Assembly: GCA_020847755.1 (NCBI GenBank)
Contig: JADLBK010000057.1
Location: 1 to 46,985 of the forward strand
Length of the DNA stretch: 46,985 nt
Origin: Flavobacteriales bacterium
GTDB taxonomy: Bacteria; Bacteroidota; Bacteroidia; Flavobacteriales_F; PHOS-HE28
Direction of reading: 5' to 3'
In this document: positions 1 to 46,985 of the stretch, piece by piece
Numbering within the stretch: the stretch's first letter is position 1
Layout of the letters: each line of letters opens with the position of its first letter
Notes under the pieces: model-generated
What the model saw: the letters and a program-made list of their open reading frames with translations, nothing else
Databases searched by the model: none
Told to the model about the DNA's origin: nothing
Translations under genes and position numbers: made by a program

Positions 1-122
1 CCCGGTACAACCCCCAGCGCATGGACACCCAGCGCATCGGCACCTGGACCTACCGCGGACCCGACGGCAGCACGGTGCGCACCGAGGAGTATGTGGACGG
101 CAAGGTGCACGCGGTGCGGTGA
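1..122 (+). CDS. C-terminal fragment of a YwqK/MORN-like protein
   Basis: Only the last 39 codons lie in the window, in the frame that ends with TGA at 120-122. The peptide contains GTWTYRGPDGSTVRTEEY followed by a GK near its end. This pattern (G-x-W-x-Y, a short turn, then E-x-Y-x-x-GK) resembles the repeats of MORN-like proteins and of the YwqK antitoxin family, which are common in Bacteroidota. The start and most of the protein are upstream of the window, so the total length and role cannot be judged. A strong palindromic terminator follows 18 bp after the stop. Confidence 0.6.
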   Translation, partial: RYNPQRMDTQRIGTWTYRGPDGSTVRTEEYVDGKVHAVR

Positions 123-140
123 GCACCGGCCTCCTGCAGC

Positions 141-171
141 AACGAGCCCCGCGATGATCGCGGGGCTCGTT
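141..171 (+). terminator. Palindromic terminator, copy 1 of the GCCCCGCGAT family
   Basis: Perfect 31-bp palindrome with 15-bp arms (AACGAGCCCCGCGAT and its complement) around one central base, just after the stop codon at 122. There is no long T-run. The core is shared with the palindromes at 2013-2053 and 4826-4854, which also sit at gene ends. Confidence 0.75.
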
Positions 172-297
172 GCGTTCCGCAACCCGGTGATGGCCGATGC
201 GGCATGATGCGCGCTGCGGGGCGATCCCCTGCGGACGCCGCTGACGAGTTCGCGATCATGCGGAAGTTCCTGCTTCCGGCGACCGGATCGTACGCGC

Positions 298-304
298 TAC
301 TTTG
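298..304 (+). promoter_or_regulatory. Bacteroidota-type -7 box
   Basis: TACTTTG lies 20 bp upstream of the ATG at 325. It resembles the Bacteroidota -7 consensus TAnnTTTG and the boxes found before many other genes in this window. Confidence 0.45.
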
Positions 305-324
305 GCTCACTGAACCTTCGGATC

Positions 325-2000
325 ATGGCCTCTTCCGGAACCTTCCTTCGGACCATCATCATCGCCACGGCGCTTGCCACCGCACTGGACCACGCCGTTG
401 GGCAGAACACGGTCGGCCTTACGCACTACGAGCCGGACATGGTGGACGGCTACTTCCTCTTCTTCCCCGACCAGCAGGGCACGGTGTTCCTGGTCAATGC
501 CTGTGGCCAGCTGGTGCACAGTTGGCCGGATACCGCATCGGTGCCCGGCAACTCCATCCGGCTGGGCAACAACGGCACCCTGCTGCGGACCTATGTGGAT
601 GATACGGGTGGCAATCCCTTCTTCACCGCAGGAGGCAATGGCGAGCACCTGCAGCTCAAGGCGTGGGACAATACGGTGCTCTGGGACCACACCATCAGCT
701 CGGCCACCGAGTGCATGCACCACGATGTGGAGCTGATGCCCAACGGGAACATGCTGGCCATCGTGTGGGAGCTGAAGAGGAGGCCTGGGACGCGGGCCGA
801 GATACGGTCGGCTACGGCTTCAGCACGCTCTGGCCGGAGAAGATCGTGGAGCTGCAACCGGTGGGCCTGGACTCCGTGAACGTCGTGTGGGAGTGGCATG
901 TCTGGGACCATCTGGTGCAGGACTTCAATCCGAACGCGGCCAATTACGGTGTGGTCGCCGATCACCCGGAACTGGTGGATATCAACGCCGTGTACACGCC
1001 GAACATCAACCCGGACTGGTTGCACATCAATTCGGTGGACTACAACCCCACGCTCGATCAGATCCTGCTGAGCGTGCCGTTCCTCCATGAGGTCTGGGTG
1101 ATCGATCACAGCACCATCACCGCGGAGGCCGCCGGCCATGTGGGCGGCAACTCCGGGCGCGGCGGGGACCTGTTGTATCGCTGGGGCAACCCGAGCATCT
1201 ATGACCAGGGAGGGCCGGCCGACCGCGACCTCTACTTCAACCACGCGGCCACTTGGGTGGGTCCGGGCCTGGATGCCAGCGATCCCGATGTGGGGAAGAT
1301 CATGGTGTTCAACAATCGCGTGGGGCCCGACCACAGCGCCGTGGACATCTTCGCCCCGCCGGTGGACGTGAACGGCAACTACGCGTATGTCCCGGGGACG
1401 GCCTTTGGTCCGCTGGACCGTGACGCACGGTATATGACGGCCAACCCGCCCGACCTGTACTCACCGGGCCAGGGCAGCGGACAGAAGCTGCCCAATGGCC
1501 ATGTGCTCGCCGCCTCGGGCCGGCAGGGGTGGATGGTGCAGTTGCGGCCGGACAGCAGCCAGGCCTGGTCCTACGTGGTGCCCATGGAGAACGGCATCCC
1601 GGTGGATCAGGGCACCGTGCTCGGGTCGAACACGATCATCTTCCAGGCAGAATGGATCCCACCGTCCGACCCCCGTCTTCAGGGACTGGTGCTGGATCCC
1701 ATCGGGTACATCGAGACGATGCCCAACGAGCAGTTCTGCGTGTTGAACGTGAGCACGACGCCCATTGCGGGGGATGCAGGCCCGGTCGTTGTCGTGGCCG
1801 ACGGCACCCGGCTGGTGGTCGAGGTCGCCGGTCCCATGGAGGCGCTTGTGATCGACTGCAGCGGACGTACGGTCCACCGCGAACGCTTCGTTGCGGGCCG
1901 GAACGACCTGCCCACGGTCGGCCTTCGCCCCGGGGCCTACATGCTTGTCCCCGTGGGTGTCGATGCCCGCCCTGTGCGCTTCGCTCTGGTGGCTCCGTGA
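325..2000 (+). pseudogene. Arylsulfotransferase (ASST)-like secreted protein, frameshifted, T9SS signal
   Basis: One coding unit is split over two frames. Frame 1, from ATG 325, gives a signal peptide ending near VGQ and then ASST-like sequence up to HDVELMPNGNMLAIVWELK. The family sequence continues in another frame from EEEAWDAGRDTVGYGF through WEWHVWDHLVQDF, NYGVVADHPELVDIN and HINSVDYNPTLDQI to the TGA at 1998-2000. The switch lies at about 774-782, in the purine-rich stretch CTGAAGAGGAGG, and fits loss of one base. The last 75 residues look like a T9SS type A sorting domain. ASST-family proteins transfer sulfate between phenolic compounds or have related beta-propeller roles. Both halves are otherwise intact with normal codon use, so this is either a recent frameshift or an assembly error. 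Confidence 0.75.
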
Positions 2001-2012
2001 CCGGCGCCTTGG

Positions 2013-2053
2013 GAACGAGGAAGCCCCGCGATCATCGCGGGGCTTCCTCGTTC
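2013..2053. terminator. Perfect 41-bp palindrome, bidirectional terminator, copy 2
   Basis: Arms of 20 bp (GAACGAGGAAGCCCCGCGAT and its exact complement) surround one base. It lies between the convergent ends of the ASST-like gene (stop at 2000) and the minus-strand beta-helix gene (stop at 2060), so it probably ends transcripts from both sides. The core is the same as at 141-171. Confidence 0.8.
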
Positions 2054-2059
2054 CTCCGG

Positions 2060-4675
2060 TCAGCGTGGGCCGGAGCGGCCGCCCTGTGGTGCCACCACAA
2101 GCGGCAACCGGGTCACCGTCGTTCCTTCCCGCACGAGCACCACGTAGGTGCCTGCGGCCAGGGAGCTCACCGGGATGATCGCTCCGGCGACGGCATCACC
2201 GTGGAGCAGCAGCCGCCCCGACCGGTCCATCAAGGTCCAATCGCCCGTGCGCCCGTCGCTCGTGCGCAGCTCGCAGTGGTCCGATGCCGGATTGGGAGCG
2301 AGGGACCAGTCCAACGGGCGCAGGCCGGAGCCGGACAGGCCGGTGGGTCCACCGAACTCGATGGCCCCCGGATCGGGTGCGGCGCCCAGTGGCCGGGGCC
2401 CTCCGTTGTGGTCCAGCGGCACCAAGGTCCCGATGCCCGCATCGCCGATGTCGTTGATGGCCACGTTGGTCGGCGTCAGGTCCGTGTTGCTCACGAAGAG
2501 CGGATCGGCGGCCGACGAGGCCGCATCGCGACCGGTGCCCTGCCAGGCGGCCAGCGTGGGATAGCCCGTGGAGAGGTAGGCCACCTCATTGGTGCCGCCG
2601 CCGGTGGAGGCCATGACCAGCACGTTGTTGTCGCTGGTGAAGCCGGTGGTGGCCGTGGCGAAGTGCAGGCAGCGCTTGATGCCGGTCCCCGTGCGGCCGA
2701 TCTTGACGATGTTGTTGCGGTATTCCAGCCCGGTGGCCGCCGTGGTCTGGTACATCCCATAGGTCGCGCCCGTGGTGGTGTTCTGGTCGTCGATCAGGAT
2801 GCTGTTGTGATAGTAGCGTGCGCGGTCGCTGCCGCTGTTGTAGAAGCCGTAGTTCGCCGCGGTGTTGTTCAGCCTGTAGGCGATGTTGTTCTGAAAGGTG
2901 TTCTCCTGGCCCACCGGGGCGTCCGACGCAGCGATGTAGTAGAGGTACGCCGTGCTCGCGCCGCCCACGTTCTGGATGGTGTTCCCGTCCACCGTCATGC
3001 CCACGCTGTTGTTCAGGTAGATGCCGTAGAACGTGGTGGTGTTGGTCAGCCCGGGTCGGCCGATCATGTTGCCCTGCACCAGGCCGCTGTCCTGGAAATT
3101 CATGTAGAGCTGGTAGTTGTATCCGTTCAGGAGCTGGTTGTTGCGCACCACGTTGCCCGACGCGCGCGCGGTGGCCGACGCTCCGTTGAGGCGCAGCTTG
3201 TAGGTGCCCCCGCAGCCCAGGAGCAGGTTGTCCTCGATCGTGGTGTGGTTCGCGTTATCGCCCGCCGTGGTGGCATTGGTGAATGACGCCGAGGCGACGA
3301 TGCCGGCGTAGTTCGCCGATGCCGTGTTGTCCGGGTTGATGATCCTGCAATCCCGGATGGTGTTGTGATCGGCCTGGTTCCGCAGGTGCACGCCGTATCC
3401 GTAGGTGCCGCCGGACACATCGATGGTGAGGCCGTCGATGGTGACGTGGTCGGCGCCGTCCAGCAGGATCGCGGCGCGGTCGGCGCTGACGGTGGGTGAG
3501 TGCGCAAGGGTGGCGCCACCGCCATTGAAGGTGATCGTGTTGGTGGCGTTCGCACCCGGGATCGCGCCCAGGACCAGGCGGTCCACATACGGACCGCTGC
3601 CAGGCGCCACCGTGAAGACGACCGGTCCGTTCACCCCACAGCTCAACAAGGCCGCCGCTTCGGAGAAGTTCAACAGATCGCCGCTGCCATCGTCGTTGAT
3701 GGTGTAGGTGCCCGAGATGCCGGGTGTCACCGGCAGGTGGAACTCCGCAGTGGTGGCGTCCAGGCCCGAGTTGGTGCAGGTCACGATGCAGACATAGTAC
3801 GTGTCGGACGTGATCGCCCCGGTGTTCACGGTCGCCCCGGATCCCACGAAGGTGGAATAGGGGCCGCCGGATGTCGTGCTGCTGTACCACTCACGCGTGA
3901 TGCCCGTCCCCACGGTGGATCCGTTCACCACCAGGTCGGCCGATGTGTTCGCGCAGACAAAGGCAGGCCCCGAGATGCTGCCCGCCGTGGGTGCACCCGA
4001 ACAGGGCGTGGCCGGGATGAAGGTGAGCGTGCCGGTGAAGTACCGCGGGTTGTTCCCCGAGTTCGTGAACACGCCTCCATAGCCCACGATGCCGGTGGCC
4101 CCGGGCAGTGTGAAGTCCCCGCAATGAAGCGAGATCCCGCTCACCGTGAACGTGTTGGGGCTGATGACGCCGGTGCCGCTGTAGCGGATGTTCTGGTCGG
4201 ACTCGAGCATGAAGCGCACCGTGGCCCCGTCAGGGATCAAGTACGTCAAGCCGGTGATCGTGGGGTGGATGCCGTTGGCAGGTACCGACAGGTTCGTGCC
4301 CGTGCCGACCACCGTCCAATCCGCGGCGACGAACGGGAAGTACGGTCCACCCAAGGTGACGGTCGTGGCCCACAAGGTGGTGTTCGCCCCATTGGAGGCC
4401 GTCTGCCAGTAGGAATCGACGTCCGTGAGCAGAACATCCGCACCGGAGCTGTTCGTCACTCCGAAGGTGATCACGCCGTTGCCGCTCACACCGTTCCCTC
4501 CATTGTACGGGGCCAAGGTGCCGGTGGTGATGGTCTGGCCGCTGGCATCGCGCGCTCCCAGGAGCAGGAGCAGGAGAAGCAGGAACACGGGAGGGAGGGG
4601 ACGCCTGGAGCGGATCGCCGCGAGGGTGCGAGCAGCTGGCTCGTGTCGCGCGGTGTTGAGCGGTGATCGAAGCAT
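2060..4675 (-). CDS. Secreted parallel beta-helix protein with T9SS sorting domain
   Basis: 871 residues from the ATG at 4675, chosen because it begins a clear signal peptide (Arg-rich start, then VFLLLLLLLLGARDASGQ). The frame stays open further upstream, but that part reads through the palindrome at 4826-4854. Residues of about 45-350 hold beta-sandwich and Ig-like regions. A right-handed beta-helix region follows, with repeated HVTIDGLTIDV, NHTTIEDNLL and NNIVKIGRTG-type turns typical of pectate-lyase-like folds. The last 80 residues (LAPNPASDHCEL ... LAAGTYVVLV) form a T9SS type A domain. It is probably an outer-surface or secreted adhesin or carbohydrate-binding protein; no catalytic residues were recognised. 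Confidence 0.85.
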   Translation of the reverse strand: MLRSPLNTARHEPAARTLAAIRSRRPLPPVFLLLLLLLLGARDASGQTITTGTLAPYNGGNGVSGNGVITFGVTNSSGADVLLTDVDSYWQTASNGANTTLWATTVTLGGPYFPFVAADWTVVGTGTNLSVPANGIHPTITGLTYLIPDGATVRFMLESDQNIRYSGTGVISPNTFTVSGISLHCGDFTLPGATGIVGYGGVFTNSGNNPRYFTGTLTFIPATPCSGAPTAGSISGPAFVCANTSADLVVNGSTVGTGITREWYSSTTSGGPYSTFVGSGATVNTGAITSDTYYVCIVTCTNSGLDATTAEFHLPVTPGISGTYTINDDGSGDLLNFSEAAALLSCGVNGPVVFTVAPGSGPYVDRLVLGAIPGANATNTITFNGGGATLAHSPTVSADRAAILLDGADHVTIDGLTIDVSGGTYGYGVHLRNQADHNTIRDCRIINPDNTASANYAGIVASASFTNATTAGDNANHTTIEDNLLLGCGGTYKLRLNGASATARASGNVVRNNQLLNGYNYQLYMNFQDSGLVQGNMIGRPGLTNTTTFYGIYLNNSVGMTVDGNTIQNVGGASTAYLYYIAASDAPVGQENTFQNNIAYRLNNTAANYGFYNSGSDRARYYHNSILIDDQNTTTGATYGMYQTTAATGLEYRNNIVKIGRTGTGIKRCLHFATATTGFTSDNNVLVMASTGGGTNEVAYLSTGYPTLAAWQGTGRDAASSAADPLFVSNTDLTPTNVAINDIGDAGIGTLVPLDHNGGPRPLGAAPDPGAIEFGGPTGLSGSGLRPLDWSLAPNPASDHCELRTSDGRTGDWTLMDRSGRLLLHGDAVAGAIIPVSSLAAGTYVVLVREGTTVTRLPLVVAPQGGRSGPR

Positions 4676-4825
4676 GGCTTTTTCGCAGGTTGGTACACAA
4701 GCGAAGTAACGAAATGCCGGACGACCATTCCGGCTGCTCGACCCCTGACCGCTGGTCCGTGCGCTCTGAGCGGAAAGGCCCGCCGATCCACCTGGTCCGG
4801 ATGATGCTCTGGACGGCCGGAACGG

Positions 4826-4854
4826 ACGAGCCCCGCGATGATCGCGGGGCTCGT
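4826..4854 (-). terminator. Palindromic terminator after dnaK, copy 3
   Basis: 29-bp palindrome (ACGAGCCCCGCGAT, one base, complement) located 42 bp beyond the dnaK stop. The core is identical to 141-171. It separates dnaK from the next minus-strand gene. Confidence 0.75.
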
Positions 4855-4896
4855 TCCATGCGCTGTCCGGTACGTCGGGTCGGACCTGTCCGACCC

Positions 4897-6801
<1,905 letters not shown>

Positions 6802-6927
6802 GGTCGTTGGTTCGTTCGGGCCCGCTTGTCAATGCGCATGCCATGGCCGCAAGGACCTGGAAAGCTGACAAGGTGGTGCCGGGTGCCCCCGCACCGGCCG
6901 AACTGGACCTGACAGAAGGACAGATCG

Positions 6928-7971
6928 TCAGTCGCAGCCCAAGGGCGGGCCGTTGCCCTCGATGCAGAAGTTGAACGCAGCGGTGTACTGACCTTCCACC
7001 AGCTGCACCAGGGAGGCGTCACCCAGCTTCACGCCGACGGCCGTTTGGAAGTGGCGACCGGCGAACAACCCGTAGCCGTTCGTGATGTTCGTGTATTCGG
7101 GGCGCTCCTCGACGATGCCGCTCACCGGCTGGGCCAGGGTGAGGTAGGTGGCGAACTCATCGCTGGCGGCGGCGAACAGGATGTCCAGGCCCCGATAGAT
7201 CCGCCGCGTGATGGACGGGTCGTTCTCCATCACGTTGGCCATGTTCTGGTAGAAGGATTCGCCGCTGATGGCCACCTGCAGCTCTTCGCCTCCATTGAGC
7301 CCGTTCGTACGCACCGAGCCCAGGAAGACGGTGTACGACTCCTCGGTGAGCACCCCGGACCGGTCCTCGGCGTAGCGTACGCGGTAGCTGACGTCGTAGC
7401 GCCGCGCATCACGCCCGCTGCGGAAGTCCATGTCCACCGTGTTGTACTGGTTGCCCAGCATCAGATTCAACTTGCTGTTGCTGTTGGTCTGCAGGAAGCC
7501 GGACTGATAGGCCGGCGGGTTCACGATCGGGGTCTCGGCGCTGACGTCATTGCCCCGCACCTTCATGCGCACGGCATAGCTGTGGTCGGGGTTGAGCGTG
7601 GCGTCGAAGTAGTAGACCTTGTGCAGGGGGGAGTTGAACACGCCCGGCTCCCGTGGCATCATCGAGTCGTTGAGCAGGTACTCCGTGCTGTTGTCCAGGT
7701 CCACCACGCGCGGGGCCACCTGGAAATCGGGATCGTCGTACTCCGTGCTGTCGGGGATCTGCGCGTACACCAAGGCATCGCCCTCGCCGAGGAAGGCCTT
7801 GTTGATCTTCACGTAGTGCCGCGTCTCATCGCTCACCCCGTCGGTGGCCCGGGTGGACAGGACACCGTACACCACGGTGATGTCCTTGTACGGGGCGCTC
7901 ACCTCCAGTTCGGTGCTGCAGGCAGCGAACACGGCGGGCAGGATCAGAAGGGCGATGGTGCGGCGGGCCAT
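6928..7971 (-). CDS. Lipoprotein, DUF4249-like
   Basis: 347 residues. The start at 7971 gives MARRTIALLILPAVFAACS, a lipoprotein signal with Cys 18 as the likely lipidated residue; the frame upstream is open but lacks any signal and enters the panB promoter region. The mature part (YKDITVVYGVLS, HYVKINKAFLGEGDALVYAQ, then beta-rich sequence) resembles the DUF4249-like outer membrane lipoproteins of Bacteroidota, whose role is unknown. A good -7 box (TATCTTTG on the minus strand) lies 17 bp upstream of the ATG. It is divergent from panB. Confidence 0.75.
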   Translation of the reverse strand: MARRTIALLILPAVFAACSTELEVSAPYKDITVVYGVLSTRATDGVSDETRHYVKINKAFLGEGDALVYAQIPDSTEYDDPDFQVAPRVVDLDNSTEYLLNDSMMPREPGVFNSPLHKVYYFDATLNPDHSYAVRMKVRGNDVSAETPIVNPPAYQSGFLQTNSNSKLNLMLGNQYNTVDMDFRSGRDARRYDVSYRVRYAEDRSGVLTEESYTVFLGSVRTNGLNGGEELQVAISGESFYQNMANVMENDPSITRRIYRGLDILFAAASDEFATYLTLAQPVSGIVEERPEYTNITNGYGLFAGRHFQTAVGVKLGDASLVQLVEGQYTAAFNFCIEGNGPPLGCD

Positions 7972-7987
7972 GGGCGTGGAAGGGCGC

Positions 7988-7995
7988 CAAAGATA
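7988..7995 (-). promoter_or_regulatory. -7 box TATCTTTG for the lipoprotein gene
   Basis: Exact match to TAnnTTTG on the minus strand, 16 bp from the ATG at 7971. Confidence 0.6.
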
Positions 7996-8067
7996 GACGG
8001 CGCCCTTCAGCCGGGGCGTGATGAACGGGGAGCGGGCGCTCCGACCCGCGCTTCGGCGCACCGGCGC

Positions 8068-8075
8068 TAGCTTTG
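8068..8075 (+). promoter_or_regulatory. -7 box TAGCTTTG for panB
   Basis: Exact match to TAnnTTTG, 31 bp upstream of the panB ATG. With the box at 7988 it makes a divergent promoter pair. Confidence 0.6.
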
Positions 8076-8106
8076 GAGCCCTCCGCCACCAGGTGGGGCC
8101 CAGGCC

Positions 8107-8922
8107 ATGAGCGAACCGAAGGACGCCCGCCGTGTGACGACCCACGTGCTGCTGGAGATGAAGGCCCAGGGCCGGCCCATCGCCATGCTCACCGCCTATG
8201 ACTACAGCCTGGCCAGCCTGGTCGATGCGGCCGGCATCGATGTGATCCTCGTGGGCGACAGCGCCAGCAACGTGATGGCCGGGCACGAGACCACCCTGCC
8301 CATCACCCTGGACCAGATGATCTACCACGCCAGCAGCGTGGTGCGCGGCTGCCACAGGGCCCTCATCGTGGTGGACCTGCCCTTCGGCACCTACCAGGGC
8401 AACAGCAAGGGCGCCCTCAACAGCGCCATCCGCATCATGAAGGAGAGCGGCGCCCATGCCGTGAAGCTCGAGGGCGGCCGCGAGGTCATCGGCAGCATCG
8501 AACGCATCCTCACCGCCGGCATCCCGGTGATGGGTCACCTCGGCCTCACCCCGCAGAGCATCTACAAGTTCGGCACCTACGTGGTGCGCGCCAAGGAGGA
8601 GGCCGAGGCCCAGCGCCTGCGCGAGGACGCCAAGCTGCTGGAGCAGGCCGGCTGCTTCGCCATCGTGCTGGAGAAGATCCCCGCGGCCCTGGCCGCCGAG
8701 GTGGCCCGCAGCGTGTCCATCCCCGTGATCGGCATCGGCGCGGGAGGCGGCGTGGACGGTCAGGTCCTGGTGCTCCACGACATGCTGGGCATCAACAAGG
8801 CCTTCAACCCGCGGTTCCTCCGCCGCTACGCCGACCTGCACGACATCATCACCGGCGCGGTGGGCCGCTACCTGAACGACGTCCGCTCGCGTGACTTCCC
8901 CAGTGCCGACGAGCAGTACTGA
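8107..8922 (+). CDS. panB: 3-methyl-2-oxobutanoate hydroxymethyltransferase
   Basis: 271 residues, full length. PanB transfers a hydroxymethyl group from methylene-tetrahydrofolate to 2-oxoisovalerate to give ketopantoate, the first committed step of pantothenate and CoA synthesis. Visible signatures are [17 protein letters not shown], the metal and substrate site [44 protein letters not shown] and [24 protein letters not shown]. The C-terminus overlaps the next gene by 32 bp in another frame, so the two are probably cotranscribed. Confidence 0.97.
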
Positions 8923-9574
8923 GGCCGCACCGCGCGTGCTGTGGGGCGATGCCCATCTGCTCGCCGTGTTCAAGCCCGCCGGCATGCCCGTGCAAGCCGA
9001 CCCCACCGGCACCCCCGATCTGCTGAGCGCCGTGCGGCTGATGCATCCGGGTGAGGCCATCGGCCTGCCGCACCGGATCGACCGCCCCGTGAGCGGGGTG
9101 GTGCTCCTCGGTCGCACGCCTGAAGCGCTCCAGGCACTGAACCGGCTGTTCCGGGAGCGGGCCGTGCAGAAGACCTACCTGGCCGTGGTGACCGGCGCGG
9201 TGGATGGCGACCTCACGCTTGAGCACACCTTGTTCCACGATGCGAAGGCGCACCGGGCCCGGGTCTCGGACCGCGGCGTGCCGGTATCGCTCATGCTGCG
9301 GTCCGTGCTGCGCGGCGATCGATACACGCTGGTGGAGGTGCGGCCGCAGGGCGGGGCGTTCCACCAGATCCGCGCGCAGCTCGCCGCCGCCGGGCATCCC
9401 ATCAGGGGCGATGTGAAGTATGGCGCCCGGCGTGGAGAGCGCGACCGCTCCATCGCCCTGCACGCCTGGTCGATCGCGATGCAGCACCCCTTCACCGGGG
9501 AAGCGCTGCGGGTGGAGGCGCCGCTGCCTGACACGCCCACCTGGGCCCCATGGCGCACTATTCCACCGGCCTGA
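8891..9574 (+). CDS. RluA-family pseudouridine synthase
   Basis: 227 residues. The catalytic motif is [16 protein letters not shown], with the active-site Asp in HRIDR (family HRLDRxTSG). Upstream is [13 protein letters not shown] and downstream KTYLAVVTG and the C-terminal [25 protein letters not shown], both typical of RluA/RluD catalytic domains. There is no N-terminal S4 domain, which puts it with short RluA/TruC-like enzymes that modify rRNA or tRNA. The exact target base cannot be told. It overlaps the end of panB. Confidence 0.9.
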
Positions 9575-9588
9575 ACGTTCAGTTCCCC

Positions 9589-10188
9589 ATGCGTCACGCG
9601 TTCGCCGCCCTTGCCGCGCTGCTCTGCTCCGCCACCTCGCGGGCCCAGGAGCACCCGTTCCTCTCCGACTTCACGGCCACCGTGCGCGAGGACGAGGTGC
9701 TGCTGGAGTGGACGATGGTGGCGGGCACCACCTGCGATGGCACTGAGGTGGAGCGCGCGGTGAACGGTGGCGACTGGCAGCTGGTGGGCGGCATCTCCGG
9801 GCTGTGCGGCGATGTGAACGCGCCGGTGGCGTACGATTGGACGGATGATGCACCGCAGGAGCTGAGCACGATCGCCTACCGCCTGAAGCTGGGTGCGCAG
9901 GGCTGGTCCTCCACGCAGCAGGTCCGCTTCGAGCGGCTGACGGTGCGGGAACATCTGGCGTTCCCCTCGCCCGCGCAGGAGCATGTGGTACTGCTGTTCC
10001 GCGAGGCCGGCACGGCCGAAGGTGTGCTGGACGTGTTCGACCAGGCCGGCCGGCCGGTCATGCCAGCGCTGAACGTGCGTGGGGAACGGGCGGAGCTCGA
10101 TGTGCGGACCTGGCCCGCCGTCATCCATCACTATCGGGCCACGTACGGGGGGCGTGTGCACGCCGGTCGGTTCACGGTGCAGCATTGA
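9589..10188 (+). CDS. Small secreted protein with T9SS-like C-terminus
   Basis: 199 residues from ATG 9589, chosen because MRHAFAALAALLCSATSRAQ is a good signal peptide; an ATG 39 bp upstream in the same frame would bury it. The mature protein has a beta-sandwich-like region (DFTATVREDEVLLEWTM ... GTEVERAV) like the fibronectin-type stretch preceding many T9SS tails. A C-terminal domain follows (FPSPAQEHVVLLF ... GRFTVQH). It is probably exported through T9SS; no enzymatic motif was seen. It starts 14 bp after the pseudouridine synthase. Confidence 0.7.
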   Translation: MRHAFAALAALLCSATSRAQEHPFLSDFTATVREDEVLLEWTMVAGTTCDGTEVERAVNGGDWQLVGGISGLCGDVNAPVAYDWTDDAPQELSTIAYRLKLGAQGWSSTQQVRFERLTVREHLAFPSPAQEHVVLLFREAGTAEGVLDVFDQAGRPVMPALNVRGERAELDVRTWPAVIHHYRATYGGRVHAGRFTVQH

Positions 10189-10204
10189 GTTCATCGCATC
10201 GGGC

Positions 10205-10212
10205 TACCTTCA
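10205..10212 (+). promoter_or_regulatory. -7 box TACCTTCA immediately before an ATG
   Basis: Only 4 bp separate this box from the ATG at 10217, which suggests a leaderless transcript. Confidence 0.45.
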
Positions 10213-10216
10213 GCCC

Positions 10217-11626
10217 ATGCGCTCCCTTCTCCACCATGCTTCCTGTGCGGCCCTGTGCGCTGCACCGGTGGTGCTTCCCGCCCAGGTGCTCATCAGCGAT
10301 TCGTTGCTGCTCACGTTCACGCAACAGGAGCTGATCGACACCGGCGTGGGCAACGCCATCAACGGGATCGAGGTGTACCGGTTGAGGTACTGGTCCACCG
10401 ACGCGGACGGACAGCCCATCGTGGCCTCGGGGGCCATGATGGTACCCACCGGCGACACCTGCTATCACTCGATCGCCTGCTACATGCACGGCACCATCCT
10501 GGAGAAGGAGGCGGTGCCCTCGCGGCTCAGCCAGGAGGCTCTCGTCGGTTACTACCTCAGCGGGATCGGCTTCGTGAGCGCCCTGCCGGATTACCTGGGG
10601 TTGGGCGATTCACCGGGGCTTCATCCTTATGTGCACGCGGCCACCGAGGCCAGCGCCTCCATCGACCTGCTGCGGGCCGTTCGGGAGTGGTGCACGGCGC
10701 AGGGTGTCCTGCTCAATGGGCAGCTCTTCCTTGCGGGATACAGCCAGGGCGGGCACGCGTGCATGGCCACCCATCGCGCCATCGAACAGCAGTTCGCCAC
10801 GGAGTTCACCGTCACCGCCAGCGCGCCGTGCTCGGGGCCCTACGATGTGAGCGGTGTGCAGGCCCAGGTGATGGTGGATACCGTGCCCTATCCCGCGCCC
10901 TACTACCTGCCTTATGTGGTGCTGGGCTATGGTTCCGTGTATCCCGGGCTCTTCAACACTCCTTCCGAGGTGTTCAAGGCACCGTGGGACAGCCTGCTGC
11001 CACCGCTGTTCGACGGCACGCACGGCAGCGGTGATGTGGACGCCGTGATGCCATCGGTGCCCAGCGCGGTGCTGCAGGACAGTGTGCTTCAGGCCTTCGC
11101 CGCCGACCCCCAGCATCCCTTCCGGCTGGCGCTCGCGGACAACGACCTCTACGACTGGGTGCCGCAGGCGCCGGTGCGCATGCACTATTGCAACGCGGAC
11201 GACCACGTGTTCCCGGGCAACACACAGGTGGCGTTGCAGGCCTTTCAGCTCGAGGGCGCGCAGCAGGTGAGCGCCGTGGACATGGGTGCGCTCGATCATG
11301 GGGCCTGTGCGTTCCCCGCGCTGCTCGCTGTGCGCGCCTGGCTGATGGACCTGCAGGCCGAATGCACCTGGAACGATGTGCCGGAACTGGCGGAACGCGA
11401 CTGGCAGGTGATGCCGACCGCGACCACGGGGCCGCTGCACCTGGTGCATCCGCTCGGCGGGGCCGTCCGTTGGACGGTGCATGACCAGCGCGGAACGGTG
11501 GTCGTCTCCGGCGCCATGGACGGTCCGGGGTCCTTGGATGTTTCCGGTCTTCCGACAGGTCTTTATGTGCTCACGGTCGCCGACGGTCGAAGGCGCTCGG
11601 CGCACCGGTTCCTGCGCGTGCCCTGA
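10217..11626 (+). CDS. Secreted alpha/beta hydrolase (lipase-like) with T9SS domain
   Basis: 469 residues. The start at 10217 gives the signal peptide MRSLLHHASCAALCAAPVVLPAQ. The fold is that of secretory-lipase-like alpha/beta hydrolases: GAMMVPTG, YMHGTI, SALPDYLGLGDSPG, and the nucleophile elbow GYSQGGHA with Ser 176. A late histidine in DHGACAFPAL and acidic residues in YCNADDHVFP could complete the triad. The last 75 residues (TGPLHLVHPLGG ... LPTGLYVLTV) form a T9SS type A sorting domain. It is probably an exported esterase or lipase; the substrate is unknown. It ends 9 bp from the convergent priA stop. Confidence 0.85.
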   Translation: MRSLLHHASCAALCAAPVVLPAQVLISDSLLLTFTQQELIDTGVGNAINGIEVYRLRYWSTDADGQPIVASGAMMVPTGDTCYHSIACYMHGTILEKEAVPSRLSQEALVGYYLSGIGFVSALPDYLGLGDSPGLHPYVHAATEASASIDLLRAVREWCTAQGVLLNGQLFLAGYSQGGHACMATHRAIEQQFATEFTVTASAPCSGPYDVSGVQAQVMVDTVPYPAPYYLPYVVLGYGSVYPGLFNTPSEVFKAPWDSLLPPLFDGTHGSGDVDAVMPSVPSAVLQDSVLQAFAADPQHPFRLALADNDLYDWVPQAPVRMHYCNADDHVFPGNTQVALQAFQLEGAQQVSAVDMGALDHGACAFPALLAVRAWLMDLQAECTWNDVPELAERDWQVMPTATTGPLHLVHPLGGAVRWTVHDQRGTVVVSGAMDGPGSLDVSGLPTGLYVLTVADGRRRSAHRFLRVP

Positions 11627-11635
11627 GCCCCGCGT

Positions 11636-14086
11636 TCAACCGGGGTCCACATCGACGATCAGTCGCACGCGGCCTTCGGGCAGCTCGTCCGGCAGGCGGT
11701 CCAGCGCAGTCCGCACCACCTCCTTTTCGCGGTGGTAGACACCGCGCGCCAGCTTCACCAGCACGTTGCGGATGTGCTGATCGCGCACCCACGCCACGGC
11801 GGGCGTCTCCGGCCCCAGCACGCGCTCGCCCAGCTCGGGCCGAAGCAGGTTCACCAGGGTGCGTGCGGCCTGTTCCACCCGTTCCTCGGAGCGGTGCTTC
11901 AGGGTGAAGCGCACCAGACGTGAGAAGGGCGGATAGCCGTGGGCCTGGCGGTGGTCCAGTTCGCGGGCATAGAACCCGTCGACATCGTGGGTGAGCACGT
12001 GCCCGAGCACAGGGTGGGCGACGTCGAAGGCCTGGATGAGCACGCGGCCCTGCACACCGCGCCGGCCGCTGCGGCCCGCCACCTGGCCCATCAGCTGGAA
12101 GGCGCGTTCGTGGGCGCGGAAGTCGGGGAAGCGCAGCAGCCGGTCGGCGCTGAGGATGCCCACGGTGTTCACGCGTTCCATGTCGAGCCCCTTGGTCACC
12201 ATCTGGGTGCCGACGAGCACATCGATGCGCCCTTCGGCGAAGTCGTGCATGAGCCGCTCCAGCGCGTGCTTGCCGCGGGCGGTGTCCTGGTCGAGCCGCG
12301 CCACCCGGACGTCCGGAAGGGCCACGGCCAGCTCCTCCTCGATGCGCTCGGTGCCGAGGCCGATCATCTTCAGCCGGCGGCTGCCGCAGGAGGGACAGGC
12401 CGTGGGCGGCGGATAGCCCCTGCCGCAGTAGTGACAGCGCAGTTCGTGGCTCCGTTTGTGGTAGGTGAGGCTCACATCACAATGCGCGCAGTTCGGCACG
12501 TGCGCGCACTGCTCGCATTGCCACACCGGCGCGTAGCCACGCCGGTTCTGGAACAGGATCACCTGGTCGCGCCGCTCCACCGTGCGTTGAACGGCCTCCA
12601 GCAGCTCCGGTGTGAAGTGCCCCTGCATGCGTTTGCGCTTGTAGGCCTCGCGCAGGTCGATCAGTTCCACGGTGGGCAGCACGCTGTCGCCGAAGCGTTC
12701 GAGCAGCCTGGCGTGGCCGTACTTGCCCTGCCGCGCGTTGTACATCGTCTCCATGGAGGGCGTGGCGGATCCGAGCACCACCGGGGCCGCCATCAGTTCG
12801 CCGAGCACCAGGGCCATGTCCCGGGCATTGTACCGCGGCGAAGGGTCCTGTTGTTTGTAGGAGGGGTCGTGCTCCTCGTCCACGATGATCAGCCGCAGGT
12901 GCTGGAAGGGCAGGAAGAGCGCCGAGCGGGCGCCCACCACGATGGGATGCGCAGCGGGGTCGCGGTGGATGCCGCTCCATAGATCGGCACGCTGGCGGGC
13001 ACTGAGCCGGCTGTGGAACACGCTGACGCGATCGCCGAAGCGTGTGCGGAGCCGGGCGATGAGCTGGGTGGTGAGCGCGATCTCCGGCAGCAGATACAGC
13101 ACCTGGCCGCCCTGGTCCACGGCGCGCTCGATGAGATGGGCGTACACCTCGGTCTTTCCCGAGCCGGTGACGCCTTGGAGCAGGCAGCACCGGTGGTCCT
13201 TCAAGGCATCGTCGATCCCTTGCAGGCAGGCGGTCTGTGCGGGCGATAGGGTGGGGGACCCGCTGCCAGGCCGGGGCGGCGGCCGGTCGGCCGGCCGTTC
13301 GGTGACGGTGAACAGGCCTTTGCGCACCAGTTCATCCACGTGCCTGCGTTCCGCGCCGGCGGCCTTCAACAGGCGCGCTTCGGCCACCGGCCCGCCCCCG
13401 TTGTCCAACCAACGACCGAACTCGATGCCCTTCATGAGCAGCGCCAATTGCCGGGGAGCTCTGGCAAGCCGGTCGAACCAGCCGTGCAGCGCGGCCTCAT
13501 CGGCGGCTTCGGCGGTGAGCGCGACGTGGCGCACCAGACGTTCCACGGGCTTCGATCGCAGCTCCTCCTCCAGGGCCACGGCCCCTTCATCGAGCAATTG
13601 CTTCATCGCGCGGAGGGGATCCTTCACTTGAAGCAGTTCGCCCGCCTCGCCCAAGGTGATCGCGGGTCGTTGTTCGAGGGCATCGAGCAGCAGGGCCGCG
13701 CGCGGTGTCCGTGCCGAATGGTCGGCCGTCAGCGCCGTGGCCGTCACGCGCGTTTCGCTGGTCAGCACCATCGGGCCGGGCAATGCGGCGAGCATCACCT
13801 CGCCCAGGGAGCACAGGTAGTGATCGGCCACACGCTGCCACAGCTGCAGATGGACCGGCTCCAGCAGCGGCGAAGCGTCGAGCACACTGAGTGCCGGACG
13901 AACGTTCCGTCCCTCGGGTCGGACCTCGTGCACCCGCGTCACCAGGCCACCGTACAGCTTCCGTCCCGCCCCGAAGGGCACCACGATGCGCATGCCGGGC
14001 AACACCGGTCCAAGCTCATCCGTCAAGGCGTACGTGAACACACCCGGAACGGCCGCAGGCAGGATGACATCAGCGAAGCGCGGCAT
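11636..14086 (-). CDS. priA: Primosomal protein N' (replication restart helicase)
   Basis: 816 residues, normal for Bacteroidota PriA. The N-terminal DNA-binding domain starts MPRFADVILPAAVPGVFTY. Helicase motif I is GVTGSGKTEVY (about residues 303-313) and motif II is VDEEH (about 402). A zinc-binding insert with CEQC, CAHC, CHYC and CPSC pairs lies at about 520-570. It recognises stalled forks and reloads DnaB. The start matches the family N-terminus. A -7-like box TAAACTTG ends 7 bp before the ATG. Confidence 0.97.
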   Translation of the reverse strand: MPRFADVILPAAVPGVFTYALTDELGPVLPGMRIVVPFGAGRKLYGGLVTRVHEVRPEGRNVRPALSVLDASPLLEPVHLQLWQRVADHYLCSLGEVMLAALPGPMVLTSETRVTATALTADHSARTPRAALLLDALEQRPAITLGEAGELLQVKDPLRAMKQLLDEGAVALEEELRSKPVERLVRHVALTAEAADEAALHGWFDRLARAPRQLALLMKGIEFGRWLDNGGGPVAEARLLKAAGAERRHVDELVRKGLFTVTERPADRPPPRPGSGSPTLSPAQTACLQGIDDALKDHRCCLLQGVTGSGKTEVYAHLIERAVDQGGQVLYLLPEIALTTQLIARLRTRFGDRVSVFHSRLSARQRADLWSGIHRDPAAHPIVVGARSALFLPFQHLRLIIVDEEHDPSYKQQDPSPRYNARDMALVLGELMAAPVVLGSATPSMETMYNARQGKYGHARLLERFGDSVLPTVELIDLREAYKRKRMQGHFTPELLEAVQRTVERRDQVILFQNRRGYAPVWQCEQCAHVPNCAHCDVSLTYHKRSHELRCHYCGRGYPPPTACPSCGSRRLKMIGLGTERIEEELAVALPDVRVARLDQDTARGKHALERLMHDFAEGRIDVLVGTQMVTKGLDMERVNTVGILSADRLLRFPDFRAHERAFQLMGQVAGRSGRRGVQGRVLIQAFDVAHPVLGHVLTHDVDGFYARELDHRQAHGYPPFSRLVRFTLKHRSEERVEQAARTLVNLLRPELGERVLGPETPAVAWVRDQHIRNVLVKLARGVYHREKEVVRTALDRLPDELPEGRVRLIVDVDPG

Positions 14087-14093
14087 GGGCGCA

Positions 14094-14101
14094 CAAGTTT
14101 A
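14094..14101 (-). promoter_or_regulatory. -7-like box TAAACTTG before priA
   Basis: Minus-strand TAAACTTG, 7 bp from the ATG at 14086. The same octamer occurs upstream of the PA-domain gene at 36179. Confidence 0.4.
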
Positions 14102-14151
14102 CCCACGAAGACCGGCCGTCGCCGAGCGGCACGCGGCATGGCGGATGGGCG

Positions 14152-14159
14152 TACCTTGC
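14152..14159 (+). promoter_or_regulatory. -7-like box TACCTTGC
   Basis: Ends 6 bp before the ATG at 14166, another short or absent leader. Confidence 0.4.
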
Positions 14160-14165
14160 GGCTTC

Positions 14166-16547
14166 ATGCGTGGTGTCCTCCTGCTGGTGATCCTGATGGC
14201 GCTGGGCCCGGTGAAGGCCCAGTTGGTGCTGAACAACACGCAGACCCCGGCCCAACTGGTGCAGAACGTCCTGTTGGGCGGCGGGGTCACGGCGAGCAAC
14301 ATCACCTTCAATGGTCTTCCGGGCAACACGGTGTCCATTCAGGCCGGAGAGTTCAACAGTGCGAACGCCAACGTGGGCATACCGGCCGGGGTGATCCTGG
14401 CCACCGGGGGCATTTCCAATGCGACCGGGCCGAACGACTCGGGGAGTTCCTCGGTGCCCGTGACGGGCACCAGCGTCCAGGACCCCGACCTGCTGCTGCT
14501 CGCGCAGCAGAGCCAACCCTCCATCCAGGACGTGAACGACTGTGCGGTCCTCGAGTTCGATTTCGTGCCCACGGGTGATTCCCTGAAGTTCAACTTCGTG
14601 TTCGCCTCGGAGGAGTATCTCGAGTTCGTCAACAGCATCAACGATGCGTTCGGCTTTTTCCTGAGCGGTCCGGGCATCACCGGACCGTTCAGCAACAACG
14701 CCATCAACATCGCCCTCATTCCGGGCACCACGGACCCGGTGACCATCAACACGGTGAATGATGTGGTGAATCCGCAGTACTACGTGGTGAACGGGAACGG
14801 GACGAACGCACCCTTCAACAGCAACCCGTTCTATGTGCAGTACGACGGGCTCACCGTGGTGATGCAGGCGTTGGCGCAGGTGATCTGCGGGGAGACCTAT
14901 CACATCAAGATCGTGGTGGGTGATGCGAACGACCAGGTGTGGGACAGCGCCGTGTTCCTGGAGGCCGGCAGCTTCCAGAGCAACCAGGTGGCGATCGTTG
15001 GCGAGGTGGTCTCAGGCGGCATCGACAGCCTGTTCTACGAAGGCTGTGGCACGGCCTCGCTCTTCCTGGTACGCGGCGGTCCGCTCTTGGACCCGGACAC
15101 GGTGGACATCCTCATCGGGGGTACGGCCACGGAGGGGGCGGATTTCACGAACGTTCCCGACCAGGTCATCTTCCAGCCGGGCCAGGATTCGATCAACGTG
15201 CAGTTCAGCGCCATCCTGGATGCCATCACCGAAGGCCAGGAGTCGATCATGCTCATGGTGATCAACGAGAGCGCGTGCGGTGGGGACACGGTGTCGATGG
15301 TGATCCTCATCGAGGAAGCGCCGCAGATCGTCGTGGTCCTGAGCAACGACGTCACCATCCAATGCGTGGACAGCACCCTGCTGTCGGCAACGGTCACGGG
15401 AGGCTTCGGCAACCACGTCCTCGATTGGGACCAGGGTGTGGCCGACGGGCAGCTCAGCGGCTGGGTGGCGCCCACGCAGACGACCACCTACACCCTCACC
15501 GTCACCGATGATTGCGGCGTGGTGACACAGACCGATCAGGTGACGGTCACCGTACCCATCGTGCCACCGCTGATGGTGACGATCCAGAACGATGTGGTGG
15601 TCCTCTGTCCGGAAACACCCGTTCAACTCACCGCGGTGGTCCAAGGCGGGACCCCGGGCTACACCTACTCATGGAGCGGCGGTCTGGGCACGACACCGGC
15701 GGTGCAGGTGGCACCGCCGACCACCGCCAGTTGGTCGGTCACCGTGACCGACCTGTGCGGCAAGGACACCACGGACCTGGTCACCGTCACCGTGGCCTAC
15801 GATACGGTGCGGGTGAGCATCACGCCGGACACGGTGATCTGCATCGGCGACACTGCCGTGCTGAGGGCTCTGCCGGTGCTCGGCCTCGAGCCCTATACCT
15901 ATCTCTGGGAGCCTGGCGGCACAGCGGACACCCTGGCGGCGCACCCGAACAGCAACACCATCTATACGCTTACCGTTACGGATGCTTGCGGGATCACCGC
16001 CACCGATCAGAGCGGCCTCGGGGTGAACGCACCGATGGCCTCCTTCGCCGTGGACGGCACCTATTGGGTCAACAACGCACCCATCCATTTCATGGACCTG
16101 TCCCTGGGCGCCACGCAATGGTGGTGGGACTTCGGTGCCTTCGGCCTCGAGAGCCAGGACAAGAACCCCGAGGTGATCTACCCGGAGCCGGGCCTGTACG
16201 AGGTGCAGTTGGTGATCGCGGACACCTTGGGATGCAGGGACAGCACGGCGAGGGCCCTCCTCGTGGACCCGGAGTTCCACCTGTACATCCCCAACAGCTT
16301 CACCCCCAACGGCGACGGGTTCAATGAGACCTTCCAGGCCATGGGCATGGGCGTCAAGGAATTCTGGATCCGCGTGCACGACCGCTGGGGCGCCACCCTG
16401 TTCGAGGCGAACGAGGTGGACCAGGCCTGGGACGGGACCGTGAACGGGGCCGTTCTGCCGACGGGTGTCTACGTATATCGCTACCGCGTGAAGGCGATCG
16501 CCGGCGATGTCAAGGAGGGCTTCGGCCACATCACCTTGATGCGCTGA
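14166..16547 (+). CDS. Choice-of-anchor L / PKD-like protein with type B T9SS domain
   Basis: 793 residues from ATG 14166, which opens the signal peptide MRGVLLLVILMALGPVKAQ. Residues of about 30-280 match the choice-of-anchor L domain (ASNITFNGLPGNTVSI, GIPAGVILATGGI, LEFDFVPTGDSLKFNFVFAS-type core, EYLEFVNSINDAFGFFLSG). Repeated Ig or PKD-like modules follow, with YTYSWSGG, TYTLTVTDDCG and a late PKD motif WWWDFGAF. The last 90 residues start IPNSFTPNGDGFNETF, the gliding-motility-associated (type B) sorting domain. It is probably an outer-surface adhesin or matrix protein. No enzyme motif is visible. Confidence 0.9.
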   Translation: MRGVLLLVILMALGPVKAQLVLNNTQTPAQLVQNVLLGGGVTASNITFNGLPGNTVSIQAGEFNSANANVGIPAGVILATGGISNATGPNDSGSSSVPVTGTSVQDPDLLLLAQQSQPSIQDVNDCAVLEFDFVPTGDSLKFNFVFASEEYLEFVNSINDAFGFFLSGPGITGPFSNNAINIALIPGTTDPVTINTVNDVVNPQYYVVNGNGTNAPFNSNPFYVQYDGLTVVMQALAQVICGETYHIKIVVGDANDQVWDSAVFLEAGSFQSNQVAIVGEVVSGGIDSLFYEGCGTASLFLVRGGPLLDPDTVDILIGGTATEGADFTNVPDQVIFQPGQDSINVQFSAILDAITEGQESIMLMVINESACGGDTVSMVILIEEAPQIVVVLSNDVTIQCVDSTLLSATVTGGFGNHVLDWDQGVADGQLSGWVAPTQTTTYTLTVTDDCGVVTQTDQVTVTVPIVPPLMVTIQNDVVVLCPETPVQLTAVVQGGTPGYTYSWSGGLGTTPAVQVAPPTTASWSVTVTDLCGKDTTDLVTVTVAYDTVRVSITPDTVICIGDTAVLRALPVLGLEPYTYLWEPGGTADTLAAHPNSNTIYTLTVTDACGITATDQSGLGVNAPMASFAVDGTYWVNNAPIHFMDLSLGATQWWWDFGAFGLESQDKNPEVIYPEPGLYEVQLVIADTLGCRDSTARALLVDPEFHLYIPNSFTPNGDGFNETFQAMGMGVKEFWIRVHDRWGATLFEANEVDQAWDGTVNGAVLPTGVYVYRYRVKAIAGDVKEGFGHITLMR

Positions 16548-16642
16548 CACCGGTCGGACCGGTATATCAATACCCATCACTGGAAGGGGAACAGGCAACG
16601 GCCCGCAGGCTGAGCCATGTCCTGTGCAGGAAGCCCTGCGAC

Positions 16643-16786
16643 ATGAGCACGCGATCCATGCCCAAGGTGCCGGCGGACCGAAGCCTGCTTGAACTGGTGG
16701 ATACACCGCTGTGGCGGAAGTACTATGAACTGGTGAGGCGCCGGGTGCGTTTCCCGCGCCACTTCAAACGGGTCGTGAACGGCTGA
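16643..16786 (+). CDS. Possible small basic protein (47 aa)
   Basis: A 47-codon frame fills much of the 276-bp gap between two T9SS cargo genes. The peptide starts MSTRSMPKVPADRSLLELVD and is very basic at its C-terminus (WRKYYELVRRRVRFPRHFKR). It has no signal peptide and no recognised family. Upstream at 16549-16574 are two small hairpins (ACCGGT-CGG-ACCGGT and GGTAT-ATCA-ATACC) that may end the preceding transcript. Support is limited to sensible composition and placement, so it may be spurious. Confidence 0.35.
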   Translation: MSTRSMPKVPADRSLLELVDTPLWRKYYELVRRRVRFPRHFKRVVNG

Positions 16787-16796
16787 GGGATACCCG

Positions 16797-16804
16797 TACA
16801 TTCG
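16797..16804 (+). promoter_or_regulatory. -7-like box TACATTCG
   Basis: 19 bp upstream of the lysyl oxidase ATG at 16824; same TAnnTTyG pattern as the other promoters here. Confidence 0.45.
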
Positions 16805-16823
16805 GGCCTCACATCAGGCTCCG

Positions 16824-19532
16824 ATGCGCATCCCGCTGACCCTTCTGCTCGCCTTTGCCACATGGACGCTTCACGCCCAGCCCGGGAGCAGTTGCTCCAC
16901 CGCCATCCCCGTCGCGCCCGGTACGCACACGGCGCCGTTCGACAATGCGTGGTACGTGTACACGGCACCGGCCACCGGTCAGTTCACGTTGAGCACCTGC
17001 GGCCTCAGTGATTGCGACACCAAGCTGTGGGCCTACACCTATTGTACGGGGCTTGTGACCAATGAGCAGGGCCTGAACGCCTTGGGATACAACGACGATG
17101 CGTGTGCGTTGCAGAGCAGCTTGGTGCTCAACCTCAGTGGTGGTCAGGAGGTGTATTTCCGTGTGGGTGACTACCAGAACGCCTGTGCGGCGGACACCGT
17201 GGTGTGGAGCCTGAACGCCAACATCCCGCCGCCGCCGCCCAGCTGTGCGGCCGGTGAAGTGGCCGTGCAGGTGAACATCATCCCCGACGCCTATCCCAAC
17301 GAGATGAGCTGGGACCTTCGCAATGGCAATGGTCTGGTGCTCGCCTCCGGCACGTCCACCGGCGCGGCCTTGTGCGTGGATACATCGGATTGTCTGGTGT
17401 TCACGATGAACGACACCTATGGTGACGGGATCTTCGCGCCTGGGGGCTATTGGCTCTACTATGATGGGGCGCTGATCGCGCAGGGCGGCAACTTCGACTT
17501 CACGGACCGCGTGGAATGGAACTGCCCGCCCGGCTTCGGATGCCTGTCGCCCGACACGGTGGACCAAGGTCAGCACAGCACCATCGGGAACGAGACCTGG
17601 TACGTCTTCGTGCCGGACAGCAATGGGGTGTACACCATCTCCACCTGCGGCACGAACACCTGCGACACCCGGGTCTGGGTCTACGACCACTGCATCGGTC
17701 TGATCTGGGACGACACCAACATCGGCACCATCTACTACGACAACGACCAGGGTGGGTGCGGCCTGCAGGCCCAGGTGAACGCGCTGCTGCAGGCCGGGGT
17801 GACGTACTACGTCCGCATTGGTGACACGGACACCAGCTGTGCCGGTGGGTCGATCGCCTGGTCGCTGGAGTACGCCGGTCCCATCGCGGGATGCACGGAC
17901 CCGGCCTCGTGCAACTTCGATCCGCTCGCCTCGGTGGACGATGGCAGCTGCATCCCCTGGGGCGATCCCAACTGCCCGCTCGGCCCTGACCTCATTGTCC
18001 GGAGCGATGTGTTACAGAACTCCATCTTCGCCCAGACGATGGTGGTGAACGCCAACGACTGCTACATCCAGGAGGGCTGCCTGGCCGGTTTCGGCACGCG
18101 CGAACTGGTGCGGTTCACCACGCACATCCAGAACATCGGCTTCACCGATTACTACATCGGCAACCCCGGTGCCAACCCCGATCAGTTCGTCTACGGTGCC
18201 TGCCACAATCATTGGCACTATGAAGGGTACGCGGAGTATCTGCTGTACGACAGCGTCGGTCAGCAGATGGCCCAGGGCTTCAAGAACGGCTTCTGCGTGA
18301 TGGACCTGGAATGCAGTGGCGGCGGCTCGGCCCAATATGGCTGTAGCAACATGGGCATCAGCATGGGCTGCGGCGACATCTACAGCAGCGGTCTTTCCTG
18401 CCAGTGGATCGACATCACCGATGTGCCGGACGGGCGCTACACGCTCGTGGTACGGACCAACTGGGACAACAGCCCTGACGCCCTCGGTCGGTTCGAAATG
18501 GACATCAACAACAACTGGGGGCAGGCCTGCATTCAGATCGCGCACAACCCCAACCTGGTGGTCACCGTGCAGCAGAACTGCCCGTCCTACGTGGACTGCC
18601 TCGGCCAGATCTACGGCAGTGCTCAGATCGATTGTGAGGGCGTGTGCGCCGGAACACGGCTCATCGGCGACCTGGATGTGGATGCCGACAACGACAGCAT
18701 CGATGCGGCCGGATACGTGACGGGCATCCTGGATGCCTCCCTGACCGCCGCTCCCTGCACGGACGTGAACGACGATGGCTCGCTCACCGTGGCCGATGCC
18801 GCCCTGATCGCCCACTGTCATCAGGCCCACGTGCTCGCCGATAGCAGCCTGATCGATACCCGGTGCAGCTTCCCGCTGCTCGACATGGTGAACATCTACG
18901 ACTCGGTGACCTTCACCATAGGGGCGTTCGACCTCGGAGCGGGGTATCTGGACGTGCATGTGCGGAACCCGAACCGGAAACTGGTGGGCTACGAGCTCCG
19001 CTTCAGCGGCATCACCATCACCGGCGTCGACAACCTGGCGGACCCGATGGACTTCCCGATCGTGCCCGCGTTCAACGGCAACACGGCCCATGTCATCGGC
19101 CTTTCATACGTGGATAGCCTGTTCGAGCGACACAACGGGTTCACCCCGCTCTTCCGCGTCCACTTCGTGAACCCGGCCAACATGATCTGCATCGACCAAG
19201 TGGTGGACGTGGTGAACGAGGACTACGCGGCGCCGCTCACCTTCCTGGTGGACGCCTGTGTGTTCAGCACCGCCGTTGCCGCCCTGGAGGGGGGCAACGG
19301 CCTCTCGGTGATGCCCGATCCGTTCGACGACCACTTCGTGATGACCTACGCGCCCCGGACCGGCGGGCGGGTCGTGCTCCTTCTGACGGATATGCAGGGA
19401 CGTGTCGTTCGACGCATCGAGGCACCGGCCACGGGCCAGCTTCGCGTGGAGGGGCGTGATCTCGCCGCCGGCAGCTACCTCTACCGGTTGCAGGGAGCGC
19501 TGACCGCGACGGGTCGTGTCGTGAAGCGCTGA
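16824..19532 (+). CDS. Secreted lysyl oxidase-family protein with dockerin-like and T9SS domains
   Basis: 902 residues with signal peptide MRIPLTLLLAFATWTLHAQ. Two repeated modules (WYVYTAPATGQFTLSTCG and WYVFVPDSNGVYTISTCG, near residues 50 and 257) resemble bacterial pre-peptidase-like domains. A GCTDPASCNFDPLASVDDGSC repeat unit follows near 356. Residues of about 388-575 match lysyl oxidase: the copper motif CHNHWHYEGYAEYLLYD has His 461, 463 and 465, and SCQWIDITDVPDGRYTL is nearly identical to the animal enzyme. Lys 487 (FKNGFC) and Tyr 520 (GDIYSSG) align with the pair that forms the lysine tyrosylquinone cofactor. A dockerin-like pair of calcium loops (DLDVDADNDSIDAAGYV, DVNDDGSLTVADAALIA) lies at about 615-665. 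The last 75 residues form a T9SS type A tail. It probably oxidises lysine side chains of extracellular proteins. Confidence 0.88.
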   Translation: MRIPLTLLLAFATWTLHAQPGSSCSTAIPVAPGTHTAPFDNAWYVYTAPATGQFTLSTCGLSDCDTKLWAYTYCTGLVTNEQGLNALGYNDDACALQSSLVLNLSGGQEVYFRVGDYQNACAADTVVWSLNANIPPPPPSCAAGEVAVQVNIIPDAYPNEMSWDLRNGNGLVLASGTSTGAALCVDTSDCLVFTMNDTYGDGIFAPGGYWLYYDGALIAQGGNFDFTDRVEWNCPPGFGCLSPDTVDQGQHSTIGNETWYVFVPDSNGVYTISTCGTNTCDTRVWVYDHCIGLIWDDTNIGTIYYDNDQGGCGLQAQVNALLQAGVTYYVRIGDTDTSCAGGSIAWSLEYAGPIAGCTDPASCNFDPLASVDDGSCIPWGDPNCPLGPDLIVRSDVLQNSIFAQTMVVNANDCYIQEGCLAGFGTRELVRFTTHIQNIGFTDYYIGNPGANPDQFVYGACHNHWHYEGYAEYLLYDSVGQQMAQGFKNGFCVMDLECSGGGSAQYGCSNMGISMGCGDIYSSGLSCQWIDITDVPDGRYTLVVRTNWDNSPDALGRFEMDINNNWGQACIQIAHNPNLVVTVQQNCPSYVDCLGQIYGSAQIDCEGVCAGTRLIGDLDVDADNDSIDAAGYVTGILDASLTAAPCTDVNDDGSLTVADAALIAHCHQAHVLADSSLIDTRCSFPLLDMVNIYDSVTFTIGAFDLGAGYLDVHVRNPNRKLVGYELRFSGITITGVDNLADPMDFPIVPAFNGNTAHVIGLSYVDSLFERHNGFTPLFRVHFVNPANMICIDQVVDVVNEDYAAPLTFLVDACVFSTAVAALEGGNGLSVMPDPFDDHFVMTYAPRTGGRVVLLLTDMQGRVVRRIEAPATGQLRVEGRDLAAGSYLYRLQGALTATGRVVKR

Positions 19533-19545
19533 GCCGAACCCTGCG

Positions 19546-19557
19546 CTGTTGATAAGT
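19546..19557. repeat. CTGTTGATAAGT 12-mer, copy 1
   Basis: Also present at 31712-31723. Both lie in intergenic space shortly before a gene. The complement contains TTATCAACA, one base from the DnaA-box consensus TTATCCACA. Confidence 0.4.
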
Positions 19558-19594
19558 GCCTGGGCCCTTGGCGGCCGAGGGTGGGAGAGGCCTC

Positions 19595-19602
19595 TACTTT
19601 CG
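19595..19602 (+). promoter_or_regulatory. -7-like box TACTTTCG
   Basis: Located 33 bp upstream of the ATG at 19636; identical to the box at 25480. Confidence 0.5.
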
Positions 19603-19635
19603 TCCCCGGTCCGCACCCGCGGACGGCCATTGACC

Positions 19636-20538
19636 ATGCGTTCCCATCGCCCCCGATTCGCCCTGACCATCGCCGGGTCCCTGCTGCTTGCCGCTTGTGG
19701 CGGCGGTGGTGAAGGTCAAGGCTCCGATGCCGCCGCCAAGGACACCCTCGCCACCACGCCCTCCGATGGCGGCGGGGTGGTGAACGTGGGCGGCAAGCTC
19801 TTCAGCATCCCGTCCCCGGTGCAGACCGCCCTGCTGATACGCAGCTCCGGCGCGGCCTACCAGCGCGACCTGCTCATGGACAAAGGCAAGGCGGAAGCAT
19901 TGACGGGCCGGATGGGCCGTGCCCTGGCCGTGGGCATGTTCGGCTCCGACCTGGCCTATGCCACCATCCACAAGGACGGACAGACCGCGTTGGCCACCTT
20001 GCAGACCATTGAGAAGTTGAGCGCCGCCCTGGAGATGGGCAATGCCTTCGACAAGGGCCTCGTGGACCGGTTCAAGCGGAACGTGAACACCCAGGACAGC
20101 CTGCTGCGGCTCAGCGGCGAGGCGTTCCGCGCCGCCGATCGCTACCTGAAGACCAACGAGCGGGGCGATGTGGCCTCCCTGGTCCTTGCCGGCGGGTGGA
20201 TCGGTTCGCTGCACCTCGCTCTTGCCCATGCCACGGGCGATGCCCAAGCCAAGTTGGCCCCTCGTATCGCCGAACAACGCAAGGCCTTGGACGACCTCAT
20301 CGCGCTCATCGAAGCCAACGACAAGGACCAGCAATGTGCCGCGCTGTGCGCCGACCTGAAGACCCTGAAGCAGGCCTTCGCCGGGCTCAAGAGCACGTAC
20401 ACCTTCGAGAAGCCCGTCACCGACGCCGCTTCGCGCACCACCTTCATCAACAGCACCTCAGCGGTGGTGATCACCCCGCAGGACCTGTCGGCCATCGCTG
20501 AGCAGGTATCCGTGCTTCGCACCAAGTACCTGATCTGA
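19636..20538 (+). CDS. Lipoprotein of unknown function
   Basis: 300 residues. The start at 19636 gives MRSHRPRFALTIAGSLLLAACGGGGE, a clear lipobox (LLLAAC) followed by a Gly-rich linker. The mature part is largely helical (ALLIRSSGAAYQRDLL, TALATLQTIEKLSAALEMG, RIAEQRKALDDLIALIEAND) with no recognised catalytic motif. It looks like the helical periplasmic lipoproteins of Bacteroidota that carry no assigned role. It is followed 2 bp later by a small secreted protein, and the pair shares a terminator at 20988. Confidence 0.75.
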   Translation: MRSHRPRFALTIAGSLLLAACGGGGEGQGSDAAAKDTLATTPSDGGGVVNVGGKLFSIPSPVQTALLIRSSGAAYQRDLLMDKGKAEALTGRMGRALAVGMFGSDLAYATIHKDGQTALATLQTIEKLSAALEMGNAFDKGLVDRFKRNVNTQDSLLRLSGEAFRAADRYLKTNERGDVASLVLAGGWIGSLHLALAHATGDAQAKLAPRIAEQRKALDDLIALIEANDKDQQCAALCADLKTLKQAFAGLKSTYTFEKPVTDAASRTTFINSTSAVVITPQDLSAIAEQVSVLRTKYLI

Positions 20539-20540
20539 TC

Positions 20541-20960
20541 ATGAGGACGACCATCGCCACAGCCGCCACCGTGCTCGGCTTTTTCGCCGCCGGCCAGGCC
20601 AGCGCGCAGTGCGACACCATCGCCGACCTCTGCGCGAAGCACATCACCACGTCGTACATCCCCGATGGCCAATTCTACCGCGCCCTCCTACAGGGCGATG
20701 AACTGGCGGAGTTCTCCCTCACCCTTTTCGGGGGCACCACCTACCGCGTGGCGGCCTGTAGTGGGCTTGCCGACGGGAATCTGGTCTTCAGCGTGTTCGA
20801 TCAGGAGCGGAACCTCCTCTTCACGAACAAGGAGCATTCGAACAGCCCCTATTGGGACCTTGTGGTGGCCAACACGTTGGATGTCACCATCGAGGCGCAG
20901 CTCGACGCCTCCAAGCTGGGCTCCGGTTGTGCCGTCATGCTCATCGGCTTCAAGCAGTAG
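20541..20960 (+). CDS. Small secreted protein of unknown function
   Basis: 139 residues with signal peptide MRTTIATAATVLGFFAAGQASAQ. The mature region (LQGDELAEFSLTLFGGTTYRVAA, LVFSVFDQERNLLF, VTIEAQLDASKLGSGCAVMLIGFKQ) is an all-beta domain that resembles bacterial pre-peptidase C-terminal (PPC)-like folds. Three Cys are present in the mature part. It starts 2 bp after the lipoprotein stop, so the two form an operon and may act together at the cell envelope. Confidence 0.75.
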   Translation: MRTTIATAATVLGFFAAGQASAQCDTIADLCAKHITTSYIPDGQFYRALLQGDELAEFSLTLFGGTTYRVAACSGLADGNLVFSVFDQERNLLFTNKEHSNSPYWDLVVANTLDVTIEAQLDASKLGSGCAVMLIGFKQ

Positions 20961-20987
20961 GCGTCCCGGTCCTCCGGAACCCTTTGG

Positions 20988-21020
20988 ACATCCCTCCCGT
21001 ACAGAGGGATGTTCCTTTTC
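20988..21020 (+). terminator. Intrinsic terminator
   Basis: ACATCCCTC at 20988-20996 pairs with GAGGGATGT at 21004-21012 (9 bp, 7-nt loop), followed by TCCTTTTC. It ends the lipoprotein operon before the ABC transporter gene. Confidence 0.75.
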
Positions 21021-21043
21021 CGGGCCTGCCCGGCGGACCCCTC

Positions 21044-24000
21044 ATGAGCGAGAAGATCCTCAACGCACTGCTGAAACTGTTCGCGATCATCGCGCGGGCC
21101 GATGCGGCCGCCGGTACCGGTCGACCTGCCGGGCGACTGATGCTGGACCGCTTCCTCCGTCAGCAGTTCACCGCAGAACAGGTCGAGGAGCACCTCGCCC
21201 GGTTCGATGCCCATGTGGCCGCTTTTCACCATACCGGTGGGGAGAGCCGCTCCGGACGGAAGCGCATCTCGGTGAACTCCGTTCGTGTGCTGCGCATCTG
21301 TGTTCAGGTCAACGAGGAGCTCACCCAGCGACAGAAGTTCATCGTGCTCATGCACCTGCTCGAGTTCATCCATGCCGGAGGCGTGGCCGATCAGGAGCAG
21401 GAGTTCGTCAACACCGTGGCCGAGACCTTCAACATCGGTCGTGAGGACTTCGAGCGATGCCAGGCTTTCGTGGCGCAGGCCGCCGGGGAAAGGGTCGACT
21501 CTCCGCATCTCCTCTATGCCGATGCCGCCGTGGATAACGGTCTCGCGCAGGCCCGCCATCTCCACGCCCATCTGGAAGGGGAGCTCCGGGTGCTGCATGT
21601 GCCCAACGTGAACCTGTACATGGTGCGCTACCTCGGTCAGGACCGGGTGCTGCTCAACGGGCAACCGATGAACGGGCGCCACCACTACGTGCTCAGCAAC
21701 GGCTCGTCGATCAGGCCCCCGCACGGCCGGCCGATCTACTACAGCGACATCCTGGGCAGCTTCATGAAGGGGCGCCAGCGGGACGGGCTCGTGTTCAAGG
21801 CCGAGCGGATCACCTACGCCTTCCCCAACGGTCGCTTGGGGCTGCACGAACTCGACCTGGCAGAGACCAGCGGAAAGCTCGTTGGGATCATGGGTGGCAG
21901 TGGCAGTGGGAAGAGCACGCTGCTCAATGTGCTGAACGGGAACCTCAAGCCCACCTCCGGTCATGTCACCATCAACGGGGTGGACGTCCATCGCGAGGCC
22001 GGCCGCATCCGTGGCGTCGTCGGGCATGTAAGCCAGGACGACCTGCTCATTGAGGAGCTCTCGGTGTACCAGAACCTCTTTTACAACGCCAAGCTCTGCT
22101 TCGGCGACCTCACCGATGCGCAGATCGGCGACCGCGTGCTGAAGCTCCTGCAACAGCTCGGCCTCTACGACACCAAGGACCTGAAGGTCGGCTCGCCCTT
22201 GGAGAAGACGATCAGCGGCGGTCAACGGAAGCGGCTGAACATCGCGCTGGAGCTGATCCGCGAGCCCAGTGTGCTGTTCGTGGACGAGCCCACCAGCGGC
22301 CTCAGTTCGCGCGACTCGGAGAACATCATGGACCTGCTCAAGGAGCTCGCGCTCCGCGGACGCATCGTCTTCGTGGTGATCCACCAACCGAGCTCGGACA
22401 TCTTCAAGCTGTTCGACCGGTTGCTCCTCATCGATCAGGAAGGTTATCCGGTGTACTACGGCGATCCCGTGGAGTCCGTGGTGTACTTCAAGCGCGTCAC
22501 CGGCCAGGTGAACAGCGAGGTGGGCCAGTGCAGGGCCTGCGGCAATGTGAACCCCGAACAGATCTTCAACATCCTGGAGGCCAAGCTGGTGGACGAGTAC
22601 GGCATGGAGACCGATCAACGCCGCATCAGCCCCGAGGCATGGAACGAGGTTTTCAGAGCCCAGATGGAGGGCCGCATGGCCCAGGTGCCTGAAGTGCGCA
22701 GCGTGCCCCGGAGCACGTTCAAAGCGCCAGGCTGGCTCGTGCAGCTCAAGGTCTTCTTCACGCGGGACATCCTTGCCAAGCTGGCCAATCGTCAGTACGT
22801 GCTGATCAACCTGCTGGAGGCCCCGGTGCTCGCCTTCGTCATGGCCTTCTTCCTGCGCTACCACGGTGCGGGCGAGGAGGGCGCCACCTATATCTACCGC
22901 GCCAACGACAACATCCCGCAGTACCTGTTCATCGCCGTCATCGTGTCCCTGTTCCTCGGGCTCACCGTGGCCGCCGAGGAGATCATCCGCGACCGGAAGA
23001 TCCTGCAGCGCGAGAAGTTCCTGGCCTTGAACCGGAACAGCTACCTGTTGAGCAAGATCGCCATCCTCTTCCTCATCTCCGCGATCCAGTCGCTCCTGTT
23101 CGTGGTGGTGGGCGACCGGGTTCTCGGGATCCAGGACATGGCCTTCGTGCACTGGGCGCTCCTGTTCAGCACCAGTTGCTTCGCCAATGTCCTCGGCCTC
23201 AACGTCAGCGCCAGCTTCAACAGCGCCAAGGTGATCTACATCGTGATCCCCGTGCTGATCATTCCGCAGCTGCTCTTCTCGGGGATCATCGTACGCTTCG
23301 ACAAGCTGCATCCCTGGTTCTCGTCCCAGCAGGGTGTCCCTTGGATCGGCAATGTGATGGCCAGTCGCTGGGCCTACGAGGGGCTCGCGGTCACCCAGTT
23401 CGTCGACAATGCCTATGAGCGGCGGTTCTATGCGCTGGACCAGCGCATGAAGACCGCCAATTGGAAGAAGGACCTGTGGGTGCGCGAACTGCAGCACCGG
23501 GTGACGAACCTGCGCGGGGTGGAGACCGATCCAGCCAAGTTGACCCAACGCGGGCGCGACCTGGAGCTCCTCCGCAACGAGCTGCAGGCCGAGGCCGGCC
23601 GGCTCAGCGGTCTGGTGGTGCCGGACCTCCGGATGACGACGGAGGGGCATGTGGACGAGACCACCCTGAACGCCGTGGATGGCTTGCTGAACGACCTCAC
23701 CGTTCACTACCGCCGCATGTACAAGGAGGCCGAGCTGGCCAAGGAACAGCTCATTGCCAGGCTCACCGATGGGCCCGAGGCCCGTGAGCGCTATTTCGCC
23801 TTGCTGGACGCCCACCGCAACGAGGCCCTGGCGGAGTTCGTCACGAACAAGAACGATGTGAACGTCATCGCCGTCGACCGCGGGGCCCTCGTTCGCAAGA
23901 GCGATCCGATCTATCTGGAAGCCCAGGGCAAAGGCTTCTTCGGGGCTCACTTCTACGCTCCGGCAAAGTGGCTGGGGTCGTTGCGGATCCCGACGTTCTG

Positions 24001-24112
24001 GGCGAACATGGCCGTGCTCTGGCTGATGTCGCTGGCGTTCGCGATCGCGCTGAGGACCGAGGTCTTCCCGTGGCTGGTGCAACGGCTGTCCAGCCGTTCT
24101 GGAAGCAGCTAG
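21044..24112 (+). CDS. ABCG-type transporter fused to an N-terminal TerB-like domain
   Basis: 1022 residues from ATG 21044 (MSEKILNALLKLFAIIARAD). Residues 1-150 are helical and TerB-like (QRQKFIVLMHLLEFIHAGG, DQEQEFVNTVAETFNI). Residues of about 185-250 (VNLYMVRYLGQDRVLLNG ... GSSIRPPHGRPIYYSDI) look like an FHA-like beta region. The ATPase has Walker A GGSGSGKST (about 285), signature ISGGQRKR (about 390), Walker B VLFVDEPTSGL and switch HQPSS, as in ABCG exporters. Membrane helices begin near 590. A long charged helical segment at about 815-975 sits before a last helix. One polypeptide therefore holds sensor, ATPase and permease. The substrate is unknown. It overlaps the convergent SiaC-like gene by 4 bp. 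Confidence 0.88.
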   Translation: MSEKILNALLKLFAIIARADAAAGTGRPAGRLMLDRFLRQQFTAEQVEEHLARFDAHVAAFHHTGGESRSGRKRISVNSVRVLRICVQVNEELTQRQKFIVLMHLLEFIHAGGVADQEQEFVNTVAETFNIGREDFERCQAFVAQAAGERVDSPHLLYADAAVDNGLAQARHLHAHLEGELRVLHVPNVNLYMVRYLGQDRVLLNGQPMNGRHHYVLSNGSSIRPPHGRPIYYSDILGSFMKGRQRDGLVFKAERITYAFPNGRLGLHELDLAETSGKLVGIMGGSGSGKSTLLNVLNGNLKPTSGHVTINGVDVHREAGRIRGVVGHVSQDDLLIEELSVYQNLFYNAKLCFGDLTDAQIGDRVLKLLQQLGLYDTKDLKVGSPLEKTISGGQRKRLNIALELIREPSVLFVDEPTSGLSSRDSENIMDLLKELALRGRIVFVVIHQPSSDIFKLFDRLLLIDQEGYPVYYGDPVESVVYFKRVTGQVNSEVGQCRACGNVNPEQIFNILEAKLVDEYGMETDQRRISPEAWNEVFRAQMEGRMAQVPEVRSVPRSTFKAPGWLVQLKVFFTRDILAKLANRQYVLINLLEAPVLAFVMAFFLRYHGAGEEGATYIYRANDNIPQYLFIAVIVSLFLGLTVAAEEIIRDRKILQREKFLALNRNSYLLSKIAILFLISAIQSLLFVVVGDRVLGIQDMAFVHWALLFSTSCFANVLGLNVSASFNSAKVIYIVIPVLIIPQLLFSGIIVRFDKLHPWFSSQQGVPWIGNVMASRWAYEGLAVTQFVDNAYERRFYALDQRMKTANWKKDLWVRELQHRVTNLRGVETDPAKLTQRGRDLELLRNELQAEAGRLSGLVVPDLRMTTEGHVDETTLNAVDGLLNDLTVHYRRMYKEAELAKEQLIARLTDGPEARERYFALLDAHRNEALAEFVTNKNDVNVIAVDRGALVRKSDPIYLEAQGKGFFGAHFYAPAKWLGSLRIPTFWANMAVLWLMSLAFAIALRTEVFPWLVQRLSSRSGSS

Positions 24113-24501
24113 GAGCCTTCCTGCTCCTTCACGAGGATCATCCGGAAGGGGATGTTGATGATCGCCTGGTAGTCCTCGCCGGCCTCCAGCATGTCCTCAT
24201 CATCCTCTTCGTAGTGCCAATGCACAGCGAGCTCGTTCCCCTGGGTGCGGATCGCCTCGAGCTTCTTGAACAGGTCCAGGATGCACTTGCTGCTGCTGGT
24301 GTTGAAGTACTCCAGTTGCACATGCACCACCGTGGACGGCCGTGGCGCCCGGGCGTACTTATCCACCCACGCGATCAAGGGCTTGTAATAGTCGATGGAG
24401 TTCTCGGGGATCGAACGCCCCTTCAGCTCCAGACGGCCCGCCTCGGCATCGAAATGGATCGAGGGGGTCTTCGCCGTGCCTTCGTAGATCAACGGTTCCA
24501 T
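24109..24501 (-). CDS. SiaC-family regulatory phosphoprotein (DUF1987)
   Basis: 130 residues from ATG 24501; upstream in-frame ATGs add only unlikely Arg-rich sequence. The family signatures are GTAKTPSIHFD, ELKGRSIPENSIDYYKPLIAWVDKYA, LEYFNTSSSKCILDLFKKLE and HWHYEEDDEDMLEAGEDYQAIINIPF. In Pseudomonas, SiaC is phosphorylated on a Thr in the YFNTSS segment by SiaB, dephosphorylated by SiaA, and activates the diguanylate cyclase SiaD. No SiaA, SiaB or SiaD is nearby here. The stop codon shares a CTAG with the stop of the ABC transporter gene on the other strand. Confidence 0.9.
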   Translation of the reverse strand: MEPLIYEGTAKTPSIHFDAEAGRLELKGRSIPENSIDYYKPLIAWVDKYARAPRPSTVVHVQLEYFNTSSSKCILDLFKKLEAIRTQGNELAVHWHYEEDDEDMLEAGEDYQAIINIPFRMILVKEQEGS

Positions 24502-24634
24502 GATGCGTTGCGTGCTGGTTCGATCCCGGAGGAGCATCCGCCGGTCATTCCGGCACTGCGCGCGGTGGGCGCGCGCTCGTCCGCAAAACAAGGCCCGCCG
24601 GGCGTGGTGCTTGTCCGCTTCTGCGGGGAGTTAT

Positions 24635-25441
24635 TCACGGGATTATCAACCCGAACCGGGTGTCCGCCACGGTCAGGTCGGCGCGGGCATCGCAACCAGT
24701 GCCATAGTCGAGCGTCCGCTCGCGCTCATCGCTCTGCACGAATGTCAGCACACCGCCCCGGACCCACTTGCAGCCGGTAGCGACCTCCAGGACGGTGCTC
24801 GTGGTCGCCGTGTACGAGGTGCCGTAGCGGTCCTGGCCGATCATCTCCTCGGCGACCGCGTAGACATCATCGTTCGCGATGCCGTCAATGCCCCCGGAGA
24901 TCAGCTCGTGGTCCAGGTGCCCGCGATAGCGTCGGCTCCAAGCACCCTGACGCCAGATGGCGCTGCTGTCCAGCTGGATGCGATGTCGCCCTTCGCCAAG
25001 GGGCTCCACCGTGGCGCCGCAGCGGAACAGGAAGCCGGCGCACTCCAACCCTGCGGTGCTGAAGGCGATCAGGCGGGCGCGGCCATCGACCTCCAAGCTG
25101 TCGAACAGAAGGACCATAGGTCCGGACCTGCCGCGTCCTGCGGCATCAGTGCATCCGCCATCGCTGAATCGCAGATGAAGCGTCACCGGACCGTTCGCTG
25201 GGAACATCGCCGTGTCGCCCACCAGGCTGTCCACGCTCGCACAGAAAAGCGCGCTGTCCGGTGTCCAATGCCCGGGACCAACGACCATCGCCCGAACCAG
25301 TGGGAACAAGGGGGCGATGAGGTTCTCGGCGTGGGCGTGGTCCACCATCGTGTTGACCTCCTCACTGCCCAGGTCGTCCTCCTTTTTGCATGCCGCCATC
25401 AGCACCAAGGCGGCGAGCACGGCTCCGGTCGGGGACTTCAT
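24635..25441 (-). CDS. Lipoprotein of unknown function
   Basis: 268 residues: MKSPTGAVLAALVLMAACKKEDD gives a lipobox (LMAAC) and a charged +2 region. The mature part is mainly beta (GPVTLHLRFSDGGCTDAAGRGRSGPMVL, HRIQLDSSAIW) and has five Cys. A domain near the C-terminus (EVATGCKWVRGGVLTFV, ERERTLDYGTGCDARADLTV) resembles repeated beta motifs of Bacteroidota surface lipoproteins that carry no assigned role. The -7 box TACCTTCG is only 4 bp upstream of the ATG. It is divergent from the methyltransferase gene. Confidence 0.75.
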   Translation of the reverse strand: MKSPTGAVLAALVLMAACKKEDDLGSEEVNTMVDHAHAENLIAPLFPLVRAMVVGPGHWTPDSALFCASVDSLVGDTAMFPANGPVTLHLRFSDGGCTDAAGRGRSGPMVLLFDSLEVDGRARLIAFSTAGLECAGFLFRCGATVEPLGEGRHRIQLDSSAIWRQGAWSRRYRGHLDHELISGGIDGIANDDVYAVAEEMIGQDRYGTSYTATTSTVLEVATGCKWVRGGVLTFVQSDERERTLDYGTGCDARADLTVADTRFGLIIP

Positions 25442-25445
25442 CCCG

Positions 25446-25453
25446 CGAAGGTA
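25446..25453 (-). promoter_or_regulatory. -7-like box TACCTTCG 4 bp from an ATG
   Basis: Minus-strand box whose spacing (4 bp to the ATG at 25441) implies a leaderless mRNA. Confidence 0.5.
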
Positions 25454-25479
25454 GGGCCCACCGCTGGGCGGTCGTGGTG

Positions 25480-25487
25480 TACTTTCG
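25480..25487 (+). promoter_or_regulatory. -7-like box TACTTTCG
   Basis: 15 bp upstream of the methyltransferase ATG at 25503; divergent with the box at 25446. Confidence 0.5.
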
Positions 25488-25502
25488 GGCCCCGATCATC
25501 GA

Positions 25503-26231
25503 ATGGCCTGGTACCGCACCTGGTTCGGCACGCCCTACTACAAGCTGCTCTACGGCCATCGCGATGAGGATGACGCGGAGGCCTGGGTGAGCACCATCCT
25601 TCGACGGTGTGAGGCCGGACCCGGGACCACCGTGCTGGACCTGGCCTGCGGTCGGGGCCGGCATGCCCGATGGTTCGCCAAGGCCGGATGCGATGTGACC
25701 GGCATCGACCTTTCCGCGGAGAGCATCGCGGAGGCGCGCCACGAAGGGCCTTCCGCCCGCTTCGCGGTGCATGACATCCGCGTACCGTTCGCCTCGTCGG
25801 CGTTCGACCTGGTGGTGTGCCTGTTCACCAGCCTGGGCTACTTCGAGGACGAGAACGATGACCGCAAGGCCCTGGCCGCGGCCTTCGCTGCGGTGCGCCC
25901 GGGAGGACGCTTCGTGCTCGACTTCATGAACAGCGTAAGGGTGCTCAAGGAGCTCGTTCCCATGGAGTGCGTCCAGGCCGGCGGGGTCCGCTTCACCATC
26001 ACCAGGTCCACTGAGGACGGTATGGTCGTGAAGCGCATCCTGGCCGAGGACGACAGCGGTCGCCATCACTTCGAGGAACGCGTGTCGGCCCTGGCACCGG
26101 AGCGACTGGTGCAACTCGTGCGCGAGGCCGGTTTTGTTGTGCTGGACCGCACTGACGGCCCTGACCCGGTGCCGTTCGATCCGGAACGCTCCCAACGCCT
26201 TGTGATCTGGGCACAACGACCGATGGCATGA
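25503..26231 (+). CDS. Class I SAM-dependent methyltransferase
   Basis: 242 residues. Motif I is VLDLACGRGRHARWFAKAG, the acidic ribose-binding residue is in VTGIDLSAESI, and motif IV is FDLVVCLFTSLGYFED, followed by the post-motif AVRPGGRFVLDF. These place it in the Methyltransf_11/25 group of small-molecule methyltransferases; the substrate is not clear. The stop overlaps the ATG of the ZIP transporter (ATGA), so the two are translationally coupled. Confidence 0.88.
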   Translation: MAWYRTWFGTPYYKLLYGHRDEDDAEAWVSTILRRCEAGPGTTVLDLACGRGRHARWFAKAGCDVTGIDLSAESIAEARHEGPSARFAVHDIRVPFASSAFDLVVCLFTSLGYFEDENDDRKALAAAFAAVRPGGRFVLDFMNSVRVLKELVPMECVQAGGVRFTITRSTEDGMVVKRILAEDDSGRHHFEERVSALAPERLVQLVREAGFVVLDRTDGPDPVPFDPERSQRLVIWAQRPMA

Positions 26232-26929
26232 CCCTCCACGCCACCCTCGCCCTCTTCCTGTTGCTGCCGCTGGCCGCCGGTGCCCTCGTGCAGTTCAGCA
26301 GGCCCGGCGCGAACGCTCTCCGGCTCCTGCTCGCTTTCAGCGGCTCGTTCCTGTTGAGCGTTGCGTTGACCCACATGATGCCCGAGCTCTATGAAGCGGC
26401 CGGTGAGGGCATCGGACCCTGGCTCCTCGGCGGGTTCATGCTACAGGTCGTGCTGGAGTTCTTCAGCCACGGCATCGAGCACGGTCACATGCACACGTCG
26501 CCCGGACGGGCCCTCCCGTTGCTCACGCTCCTCAGCCTCTGTCTGCACTCCTTCACCGAGGGCATGCCATTCGCCGATGCGCGAGTGCACGGCGATGTGC
26601 CTTTTCTGCTCGGTGTCCTCCTGCACAAGCTGCCCATGGCCATCGCTCTGGCCACTGTGCTCCAACGTTCGCAGGTGCCGCTGAGCCGCAGCTGGACCAT
26701 GATCACCGTGTTCGCCCTGGCCGCGCCGGCGGGCATCCTCGTGGGCTCCCTCGGCGGCGGAAGCCTGGGGGAGGAGTTCCTCCATCGGGCCCTGGCCGTG
26801 GCCATCGGCATGCTGCTCCACATCGGCACCACCATCATCTTCGAGACCACGCCCGAGCACCGGTTCAACCTGCAACGCTTCGCCGCCGTGCTCCTCGGTG
26901 CCGCCTTGGCGCTCTGGATGGTCCACTGA
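26228..26929 (+). CDS. ZIP-family divalent metal transporter
   Basis: 233 residues, about eight hydrophobic segments. The metal-binding helices carry LSLCLHSFTEGMPF (TM4, HSxxEG) and LLHKLPMAIAL (TM5, HKxP), the signature of ZIP zinc/iron importers. A His-rich loop SHGIEHGHMHTS lies between TM3 and TM4. It probably brings zinc or another divalent metal into the cytosol. The start overlaps the upstream methyltransferase. A short T-run (CCTTTTTTC) follows the stop, with only a weak 4-bp stem before it. Confidence 0.9.
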   Translation: MTLHATLALFLLLPLAAGALVQFSRPGANALRLLLAFSGSFLLSVALTHMMPELYEAAGEGIGPWLLGGFMLQVVLEFFSHGIEHGHMHTSPGRALPLLTLLSLCLHSFTEGMPFADARVHGDVPFLLGVLLHKLPMAIALATVLQRSQVPLSRSWTMITVFALAAPAGILVGSLGGGSLGEEFLHRALAVAIGMLLHIGTTIIFETTPEHRFNLQRFAAVLLGAALALWMVH

Positions 26930-26975
26930 TCCTTTTTTCGGGGCGGACATACCACGGCGGATCGTCCCGCGTTCT

Positions 26976-27000
26976 TAACTTTGAATTGCAAAGTACTTTG
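26976..27000 (+). promoter_or_regulatory. Promoter with overlapping palindromic operator
   Basis: TAACTTTG (26976-26983) is an exact -7 box. ACTTTG, CAAAGT and ACTTTG follow as alternating half-sites, the last two forming the perfect 12-bp palindrome CAAAGTACTTTG at 26989-27000, 3 bp before the ATG at 27004. The operon encodes its own winged-helix regulator, so this is a likely autoregulatory operator. Confidence 0.6.
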
Positions 27001-27003
27001 AGT

Positions 27004-27675
27004 ATGACCCACAACGAGCATCACCAGGACCTGGCCCACATCCGCGGGCTGATGGAGCGGAGCACGCGTTTCCTGTCCCTGAGCGGGCTGAGCGGTGTGT
27101 GCGCCGGCGTGGTGGCGCTGATGGGCGCGCTTCTGGCGCGGGAGCGTTATGACGCGCTCCTGCCCGGTACGAACTTTCCACGAGCGCGTTCCATGGAAGG
27201 GGGGGCGGACGCCTATGCTGGGGCGGATGTGCTGGACGCCGCCTGGGACCTGGTGCCCCTGGCGATACTGGTGCTGGTGCTTGCCCTCGCCGGAGCGGCC
27301 TGGTTCACCTGGAGACGGGCCCGCAGGATGGGGCAACGGCTTGGGGATGCCTCCGCGAAGCGGCTCGCCTGGAACCTTGCCGTGCCCCTGGTGACGGGCG
27401 GCCTCTTCTGCCTCGCCATGCTCGGGCACGGCCACGTGGCCTTGGTGGCTCCGGCCACGCTCGTGTTCTACGGACTTGCGCTGCTCAACGCCTCCAAGTA
27501 CACCTTGGACGAGATCCGCTGGCTCGGGCTCAGCGAGGTGGTGCTTGGTCTGCTCTCCACCGTCTGGGTGGGGGCCGGGCTCCTCTTCTGGGCCCTGGGC
27601 TTCGGGGTGCTCCACATCCTCTATGGGGGCCTGATGTGGCTCCGCTACGAATCCCCCGGAAGGGACGCCGCATGA
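27004..27675 (+). CDS. Membrane protein, first gene of regulator operon
   Basis: 223 residues from ATG 27004; a TTG 18 bp upstream lies inside the operator and is less likely. About six hydrophobic segments: LSGVCAGVVALMGALLA, WDLVPLAILVLVLALAGAAW, AVPLVTGGLFCLAML, TLVFYGLALLNASKYT, EVVLGLLSTVWVGAG and FWALGFGVLHILYG. Proteins of this type often precede winged-helix regulators in Bacteroidota; the function is unknown. The stop overlaps the ATG of the regulator gene. Confidence 0.8.
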   Translation: MTHNEHHQDLAHIRGLMERSTRFLSLSGLSGVCAGVVALMGALLARERYDALLPGTNFPRARSMEGGADAYAGADVLDAAWDLVPLAILVLVLALAGAAWFTWRRARRMGQRLGDASAKRLAWNLAVPLVTGGLFCLAMLGHGHVALVAPATLVFYGLALLNASKYTLDEIRWLGLSEVVLGLLSTVWVGAGLLFWALGFGVLHILYGGLMWLRYESPGRDAA

Positions 27676-27968
27676 TCGCGGGGCTCAATAAAGTGTTCGA
27701 AAGCCGCGTTCGTCTCGGCATCATGGCGGTGCTCGTCGTGAACGACTGGGTGGACCACGCGGTGCTGAAGGACCTGCTGCAGGTGACAGACGGCAATCTG
27801 GCCAGCCACCTGGCCGCCTTGGACGCATCGAAGTATGTGCAGGTGCGCAAACGCTTCGTGGGAAAACGGCCCAACACGAGCTACAAGGCCACATCCACAG
27901 GCATCAAGGCGTTCCGCGCGCACTTGGACGCCATCGACGAACTGCTCAACAAGGACCTCCGCCAATGA
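27672..27968 (+). CDS. Winged-helix DNA-binding regulator (HTH_34-like)
   Basis: 98 residues starting MIAGLNKVFESRVRLGIMAVL, typical of small winged-helix regulators. A helix-turn-helix core VLKDLLQVTDGNLASHLAAL is followed by the wing YVQVRKRFVGKRPNTSYKAT and a dimerisation helix. It has no ligand or membrane domain, so a signal may reach it from its membrane neighbours. It overlaps genes on both sides (ATGA upstream, 4 bp downstream). It is the likely binder of the palindrome at 26989. Confidence 0.88.
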   Translation: MIAGLNKVFESRVRLGIMAVLVVNDWVDHAVLKDLLQVTDGNLASHLAALDASKYVQVRKRFVGKRPNTSYKATSTGIKAFRAHLDAIDELLNKDLRQ

Positions 27969-29569
27969 ACGCTCCCCCTCCCCAGCGCATCGACCTTTGC
28001 ACCGCCGTCTCCGTGCTCGGCCTGGCCTTCATCTTCGACCGGCTGTTCTGGCGGCAGGACATCGGGCTCAACCTGGCCCTCTTCGCCGCGATGGCGATGG
28101 GGTTCGCCCTGGCCTTGCGCCGCTCCGCCTCGGTGCCGGCGCGCTGGGTGCTGGGTGGGCTGCTGATCTGTGCCACCATGGTGGTGGTGCATGGCAGCAC
28201 GATCGCGGTGGTGGGCACCCTGGCGTGCCTCGCGGTGGGCGGCGTGCTTCTGCTGGAACCAGCGCAGCGGAATCTGCCCGTGGCCGCGGTGGCCGCGGTC
28301 CTCAACGGCCTCTTTGCGCCCGTTGGCGTCGCTGGTGCGGTGAACATCGGGTTGAAGCAGCTGCCTGCCAAGCGCACGGGCTGGCGTTGGATCAGGCTGG
28401 CGCTCCTCCCTGTGGCGGTGCTGCTCGTCTACACCTTCATCTACCGCGCCGCGAACCCGCGGTTCGATGCGCTCACCGCGGGTTTCATGGACGGCTTCAT
28501 CGACCTCCTGGGCGACCTGGTCACTCCCCATGTGCTCTTCGTCGGCTTCGCCCTGCTCGTGTGCGTCACGTTGCTCCATCGTTCGGCCCCGCACTTGTTC
28601 GCAGGACCGGCCTGGCCGTTGAATGAGGCGCTCGCTCGCATCCGCAGGAGACGCCCGCATTGGCTTGCTCCGCTGGCCATGGGCGCACTGGACCGCGAAC
28701 GTCGCATGGGCGTGATGCTGCTGGTGCTGGTGAACGCCCTTCTGCTGGTGGTGAACCTGATCGACATCTCCTGGGTGTGGTTCGGTTTCACCGTGGAGGA
28801 GGGGTTCGACCTGAAGCAGTTCGTGCATGAGGGCACCTGGTTGCTCATCCTGAGCATCCTGCTCAGCATGGCCATCCTGCTTCACCTCTTCCGCGGCAAC
28901 CTCAACTTCCACCCGAAGCAGCGCCCATTGCGTATGCTCGCCGCCGCCTGGATCGCGCAGAACTTCATCCTCGGCATCTCGGTGTTCATGCGGAACTACC
29001 ACTACATCCATTTCCACGGGCTGGCATACAAGCGCATCGGCGTCATCGTGTTCCTGGCCTTGATGCTGGTGGGGCTTGTGACGCTGTTCCTGAAGGTGCG
29101 CGGGCAGCGGACCTTGGTCTACCTGCTTCGCGTGAACGGCTGGGCCGCCTTCGTGGCCCTGGTGGCGCTCACCACAGTGAACTGGGATGGTGTGATCGTC
29201 CGGTACAACCTGGCACACTGGAACCAGGGCGAGATCGATGTGGACAACTACCTCGCGATGAGCGACAAGGTGCTGCCGCTGCTCTTTGCCGACCTGCCCA
29301 AGGTGGAGGCGCAGATGGCCAAGCACCGCGGGAATCGGGTCCGTTGGGTGGAGCATCTGGACCCTGATGCCTTCAGAACGGCCTTGGACCGCAAACGGGA
29401 GCGCTTCCTGTTCAGGGTCTCTGAGCAGGACTGGCGTAGCTGGACCTGGGCGGACCAGCGGACGCATGAGGCGTTGAAGGCCAAGGGGCTGGCCCGGTAC
29501 GAGGACATGGAAGGCTCAGGAAGGCCCCCGTTGGTTGACCCGTTCACGGCGGAGGCTCGGTTGCGTTGA
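27965..29569 (+). CDS. DUF4173-like polytopic membrane protein
   Basis: 534 residues with about twelve hydrophobic segments and a cytosolic or periplasmic C-terminal tail of about 120 residues. Features such as MGVMLLVLVNALLLVVNLIDISWVW, QFVHEGTWLLILSILLSMAIL and LAYKRIGVIVFLALMLVG match the DUF4173 family, which often lies next to winged-helix regulators. The function is unknown. The tail carries RYNLAHWNQGEIDVDNYLAMSDKVLPLLF, a conserved soluble part. It overlaps the regulator gene by 4 bp. Confidence 0.78.
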   Translation: MNAPPPQRIDLCTAVSVLGLAFIFDRLFWRQDIGLNLALFAAMAMGFALALRRSASVPARWVLGGLLICATMVVVHGSTIAVVGTLACLAVGGVLLLEPAQRNLPVAAVAAVLNGLFAPVGVAGAVNIGLKQLPAKRTGWRWIRLALLPVAVLLVYTFIYRAANPRFDALTAGFMDGFIDLLGDLVTPHVLFVGFALLVCVTLLHRSAPHLFAGPAWPLNEALARIRRRRPHWLAPLAMGALDRERRMGVMLLVLVNALLLVVNLIDISWVWFGFTVEEGFDLKQFVHEGTWLLILSILLSMAILLHLFRGNLNFHPKQRPLRMLAAAWIAQNFILGISVFMRNYHYIHFHGLAYKRIGVIVFLALMLVGLVTLFLKVRGQRTLVYLLRVNGWAAFVALVALTTVNWDGVIVRYNLAHWNQGEIDVDNYLAMSDKVLPLLFADLPKVEAQMAKHRGNRVRWVEHLDPDAFRTALDRKRERFLFRVSEQDWRSWTWADQRTHEALKAKGLARYEDMEGSGRPPLVDPFTAEARLR

Positions 29570-29571
29570 CC

Positions 29572-30063
29572 ATGCGCGATCACCATCACATTCGCCGTGA
29601 GATCGGCATCTGGATCGTGTTCTTCATCGGCGCCCTGTGGCTGAGCGGCATCACCGCCGTGCCGCTGGAATGGGGCACGGCCTGGCTTGCGGACCTCACG
29701 CGGAACTGGCCGGGCCCTTGGCATGCCTGGGCCCAACGCAGCGCGGATGCCGTTGCGGAGGTCGCCGCCAGGCACGCCTTCCTGCTGTATGGCACCGACC
29801 GGCTCGCCTTCGCCCACGTGGTCATCGGCATCGCGTTCTTCGGCCCTTTGCGCGATCCGGTGCGCAACGCCTGGGTGATCGAGCGGGGCCTGTGGTGCTG
29901 CCTGCTCGTGCTGCTGCTGGCCTTTCTGTGGCCACCCGTGCGCGGGATCCCGTTCTTCTGGCGCTGTGTCGATGCCTCCTTCGGGGTGCTGGGCGCCCTG
30001 CCCTTGTGGCGTGTGCGCGTGCTGATCGCCCGTCTCGAACACCATCGTGTGCCCGCCCCATGA
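29572..30063 (+). CDS. Small membrane protein of unknown function
   Basis: 163 residues from ATG 29572; a TTG at 29566 that overlaps the preceding stop is an alternative start. Hydrophobic segments include IGIWIVFFIGALWLSGI, LAFAHVVIGIAFFGPL, LWCCLLVLLLAFLWPPV and ASFGVLGALPLW. No family was recognised. Its stop overlaps the next ATG (ATGA), so it is translationally coupled within the operon. Confidence 0.72.
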   Translation: MRDHHHIRREIGIWIVFFIGALWLSGITAVPLEWGTAWLADLTRNWPGPWHAWAQRSADAVAEVAARHAFLLYGTDRLAFAHVVIGIAFFGPLRDPVRNAWVIERGLWCCLLVLLLAFLWPPVRGIPFFWRCVDASFGVLGALPLWRVRVLIARLEHHRVPAP

Positions 30064-30983
30064 AGCCCGACCTGTATCACCGCGACCGTGAGGTGGTGTT
30101 CGCCGCTGGCCTGCTCGCCTTGGGCACCGTTCTCGCCTTTGCTCCTGACGCCTTTCTGCCGATGCTCGCGCGGGCCTTCCTGGTGCAATGGTCGCTGGTG
30201 TTCGCGGCTTTCGCAGCCTGGGCCTTCTTGAAACGCCGTACGTGGCCGGCCTGGGCCAGCGCGCTTTCGACCTGCATGGTGCTGCTGCAGGTGGATGCGC
30301 CCGTCGCCGGCCCGGTGCCCGACCTGCGCAGCGCCGACCTGCGCATCGCCCAGGTGAACCTGCTTCAGCCCAACACGCGGCATGCGGAGGTCATCCGGCT
30401 GCTGCGCGCCAGCGATGCGGATGTGATCTCCGTCCAGGAGGTGAGCCCTTTGTGGGCCGCAGTGCTCGTGGGATCCCTGCGCGATGCCTACCCGCATTTC
30501 AAGGTCGTGCCGGACGTCAACTGCTACGGCATCGCGCTCTTCAGTCGCCGTCCGGTGGAACGCATGGTGGAGCACGCGCTTTGCGGCTCACCGGCGATCG
30601 AAGCGGTGCTGAAGGGTCCTGAAGGTCCGGTCCATGTGTTCACCGTGCATGCCACCTCTCCGGGAGATCCTGCTGACCATCGCCTTCGGAACACCCAGTT
30701 GGGCCGACTGGCGAGACTCGTGCGTTCGCGCGGACAGCGCACGATCGTGGTGGGCGACCTGAACACGGTGAGCTGGGACAGGGCGATGTGGACCCTCTGC
30801 CGCGCCGCCGGCCTCCGGATCGGGACGTCGCCGCTGAGCCCCACGTTCCCTGCCGTGCTGGGGTTCGCGCTCATACCGATCGACCATGTGCTCACGAGCT
30901 CGGGCGCGACGGTCGTTCGAAGCTCCACCTTCAGCATTCCAGGCTCCGATCACCGTGGCCTTCTCGCCGACATCGCCACATGA
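30060..30983 (+). CDS. Membrane-anchored endonuclease/exonuclease/phosphatase (EEP) family protein
   Basis: 307 residues. Three N-terminal hydrophobic segments occupy the first 85 residues. A complete EEP domain follows, with LRIAQVNLLQPN, DADVISVQEVS (metal-binding Glu), CYGIALFSRRP, FTVHATSPG, TIVVGDLNTVSWD, PIDHVLTS and the catalytic His in GSDHRGLLADI. This layout matches VanJ-like membrane EEP proteins, whose catalytic part faces the periplasm and which may hydrolyse lipid-linked phosphates. The precise substrate is not known. It overlaps both neighbours by 4 bp. Confidence 0.85.
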   Translation: MKPDLYHRDREVVFAAGLLALGTVLAFAPDAFLPMLARAFLVQWSLVFAAFAAWAFLKRRTWPAWASALSTCMVLLQVDAPVAGPVPDLRSADLRIAQVNLLQPNTRHAEVIRLLRASDADVISVQEVSPLWAAVLVGSLRDAYPHFKVVPDVNCYGIALFSRRPVERMVEHALCGSPAIEAVLKGPEGPVHVFTVHATSPGDPADHRLRNTQLGRLARLVRSRGQRTIVVGDLNTVSWDRAMWTLCRAAGLRIGTSPLSPTFPAVLGFALIPIDHVLTSSGATVVRSSTFSIPGSDHRGLLADIAT

Positions 30984-31684
30984 TCGGCATGGAACGCACC
31001 TGGACCCGCGTCCTGCCGTGGATGGCCTTGTTCGCGGTGGCCATGGCCCTCCTGGAAAGCGCGGTCGTGGTCTACCTGCGTGCGTTGTACTACCCGGACG
31101 GGTTCTCCTTTCCCTTGGGTCCGATCGCTCCCGCGATAGTGGCCACGGAGATCGGTCGGGAGCTGGCGACACTCGCGATGCTCCTTGCCCCCGGGGCCAT
31201 GGTCACGCGGTCGGCCCTGCAGCGGTTCGCCTGGTTCGCCCTCTGCTTCGGCATCTGGGACATCCTCTACTATGTGTTCCTGCGGATCCTGATCGGCTGG
31301 CCAACCTCCCTCGCGGAGTGGGATCTGCTGTTCCTCGTCCCGCTGCCTTGGGTAGGCCCCGTTTGGGCGCCGATCCTGGTCTCGGCCGGACTGATCCTCC
31401 TCGCGGTGCTCATCCTTCATGGGTCGACCCTGGCACGGCGCCTCGTTCCCGACACGTCCACATGGGGGCTGCTCCTTCTGTCGGCGGGGCTTTTCCTCAC
31501 CTCCTTCATCCTGGATCCACTGCGGTGGCTCTACGCGAACGGGGAGGCGATGGTGGGCACTTCGGCCGTGAACGCGTTCCTCGCAGGCTACGTTCCGTCA
31601 CCCTATCCGTGGCCGTTGGCCTTGGCAGGCGCGGGCCTGGGAGTGGCCGGCCTGCTCCGGCTCGCGGTACGCATGACCCGATGA
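30980..31684 (+). CDS. Polytopic membrane protein, last gene of operon
   Basis: 234 residues, about six membrane segments (LPWMALFAVAMALLESAVVVYL, FAWFALCFGIWDILYYVFL, WAPILVSAGLILLAVLIL, WGLLLLSAGLFLTSFIL, PLALAGAGLGVAGLLRLAV). A Trp-rich loop PLGPIAPAIVATEIGREL recurs in related Bacteroidota proteins without a known function. The ATG overlaps the EEP stop. It closes the operon that starts at 27004. Confidence 0.72.
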   Translation: MIGMERTWTRVLPWMALFAVAMALLESAVVVYLRALYYPDGFSFPLGPIAPAIVATEIGRELATLAMLLAPGAMVTRSALQRFAWFALCFGIWDILYYVFLRILIGWPTSLAEWDLLFLVPLPWVGPVWAPILVSAGLILLAVLILHGSTLARRLVPDTSTWGLLLLSAGLFLTSFILDPLRWLYANGEAMVGTSAVNAFLAGYVPSPYPWPLALAGAGLGVAGLLRLAVRMTR

Positions 31685-31711
31685 TAGGTTGCCTTCGGGA
31701 GAGCCGCGTCA

Positions 31712-31723
31712 CTGTTGATAAGT
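31712..31723. repeat. CTGTTGATAAGT 12-mer, copy 2
   Basis: Identical to 19546-19557; 46 bp before the ATG at 31770. Confidence 0.4.
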
Positions 31724-31769
31724 CAGAACCCTGAGGGACGCAACCCCGTATGAGCGGTGCGTCTATCCC

Positions 31770-32093
31770 ATGGAAACCAAAGCCAAAATGGTCTACGAGG
31801 CCAAGATGTTCGTCCGGCTTGCCCTGTTGTCCTCCTTGGGCTTCGTCTTCTATTACTCCCACCTGTTCTTCGGGGTGCTCGACAATGTGTTCGTGTTCAA
31901 AGCACTGGCGGTCACCTTCCTGCTGGCCACCGTACCCCTACCGATCATCGCGCTGAACAACAAGAAGCTCTTTCCTGAGCTGAAGCGCAGCGGAAAGACC
32001 GTGCTCGCTTTCGCCTCCGTGCTGCTGCTGGTCCATCACTTCATGATGACCTTCATCTTCGTGCTCTTCCTGCAGGGACGCTCGGTCTTCTGA
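31770..32093 (+). CDS. Small membrane protein (107 aa)
   Basis: Three hydrophobic segments (MFVRLALLSSLGFVFYYSHL, VFVFKALAVTFLLATVPLPI, LAFASVLLLVHHFMMTFIFV) separated by short charged loops. It has no recognised family and no signal peptide. It is a monocistronic unit: the 12-mer CTGTTGATAAGT lies upstream and a strong terminator ends 63 bp after the stop. The next element on the same strand is the putative sigma-54-driven RNA. Confidence 0.7.
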   Translation: METKAKMVYEAKMFVRLALLSSLGFVFYYSHLFFGVLDNVFVFKALAVTFLLATVPLPIIALNNKKLFPELKRSGKTVLAFASVLLLVHHFMMTFIFVLFLQGRSVF

Positions 32094-32113
32094 ACCTGCA
32101 GGTCGTCCGGCGT

Positions 32114-32156
32114 AGGCCCCCAGGTCCCGGTGTGGACCGGGGGCCTGCGGTTTTTT
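32114..32156 (+). terminator. Intrinsic terminator with T6 run
   Basis: AGGCCCCC and GGTCC pair with GGACC and GGGGGCCT, with one bulged base and a small loop, followed by GCGGTTTTTT. It insulates the small membrane protein gene from the downstream RNA gene. Confidence 0.85.
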
Positions 32157-32176
32157 CGGCGGTTCACCGAAACATC

Positions 32177-32191
32177 TGGCACGACCATTGC
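32177..32191 (+). promoter_or_regulatory. Sigma-54 (RpoN) promoter
   Basis: TGGCACG (32177-32183), four bases, then TTGC (32188-32191). The GG at 32178 and GC at 32190 are separated by exactly 10 bp, the canonical -24/-12 spacing. The expected start site, about 12 bp after the GC, is near 32203, two bases before the first hairpin of the putative RNA. No ORF on this strand begins nearby. A sigma-54 promoter also implies a bound enhancer activator, whose site was not identified. Confidence 0.8.
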
Positions 32192-32202
32192 GTTTCAAGA
32201 CC

Positions 32203-32370
32203 ACGAGGCCCCGTAAGGCCTCCTGAACAACCGGCCCCGTAAGGCCGAACACGCATACCCGATGATCGGGGTCCTTGCCCAACTGGGCGCCTGAAGACCC
32301 CGGCCCGGCCCGTAAGCCGGCATCGGGAGAACGAACGAAGCGCGCCCCGTAAGGCGCGCTTCCTCGTTCC
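32203..32370 (+). ncRNA. Putative sigma-54-controlled structured RNA with four CCGUAA hairpins
   Basis: Four hairpins have different stems and the same 6-nt loop CCGTAA: 32205-32222 (GAGGCC stem), 32232-32247 (CGGCC), 32305-32320 (CCGGC) and 32329-32369 (10 bp, then a 2x1 internal loop, then 6 bp). Between hairpins 2 and 4, CCCGATG (32258-32264) can pair with CATCGGG (32321-32327). This encloses GGGGTC/GACCCC (32268-32273 with 32296-32301), an inner GCCC-AACT-GGGC, and hairpin 3, giving a three-way junction. The long last hairpin could end transcription. The strand is chosen from the sigma-54 promoter. No coding sequence was found inside. Repeated identical loops suggest a sponge or docking RNA by analogy with CsrB-type RNAs, but the CsrA motif GGA is absent from the loops. 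Function is inferred. Confidence 0.65.
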
Positions 32371-32400
32371 ATGCGGTGCCCTTGCGGAAAGCCGTTCGAC

Positions 32401-32898
32401 CTAGGCCGTGGTGCCTCTGCCCGGGCCTGTATCGCCCGATCGGTGCGGTCGCATGGCCTCCTCGATCTCCTGCCGCATGCCCATCAACCGGACCGCGTAG
32501 GCGCTAAGGGCCTTCTCCTCGTCCGTATCCGGGATCCACCCTGGAACGGCCACCGGGGTCCGGTCGTCATCCATGGCCACGAAGACGATGATGCAATGGG
32601 TGGTCTTCACCCGATCATGGGTCCGCGGGTCCCGCGCATGGATGTCCACCGCGATGTGCATGCTGGTGGTGCCGGTGTGGATGAGCCGGGCCTCGGCCTC
32701 CACGAGGTGTCCGATCCGGATCGGGTGATGGAACCGGATGCCGCCTACATAGACGGTGACGCAATACCGGCCGCTCCAGTTCACCGCACAGGTATACCCC
32801 GCCTGGTCGATCCACCGCATCACCGCACCCCCGTGCACCATGCCGCCATAGTTCACGTCCGTGGGTTCGGCGAGGAAGCGGAGGGTGATGGCGTGCAT
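32401..32898 (-). CDS. Acyl-CoA thioesterase (hotdog fold)
   Basis: 165 residues. MHAITLRFLAEPTDVNYGGMVHGGAVMRWIDQAGY carries the hotdog signature (NYGGMVHGGxxMxWID) of YciA/BFIT-like acyl-CoA thioesterases, with the likely catalytic Asp in WIDQAG. The following YVGGIRFHHPIRIGHLVEAEARLIHTG fits the same fold. It would release fatty acids from acyl-CoA in the cytosol. It lies 3 bp downstream of the YajQ gene, so both are cotranscribed. Confidence 0.92.
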   Translation of the reverse strand: MHAITLRFLAEPTDVNYGGMVHGGAVMRWIDQAGYTCAVNWSGRYCVTVYVGGIRFHHPIRIGHLVEAEARLIHTGTTSMHIAVDIHARDPRTHDRVKTTHCIIVFVAMDDDRTPVAVPGWIPDTDEEKALSAYAVRLMGMRQEIEEAMRPHRSGDTGPGRGTTA

Positions 32899-32901
32899 GG
32901 G

Positions 32902-33393
32902 TCAGGCTTTCATGTTCTCGTACTGCAGTGGCACCTCGAAGTCCGACGACTTGCACATGGCGATCACGGCTTGAAGGTCATCGATCTTCTTTCCCGTCAC
33001 CCGGATCATGTCGTCCATGATCTGGGGCTGAACCTTGAGCCCGCTGTCCTTGATGGCCTTCATGATGCGCTTGGCCGTTTCGCGCTCGATCCCTTGTTGC
33101 ACCTTGATGGTCTTCAGAACCAGCTTCCCGCTGGGCTGCGGTTCCGCGCTCAGGTCGTAGGCCTTGACATCGATGCGTTGTTTGGTGCTCCGCTCCAGGA
33201 CGATCTTCTCGATCGCATCCAGCTTCATCGTGTCCTCCGTGCTCAACTTGATGGTGAGCGCTTTCTTGTCGAGCTCGATGCTGCTGTTGCTGCCGCGGAG
33301 GTCGTAGCGTGTCTCCACTTCACGCTTCGCGGTGTTCACGGCATTGTCCAGGGTCTGCACGTCGATCTTGCTCACGATGTCGAAGCTGGGCAT
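32902..33393 (-). CDS. yajQ: YajQ-family nucleotide-binding protein
   Basis: 163 residues, full length, starting MPSFDIVSKIDVQTLDNAVN. Other family signatures are EVETRYDLRGSNSSIEL, KLDAIEKIVLERSTKQRI and VRVTGKKIDDLQAVIAM. The family has two ferredoxin-like domains; members in Xanthomonas bind cyclic di-GMP, others are reported to bind RNA or GTP. A -7 box TAGCTTTC lies 20 bp upstream. First gene of a two-gene operon with the thioesterase. Confidence 0.95.
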   Translation of the reverse strand: MPSFDIVSKIDVQTLDNAVNTAKREVETRYDLRGSNSSIELDKKALTIKLSTEDTMKLDAIEKIVLERSTKQRIDVKAYDLSAEPQPSGKLVLKTIKVQQGIERETAKRIMKAIKDSGLKVQPQIMDDMIRVTGKKIDDLQAVIAMCKSSDFEVPLQYENMKA

Positions 33394-33412
33394 GGGCGTA
33401 CGATTGGGTGCC

Positions 33413-33420
33413 GAAAGCTA
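33413..33420 (-). promoter_or_regulatory. -7-like box TAGCTTTC for yajQ
   Basis: Minus strand, 20 bp from the ATG at 33393; close to TAnnTTTG. Confidence 0.45.
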
Positions 33421-33437
33421 CGCGCCTCGTGCGCAGC

Positions 33438-34262
33438 CTAGAAGCGCAGAGCGAAGCCCACCAGGGGCACGCCCAGAACGAAGAACTCGGCGAAGTCCTT
33501 GTTCACCGCGAATCCGGCGTCGAAGGCCATCTTCCGGTGGGTGAACCGCGCACCGTAGCTGAAGACACGGTAGTCCGACCGGCCGAAGGGGAACTGCCAG
33601 TTCTCCGTGACGAAGCAGATGAGGTCGGTGATGTGCCACAACCCGCTGAGCCCGATCACCGGGGAATCGGTGAGCTCCCCGTTCTCATACCCCCATCCTC
33701 CGGTCAGGGTCACGTGGAGCAGATCACCACCGAAGGTGGCCTGCATGGCCGCGATGCCTACCGTCAATGACAACGGCTCCCGATCGTTGAACGGAGGTGA
33801 GGCCGTCACCCGGGCGCCCATGGCGAAGCCGCCTAAATGCATGGACCCCTGCCCGATGCGTCCGCTTCCCCCCACACGTAAGTGAACGATGGGCCCCCCC
33901 GATCGGGTGGCGAGGCTTGTGATCAGTGAACCCACCTGTAGCCCAGCACCGATCTGGAGACCCGTCACCGGCGCGAAGTAGGCTGAGTGCATCAGGATGC
34001 TCACGTTCTGGTAATAGCCCTGCCCCCCCTCCAAGGGGATCGCGGAGGGGCCGAAGAAATAGTGGCTGTCGTGCGCAAGGGGGCTGGTGCCGCTGGACCT
34101 GAGCCTTCGTCCGCGCCTGAGCCCGTTGAGCTCATGGTCTGCGCTGCGGAGCGAGGTACCCTGGGAGCGTGGCAGGACACGCCGGTCGGATGCGTTCAGG
34201 CTCGGCGCCAGAATGAGCACAGCCCCCAGAACAAGGAGGAGGGCCAGGAGACGGTGGTTCAT
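33438..34262 (-). CDS. Outer-membrane beta-barrel-like protein
   Basis: 274 residues from ATG 34262, which opens the signal peptide MNHRLLALLLVLGAVLILAPSLNAS; an upstream ATG in frame would hide it. The mature part is made of alternating amphipathic strands (YYQNVSILMHSAYFAPVTGLQIGAGLQVGSL, HVTLTGGWGYENG, RVFSYGARFTHRKMAFDAGF) and ends with Phe (FALRF), as usual for outer-membrane barrels. The function is unknown. Confidence 0.75.
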   Translation of the reverse strand: MNHRLLALLLVLGAVLILAPSLNASDRRVLPRSQGTSLRSADHELNGLRRGRRLRSSGTSPLAHDSHYFFGPSAIPLEGGQGYYQNVSILMHSAYFAPVTGLQIGAGLQVGSLITSLATRSGGPIVHLRVGGSGRIGQGSMHLGGFAMGARVTASPPFNDREPLSLTVGIAAMQATFGGDLLHVTLTGGWGYENGELTDSPVIGLSGLWHITDLICFVTENWQFPFGRSDYRVFSYGARFTHRKMAFDAGFAVNKDFAEFFVLGVPLVGFALRF

Positions 34263-34327
34263 GGACGGTCGGCTGGGCGATAGACGTGGGTGAGTACGAA
34301 AGGTTCCCTGCACCCGACCGCCAGGTG

Positions 34328-34369
34328 ACAAGAAAGAAGCGCGGGCATCGGCCCGCGCTTCTTTCTTGT
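34328..34369 (-). terminator. Strong terminator hairpin
   Basis: 19-bp arms (ACAAGAAAGAAGCGCGGGC and its complement) with loop ATCG. Located 12 bp beyond the stop of the PA-domain gene on the minus strand. The minus strand has the A/T-rich arm last, as in an intrinsic terminator. Confidence 0.85.
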
Positions 34370-34380
34370 TGCGGCTGCGA

Positions 34381-36108
34381 TCACTTGGTCACCACCACCC
34401 GGAAGGTGGTCCGCCCACCGTCCTGGAAGTTGAGCGCGAACTGGTAGGTGCCACCGGAAAGACCGGTCACGTCCAGCACGAGGACCTCGTTGGCGATGTT
34501 GACGCGGCTCTCGGCCACCAGCTTGCCGGTCTGGTCCACGATGCGCAGGTCGGCCGCCCCGGTGAGGCCCGCAAGCGGCACGCGGATCATGTCCGTGGTC
34601 GGGTTGGGGTAGGGTGTCACGTCCACGCTGTTCAATTCGTTGATGCCGATGTTACCGGCAGGGATCATCTCCACACCAATGGCGCTGGTGACGTCCGTGC
34701 CGAAGCCGACATTGAACCAGGTGCCGCCGTCCTCGACCAAGGAAACCGGCTGGTCATACAGCGTCGTGTGCTCATCGTAGTCCAGCGTGGCGTCATAGCC
34801 CACGAACATGCCATCGGTGAGCGTATACACGCAGAAGAGGTATCGGGTGTTGTCCACCAGCACCAACGGGTCCTGGAAGGGCACGAAGATGACCTCGCTC
34901 TGGAGGTCGGACTGGTAGTAGTACTCGCCCGTGGCCTCCTCCACCAAGGTGTAGGCGGTCTGTGCAGGGAAGTTCGGGTCGCTCAGTCCGGTGAAGCTGT
35001 CAGCCCACTCATAGGCGCGCACCCCGATGAACTCGCCGTCCAAGGTGGTGCCGGTCGTGGTCGTCGCACTGGTGTAGATGCCCGTGGCGGCCATGCGGCT
35101 CGCATTGGCGTTCTGGAAGTGAATGCAGGCTTGGAAGCCGTCCAGGTCATCCCCCGGCCGGTAATGGGCGTTGGGTGTCGGCTTGCCGGTGAGCGGATCG
35201 ATCGGGGCGTAGCTCAGCACGGAATCCACCCGGAAGCTGAAGGTGAAGGAATTATCCGCCATGAACTCGTCCGGGAAGGACCCCGAGGAGATGGAGTACG
35301 TCACCGTGTACAGCGCGTCCGTGTAGGAGGCCTGGGAGAATGGCGGAAGGGTCACGAACAGGCTGTCCCCCGAGGTGATGGCCGTGCCTGTCGAGGTTTG
35401 GTCGTAAAGCACCGTGCCGTTCTGTTCCACGATGGCGTTCAGGCTCGCATCGGGTTGGTCGGCCGTGCCGTAGTTGTGGATCCACAGACCCAGCTCCACG
35501 CTGAATTCGCTGGCGTTCTGCGACACAAGGGCAGGCTGTCCGCTGGCCGGCGCCACAAGCACATCGGGACGGTACGCGCTCAGGTTGTACTGGAAGAAGT
35601 TGTTGATGGAGCCGAGGAAGGCGACCACCGGGGTGCCGGCTTCCAACTCGTCCTCCACCTCAATACCATCCTCCAGGGTGATCATGGCCACCGGAATGGT
35701 CACGTTGGCACCTTGGGCACCAGCGCCCATGGCCACGGGTGCACCGCCGACCCGGTTGATGATGAACACGGCCACAGCACCGGCGTTCTGGGCGTTCAGA
35801 GCCTTCTCGCCGAACTCGCAGTCGCCGCGGTAGATCACGGCGATCTTACCGGCCACGTCCGGGCCGTTCGTCAGCGGGTTGCAGCAGAGGCTGTCGGCCA
35901 CCGTGCCGTCCGTGGCCAGCGCCAGTGTATCGGTCACCGCGTTCAGCGGATCGTTCAGGTCAGGGCTGCCCCAGCCTCCACCGGGATCGGCCCAGGTGAA
36001 TGAATAGCTGCCAGCGATGTTCGCCGGTTCCAACACGTTCAGGATCACCTGGCCTTGGGCGCCAAGGCCGGCCGATCCGAGCAGCAATGCGAGTAGGGTT
36101 TTCTTCAT
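34381..36108 (-). CDS. Secreted PA-domain protein with T9SS sorting domain
   Basis: 575 residues with signal peptide MKKTLLALLLGSAGLGAQGQ. A protease-associated (PA) domain occupies about residues 65-160 (DVAGKIAVIYRGDCEFGEKALNAQNAGAVAVFIIN, IPVAMITLEDG). The centre is beta-rich with no protease triad recognised, so the PA domain may act in protein-protein contact. The last 80 residues (TPYPNPTTDMIRV ... GLSGGTYQFAL) form a T9SS type A domain. A -7-like TAAACTTG lies 70 bp upstream, and a strong terminator follows. Confidence 0.88.
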   Translation of the reverse strand: MKKTLLALLLGSAGLGAQGQVILNVLEPANIAGSYSFTWADPGGGWGSPDLNDPLNAVTDTLALATDGTVADSLCCNPLTNGPDVAGKIAVIYRGDCEFGEKALNAQNAGAVAVFIINRVGGAPVAMGAGAQGANVTIPVAMITLEDGIEVEDELEAGTPVVAFLGSINNFFQYNLSAYRPDVLVAPASGQPALVSQNASEFSVELGLWIHNYGTADQPDASLNAIVEQNGTVLYDQTSTGTAITSGDSLFVTLPPFSQASYTDALYTVTYSISSGSFPDEFMADNSFTFSFRVDSVLSYAPIDPLTGKPTPNAHYRPGDDLDGFQACIHFQNANASRMAATGIYTSATTTTGTTLDGEFIGVRAYEWADSFTGLSDPNFPAQTAYTLVEEATGEYYYQSDLQSEVIFVPFQDPLVLVDNTRYLFCVYTLTDGMFVGYDATLDYDEHTTLYDQPVSLVEDGGTWFNVGFGTDVTSAIGVEMIPAGNIGINELNSVDVTPYPNPTTDMIRVPLAGLTGAADLRIVDQTGKLVAESRVNIANEVLVLDVTGLSGGTYQFALNFQDGGRTTFRVVVTK

Positions 36109-36178
36109 GGTGGTTCGGGATGGATGGTTGAGGGTTGTTCCGCCGTTGCACGTACGCAGCCTCAGGGTGGCGGAAGGA

Positions 36179-36186
36179 CAAGTTTA
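36179..36186 (-). promoter_or_regulatory. -7-like box TAAACTTG
   Basis: Minus-strand octamer identical to the box before priA, giving a leader of about 65 nt for the PA-domain gene. Confidence 0.4.
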
Positions 36187-36253
36187 ATCGATCGGTCGTT
36201 CAAACCGTCCATCACGGACCGTTCCGGTCGACACATCTCTGGGGATCAGAGGC

Positions 36254-36805
36254 TTACCGTGCAGGCTCCAGGGCCTTCGGCTGAGGCTCGAACCGAAGTA
36301 CGGCCGAGTTCATACAGAACCGCTTGCCGGTGGGAGGGGGGCCATCGTCGAACACATGACCCAAATGGCCTCCACAACGACCGCAAAGCACCTCGGTCCT
36401 GACCATGCCGTGGCTGCGATCCTCAGCATAGAGCACACCGTCCTTCCGCTCGGGTGCGAAGAAGCTCGGCCAACCACATCCGCTCGCGAACTTGCTGTCC
36501 GCGAGGAACAACGCATTCCCGCATGCAGCGCAACGGTATCGCCCCACCTCGTTGTGATCCCATAACGCTCCGGTGAACGCCCGCTCGGTGCCTTTCTCCC
36601 GCGCGATGTGATACACCTCCGGATCAAGCACTGCTCGCCACACGCTGTCCGGAAGCTCCAGCCGGGAGGTGTCCGTCTCGCTGTAGTATGGGTTGTTCTG
36701 CATCACCGATGAAGCCGTTGGCGTTCTGCTCGGAGTCTGCAAGCAGGCTACCCATGCCAGCGACAGGGCGGCCACAGGGCCGGGCCAGCGCAGGGATGGA
36801 GGCAT
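36254..36805 (-). CDS. msrB: Peptide methionine (R)-S-oxide reductase, lipoprotein form
   Basis: 183 residues from ATG 36805, which gives the signal [22 protein letters not shown] with a lipobox-like LAWVAC. The MsrB domain has [11 protein letters not shown] and [13 protein letters not shown] (two zinc CxxC pairs), SGCGWPSF and the catalytic [11 protein letters not shown]. It reduces methionine-R-sulfoxide in proteins; the signal places it in the envelope rather than the cytosol. It is followed (upstream on the strand) by the 51-residue basic protein 4 bp away, so the two are probably cotranscribed. Confidence 0.93.
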
Positions 36806-36809
36806 CGCT

Positions 36810-36965
36810 TTAGCCGATGACCTCGGCCTTCGGATACTTCTTTCGCCAGAACTCAAACGTCTTCATGCTCTTCAGGTGCACGATGGTCCTACCGTCGAGG
36901 CGCACTTTAATGGTCTTCCCGTCGGGGACGGGCTGGGTCAGGATGAGGGTCTTCTTGCGGGGCAT
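36810..36965 (-). CDS. Conserved 51-residue basic protein
   Basis: Starts [20 protein letters not shown] and ends [13 protein letters not shown]. The ATG at 36965 is chosen over longer upstream frames because the conserved part begins there. It is basic and compact with a likely beta-hairpin then a helix. Similar short proteins occur in Bacteroidota, but no function is recognised; nucleic-acid contact is possible from its charge. The stop is 4 bp from the msrB ATG. Confidence 0.65.
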
Positions 36966-37342
36966 GGCCTCGGAGTTCTGTCGCTGCGATGGTACGAAGA
37001 ATCGTGCCGGATCCGACCTGCGCCCGTACGAACGGTTGATCCAGCGGGTTGATCGGCACGTGATCGTCCCGGCACCGCTGTTCTGGCGGGTTTTGTAGTT
37101 GGTGCATGACGATCTGTCCATGGTCGGGTCGGCTTCGCTTGTTCGCGCTCGGCGCTGCTCGAGCGCGTCCGGGCCCCGGTCGATCAATCAACATGCGTGG
37201 GGCCAAAGCTGCCGGAGCGCACCTTGCGCTTGCCGATCGTCAGTGATATGCAACGCGTGAGGCGGGTGGCTTTCCGATCATGGTCGTTCGGCAGGTGGTC
37301 ACGGTCGCACAATCGGCACGGATCATGCGTTCCCTCTGCACC
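36966..37342. other. Intergenic region with no clear gene
   Basis: Open frames on both strands here lack family-like sequence and look like high-GC shadows. A weak sigma-54-like pattern (CGGCACG-N4-ATGC, correct 10-bp spacing) lies at 37314-37328, just upstream of the SRPBCC gene. Nothing else was seen. Confidence 0.5.
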
Positions 37343-37810
37343 ATGGAACGTGAGACCATCATCCAAAGGACCTTGCTCGTGGACGCTTCGCCGCGGGCCA
37401 TTTGGCGCGTGTTGACCGAGCCGCAATTGACCAAACTCTACCTGGAGGGCTCCCAAGCCCGAAGCTCATGGAAACCGGGTGCGCCGGTGGTCTGGGTGGA
37501 CAAGACGGATGGACAGGAGCGTGTGCGTGCGAAGGGTATTGTCATGGCCTGCCAGACCGAGCGCCGTCTGCGTTACACGTGTCTCCTGGTGGACAGCGAC
37601 CTTCCCGATGAACCGGCCAGCTACACCACTGTGGACATCCTTCTTGAACCGGAACGTGATGGCCGTACACGATTGGAGCTTTGGCATGGTGACTTCGCCG
37701 GGTTGCCTCAGGACGTTCGCAGGGCGCGGGAGGCCGGTCGGGAATGGGTGGAGGTGCTTGTTGGCATCAAACGCACGGCCGAGGAGCAACAGGACCAGAT
37801 GGCCGCCTGA
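37343..37810 (+). CDS. SRPBCC-domain protein (AHSA1-like)
   Basis: 155 residues from ATG 37343 (METIIQR-type start MERETIIQRTLLVDASPRAIW); an ATG at 37325 is an alternative. The START/AHSA1 pattern is LLVDASPRAIWRVLTEPQLTKLYLEGSQARSSWKPGAPVVW, then GIVMACQTERRLRYTCL and a C-terminal amphipathic helix AREAGREWVEVLVGIKRTAEE. Members bind small hydrophobic ligands or Hsp90-type partners; the ligand here is unknown. It lies 2 bp upstream of the Nudix gene. Confidence 0.85.
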   Translation: MERETIIQRTLLVDASPRAIWRVLTEPQLTKLYLEGSQARSSWKPGAPVVWVDKTDGQERVRAKGIVMACQTERRLRYTCLLVDSDLPDEPASYTTVDILLEPERDGRTRLELWHGDFAGLPQDVRRAREAGREWVEVLVGIKRTAEEQQDQMAA

Positions 37811-37812
37811 GC

Positions 37813-38226
37813 ATGGGCCATCATCCGGACCGCGTGGTCCTCACCGTGGATGCCGTCATTACCGATGGCGAGTGTCGTGTGCTGGTGATGGAACGCGGCA
37901 CCGATCCCTTTCGCGGCACGTGGGTCTTCCCCGGAGGTCTGGTCGATCCCGGTGAGACCGTTGAGCAGGCCTGCATCCGCGAAGTGCGTGAGGAGTTGGG
38001 CCTCGAGGTGAAGCTCACTGGCCTCATAGGCATCTACTCGGAACCCGGACGTGATCCGCGCGGGTCCTTCGTGAGCATTGCCTACCGCGCCGAAGTGGTG
38101 TGCGGCATTCCCACCGTGACCGCCGAGGCCCGTGCGCACCGCTGGCTGGATCCGGATGAGGTAGTGCCCATGGGCTTCGACCACGCCCGCATCCTCGCCG
38201 ACCACCGCGCTCAGATCCGCGCCTGA
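37813..38226 (+). CDS. Nudix hydrolase
   Basis: 137 residues. The Nudix box reads GGLVDPGETVEQACIREVREELGLEV (G-x5-E-x7-REUxEExGU complete, with metal-binding Glu residues). WVFPGGLVDPGE and GSFVSIAYRAEV are usual in ADP-ribose pyrophosphatase/MutT-like members. It hydrolyses a nucleoside diphosphate-linked substrate, which cannot be named. Its end overlaps the convergent ABC exporter gene by 16 bp. Confidence 0.9.
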   Translation: MGHHPDRVVLTVDAVITDGECRVLVMERGTDPFRGTWVFPGGLVDPGETVEQACIREVREELGLEVKLTGLIGIYSEPGRDPRGSFVSIAYRAEVVCGIPTVTAEARAHRWLDPDEVVPMGFDHARILADHRAQIRA

Positions 38227-40043
38227 TACGTGTACAACTCGTAGTAGCGGCCTTCCTTGGCGATCAGCTCGGCGTGCGTGCCGCGCTCCACGATGCGCCC
38301 CTGCTCGATCACCAGGATCTCCGTGGCCTGCCGGATCGTGCTCAGCCGGTGTGCGATCACGAAGGTGGTGCGGTCCTTCACCAGCGCGTTCAAGCTCTTC
38401 TGGATCAGTGCCTCGCTCTCGGTGTCCAGGTTGCTGGTGGCCTCATCCAGGATCAGGATCTTCGGGTCTGCCAGCATGGCGCGCGCGATGGCCACACGCT
38501 GCCGCTGGCCGCCGCTGAGCTTCACCCCGCGCTCGCCGATCACGGTGTCCAGTCCCAGCTCCATGCGGTCGGTGAACTCGTTCACGTACGCCCCGGTCAC
38601 GGCCTTCATCAATTGCTCCTCGGTGGCGTCGGGGCGGGGGAAGAGGATGTTCGCGCGGATGGTGCCCTCGAAGAGGAAGTCGTCCTGCAGCACCACGCCG
38701 AGGTGCTTCCGGTAGCTGCTCAGGCGCACCTTGCTGAGGTCGTGCCCATCGATGGTGACGGTGCCGGCGGTGGGCGTAAGGTAGGTGGCCACCAGTCCGG
38801 CAATGGTGCTCTTGCCACTGCCGCTGGTGCCCACCAGCGCGATCACGGATCCCTTGGTGGCGCTGAAGTCGATGCCGTGCAGCACCTCCTTGCCCTCTTC
38901 GTAGGCGAAGCGTACGTCGCGGAAGGCAATGTCCCCACGAACCTCGTCCAGTACGATGGGACGTTCATCGGCGATGTCCTCCGGTTGCATGTTCATGATC
39001 TCCTCGGTTCGGTCCAGCCCTGCGAAGGCCTCGGTGAGCTGGCTGCCGATGTTGCTCATCTGCACGATGGGCGCGATCATGAAGCCCAGCAGCACGGTGA
39101 ACTGCACGAACTCGCCGCTGGTGAGCTCGCCCCCCACCATCTGGTAGGCACCGATGCCCATGATGCCCGCGCTGGCCAGCCCGAGCAACAGGGTGCTCAT
39201 GCTGCTGATGAAGGAGGTGGCGGTGAGGCTGGTCTTCACGTTGTCGAACAACCGCTGCACGCCCTGTTCGAAGGTGCGGTTCTCCTGCTCCTCCGCGCCG
39301 AAGCCCTTGATCACGCGCACGCCATTGAGCGACTCCGTCAATCGTCCGGTCACCTCCGCATTGATCACGCCGCGGGTGCGGAAAATGGGGCGTATGCGGC
39401 CGAAGGCCTTCATGGCGATGAACGCGAAGAAGCCCACGGGCACCAGCGTGAAGAGCGTCATCCACGGACTGATGTAGATCAACCACACCAGCGAGATCAG
39501 CGCGGTGAGCGTGCCGCCGATCAGCTGCACCAGGCCGGTGCCCACCAGGTTGCGCACGCCCTCCACATCGCTCATGATGCGGCTCACCAGCGCACCGCTC
39601 TTGGTGTTGTCGAAGAAGCTGGTGGGCAGCGAGAGGATCTTGCGCTGCACCTGCGTGCGCAACTGGCTGATGAGCAGCTGTGCTTCCACGCTCAGCAATT
39701 GAGTGAGGGCATAGCTCGAGACGCTCTGTACGATGAGCGCGCCCACCACCGCGCCCAGCAGCACCCAGAGCGTTTGCAGGTCGCCCTGTCCCACCACATC
39801 GTCCAGCAGGTACTTGGTGCTTCCCGGCAGCACCATGCCCGCCACGCGGCTCACCACGATCAGCAGCAGGCCCAGGAGCATCTGCCTGCGCCGTGGCCAG
39901 ATGTACTGCCAGAATGCCGTGCGCCAGGTGACTTTGCGCTCCGCCTTGGGCAATTCGCCGGCCTGGGCGCGGATCTTTGCTTTGGGACCGTTCGGTGTGC
40001 GCTCGGCGCGGGATGTGGGGAGTTTCGTCGAGGTAGGGAGCAT
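38211..40043 (-). CDS. ABC exporter (MsbA-like), fused ATPase and permease
   Basis: 610 residues. A type I exporter membrane domain occupies about 40-340 with the usual SFFDNTKSGALVSRIMSDVEGVRNLV and GVRVIKGFGAEEQE elbows. The ATPase has Walker A LVGTSGSGKSTIAGL (about 402), Q-loop GVVLQDDFLFEGT, signature VKLSGGQRQRVAIARA (about 508), Walker B ILILDEATSNLD and switch His VIAHRLS. This layout is that of MsbA/lipid-A and drug exporters; the substrate is not given by sequence alone. The start is the only ATG that keeps the basic N-terminal extension. It is divergent from the methyltransferase-like gene at 40160. Confidence 0.93.
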   Translation of the reverse strand: MLPTSTKLPTSRAERTPNGPKAKIRAQAGELPKAERKVTWRTAFWQYIWPRRRQMLLGLLLIVVSRVAGMVLPGSTKYLLDDVVGQGDLQTLWVLLGAVVGALIVQSVSSYALTQLLSVEAQLLISQLRTQVQRKILSLPTSFFDNTKSGALVSRIMSDVEGVRNLVGTGLVQLIGGTLTALISLVWLIYISPWMTLFTLVPVGFFAFIAMKAFGRIRPIFRTRGVINAEVTGRLTESLNGVRVIKGFGAEEQENRTFEQGVQRLFDNVKTSLTATSFISSMSTLLLGLASAGIMGIGAYQMVGGELTSGEFVQFTVLLGFMIAPIVQMSNIGSQLTEAFAGLDRTEEIMNMQPEDIADERPIVLDEVRGDIAFRDVRFAYEEGKEVLHGIDFSATKGSVIALVGTSGSGKSTIAGLVATYLTPTAGTVTIDGHDLSKVRLSSYRKHLGVVLQDDFLFEGTIRANILFPRPDATEEQLMKAVTGAYVNEFTDRMELGLDTVIGERGVKLSGGQRQRVAIARAMLADPKILILDEATSNLDTESEALIQKSLNALVKDRTTFVIAHRLSTIRQATEILVIEQGRIVERGTHAELIAKEGRYYELYTYQARI

Positions 40044-40159
40044 GGGAGGTCGGCCTGCAGCCCAATAACGGGCCGATCGACTTCATCCGCCGGATCGTCA
40101 GTACCTGCCCGGTACCGACCTTGCGGCGCCAGAGCGCACCAGCGTTCCCGGCCAACGCC

Positions 40160-40843
40160 ATGAAGATGCGCATCAACAAGCTGCTCGACCGGGCGCTGAT
40201 CCCCAACAACGGAGGCGAACTGCTGCTCTATCAGCGCGGCGACGAATACGCCATCGAGGTGGTCGGCATCCGCGGTGAGCTGATGAGCACCGCCATCCAT
40301 GGTTCGGAGGATGCGCTGGCGGAGCTGGCCCTCGCGCGCCTGAAGTCCCCGAAGGAGGCCCATGTGGTGATCGGCGGGCTCGGCATGGGCTTCACACTGG
40401 CCACCGTGCTGCGCTTGGTAGGCGACAAAGGCAAGGTGATCGTGGCCGAACTCGTGCCCGAGGTCATCAAATGGAACCAAGGGCCCATGGGCGAGCGTTC
40501 GGGGCACCCGCTGAAGGACCCGCGCACCATCGTGCATCAGGGCGACGTGCTCGAACTGATCCGCGCCGGCAACGGGAGCTATGATGCCATCCTGCTCGAC
40601 ACGGACAACGGTCCCGAGGGACTCACGCAGGCCGCCAACAACCGCTTGTATTCGCACCGTGGACTGCAGTCGGCCTACAGGGCCCTGCGCCCTGGTGGCG
40701 TGCTCGCCGTGTGGTCCACCGACCAGCACGATCCATTCACCCGTCGCTTGCAGCTGGCGGGTTTCCGGGTGAAGGAGGAGAAGGTCTTCGCGCACCGGAA
40801 CAAGGGCACCAAGCACCACCTCTGGTTCGCCATGCGGCCGTGA
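40160..40843 (+). CDS. Spermidine synthase-like methyltransferase-fold protein
   Basis: 227 residues from ATG 40160. HVVIGGLGMGFTLATVLR is the glycine-rich motif I of SpeE-like and Rossmann methyltransferases, with VIVAELVPEVIKWNQ (acidic adenosyl contact), DAILLDTDNGPEGLT and LRPGGVLAVWSTD following. It lacks a clear polyamine-binding site, so it is better called SpeE-like. Substrate unknown. It ends 3 bp from the convergent Smr gene. Confidence 0.82.
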   Translation: MKMRINKLLDRALIPNNGGELLLYQRGDEYAIEVVGIRGELMSTAIHGSEDALAELALARLKSPKEAHVVIGGLGMGFTLATVLRLVGDKGKVIVAELVPEVIKWNQGPMGERSGHPLKDPRTIVHQGDVLELIRAGNGSYDAILLDTDNGPEGLTQAANNRLYSHRGLQSAYRALRPGGVLAVWSTDQHDPFTRRLQLAGFRVKEEKVFAHRNKGTKHHLWFAMRP

Positions 40844-40846
40844 GGC

Positions 40847-41101
40847 TCAGTGCTTGAACCGCACGAAGAGCCGCCCGAAGTTGTCGCGGTCCTTGTCGAT
40901 GCGGTGGTAGGTCTTCTTCACTTCGGGTAGCTGCAGGAAGCGCAGCACCTTCTTTTTCAATTGTCCGCTGCCCTTGCCGGGAATGATCTCCAGCATGTCG
41001 ATCCGACGATCGATGCAGAAGTCCATGGCTTCGCGCAAGGCCCTGTCGATCTGGTCGCCCTTGTTGAAAAGGTCGTGGAGGTCGAGCTTGTGCTTGCTCA
41101 T
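40847..41101 (-). CDS. Smr-domain protein
   Basis: 84 residues, essentially one small MutS-related (Smr) domain: LDLHDLF, RRIDMLEIIPGKGSGQLKKKVLRFL and NFGRLFVRFKH. The His in LDLH and the GKGSG loop are typical of this nucleic-acid-binding and nicking domain. Stand-alone Smr proteins act on DNA or ribosome-associated mRNA. It ends near the KK-type protein gene at 41118 and is convergent with the SpeE-like gene. Confidence 0.88.
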   Translation of the reverse strand: MSKHKLDLHDLFNKGDQIDRALREAMDFCIDRRIDMLEIIPGKGSGQLKKKVLRFLQLPEVKKTYHRIDKDRDNFGRLFVRFKH

Positions 41102-41117
41102 GCGTTATCCGGAAAGG

Positions 41118-41285
41118 TCAGGGGAGCTTGATCCCTTTTTCACGCATCTGCTCCAATAGCTTGGCGGGGATGGGACGGCAGGCACAATGCTGTACATGCT
41201 CCAAGTGCCACTTCACACGCTGCTCGAAGGTCGCTTTCGGCGGCATGGGATGCTTCAAGTGCCACTCCTTGTTGAGCTTCTGCAT
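41118..41285 (-). CDS. Conserved small protein (55 aa)
   Basis: Starts at ATG 41285 (MQKLNKEWHLKHPMPPKATF) and contains QRVKWHLEHVQHCACRPIPAKLLEQMR. This WHLEH...C-x-C-RxIP pattern recurs in short Bacteroidota proteins with no known role; the Cys-x-Cys with nearby His could bind metal. It overlaps the end of the DUF523 gene by 1 bp of a shared TGATG, so it is translationally coupled to it. Confidence 0.65.
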   Translation of the reverse strand: MQKLNKEWHLKHPMPPKATFEQRVKWHLEHVQHCACRPIPAKLLEQMREKGIKLP

Positions 41286-41929
41286 CAGGGTCTCGGCTCG
41301 TGTGCGAAGTACTCCTGGTACCACGTCTTCTCCCAATGGTCACGTTCGTCGGTGAGCATGTCCGTCCCGTCAAGCAGATCGCGCAGCTTCCGCAACGAGC
41401 GGTCGTCGCGCTGCGAGATCACCGGGATGCCCGCGCGGATCAGGGCTGCGGCCGCCACACCGGGCCCCTGCTGGTACACCTTGTCCGGGGCGAAGCGCGA
41501 GCCCAGGTAGGTCACCGTGCTGCCGCAGGCTCCGCTCATGTCCATCAGGATCGCCACATCCACCTGCTCGCGCAGGGCGCGGTCGCGCATCGCGTACGCG
41601 GCCCGCACCATGCCTTCGGTCCAGTCCGTACCATCCTCGGCCAGCGAACGGGCCTTGCCGTCCAGCACATCGAAGCCGTTGCCGCCGTGGCTGTCGGGCG
41701 TCATGCGCGGTGTGCCGAACGCGAAGTCCTCGGGGCAGAACTTCACCAGCTTCACTTCCGGACGTACCAGCCAAGCGCGCAGCGGCGTATGGTCGCCGTT
41801 GGTGCTGCCGTCCACGCCGCAGTGGATGCCGCCGAGGCAGGCGCTCATCATCACCACCAAGGGCTGATCAGCCGTGGGGCGTGGCCGCTGGAAGAAGGCA
41901 GGGTCGGGGAGGTGGTGCGGTCTGTGCAT
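41285..41929 (-). CDS. DUF523 family protein
   Basis: 214 residues. The DUF523 signature is LVVMMSACLGGIHCGVDGSTNGDH, then KLVKFCPEDFAFGTPRMTPD, DVAILMDMSGACGSTVTYLG and GPGVAAAALIRAGIPVISQRD. The conserved Cys residues (SACLGG, GACGS) suggest a metal or thiol centre; related YbbK-type proteins remain without a proven function. It overlaps the 55-residue gene downstream. Confidence 0.88.
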   Translation of the reverse strand: MHRPHHLPDPAFFQRPRPTADQPLVVMMSACLGGIHCGVDGSTNGDHTPLRAWLVRPEVKLVKFCPEDFAFGTPRMTPDSHGGNGFDVLDGKARSLAEDGTDWTEGMVRAAYAMRDRALREQVDVAILMDMSGACGSTVTYLGSRFAPDKVYQQGPGVAAAALIRAGIPVISQRDDRSLRKLRDLLDGTDMLTDERDHWEKTWYQEYFAHEPRP

Positions 41930-41965
41930 CGCTCATCCATTCCAAGCGAAACACCCGTCACTCGG

Positions 41966-42397
41966 TCACTTCGCCGGCAGGGGGCTTCCCACCGGCACGG
42001 CGCAATCATGGCCGGGCTGGCCGTGCGGGGGATTAAGTCCTGCGGGTGTTGCGGCCTGGGTCGGGGACGAATTGCTCATCACCGGGGAGGATATGGTCTG
42101 CGTGGCGGCGGCGGCGGGTGCAGCGCTGGAGAGTGATGCGCCGACCGGGATCTCACAGCGATGGCCGGGTTGGCCGTGCGGTGGATTGGGGTCGGAGACC
42201 GCTCCTGCGCTGGCTGCGGGAGCTTGGGCATCCACAGGTGCCGACGTGATCGAGGTCGTTGGGGTGAAAGGAGGCGCGGTCACGGCCGGTGCGGTGGTCG
42301 AGGCCGGGGTGGTGCTGTCCGTACTGTCCTCATGCTGGGAAGAACAGGCGGAAAGGGCGATCATGAGCGAGAGTCCGAGGAGGTGGCTGGGATGCAT
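41966..42397 (-). CDS. Lipoprotein with two NPPHGQPGH repeats
   Basis: 143 residues: signal MHPSHLLGLSLMIALSACSSQ with lipobox LSAC, then a Thr/Pro/Ala-rich low-complexity linker of about 60 residues. Two copies of NPPHGQPGHRCEIPVGASL / NPPHGQPGHDCAVPVGSPL follow, about 50 residues apart, each with His, His and Cys that could bind a metal. The repeat is a recurring Bacteroidota lipoprotein motif whose role is unknown. It lies just downstream of the DUF523 gene. Confidence 0.75.
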   Translation of the reverse strand: MHPSHLLGLSLMIALSACSSQHEDSTDSTTPASTTAPAVTAPPFTPTTSITSAPVDAQAPAASAGAVSDPNPPHGQPGHRCEIPVGASLSSAAPAAAATQTISSPVMSNSSPTQAATPAGLNPPHGQPGHDCAVPVGSPLPAK

Positions 42398-42529
42398 GAT
42401 GAAACCTCGCCGGGATCGTGATTTGGCACCGGGGAGCGCTACAAGGTAGGCAACTCACCAGCGGTACGTTCCCAAATGGCCGGTGCTTCCGTTTACGCGA
42501 TGGTGGCTGCACCGCGGATCCGTCATCGG

Positions 42530-43066
42530 TCAAGGCATTCTCGACCGTGTCACCACCCGCTCGCCAGCCACCATGAAGGTGCCGCTGCCCTCGTGGTGCA
42601 GCGTGCTGGGACGTTTCACGGCGGGGTCACGCCAAGCCTTCACCACCTCCAGCACCAAGAAGCAATAGGCCTTTGCCAGGCGCTTGTCCACCACGCGGCA
42701 CTCCAGGTTCGCGAAGCACTCGTCGATCAGCGGTGCGCCCACCATGGAGGCGGGCCGTGGCGTCAGTCCGAAGCGTGCGAACTTGTCGGTATCGCGTCCG
42801 CTGGTGTTCCCGCAGCCGACGACCGCATCCAGCAGGTCCTTGGTCGGTATGTTGATCACGCACTCACCGCTGGCCTTCAGCAGGCCGTGGCTGAAGTCGC
42901 GGTCGCTCACCACGCAGCCCACCAGCGGCGGCTCGAACTCCATCGGCACGTGCCAGCTCATCGTCATCACGTCCACGCGACCGCGGTGTGCGGTGGTCAG
43001 CAGCACCACGGGGCCGGGCTCCAGCAGGGCATGGACCTTGGAAAGTGGAAGGGGACGTTTGACCAT
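42530..43066 (-). CDS. Flavin reductase-like FMN-binding protein
   Basis: 178 residues. The split-barrel flavin reductase fold shows PGPVVLLTTAHRGRVDVMTMSWHVPMEFEPPLVGCVVS, HGLLKASGECVINIPTKDLLDAVVGCGNTSGRDTDKFARFGL and LECRVVDKRLAKAYCFLVLEVV. Members bind FMN and either reduce flavin for a partner oxygenase or act alone. No partner is adjacent. Start at 43066 follows family length. Confidence 0.88.
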   Translation of the reverse strand: MVKRPLPLSKVHALLEPGPVVLLTTAHRGRVDVMTMSWHVPMEFEPPLVGCVVSDRDFSHGLLKASGECVINIPTKDLLDAVVGCGNTSGRDTDKFARFGLTPRPASMVGAPLIDECFANLECRVVDKRLAKAYCFLVLEVVKAWRDPAVKRPSTLHHEGSGTFMVAGERVVTRSRMP

Positions 43067-43152
43067 GTCCGCGATCGTCCGGTAACGCCTTTGCGCGACT
43101 CCATTGGACCCACAATGGTCAGCGTGTGGGCGGAAAGCGCCCCTGATGAAGG

Positions 43153-43722
43153 TCAGGTCCCCTGTGGGCCGCTCTCCACGTACTTCGGGTAGACCGGCCG
43201 AAGGCCCATCAACCTGGCCAACGGCTTGATCACGGCGAAGAGCACACGCTGGACGGGATATGGCGGTCGCGCGATCCGATAGACGTGCCGGAAATGGTCG
43301 GCCAGCAGTGCGGTCTGCGGCAGGCTGGGCATGCCCTTGGCGTTGACCTTCCCATCCATCGCCAGCCCGAACGCGGTCTCGAAGAAGACCTCGGTGTCCA
43401 TGGCGGGACGCACCTGCCAGTTCACCACAGCGGGCTTATCGCTGGCGTTCCACATGCTGTGGACCGTATTGGCGGGCACATGCAGCGTGTCCCCGGCCTG
43501 CAGCGTGCGCGATCCGCCCTTCATTCGTACAGTGATCGTGCCTTCGAGTACCGTGAAATCCTCCCGTTGTCGAGGGTGATAGTGGGGCACGGGTTCGGTG
43601 GATCCGGCCCGCAACATCGAGATCATCTCCAGCACTTCACCACCTGTTCCTTCGGCGGTGCGGACGAACCGCAGGCTCTGTCCGGTGATGGGGTTGATCA
43701 CTTCCTTGCCTGGGTAAGCCAT
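43153..43722 (-). CDS. Cupin-domain protein
   Basis: 189 residues. The cupin core is PVPHYHPRQREDFTVLEGTITVRMKGGSRTLQAGDTLHVPANTVHSMWNASDKPAVVNWQV, with the metal-binding H-x-H-x-E and late His. A helical C-terminus (RPPYPVQRVLFAVIKPLARL) is unlike short cupins and could be membrane-associated. No substrate is suggested. The minus-strand TAAACCTTTGCATA ends right before the ATG at 43722, another near-leaderless start. Confidence 0.85.
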   Translation of the reverse strand: MAYPGKEVINPITGQSLRFVRTAEGTGGEVLEMISMLRAGSTEPVPHYHPRQREDFTVLEGTITVRMKGGSRTLQAGDTLHVPANTVHSMWNASDKPAVVNWQVRPAMDTEVFFETAFGLAMDGKVNAKGMPSLPQTALLADHFRHVYRIARPPYPVQRVLFAVIKPLARLMGLRPVYPKYVESGPQGT

Positions 43723-43806
43723 TATGCAAAGGTTTATCCTTCCGTCCGTTGCTCTCTCTTCGCGTTGAAGATCGCCAAAGCATGGTCTGGGGATACGGTC
43801 CGGTGA

Positions 43807-45120
43807 TCAGATCCTCGTCAGGTGCATCTTCCCGATCATCTCCACCTGTTTCGCGGGCATTGCCGCCTTCTTCGCGAAGGTCTTCCACTTCTTCACGCCG
43901 GCCTTCACCTCGTCGATGATCGCCGCGGCCTTCTTGATGTTCATGGCCTTCGCCACGGTCAGCAGGTCGTCGCGGGTGATGCCCGTGCGCTTACCGTTCA
44001 TGCTCATCTGGTGCTGCCGCAGCCACAGGCTTTCCGGGTGGTAGGCGTAGGTCACGTCATAGGCCGGTGCGAGGTGCCAGTCGCCCTGCGGGTCCATCAG
44101 GAAGCTGATGTTCTTCGTGTGGTCATCGCAGTTCATGGCCACCACGTTGAAGCACATGCGGCGGAAGAGCTCCACGGCGGCGGGGTAGGGCAGGCCCAGC
44201 ACGCGCATCACCTGGAAGGCCTGCTCGTAGCTGTGCGCCAGCGGCTGGTTGTAGTCCATGTGGGCGATGCCGCAGAGCGTGGCCATGTGCAGCTTGTGCA
44301 CCGTGCCTTCTGCGTCGCGCACCCGGTCGAAGCGTTGGGTCAGGAAGTGCGCGCGCCCGTGCTCCTCCAGCAGGCGACAAGGCATCATCTCCACGCCGCA
44401 GGCCCGCGCCATCAGGTGGTAGGCATACTCGATGCGGCCGTAGCCCTTGGGGTCGCCGAGCTTCTCGTTGGTCACCCCGTCGAACTTGATCAGGCAATAG
44501 GTGAAGCCCGGCAGCCCATCCACTTGACCGCTGCGCACCTCGCCGGTCTCCGCGTTGAAGGCCACGATCGCCTTGGCCCGCGCGCCGCCCGCCGAGGTGC
44601 CCACCTGCAGGAGGTCCAGCAAGGCTTCGGCGCGGTCTTTCTTCTTCTGGTTGGTGCGGAAGGCCGCGCGCTCGTACAGCACGTTGTTGGCCACGCGCAC
44701 CAGTTCCTCCACTTCCAGGGCTTCGCTGCTCGCTTCCCAGTCGTTGTGCGCTGGCTCGAACTCCAGCGCGCCCATGCCGCGGCGACCGGTGTAGCACAGG
44801 CGTTCCACGGGGTTGGCGCTGCCGGGCGTGCGCTGCTGGGTGGCCAGCCACGCGTTCAGGATCTGCTCGCCGAAGCGGTCGGGCAGGCTGTCGGCCAGCA
44901 GGCCCGGCAGCCCGCGGAAGGTCTCGTCGCGCACATCGCCGAAGCTGAAGACCGTGGCGCCGTCGCCGGCCTGCGACAGCGGCATCATGATCGGCGCCAC
45001 GTCCAGCCCCGACCGGCAGAACGCTGCATCGTACTGGAACTCGGCCCGCTGGCGCTCCTCGTTCCAGATCACGGCGCCCACGGTGCGGCCCCACAGGCTC
45101 ACCCGCGCCTTGGTCACCAT
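43807..45120 (-). CDS. hipA: HipA-family toxin kinase
   Basis: 437 residues. The N-terminal subdomain has LPGLLADSLPDRFGEQILNAWL. GTSAGGARAKA (about residue 174) is the phosphorylated-Ser P-loop region, NCDDHTKNISFL (about 330) is the catalytic NxDxHxKN, and YDVTY is the metal motif. HipA kinases phosphorylate glutamyl-tRNA synthetase or other targets and cause dormancy. It overlaps the end of the hipB-like gene by 7 bp, as expected of a toxin-antitoxin operon. Confidence 0.93.
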   Translation of the reverse strand: MVTKARVSLWGRTVGAVIWNEERQRAEFQYDAAFCRSGLDVAPIMMPLSQAGDGATVFSFGDVRDETFRGLPGLLADSLPDRFGEQILNAWLATQQRTPGSANPVERLCYTGRRGMGALEFEPAHNDWEASSEALEVEELVRVANNVLYERAAFRTNQKKKDRAEALLDLLQVGTSAGGARAKAIVAFNAETGEVRSGQVDGLPGFTYCLIKFDGVTNEKLGDPKGYGRIEYAYHLMARACGVEMMPCRLLEEHGRAHFLTQRFDRVRDAEGTVHKLHMATLCGIAHMDYNQPLAHSYEQAFQVMRVLGLPYPAAVELFRRMCFNVVAMNCDDHTKNISFLMDPQGDWHLAPAYDVTYAYHPESLWLRQHQMSMNGKRTGITRDDLLTVAKAMNIKKAAAIIDEVKAGVKKWKTFAKKAAMPAKQVEMIGKMHLTRI

Positions 45121-45479
45121 GTGCTTTTGGGTTTGGGCGGCACGATGGTGGGCTTGTGCCGCGAGGCCCGCTTGCGCTGCTTGGCGAGGTACTTCGTTTC
45201 CTGCTCCAGGGCCATCATGGGGGTGATGCGCGGCTCCTCGTGGAAGCCATCGAGCACCTCCAGCCGCCCGATGGCGCGCAGCACCTGCACCACGGTGAGC
45301 AATGTGGCGGCCCTGCCGGCCTCCAGCTTCACCACGGTGGTGCGGTCCAGGCCGGCGCGGGTGGCCACCTCGGCCTGGCTCAGGTTGCGCTCCAGCCGCA
45401 TGCGACGAAGCTCCGTGCCCAGCCGCTCCACCGCCTGGGTGTCGCTCAGGGCCCGCCAGTTGATGTTGCTTGTAACCAT
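45114..45479 (-). CDS. hipB: HipB-like antitoxin/transcriptional regulator (XRE HTH)
   Basis: 121 residues. A helix-turn-helix domain occupies the first 75 residues (LGTELRRMRLERNLSQAEVATRAGLDRTTVVKLEAGRAATLLTVVQVLRAIGRL). The remaining 45 residues are a basic Lys/Arg-rich tail with KPTIVPPKPKSTW, longer than usual for HipB. It probably represses its own operon and neutralises HipA. A near-palindrome TTAGTGTACTAA lies 14 bp upstream of the ATG. Confidence 0.9.
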   Translation of the reverse strand: MVTSNINWRALSDTQAVERLGTELRRMRLERNLSQAEVATRAGLDRTTVVKLEAGRAATLLTVVQVLRAIGRLEVLDGFHEEPRITPMMALEQETKYLAKQRKRASRHKPTIVPPKPKSTW

Positions 45480-45874
45480 CGTAAATGGTGCTTTAGTGTA
45501 CTAACGATGTGTTAACGCCACAAGTATACGCATTTTTCACCGGTCCGTTACATAACAACGATGCCCGCGAGCATCATACTATGAACAAATGGCAAACAAT
45601 GATGCGTTAGAGCAACTATGATGGATTGGAAAATCAGATAATGAGAAGATGAGAAGAGCGCATGCTGGGGTGGCTCGGGCACGTGACCCCATTGTCTGAT
45701 CATCTGATCGGCATGAGGGCGTGCCCCGGCTCATCCCTTCGCTTCGCAAAGCCTTCACTCGGGAGCAGCCGGGTCCGGCTTTCCCCTTCAAGTCCTCGGC
45801 CGGATTACCGGTCTCCGGGCTTTCCGGTCCAATCCGTCACGCGAAATGCGGAGCCTACTCTAACAGAGAATGTT
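45480..45874. other. AT-rich intergenic region
   Basis: Much lower GC than the genes around it, notably at 45530-45660 (long A/T and GA-rich runs such as CAGATAATGAGAAGATGAGAAG). Apart from the hipB promoter and operator, no gene, tRNA or insertion sequence is visible. It may mark an insertion boundary. Confidence 0.5.
45493..45504. promoter_or_regulatory. Candidate HipB operator
   Basis: TTAGT-GT-ACTAA, an interrupted inverted repeat, between the -7-like box TATACTTG (45521-45528, minus strand) and the hipB ATG. Confidence 0.45.
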
Positions 45875-46657
45875 CTACCCCTTCAACAGCGCTTTCAGGT
45901 CCTCTATACTCAGCAATGGCTTTTTGCGATGGAGCATCGCGTGGCAGTTGGGGCAGACGGGTCTCATGTCATGCACAGGGTCCGGTGCATGTGCTTTGCG
46001 CGTTTCGGCGAGAGGATTCAGGTGATGCACATGTATGAACCCCTCCCCAAGACTTCCGTAGCGATCCTTGAAATCGAATCCACATACTGCGCATGCCGCA
46101 CCGTGATGTGCGATGCACGCCGAACGATTCCGCGGGTCTCGCTCGTATCGCGTCATCCGAACCGTGTACGCCGTTCCTTCAATGAACTGGAAGGAAGATT
46201 CCTCCGGTGCGGCGTTCTCGTCTCCGAGAATAGCAGCCCATGCGGATTCGAGCTTGGCGACGCAATCCTCGCGCACAAAGGTCCCGGATGACTGCGGCGT
46301 CCAATGCTGCTGTGGCATCAATGACCTGAGCATGTTCAATGGGAGGATCAATTGTTCCGGCCTGAACAACCGGTCGTATTCGATATCCACGTACAGGGTT
46401 GAACGTTCCGATCCGTCCCAATGTGGTTTGGATTCCGGTTCGCTCGTGACCCATCCGGAGGCCATTATCCCTCGCGGTTCCATACCAAGATGAAGTAGAT
46501 AGAACCGGTCGCCTCGTGCGATATCCTTCGAACGCCCAACGCTCCATTGGTCATCGCGTGATCCAAGTCGATTTGTCTCATCGACCATTTCATCCAGGTT
46601 CACCCATTCCCATTTCTTGGGATTCCATGTCAACAGTATGGTCTTGGGCTCACGCAT
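45875..46657 (-). CDS. EVE-like/HNH endonuclease, possible type IV restriction enzyme
   Basis: 260 residues. The N-terminal half (ILLTWNPKKWEWVNLDEMV, QWSVGRSKDIARGDRFYLLHLGMEPRGIMASGWV) resembles the PUA-like EVE domain that reads modified bases. The C-terminal half is an HNH nuclease: AACAVCGFDFKDRYG, GFIHVHHLNPLAE and MRPVCPNCHAMLHRKKP, with two CxxC zinc pairs and the catalytic His. EVE-HNH proteins cut DNA that carries modified cytosine, so it may defend against phage. GC content is clearly below that of neighbours, suggesting transfer. It starts only 4 bp after the stop of the methylmalonyl-CoA mutase gene. Confidence 0.85.
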   Translation of the reverse strand: MREPKTILLTWNPKKWEWVNLDEMVDETNRLGSRDDQWSVGRSKDIARGDRFYLLHLGMEPRGIMASGWVTSEPESKPHWDGSERSTLYVDIEYDRLFRPEQLILPLNMLRSLMPQQHWTPQSSGTFVREDCVAKLESAWAAILGDENAAPEESSFQFIEGTAYTVRMTRYERDPRNRSACIAHHGAACAVCGFDFKDRYGSLGEGFIHVHHLNPLAETRKAHAPDPVHDMRPVCPNCHAMLHRKKPLLSIEDLKALLKG

Positions 46658-46661
46658 CGTC

Positions 46662-46985
46662 TCAATGATGAGATGCGTTCAACGCCTCAATGATCCCCTT
46701 CGCCGCCTTCGGGATCTTGGTTCCCGGCCCATAGACATCGAAACAGCCGGCCTTCTTCAGGAAGTCGAAATCGTTTGGAGGGATCACACCACCGGCCACC
46801 ACGAGGATGTCGTGCCTGTTGTAGGTCTCGCGCAGTTCCTTGATCACCTCGGGCACCAGGGTCTTGTGGCCACCGGCCAGGCTGCTCACGCCCAGCACAT
46901 GCACGTCGTTCTCGATGGCCTGCTTGGCCACTTCCTGCGGCGTCTGGAACAGGGGGCCGATGTCCACATCGAAGCCGATGTCGGC
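46662..46985 (-). CDS. Methylmalonyl-CoA mutase, cobalamin-binding C-terminus (partial)
   Basis: The last 107 residues only, cut by the window end. The sequence [20 protein letters not shown], then [21 protein letters not shown] and [22 protein letters not shown] is the B12-binding domain of the large subunit (the base-off His motif lies upstream). It interconverts succinyl-CoA and methylmalonyl-CoA. The EVE-HNH gene follows 4 bp after its stop. Confidence 0.93.

Follow-up and report, generated by a model that had tools for sequence, protein, structure and literature searches.

Why should four hairpins with one and the same CCGTAA loop, each on a different stem, stand side by side on one strand of a Flavobacteriales contig? 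They span positions 32205–32369 of the window, by which we mean the whole 46,985-nucleotide stretch of DNA analysed, and the positions, perfect stems and common loop reported for all four in a first-pass annotation were confirmed. All four copies of the octamer CCCGTAAG in the window lie inside the hairpin interval; 0.7 copies would be expected in the window, and none of 100 shuffles reached four. In the whole 3.67-Mb genome there are 30 CCCGTAAG sites, of which only two outside the locus form a hairpin with a stem of at least 5 bp; these two look like single terminators. The window holds 67 hexaloop hairpins with stems of at least 5 bp, and among 200 Markov resamplings of the window an identical-loop pair arose in only three and more than two such hairpins in none, compared with four sharing one loop within 200 nt at the locus. 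The + strand fold of the interval reaches −92 kcal/mol, with z = −5.4 relative to shuffles. The annotation had described the differing stems as internal covariation; such differences among four hairpins of a single sequence are suggestive, but they are not covariation in the strict sense.

Its further claim, that the RNA structure is under selection, is borne out by genus-wide conservation and by strong covariation across species. Absence of conservation in relatives, which would have spoken against a selected structure, is not what was found: of 44 further genomes of the same genus, 25 gave a blastn match to the interval, compared with none of 53 genomes of other genera, and a covariance model of the core recovered one strong copy, scoring 70–125 bits, in 39 of 45 genus genomes. 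G041 carries a weaker copy of 44 bits, and the model gave no strong copy in G005, G018, G025, G029 and G030. The phylum-wide covariance search, a weak one because nine candidates were scored per genome, yielded nothing outside the genus. When 85,000 named genomes were scanned with a pattern, the matches were one Rhodothermales MAG and 27 MAGs labelled Flavobacteriales or Bacteroidetes/Bacteroidota, of which one is named, doubtfully, Chryseobacterium gleum.

The consensus structure was built by hand and the copies were realigned with Infernal. Among 35 distinct copies, 90% of cells pair, a percentage somewhat inflated because the alignment was fitted to the structure, and both sides have changed in 22 of the 33 pairs. 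Covariation scores 0.336, compared with 0.138 ± 0.009 after shuffling and at most 0.082 when the partners are slid; neither the sliding control nor the count of double changes depends on that fitting alone. The junction helices covary with G-U pairs included (48 G-U versus 35 A-C cells). Neither the window nor ten related loci matched an Rfam 15 family at the gathering score, and the best weak matches were at chance level (E ≥ 1), in line with the annotation's statement that no known class has this architecture. No paper on a CCGUAA hairpin RNA was found among open-licence papers. The locus encodes a previously uncatalogued small RNA maintained by selection across a Flavobacteriales genus, its transcript being predicted from the features described below.

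The predicted RNA would occupy approximately 32201–32375 (+), as judged by the position of the promoter, the first hairpin at 32205, the terminator-like last hairpin and the fold z of −5.4. Upstream lies an ECF-sigma-type promoter of the form GAAAC-N17-CGTT (32169–32194, +), with its −35 box at 32169–32173 and its −10 box at 32191–32194; these boxes would place the RNA start just before the first hairpin, about 7–10 nt past the CGTT box. The general plan in the genus, read 5' to 3', consists of this promoter, a variable 5' part, a three-way junction in which helix P1 encloses P2/P3 and hairpin H3, and finally hairpin H4. In the window's clade the variable part is formed by two CCGUAA hairpins. 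H1 (GAGGCC-CCGTAA-GGCCTC, 32205–32222, +) is found in that clade (L032–L036), with a compensatory change to GAGGTC/GACCTC in L036, and H2 (CGGCC-CCGTAA-GGCCG, 32232–32247, +) in the clade and in L039, as TCGGTC/GACCGA. Elsewhere in the genus, hairpins with other loops mostly stand in their place. The architecture first described holds in part: hairpins 3 and 4 belong to the genus-wide core, while hairpins 1 and 2 are lineage-specific additions, and both the three-way junction holding H3 and the ECF-type promoter had been overlooked.

The junction is closed by P1, in which 32258–32264 (+) pairs with 32321–32327 (+); all seven pairs changed on both sides across the genus, and 86% of cells are paired. 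P2 (32266–32273 with 32296–32303) changed on both sides in all eight pairs and is capped, within 32266–32303 (+), by the small hairpin P3 (GCCC 32277–32280 with GGGC 32285–32288, +). P3 showed no compensatory changes across the genus and is absent from the subgroup L052, L058, L064, L065, L074 and L083. H3 (CCGGC-CCGTAA-GCCGG, 32305–32320, +) lies within the junction. H4 extends over 32329–32369 (+), with GAAGCGCGCC-CCGTAA-GGCGCGCTTC at 32337–32362 and an outer pairing GAACGA/TCGTTC; it is paired in 100% of cells, with compensatory changes in four pairs. H4 is likely a terminator, after which the RNA would end: in 23 of 36 copies a TTT comes no more than 12 nt behind it, and the window's own H4 has the outer GAACGA/TCGTTC pairing instead of a U-run.

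The motif GNAAC-N16/17-CGTW is present in 30 of 31 orthologous loci, versus 2.7% of control windows; the first G of the promoter is constant in all 24 distinct N17 sites, though the pattern left it free, and the spacer is variable. In Flavobacterium psychrophilum, a CGT-type −10 box has been attributed to ECF sigma factors (PMC9723704), and the predicted promoter agrees with it. A sigma54 promoter, TGGCAC-N5-TTGC at 32178–32192, fits well but was rejected, as it is confined to the window clade and a few relatives, in contrast to the ECF motif; this sigma54-like site overlaps the ECF-type promoter and is possibly a second promoter. The upstream neighbour is a gene for a 107-aa membrane-like protein without a Pfam match (31770–32093, +), followed by a terminator-like hairpin of its own at about 32110–32158. 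In many relatives, too, the RNA is immediately preceded by this gene. Downstream stands a convergent thioesterase gene (32401–32898, −), and no transposase, integrase or tRNA was seen beside the interval. Elsewhere in the window, long perfect palindromes with stems of 13–20 bp occur at 139–173, 2012–2054, 4826–4854 and 34328–34369, the first three with a common CCCCGCGA core; the arms GGAACGAGGAAGC/GCTTCCTCGTTCC of the palindrome at 2012–2054 resemble those around H4. All four are probably bidirectional terminators of this genome.

The loops of H3 and H4 vary far less than their stems. C(C/U)GUAA is the loop of both hairpins in all 36 aligned copies: in H3, on a stem that takes about 10 forms, CCGUAA in 35 and CUGUAA in one; in H4, CCGUAA in 32 and CUGUAA in four. 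The first set of loci was gathered by DNA similarity together with the loop pattern, and the later model search, which could accept other loops, found one clear exception. In G041 (L331, G041:C4:361428-361542), H3 and H4 are both without CCGUAA, and the promoter, P1, P2 and P3 are kept; the joint loss suggests that the two loops share one function. At L332 (G041:C1:750500-751500) the same genome has a terminator-like hairpin whose loop is CTGTAA, the variant seen in H3 or H4 of some relatives. Loop censuses, based on sampled genome stretches and pattern searches, found CCGTAA in none of the 442 hairpins with stems of at least 7 bp on both strands of 400 kb from one genome of the genus; sampled stretches of other Bacteroidota looked alike. 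This rules out a generic stable terminator loop; unlike the loops of generic intrinsic terminators, that of H4 is not free to vary.

Clusters of CCGUAA hairpins also recur outside the genus. Since these copies were sought by the loop, their loop constancy is given by construction, which is not the case for their hairpin form and clustering. In the order Rhodothermales, 6 of 99 genomes have at least two such hairpins within 100 nt: five in G507:C293, six or seven directly behind dnaK in G505:C44, three in G486:C16, and two each, similar in sequence, in G495, G508 and G518. The G495 and G508 arrays follow the same hemW-like gene, and several of the Rhodothermales arrays have GNAAC-N16/17-CGT upstream. 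The pattern match in G498 was discarded as a coding repeat, by its reading. The complete Bacteroidia genome G127, in whose family no other of the 148 genomes was a true positive, shows five CCGUAA hairpins in 200 nt, with a T-run terminator at the end; the genome has 21 CCCGTAAGG sites, of which four form hairpins, all of them within the array. Within the genus, G027 carries, besides an ordinary copy of the RNA, a second locus (L335, G027:C130:1-800, minus strand) with a tandem array of at least eight CCGUAA hairpins, which has two alternating spacers and runs off the contig end.

Ten IMG/VR contigs of T4-like phages (L139, L157, L176, L187, L195, L211, L241, L317, L318 and L319) have two CCGUAA hairpins with differing stems between the major capsid gene, which they follow directly, and a late-promoter-like sequence, TATTTATA, which comes just after them; in the 183-kb and 169-kb contigs the pair accounts for the only CCCGTAAGG sites. 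The nearest named phage, Flavobacterium phage immuto, has a UUCG-type terminator and no CCGUAA at this place. Matches in gammaproteobacterial phages were set aside, as they have the stem AACCCGACC/GGTCGGGTT in common but not the loop. Single CCGUAA hairpins end several genes in the genus, including the '..AQATF' gene. A CCGUAA-loop terminator hairpin also follows an ECF sigma-70 gene in five genomes (L330 at G000:C35:1000-2100, L327, L328, L329 and L338), and this gene could encode the sigma factor of the RNA or be a site of its partner.

What could such an RNA do? An RNA that repeats one loop unchanged on differing stems shows the pattern that a loop-binding partner would select, and the most economical reading is a sponge or docking RNA for a putative partner, as the first-pass annotation had also supposed. 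We give about an even chance to a stress-induced titration RNA that would act, in the manner of CsrB or RsmZ, on a partner binding CCGUAA hairpins. This reading starts from what is observed, namely conservation, structure, the promoter motif, loop constancy and the recurrence of CCGUAA arrays in Bacteroidota and phages. A trans-acting small RNA would be made from the ECF-sigma promoter upon an envelope- or starvation-type stress signal and would end at H4. The compact junction with H3, followed by H4, would display identical CCGUAA hexaloops on stems, two or more of them in general and four in the window. The loops, as the working part, may bind a partner that reads CCGUAA hairpins, most likely an RNA-binding protein, and the RNA would titrate it off other sites, e.g., same-loop hairpins at mRNA 3' ends, as CsrB and RsmZ do with CsrA. 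Our search found no partner protein; RRM proteins, encoded in 15 of 20 relatives including the window's own genome, are candidates and no more, as nothing links them to the RNA. Against titration speak the two CCGUAA loops of most genus members, few for a sponge, the different loops in both hairpins of the scaffold kept by G041, and the sporadic occurrence of arrays outside the genus, as in the family of G127.

Among known systems, CsrB/CsrC and RsmX/Y/Z come closest in form, being likewise short, with a constant loop motif closed by C-G on differing stems and a terminator hairpin; CsrB and RsmZ titrate CsrA. RsmZ, for instance, has 127 nt and four stem-loops with such a motif, plus a terminator (PMC4005645). 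Several stem-loops with one constant loop motif are likewise present here, four in the window. The Csr/Rsm motif is ANGGAX, however, and all four loops of the RNA are CCGUAA, with no GGA motif, and its ECF-type promoter and conserved three-way junction are further differences. CsrA/RsmA (PF02599) was found in none of 20 relatives including the window's own genome, while control genomes were positive. As its loops lack GGA and its genomes lack CsrA, the RNA stands outside the Csr/Rsm family. Like the RNA studied here, RybB and MicA have ECF-sigma promoters; they depend on Hfq, act by base pairing and have no set of repeated identical loops. The FopS sRNAs of Bacteroides, bound by the RRM protein RbpB, are also a Bacteroidota sRNA family, one copy of which is carried by a phage (PMC11697453). 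They consist of a single-stranded 5' R1 seed and one terminator hairpin and are multicopy, with 14 paralogues (PMC11697453), whereas the RNA described here is single-copy, highly structured and loop-based, beginning with H1 and largely base-paired. Rfp18 of Flavobacterium is another strongly structured and conserved flavobacterial sRNA, studied as a base-pairing regulator of proteases (PMC9723704), and is set apart by this description rather than by sequence.

Alternatively, each exposed CCGUAA loop could be a seed, repeated along the RNA, for kissing contacts with UUACGG in target mRNAs, comparable to those made by the C-rich loops in the Rsa RNAs of staphylococci. A multi-seed RNA would also show identical exposed loops, and ECF-sigma control is typical of RybB and MicA. 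However, 250 gene starts in a genome of the genus showed no enrichment of UUACGG (one seen, 1.4 expected; a comparison of low power), and for a six-base seed maintained for its pairing one would expect drift along with the targets across classes, whereas Flavobacteriales, Rhodothermales and phages have one and the same loop, with the limit that the copies elsewhere were sought by that very loop. We consider base pairing unlikely. The single CCGUAA hairpins at the ends of the ECF sigma and '..AQATF' mRNAs, the phage pairs behind the capsid gene and the terminator-like H4 point to yet another reading, in which a loop-specific protein or fold would let CCGUAA hairpins stabilise transcripts or terminate them, the RNA being a group of such ends with no regulatory role. 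This appears improbable to us, given that H3 sits inside the three-way junction and not at an end, that the locus has its own conserved promoter and that ordinary terminators lack the CCGUAA loop. A DNA-level repeat akin to REP/BIME palindromes, or an assembly oddity, would explain hairpins in a row, and the tandem duplication in G027 is real; yet there is one orthologous copy per genome, not a dispersed family, the promoter and terminator are conserved, and the junction helices covary with G-U pairs, so that we regard this origin as very improbable.

Few post-transcriptional regulators are known in Bacteroidota, which lack CsrA, as seen here in the 20 relatives searched, and often Hfq as well. 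The titration RNA that we favour would matter in this setting, as a conserved, ECF-controlled RNA presenting a constant loop on changing stems may serve as bait to fish out a new RNA-binding protein, and the shortness of its two-hairpin core permits direct testing. Tentatively, and with clearly less than even confidence, we suggest that CCGUAA hexaloops could be an RNA recognition code of Bacteroidota, read by a hairpin-binding protein at mRNA 3' ends, displayed by ECF-stress sponges with from two to at least eight copies and exploited by T4-like phages through the pairs on their capsid mRNAs. The recurrence of the hairpins in phages would tie such a protein to infection.
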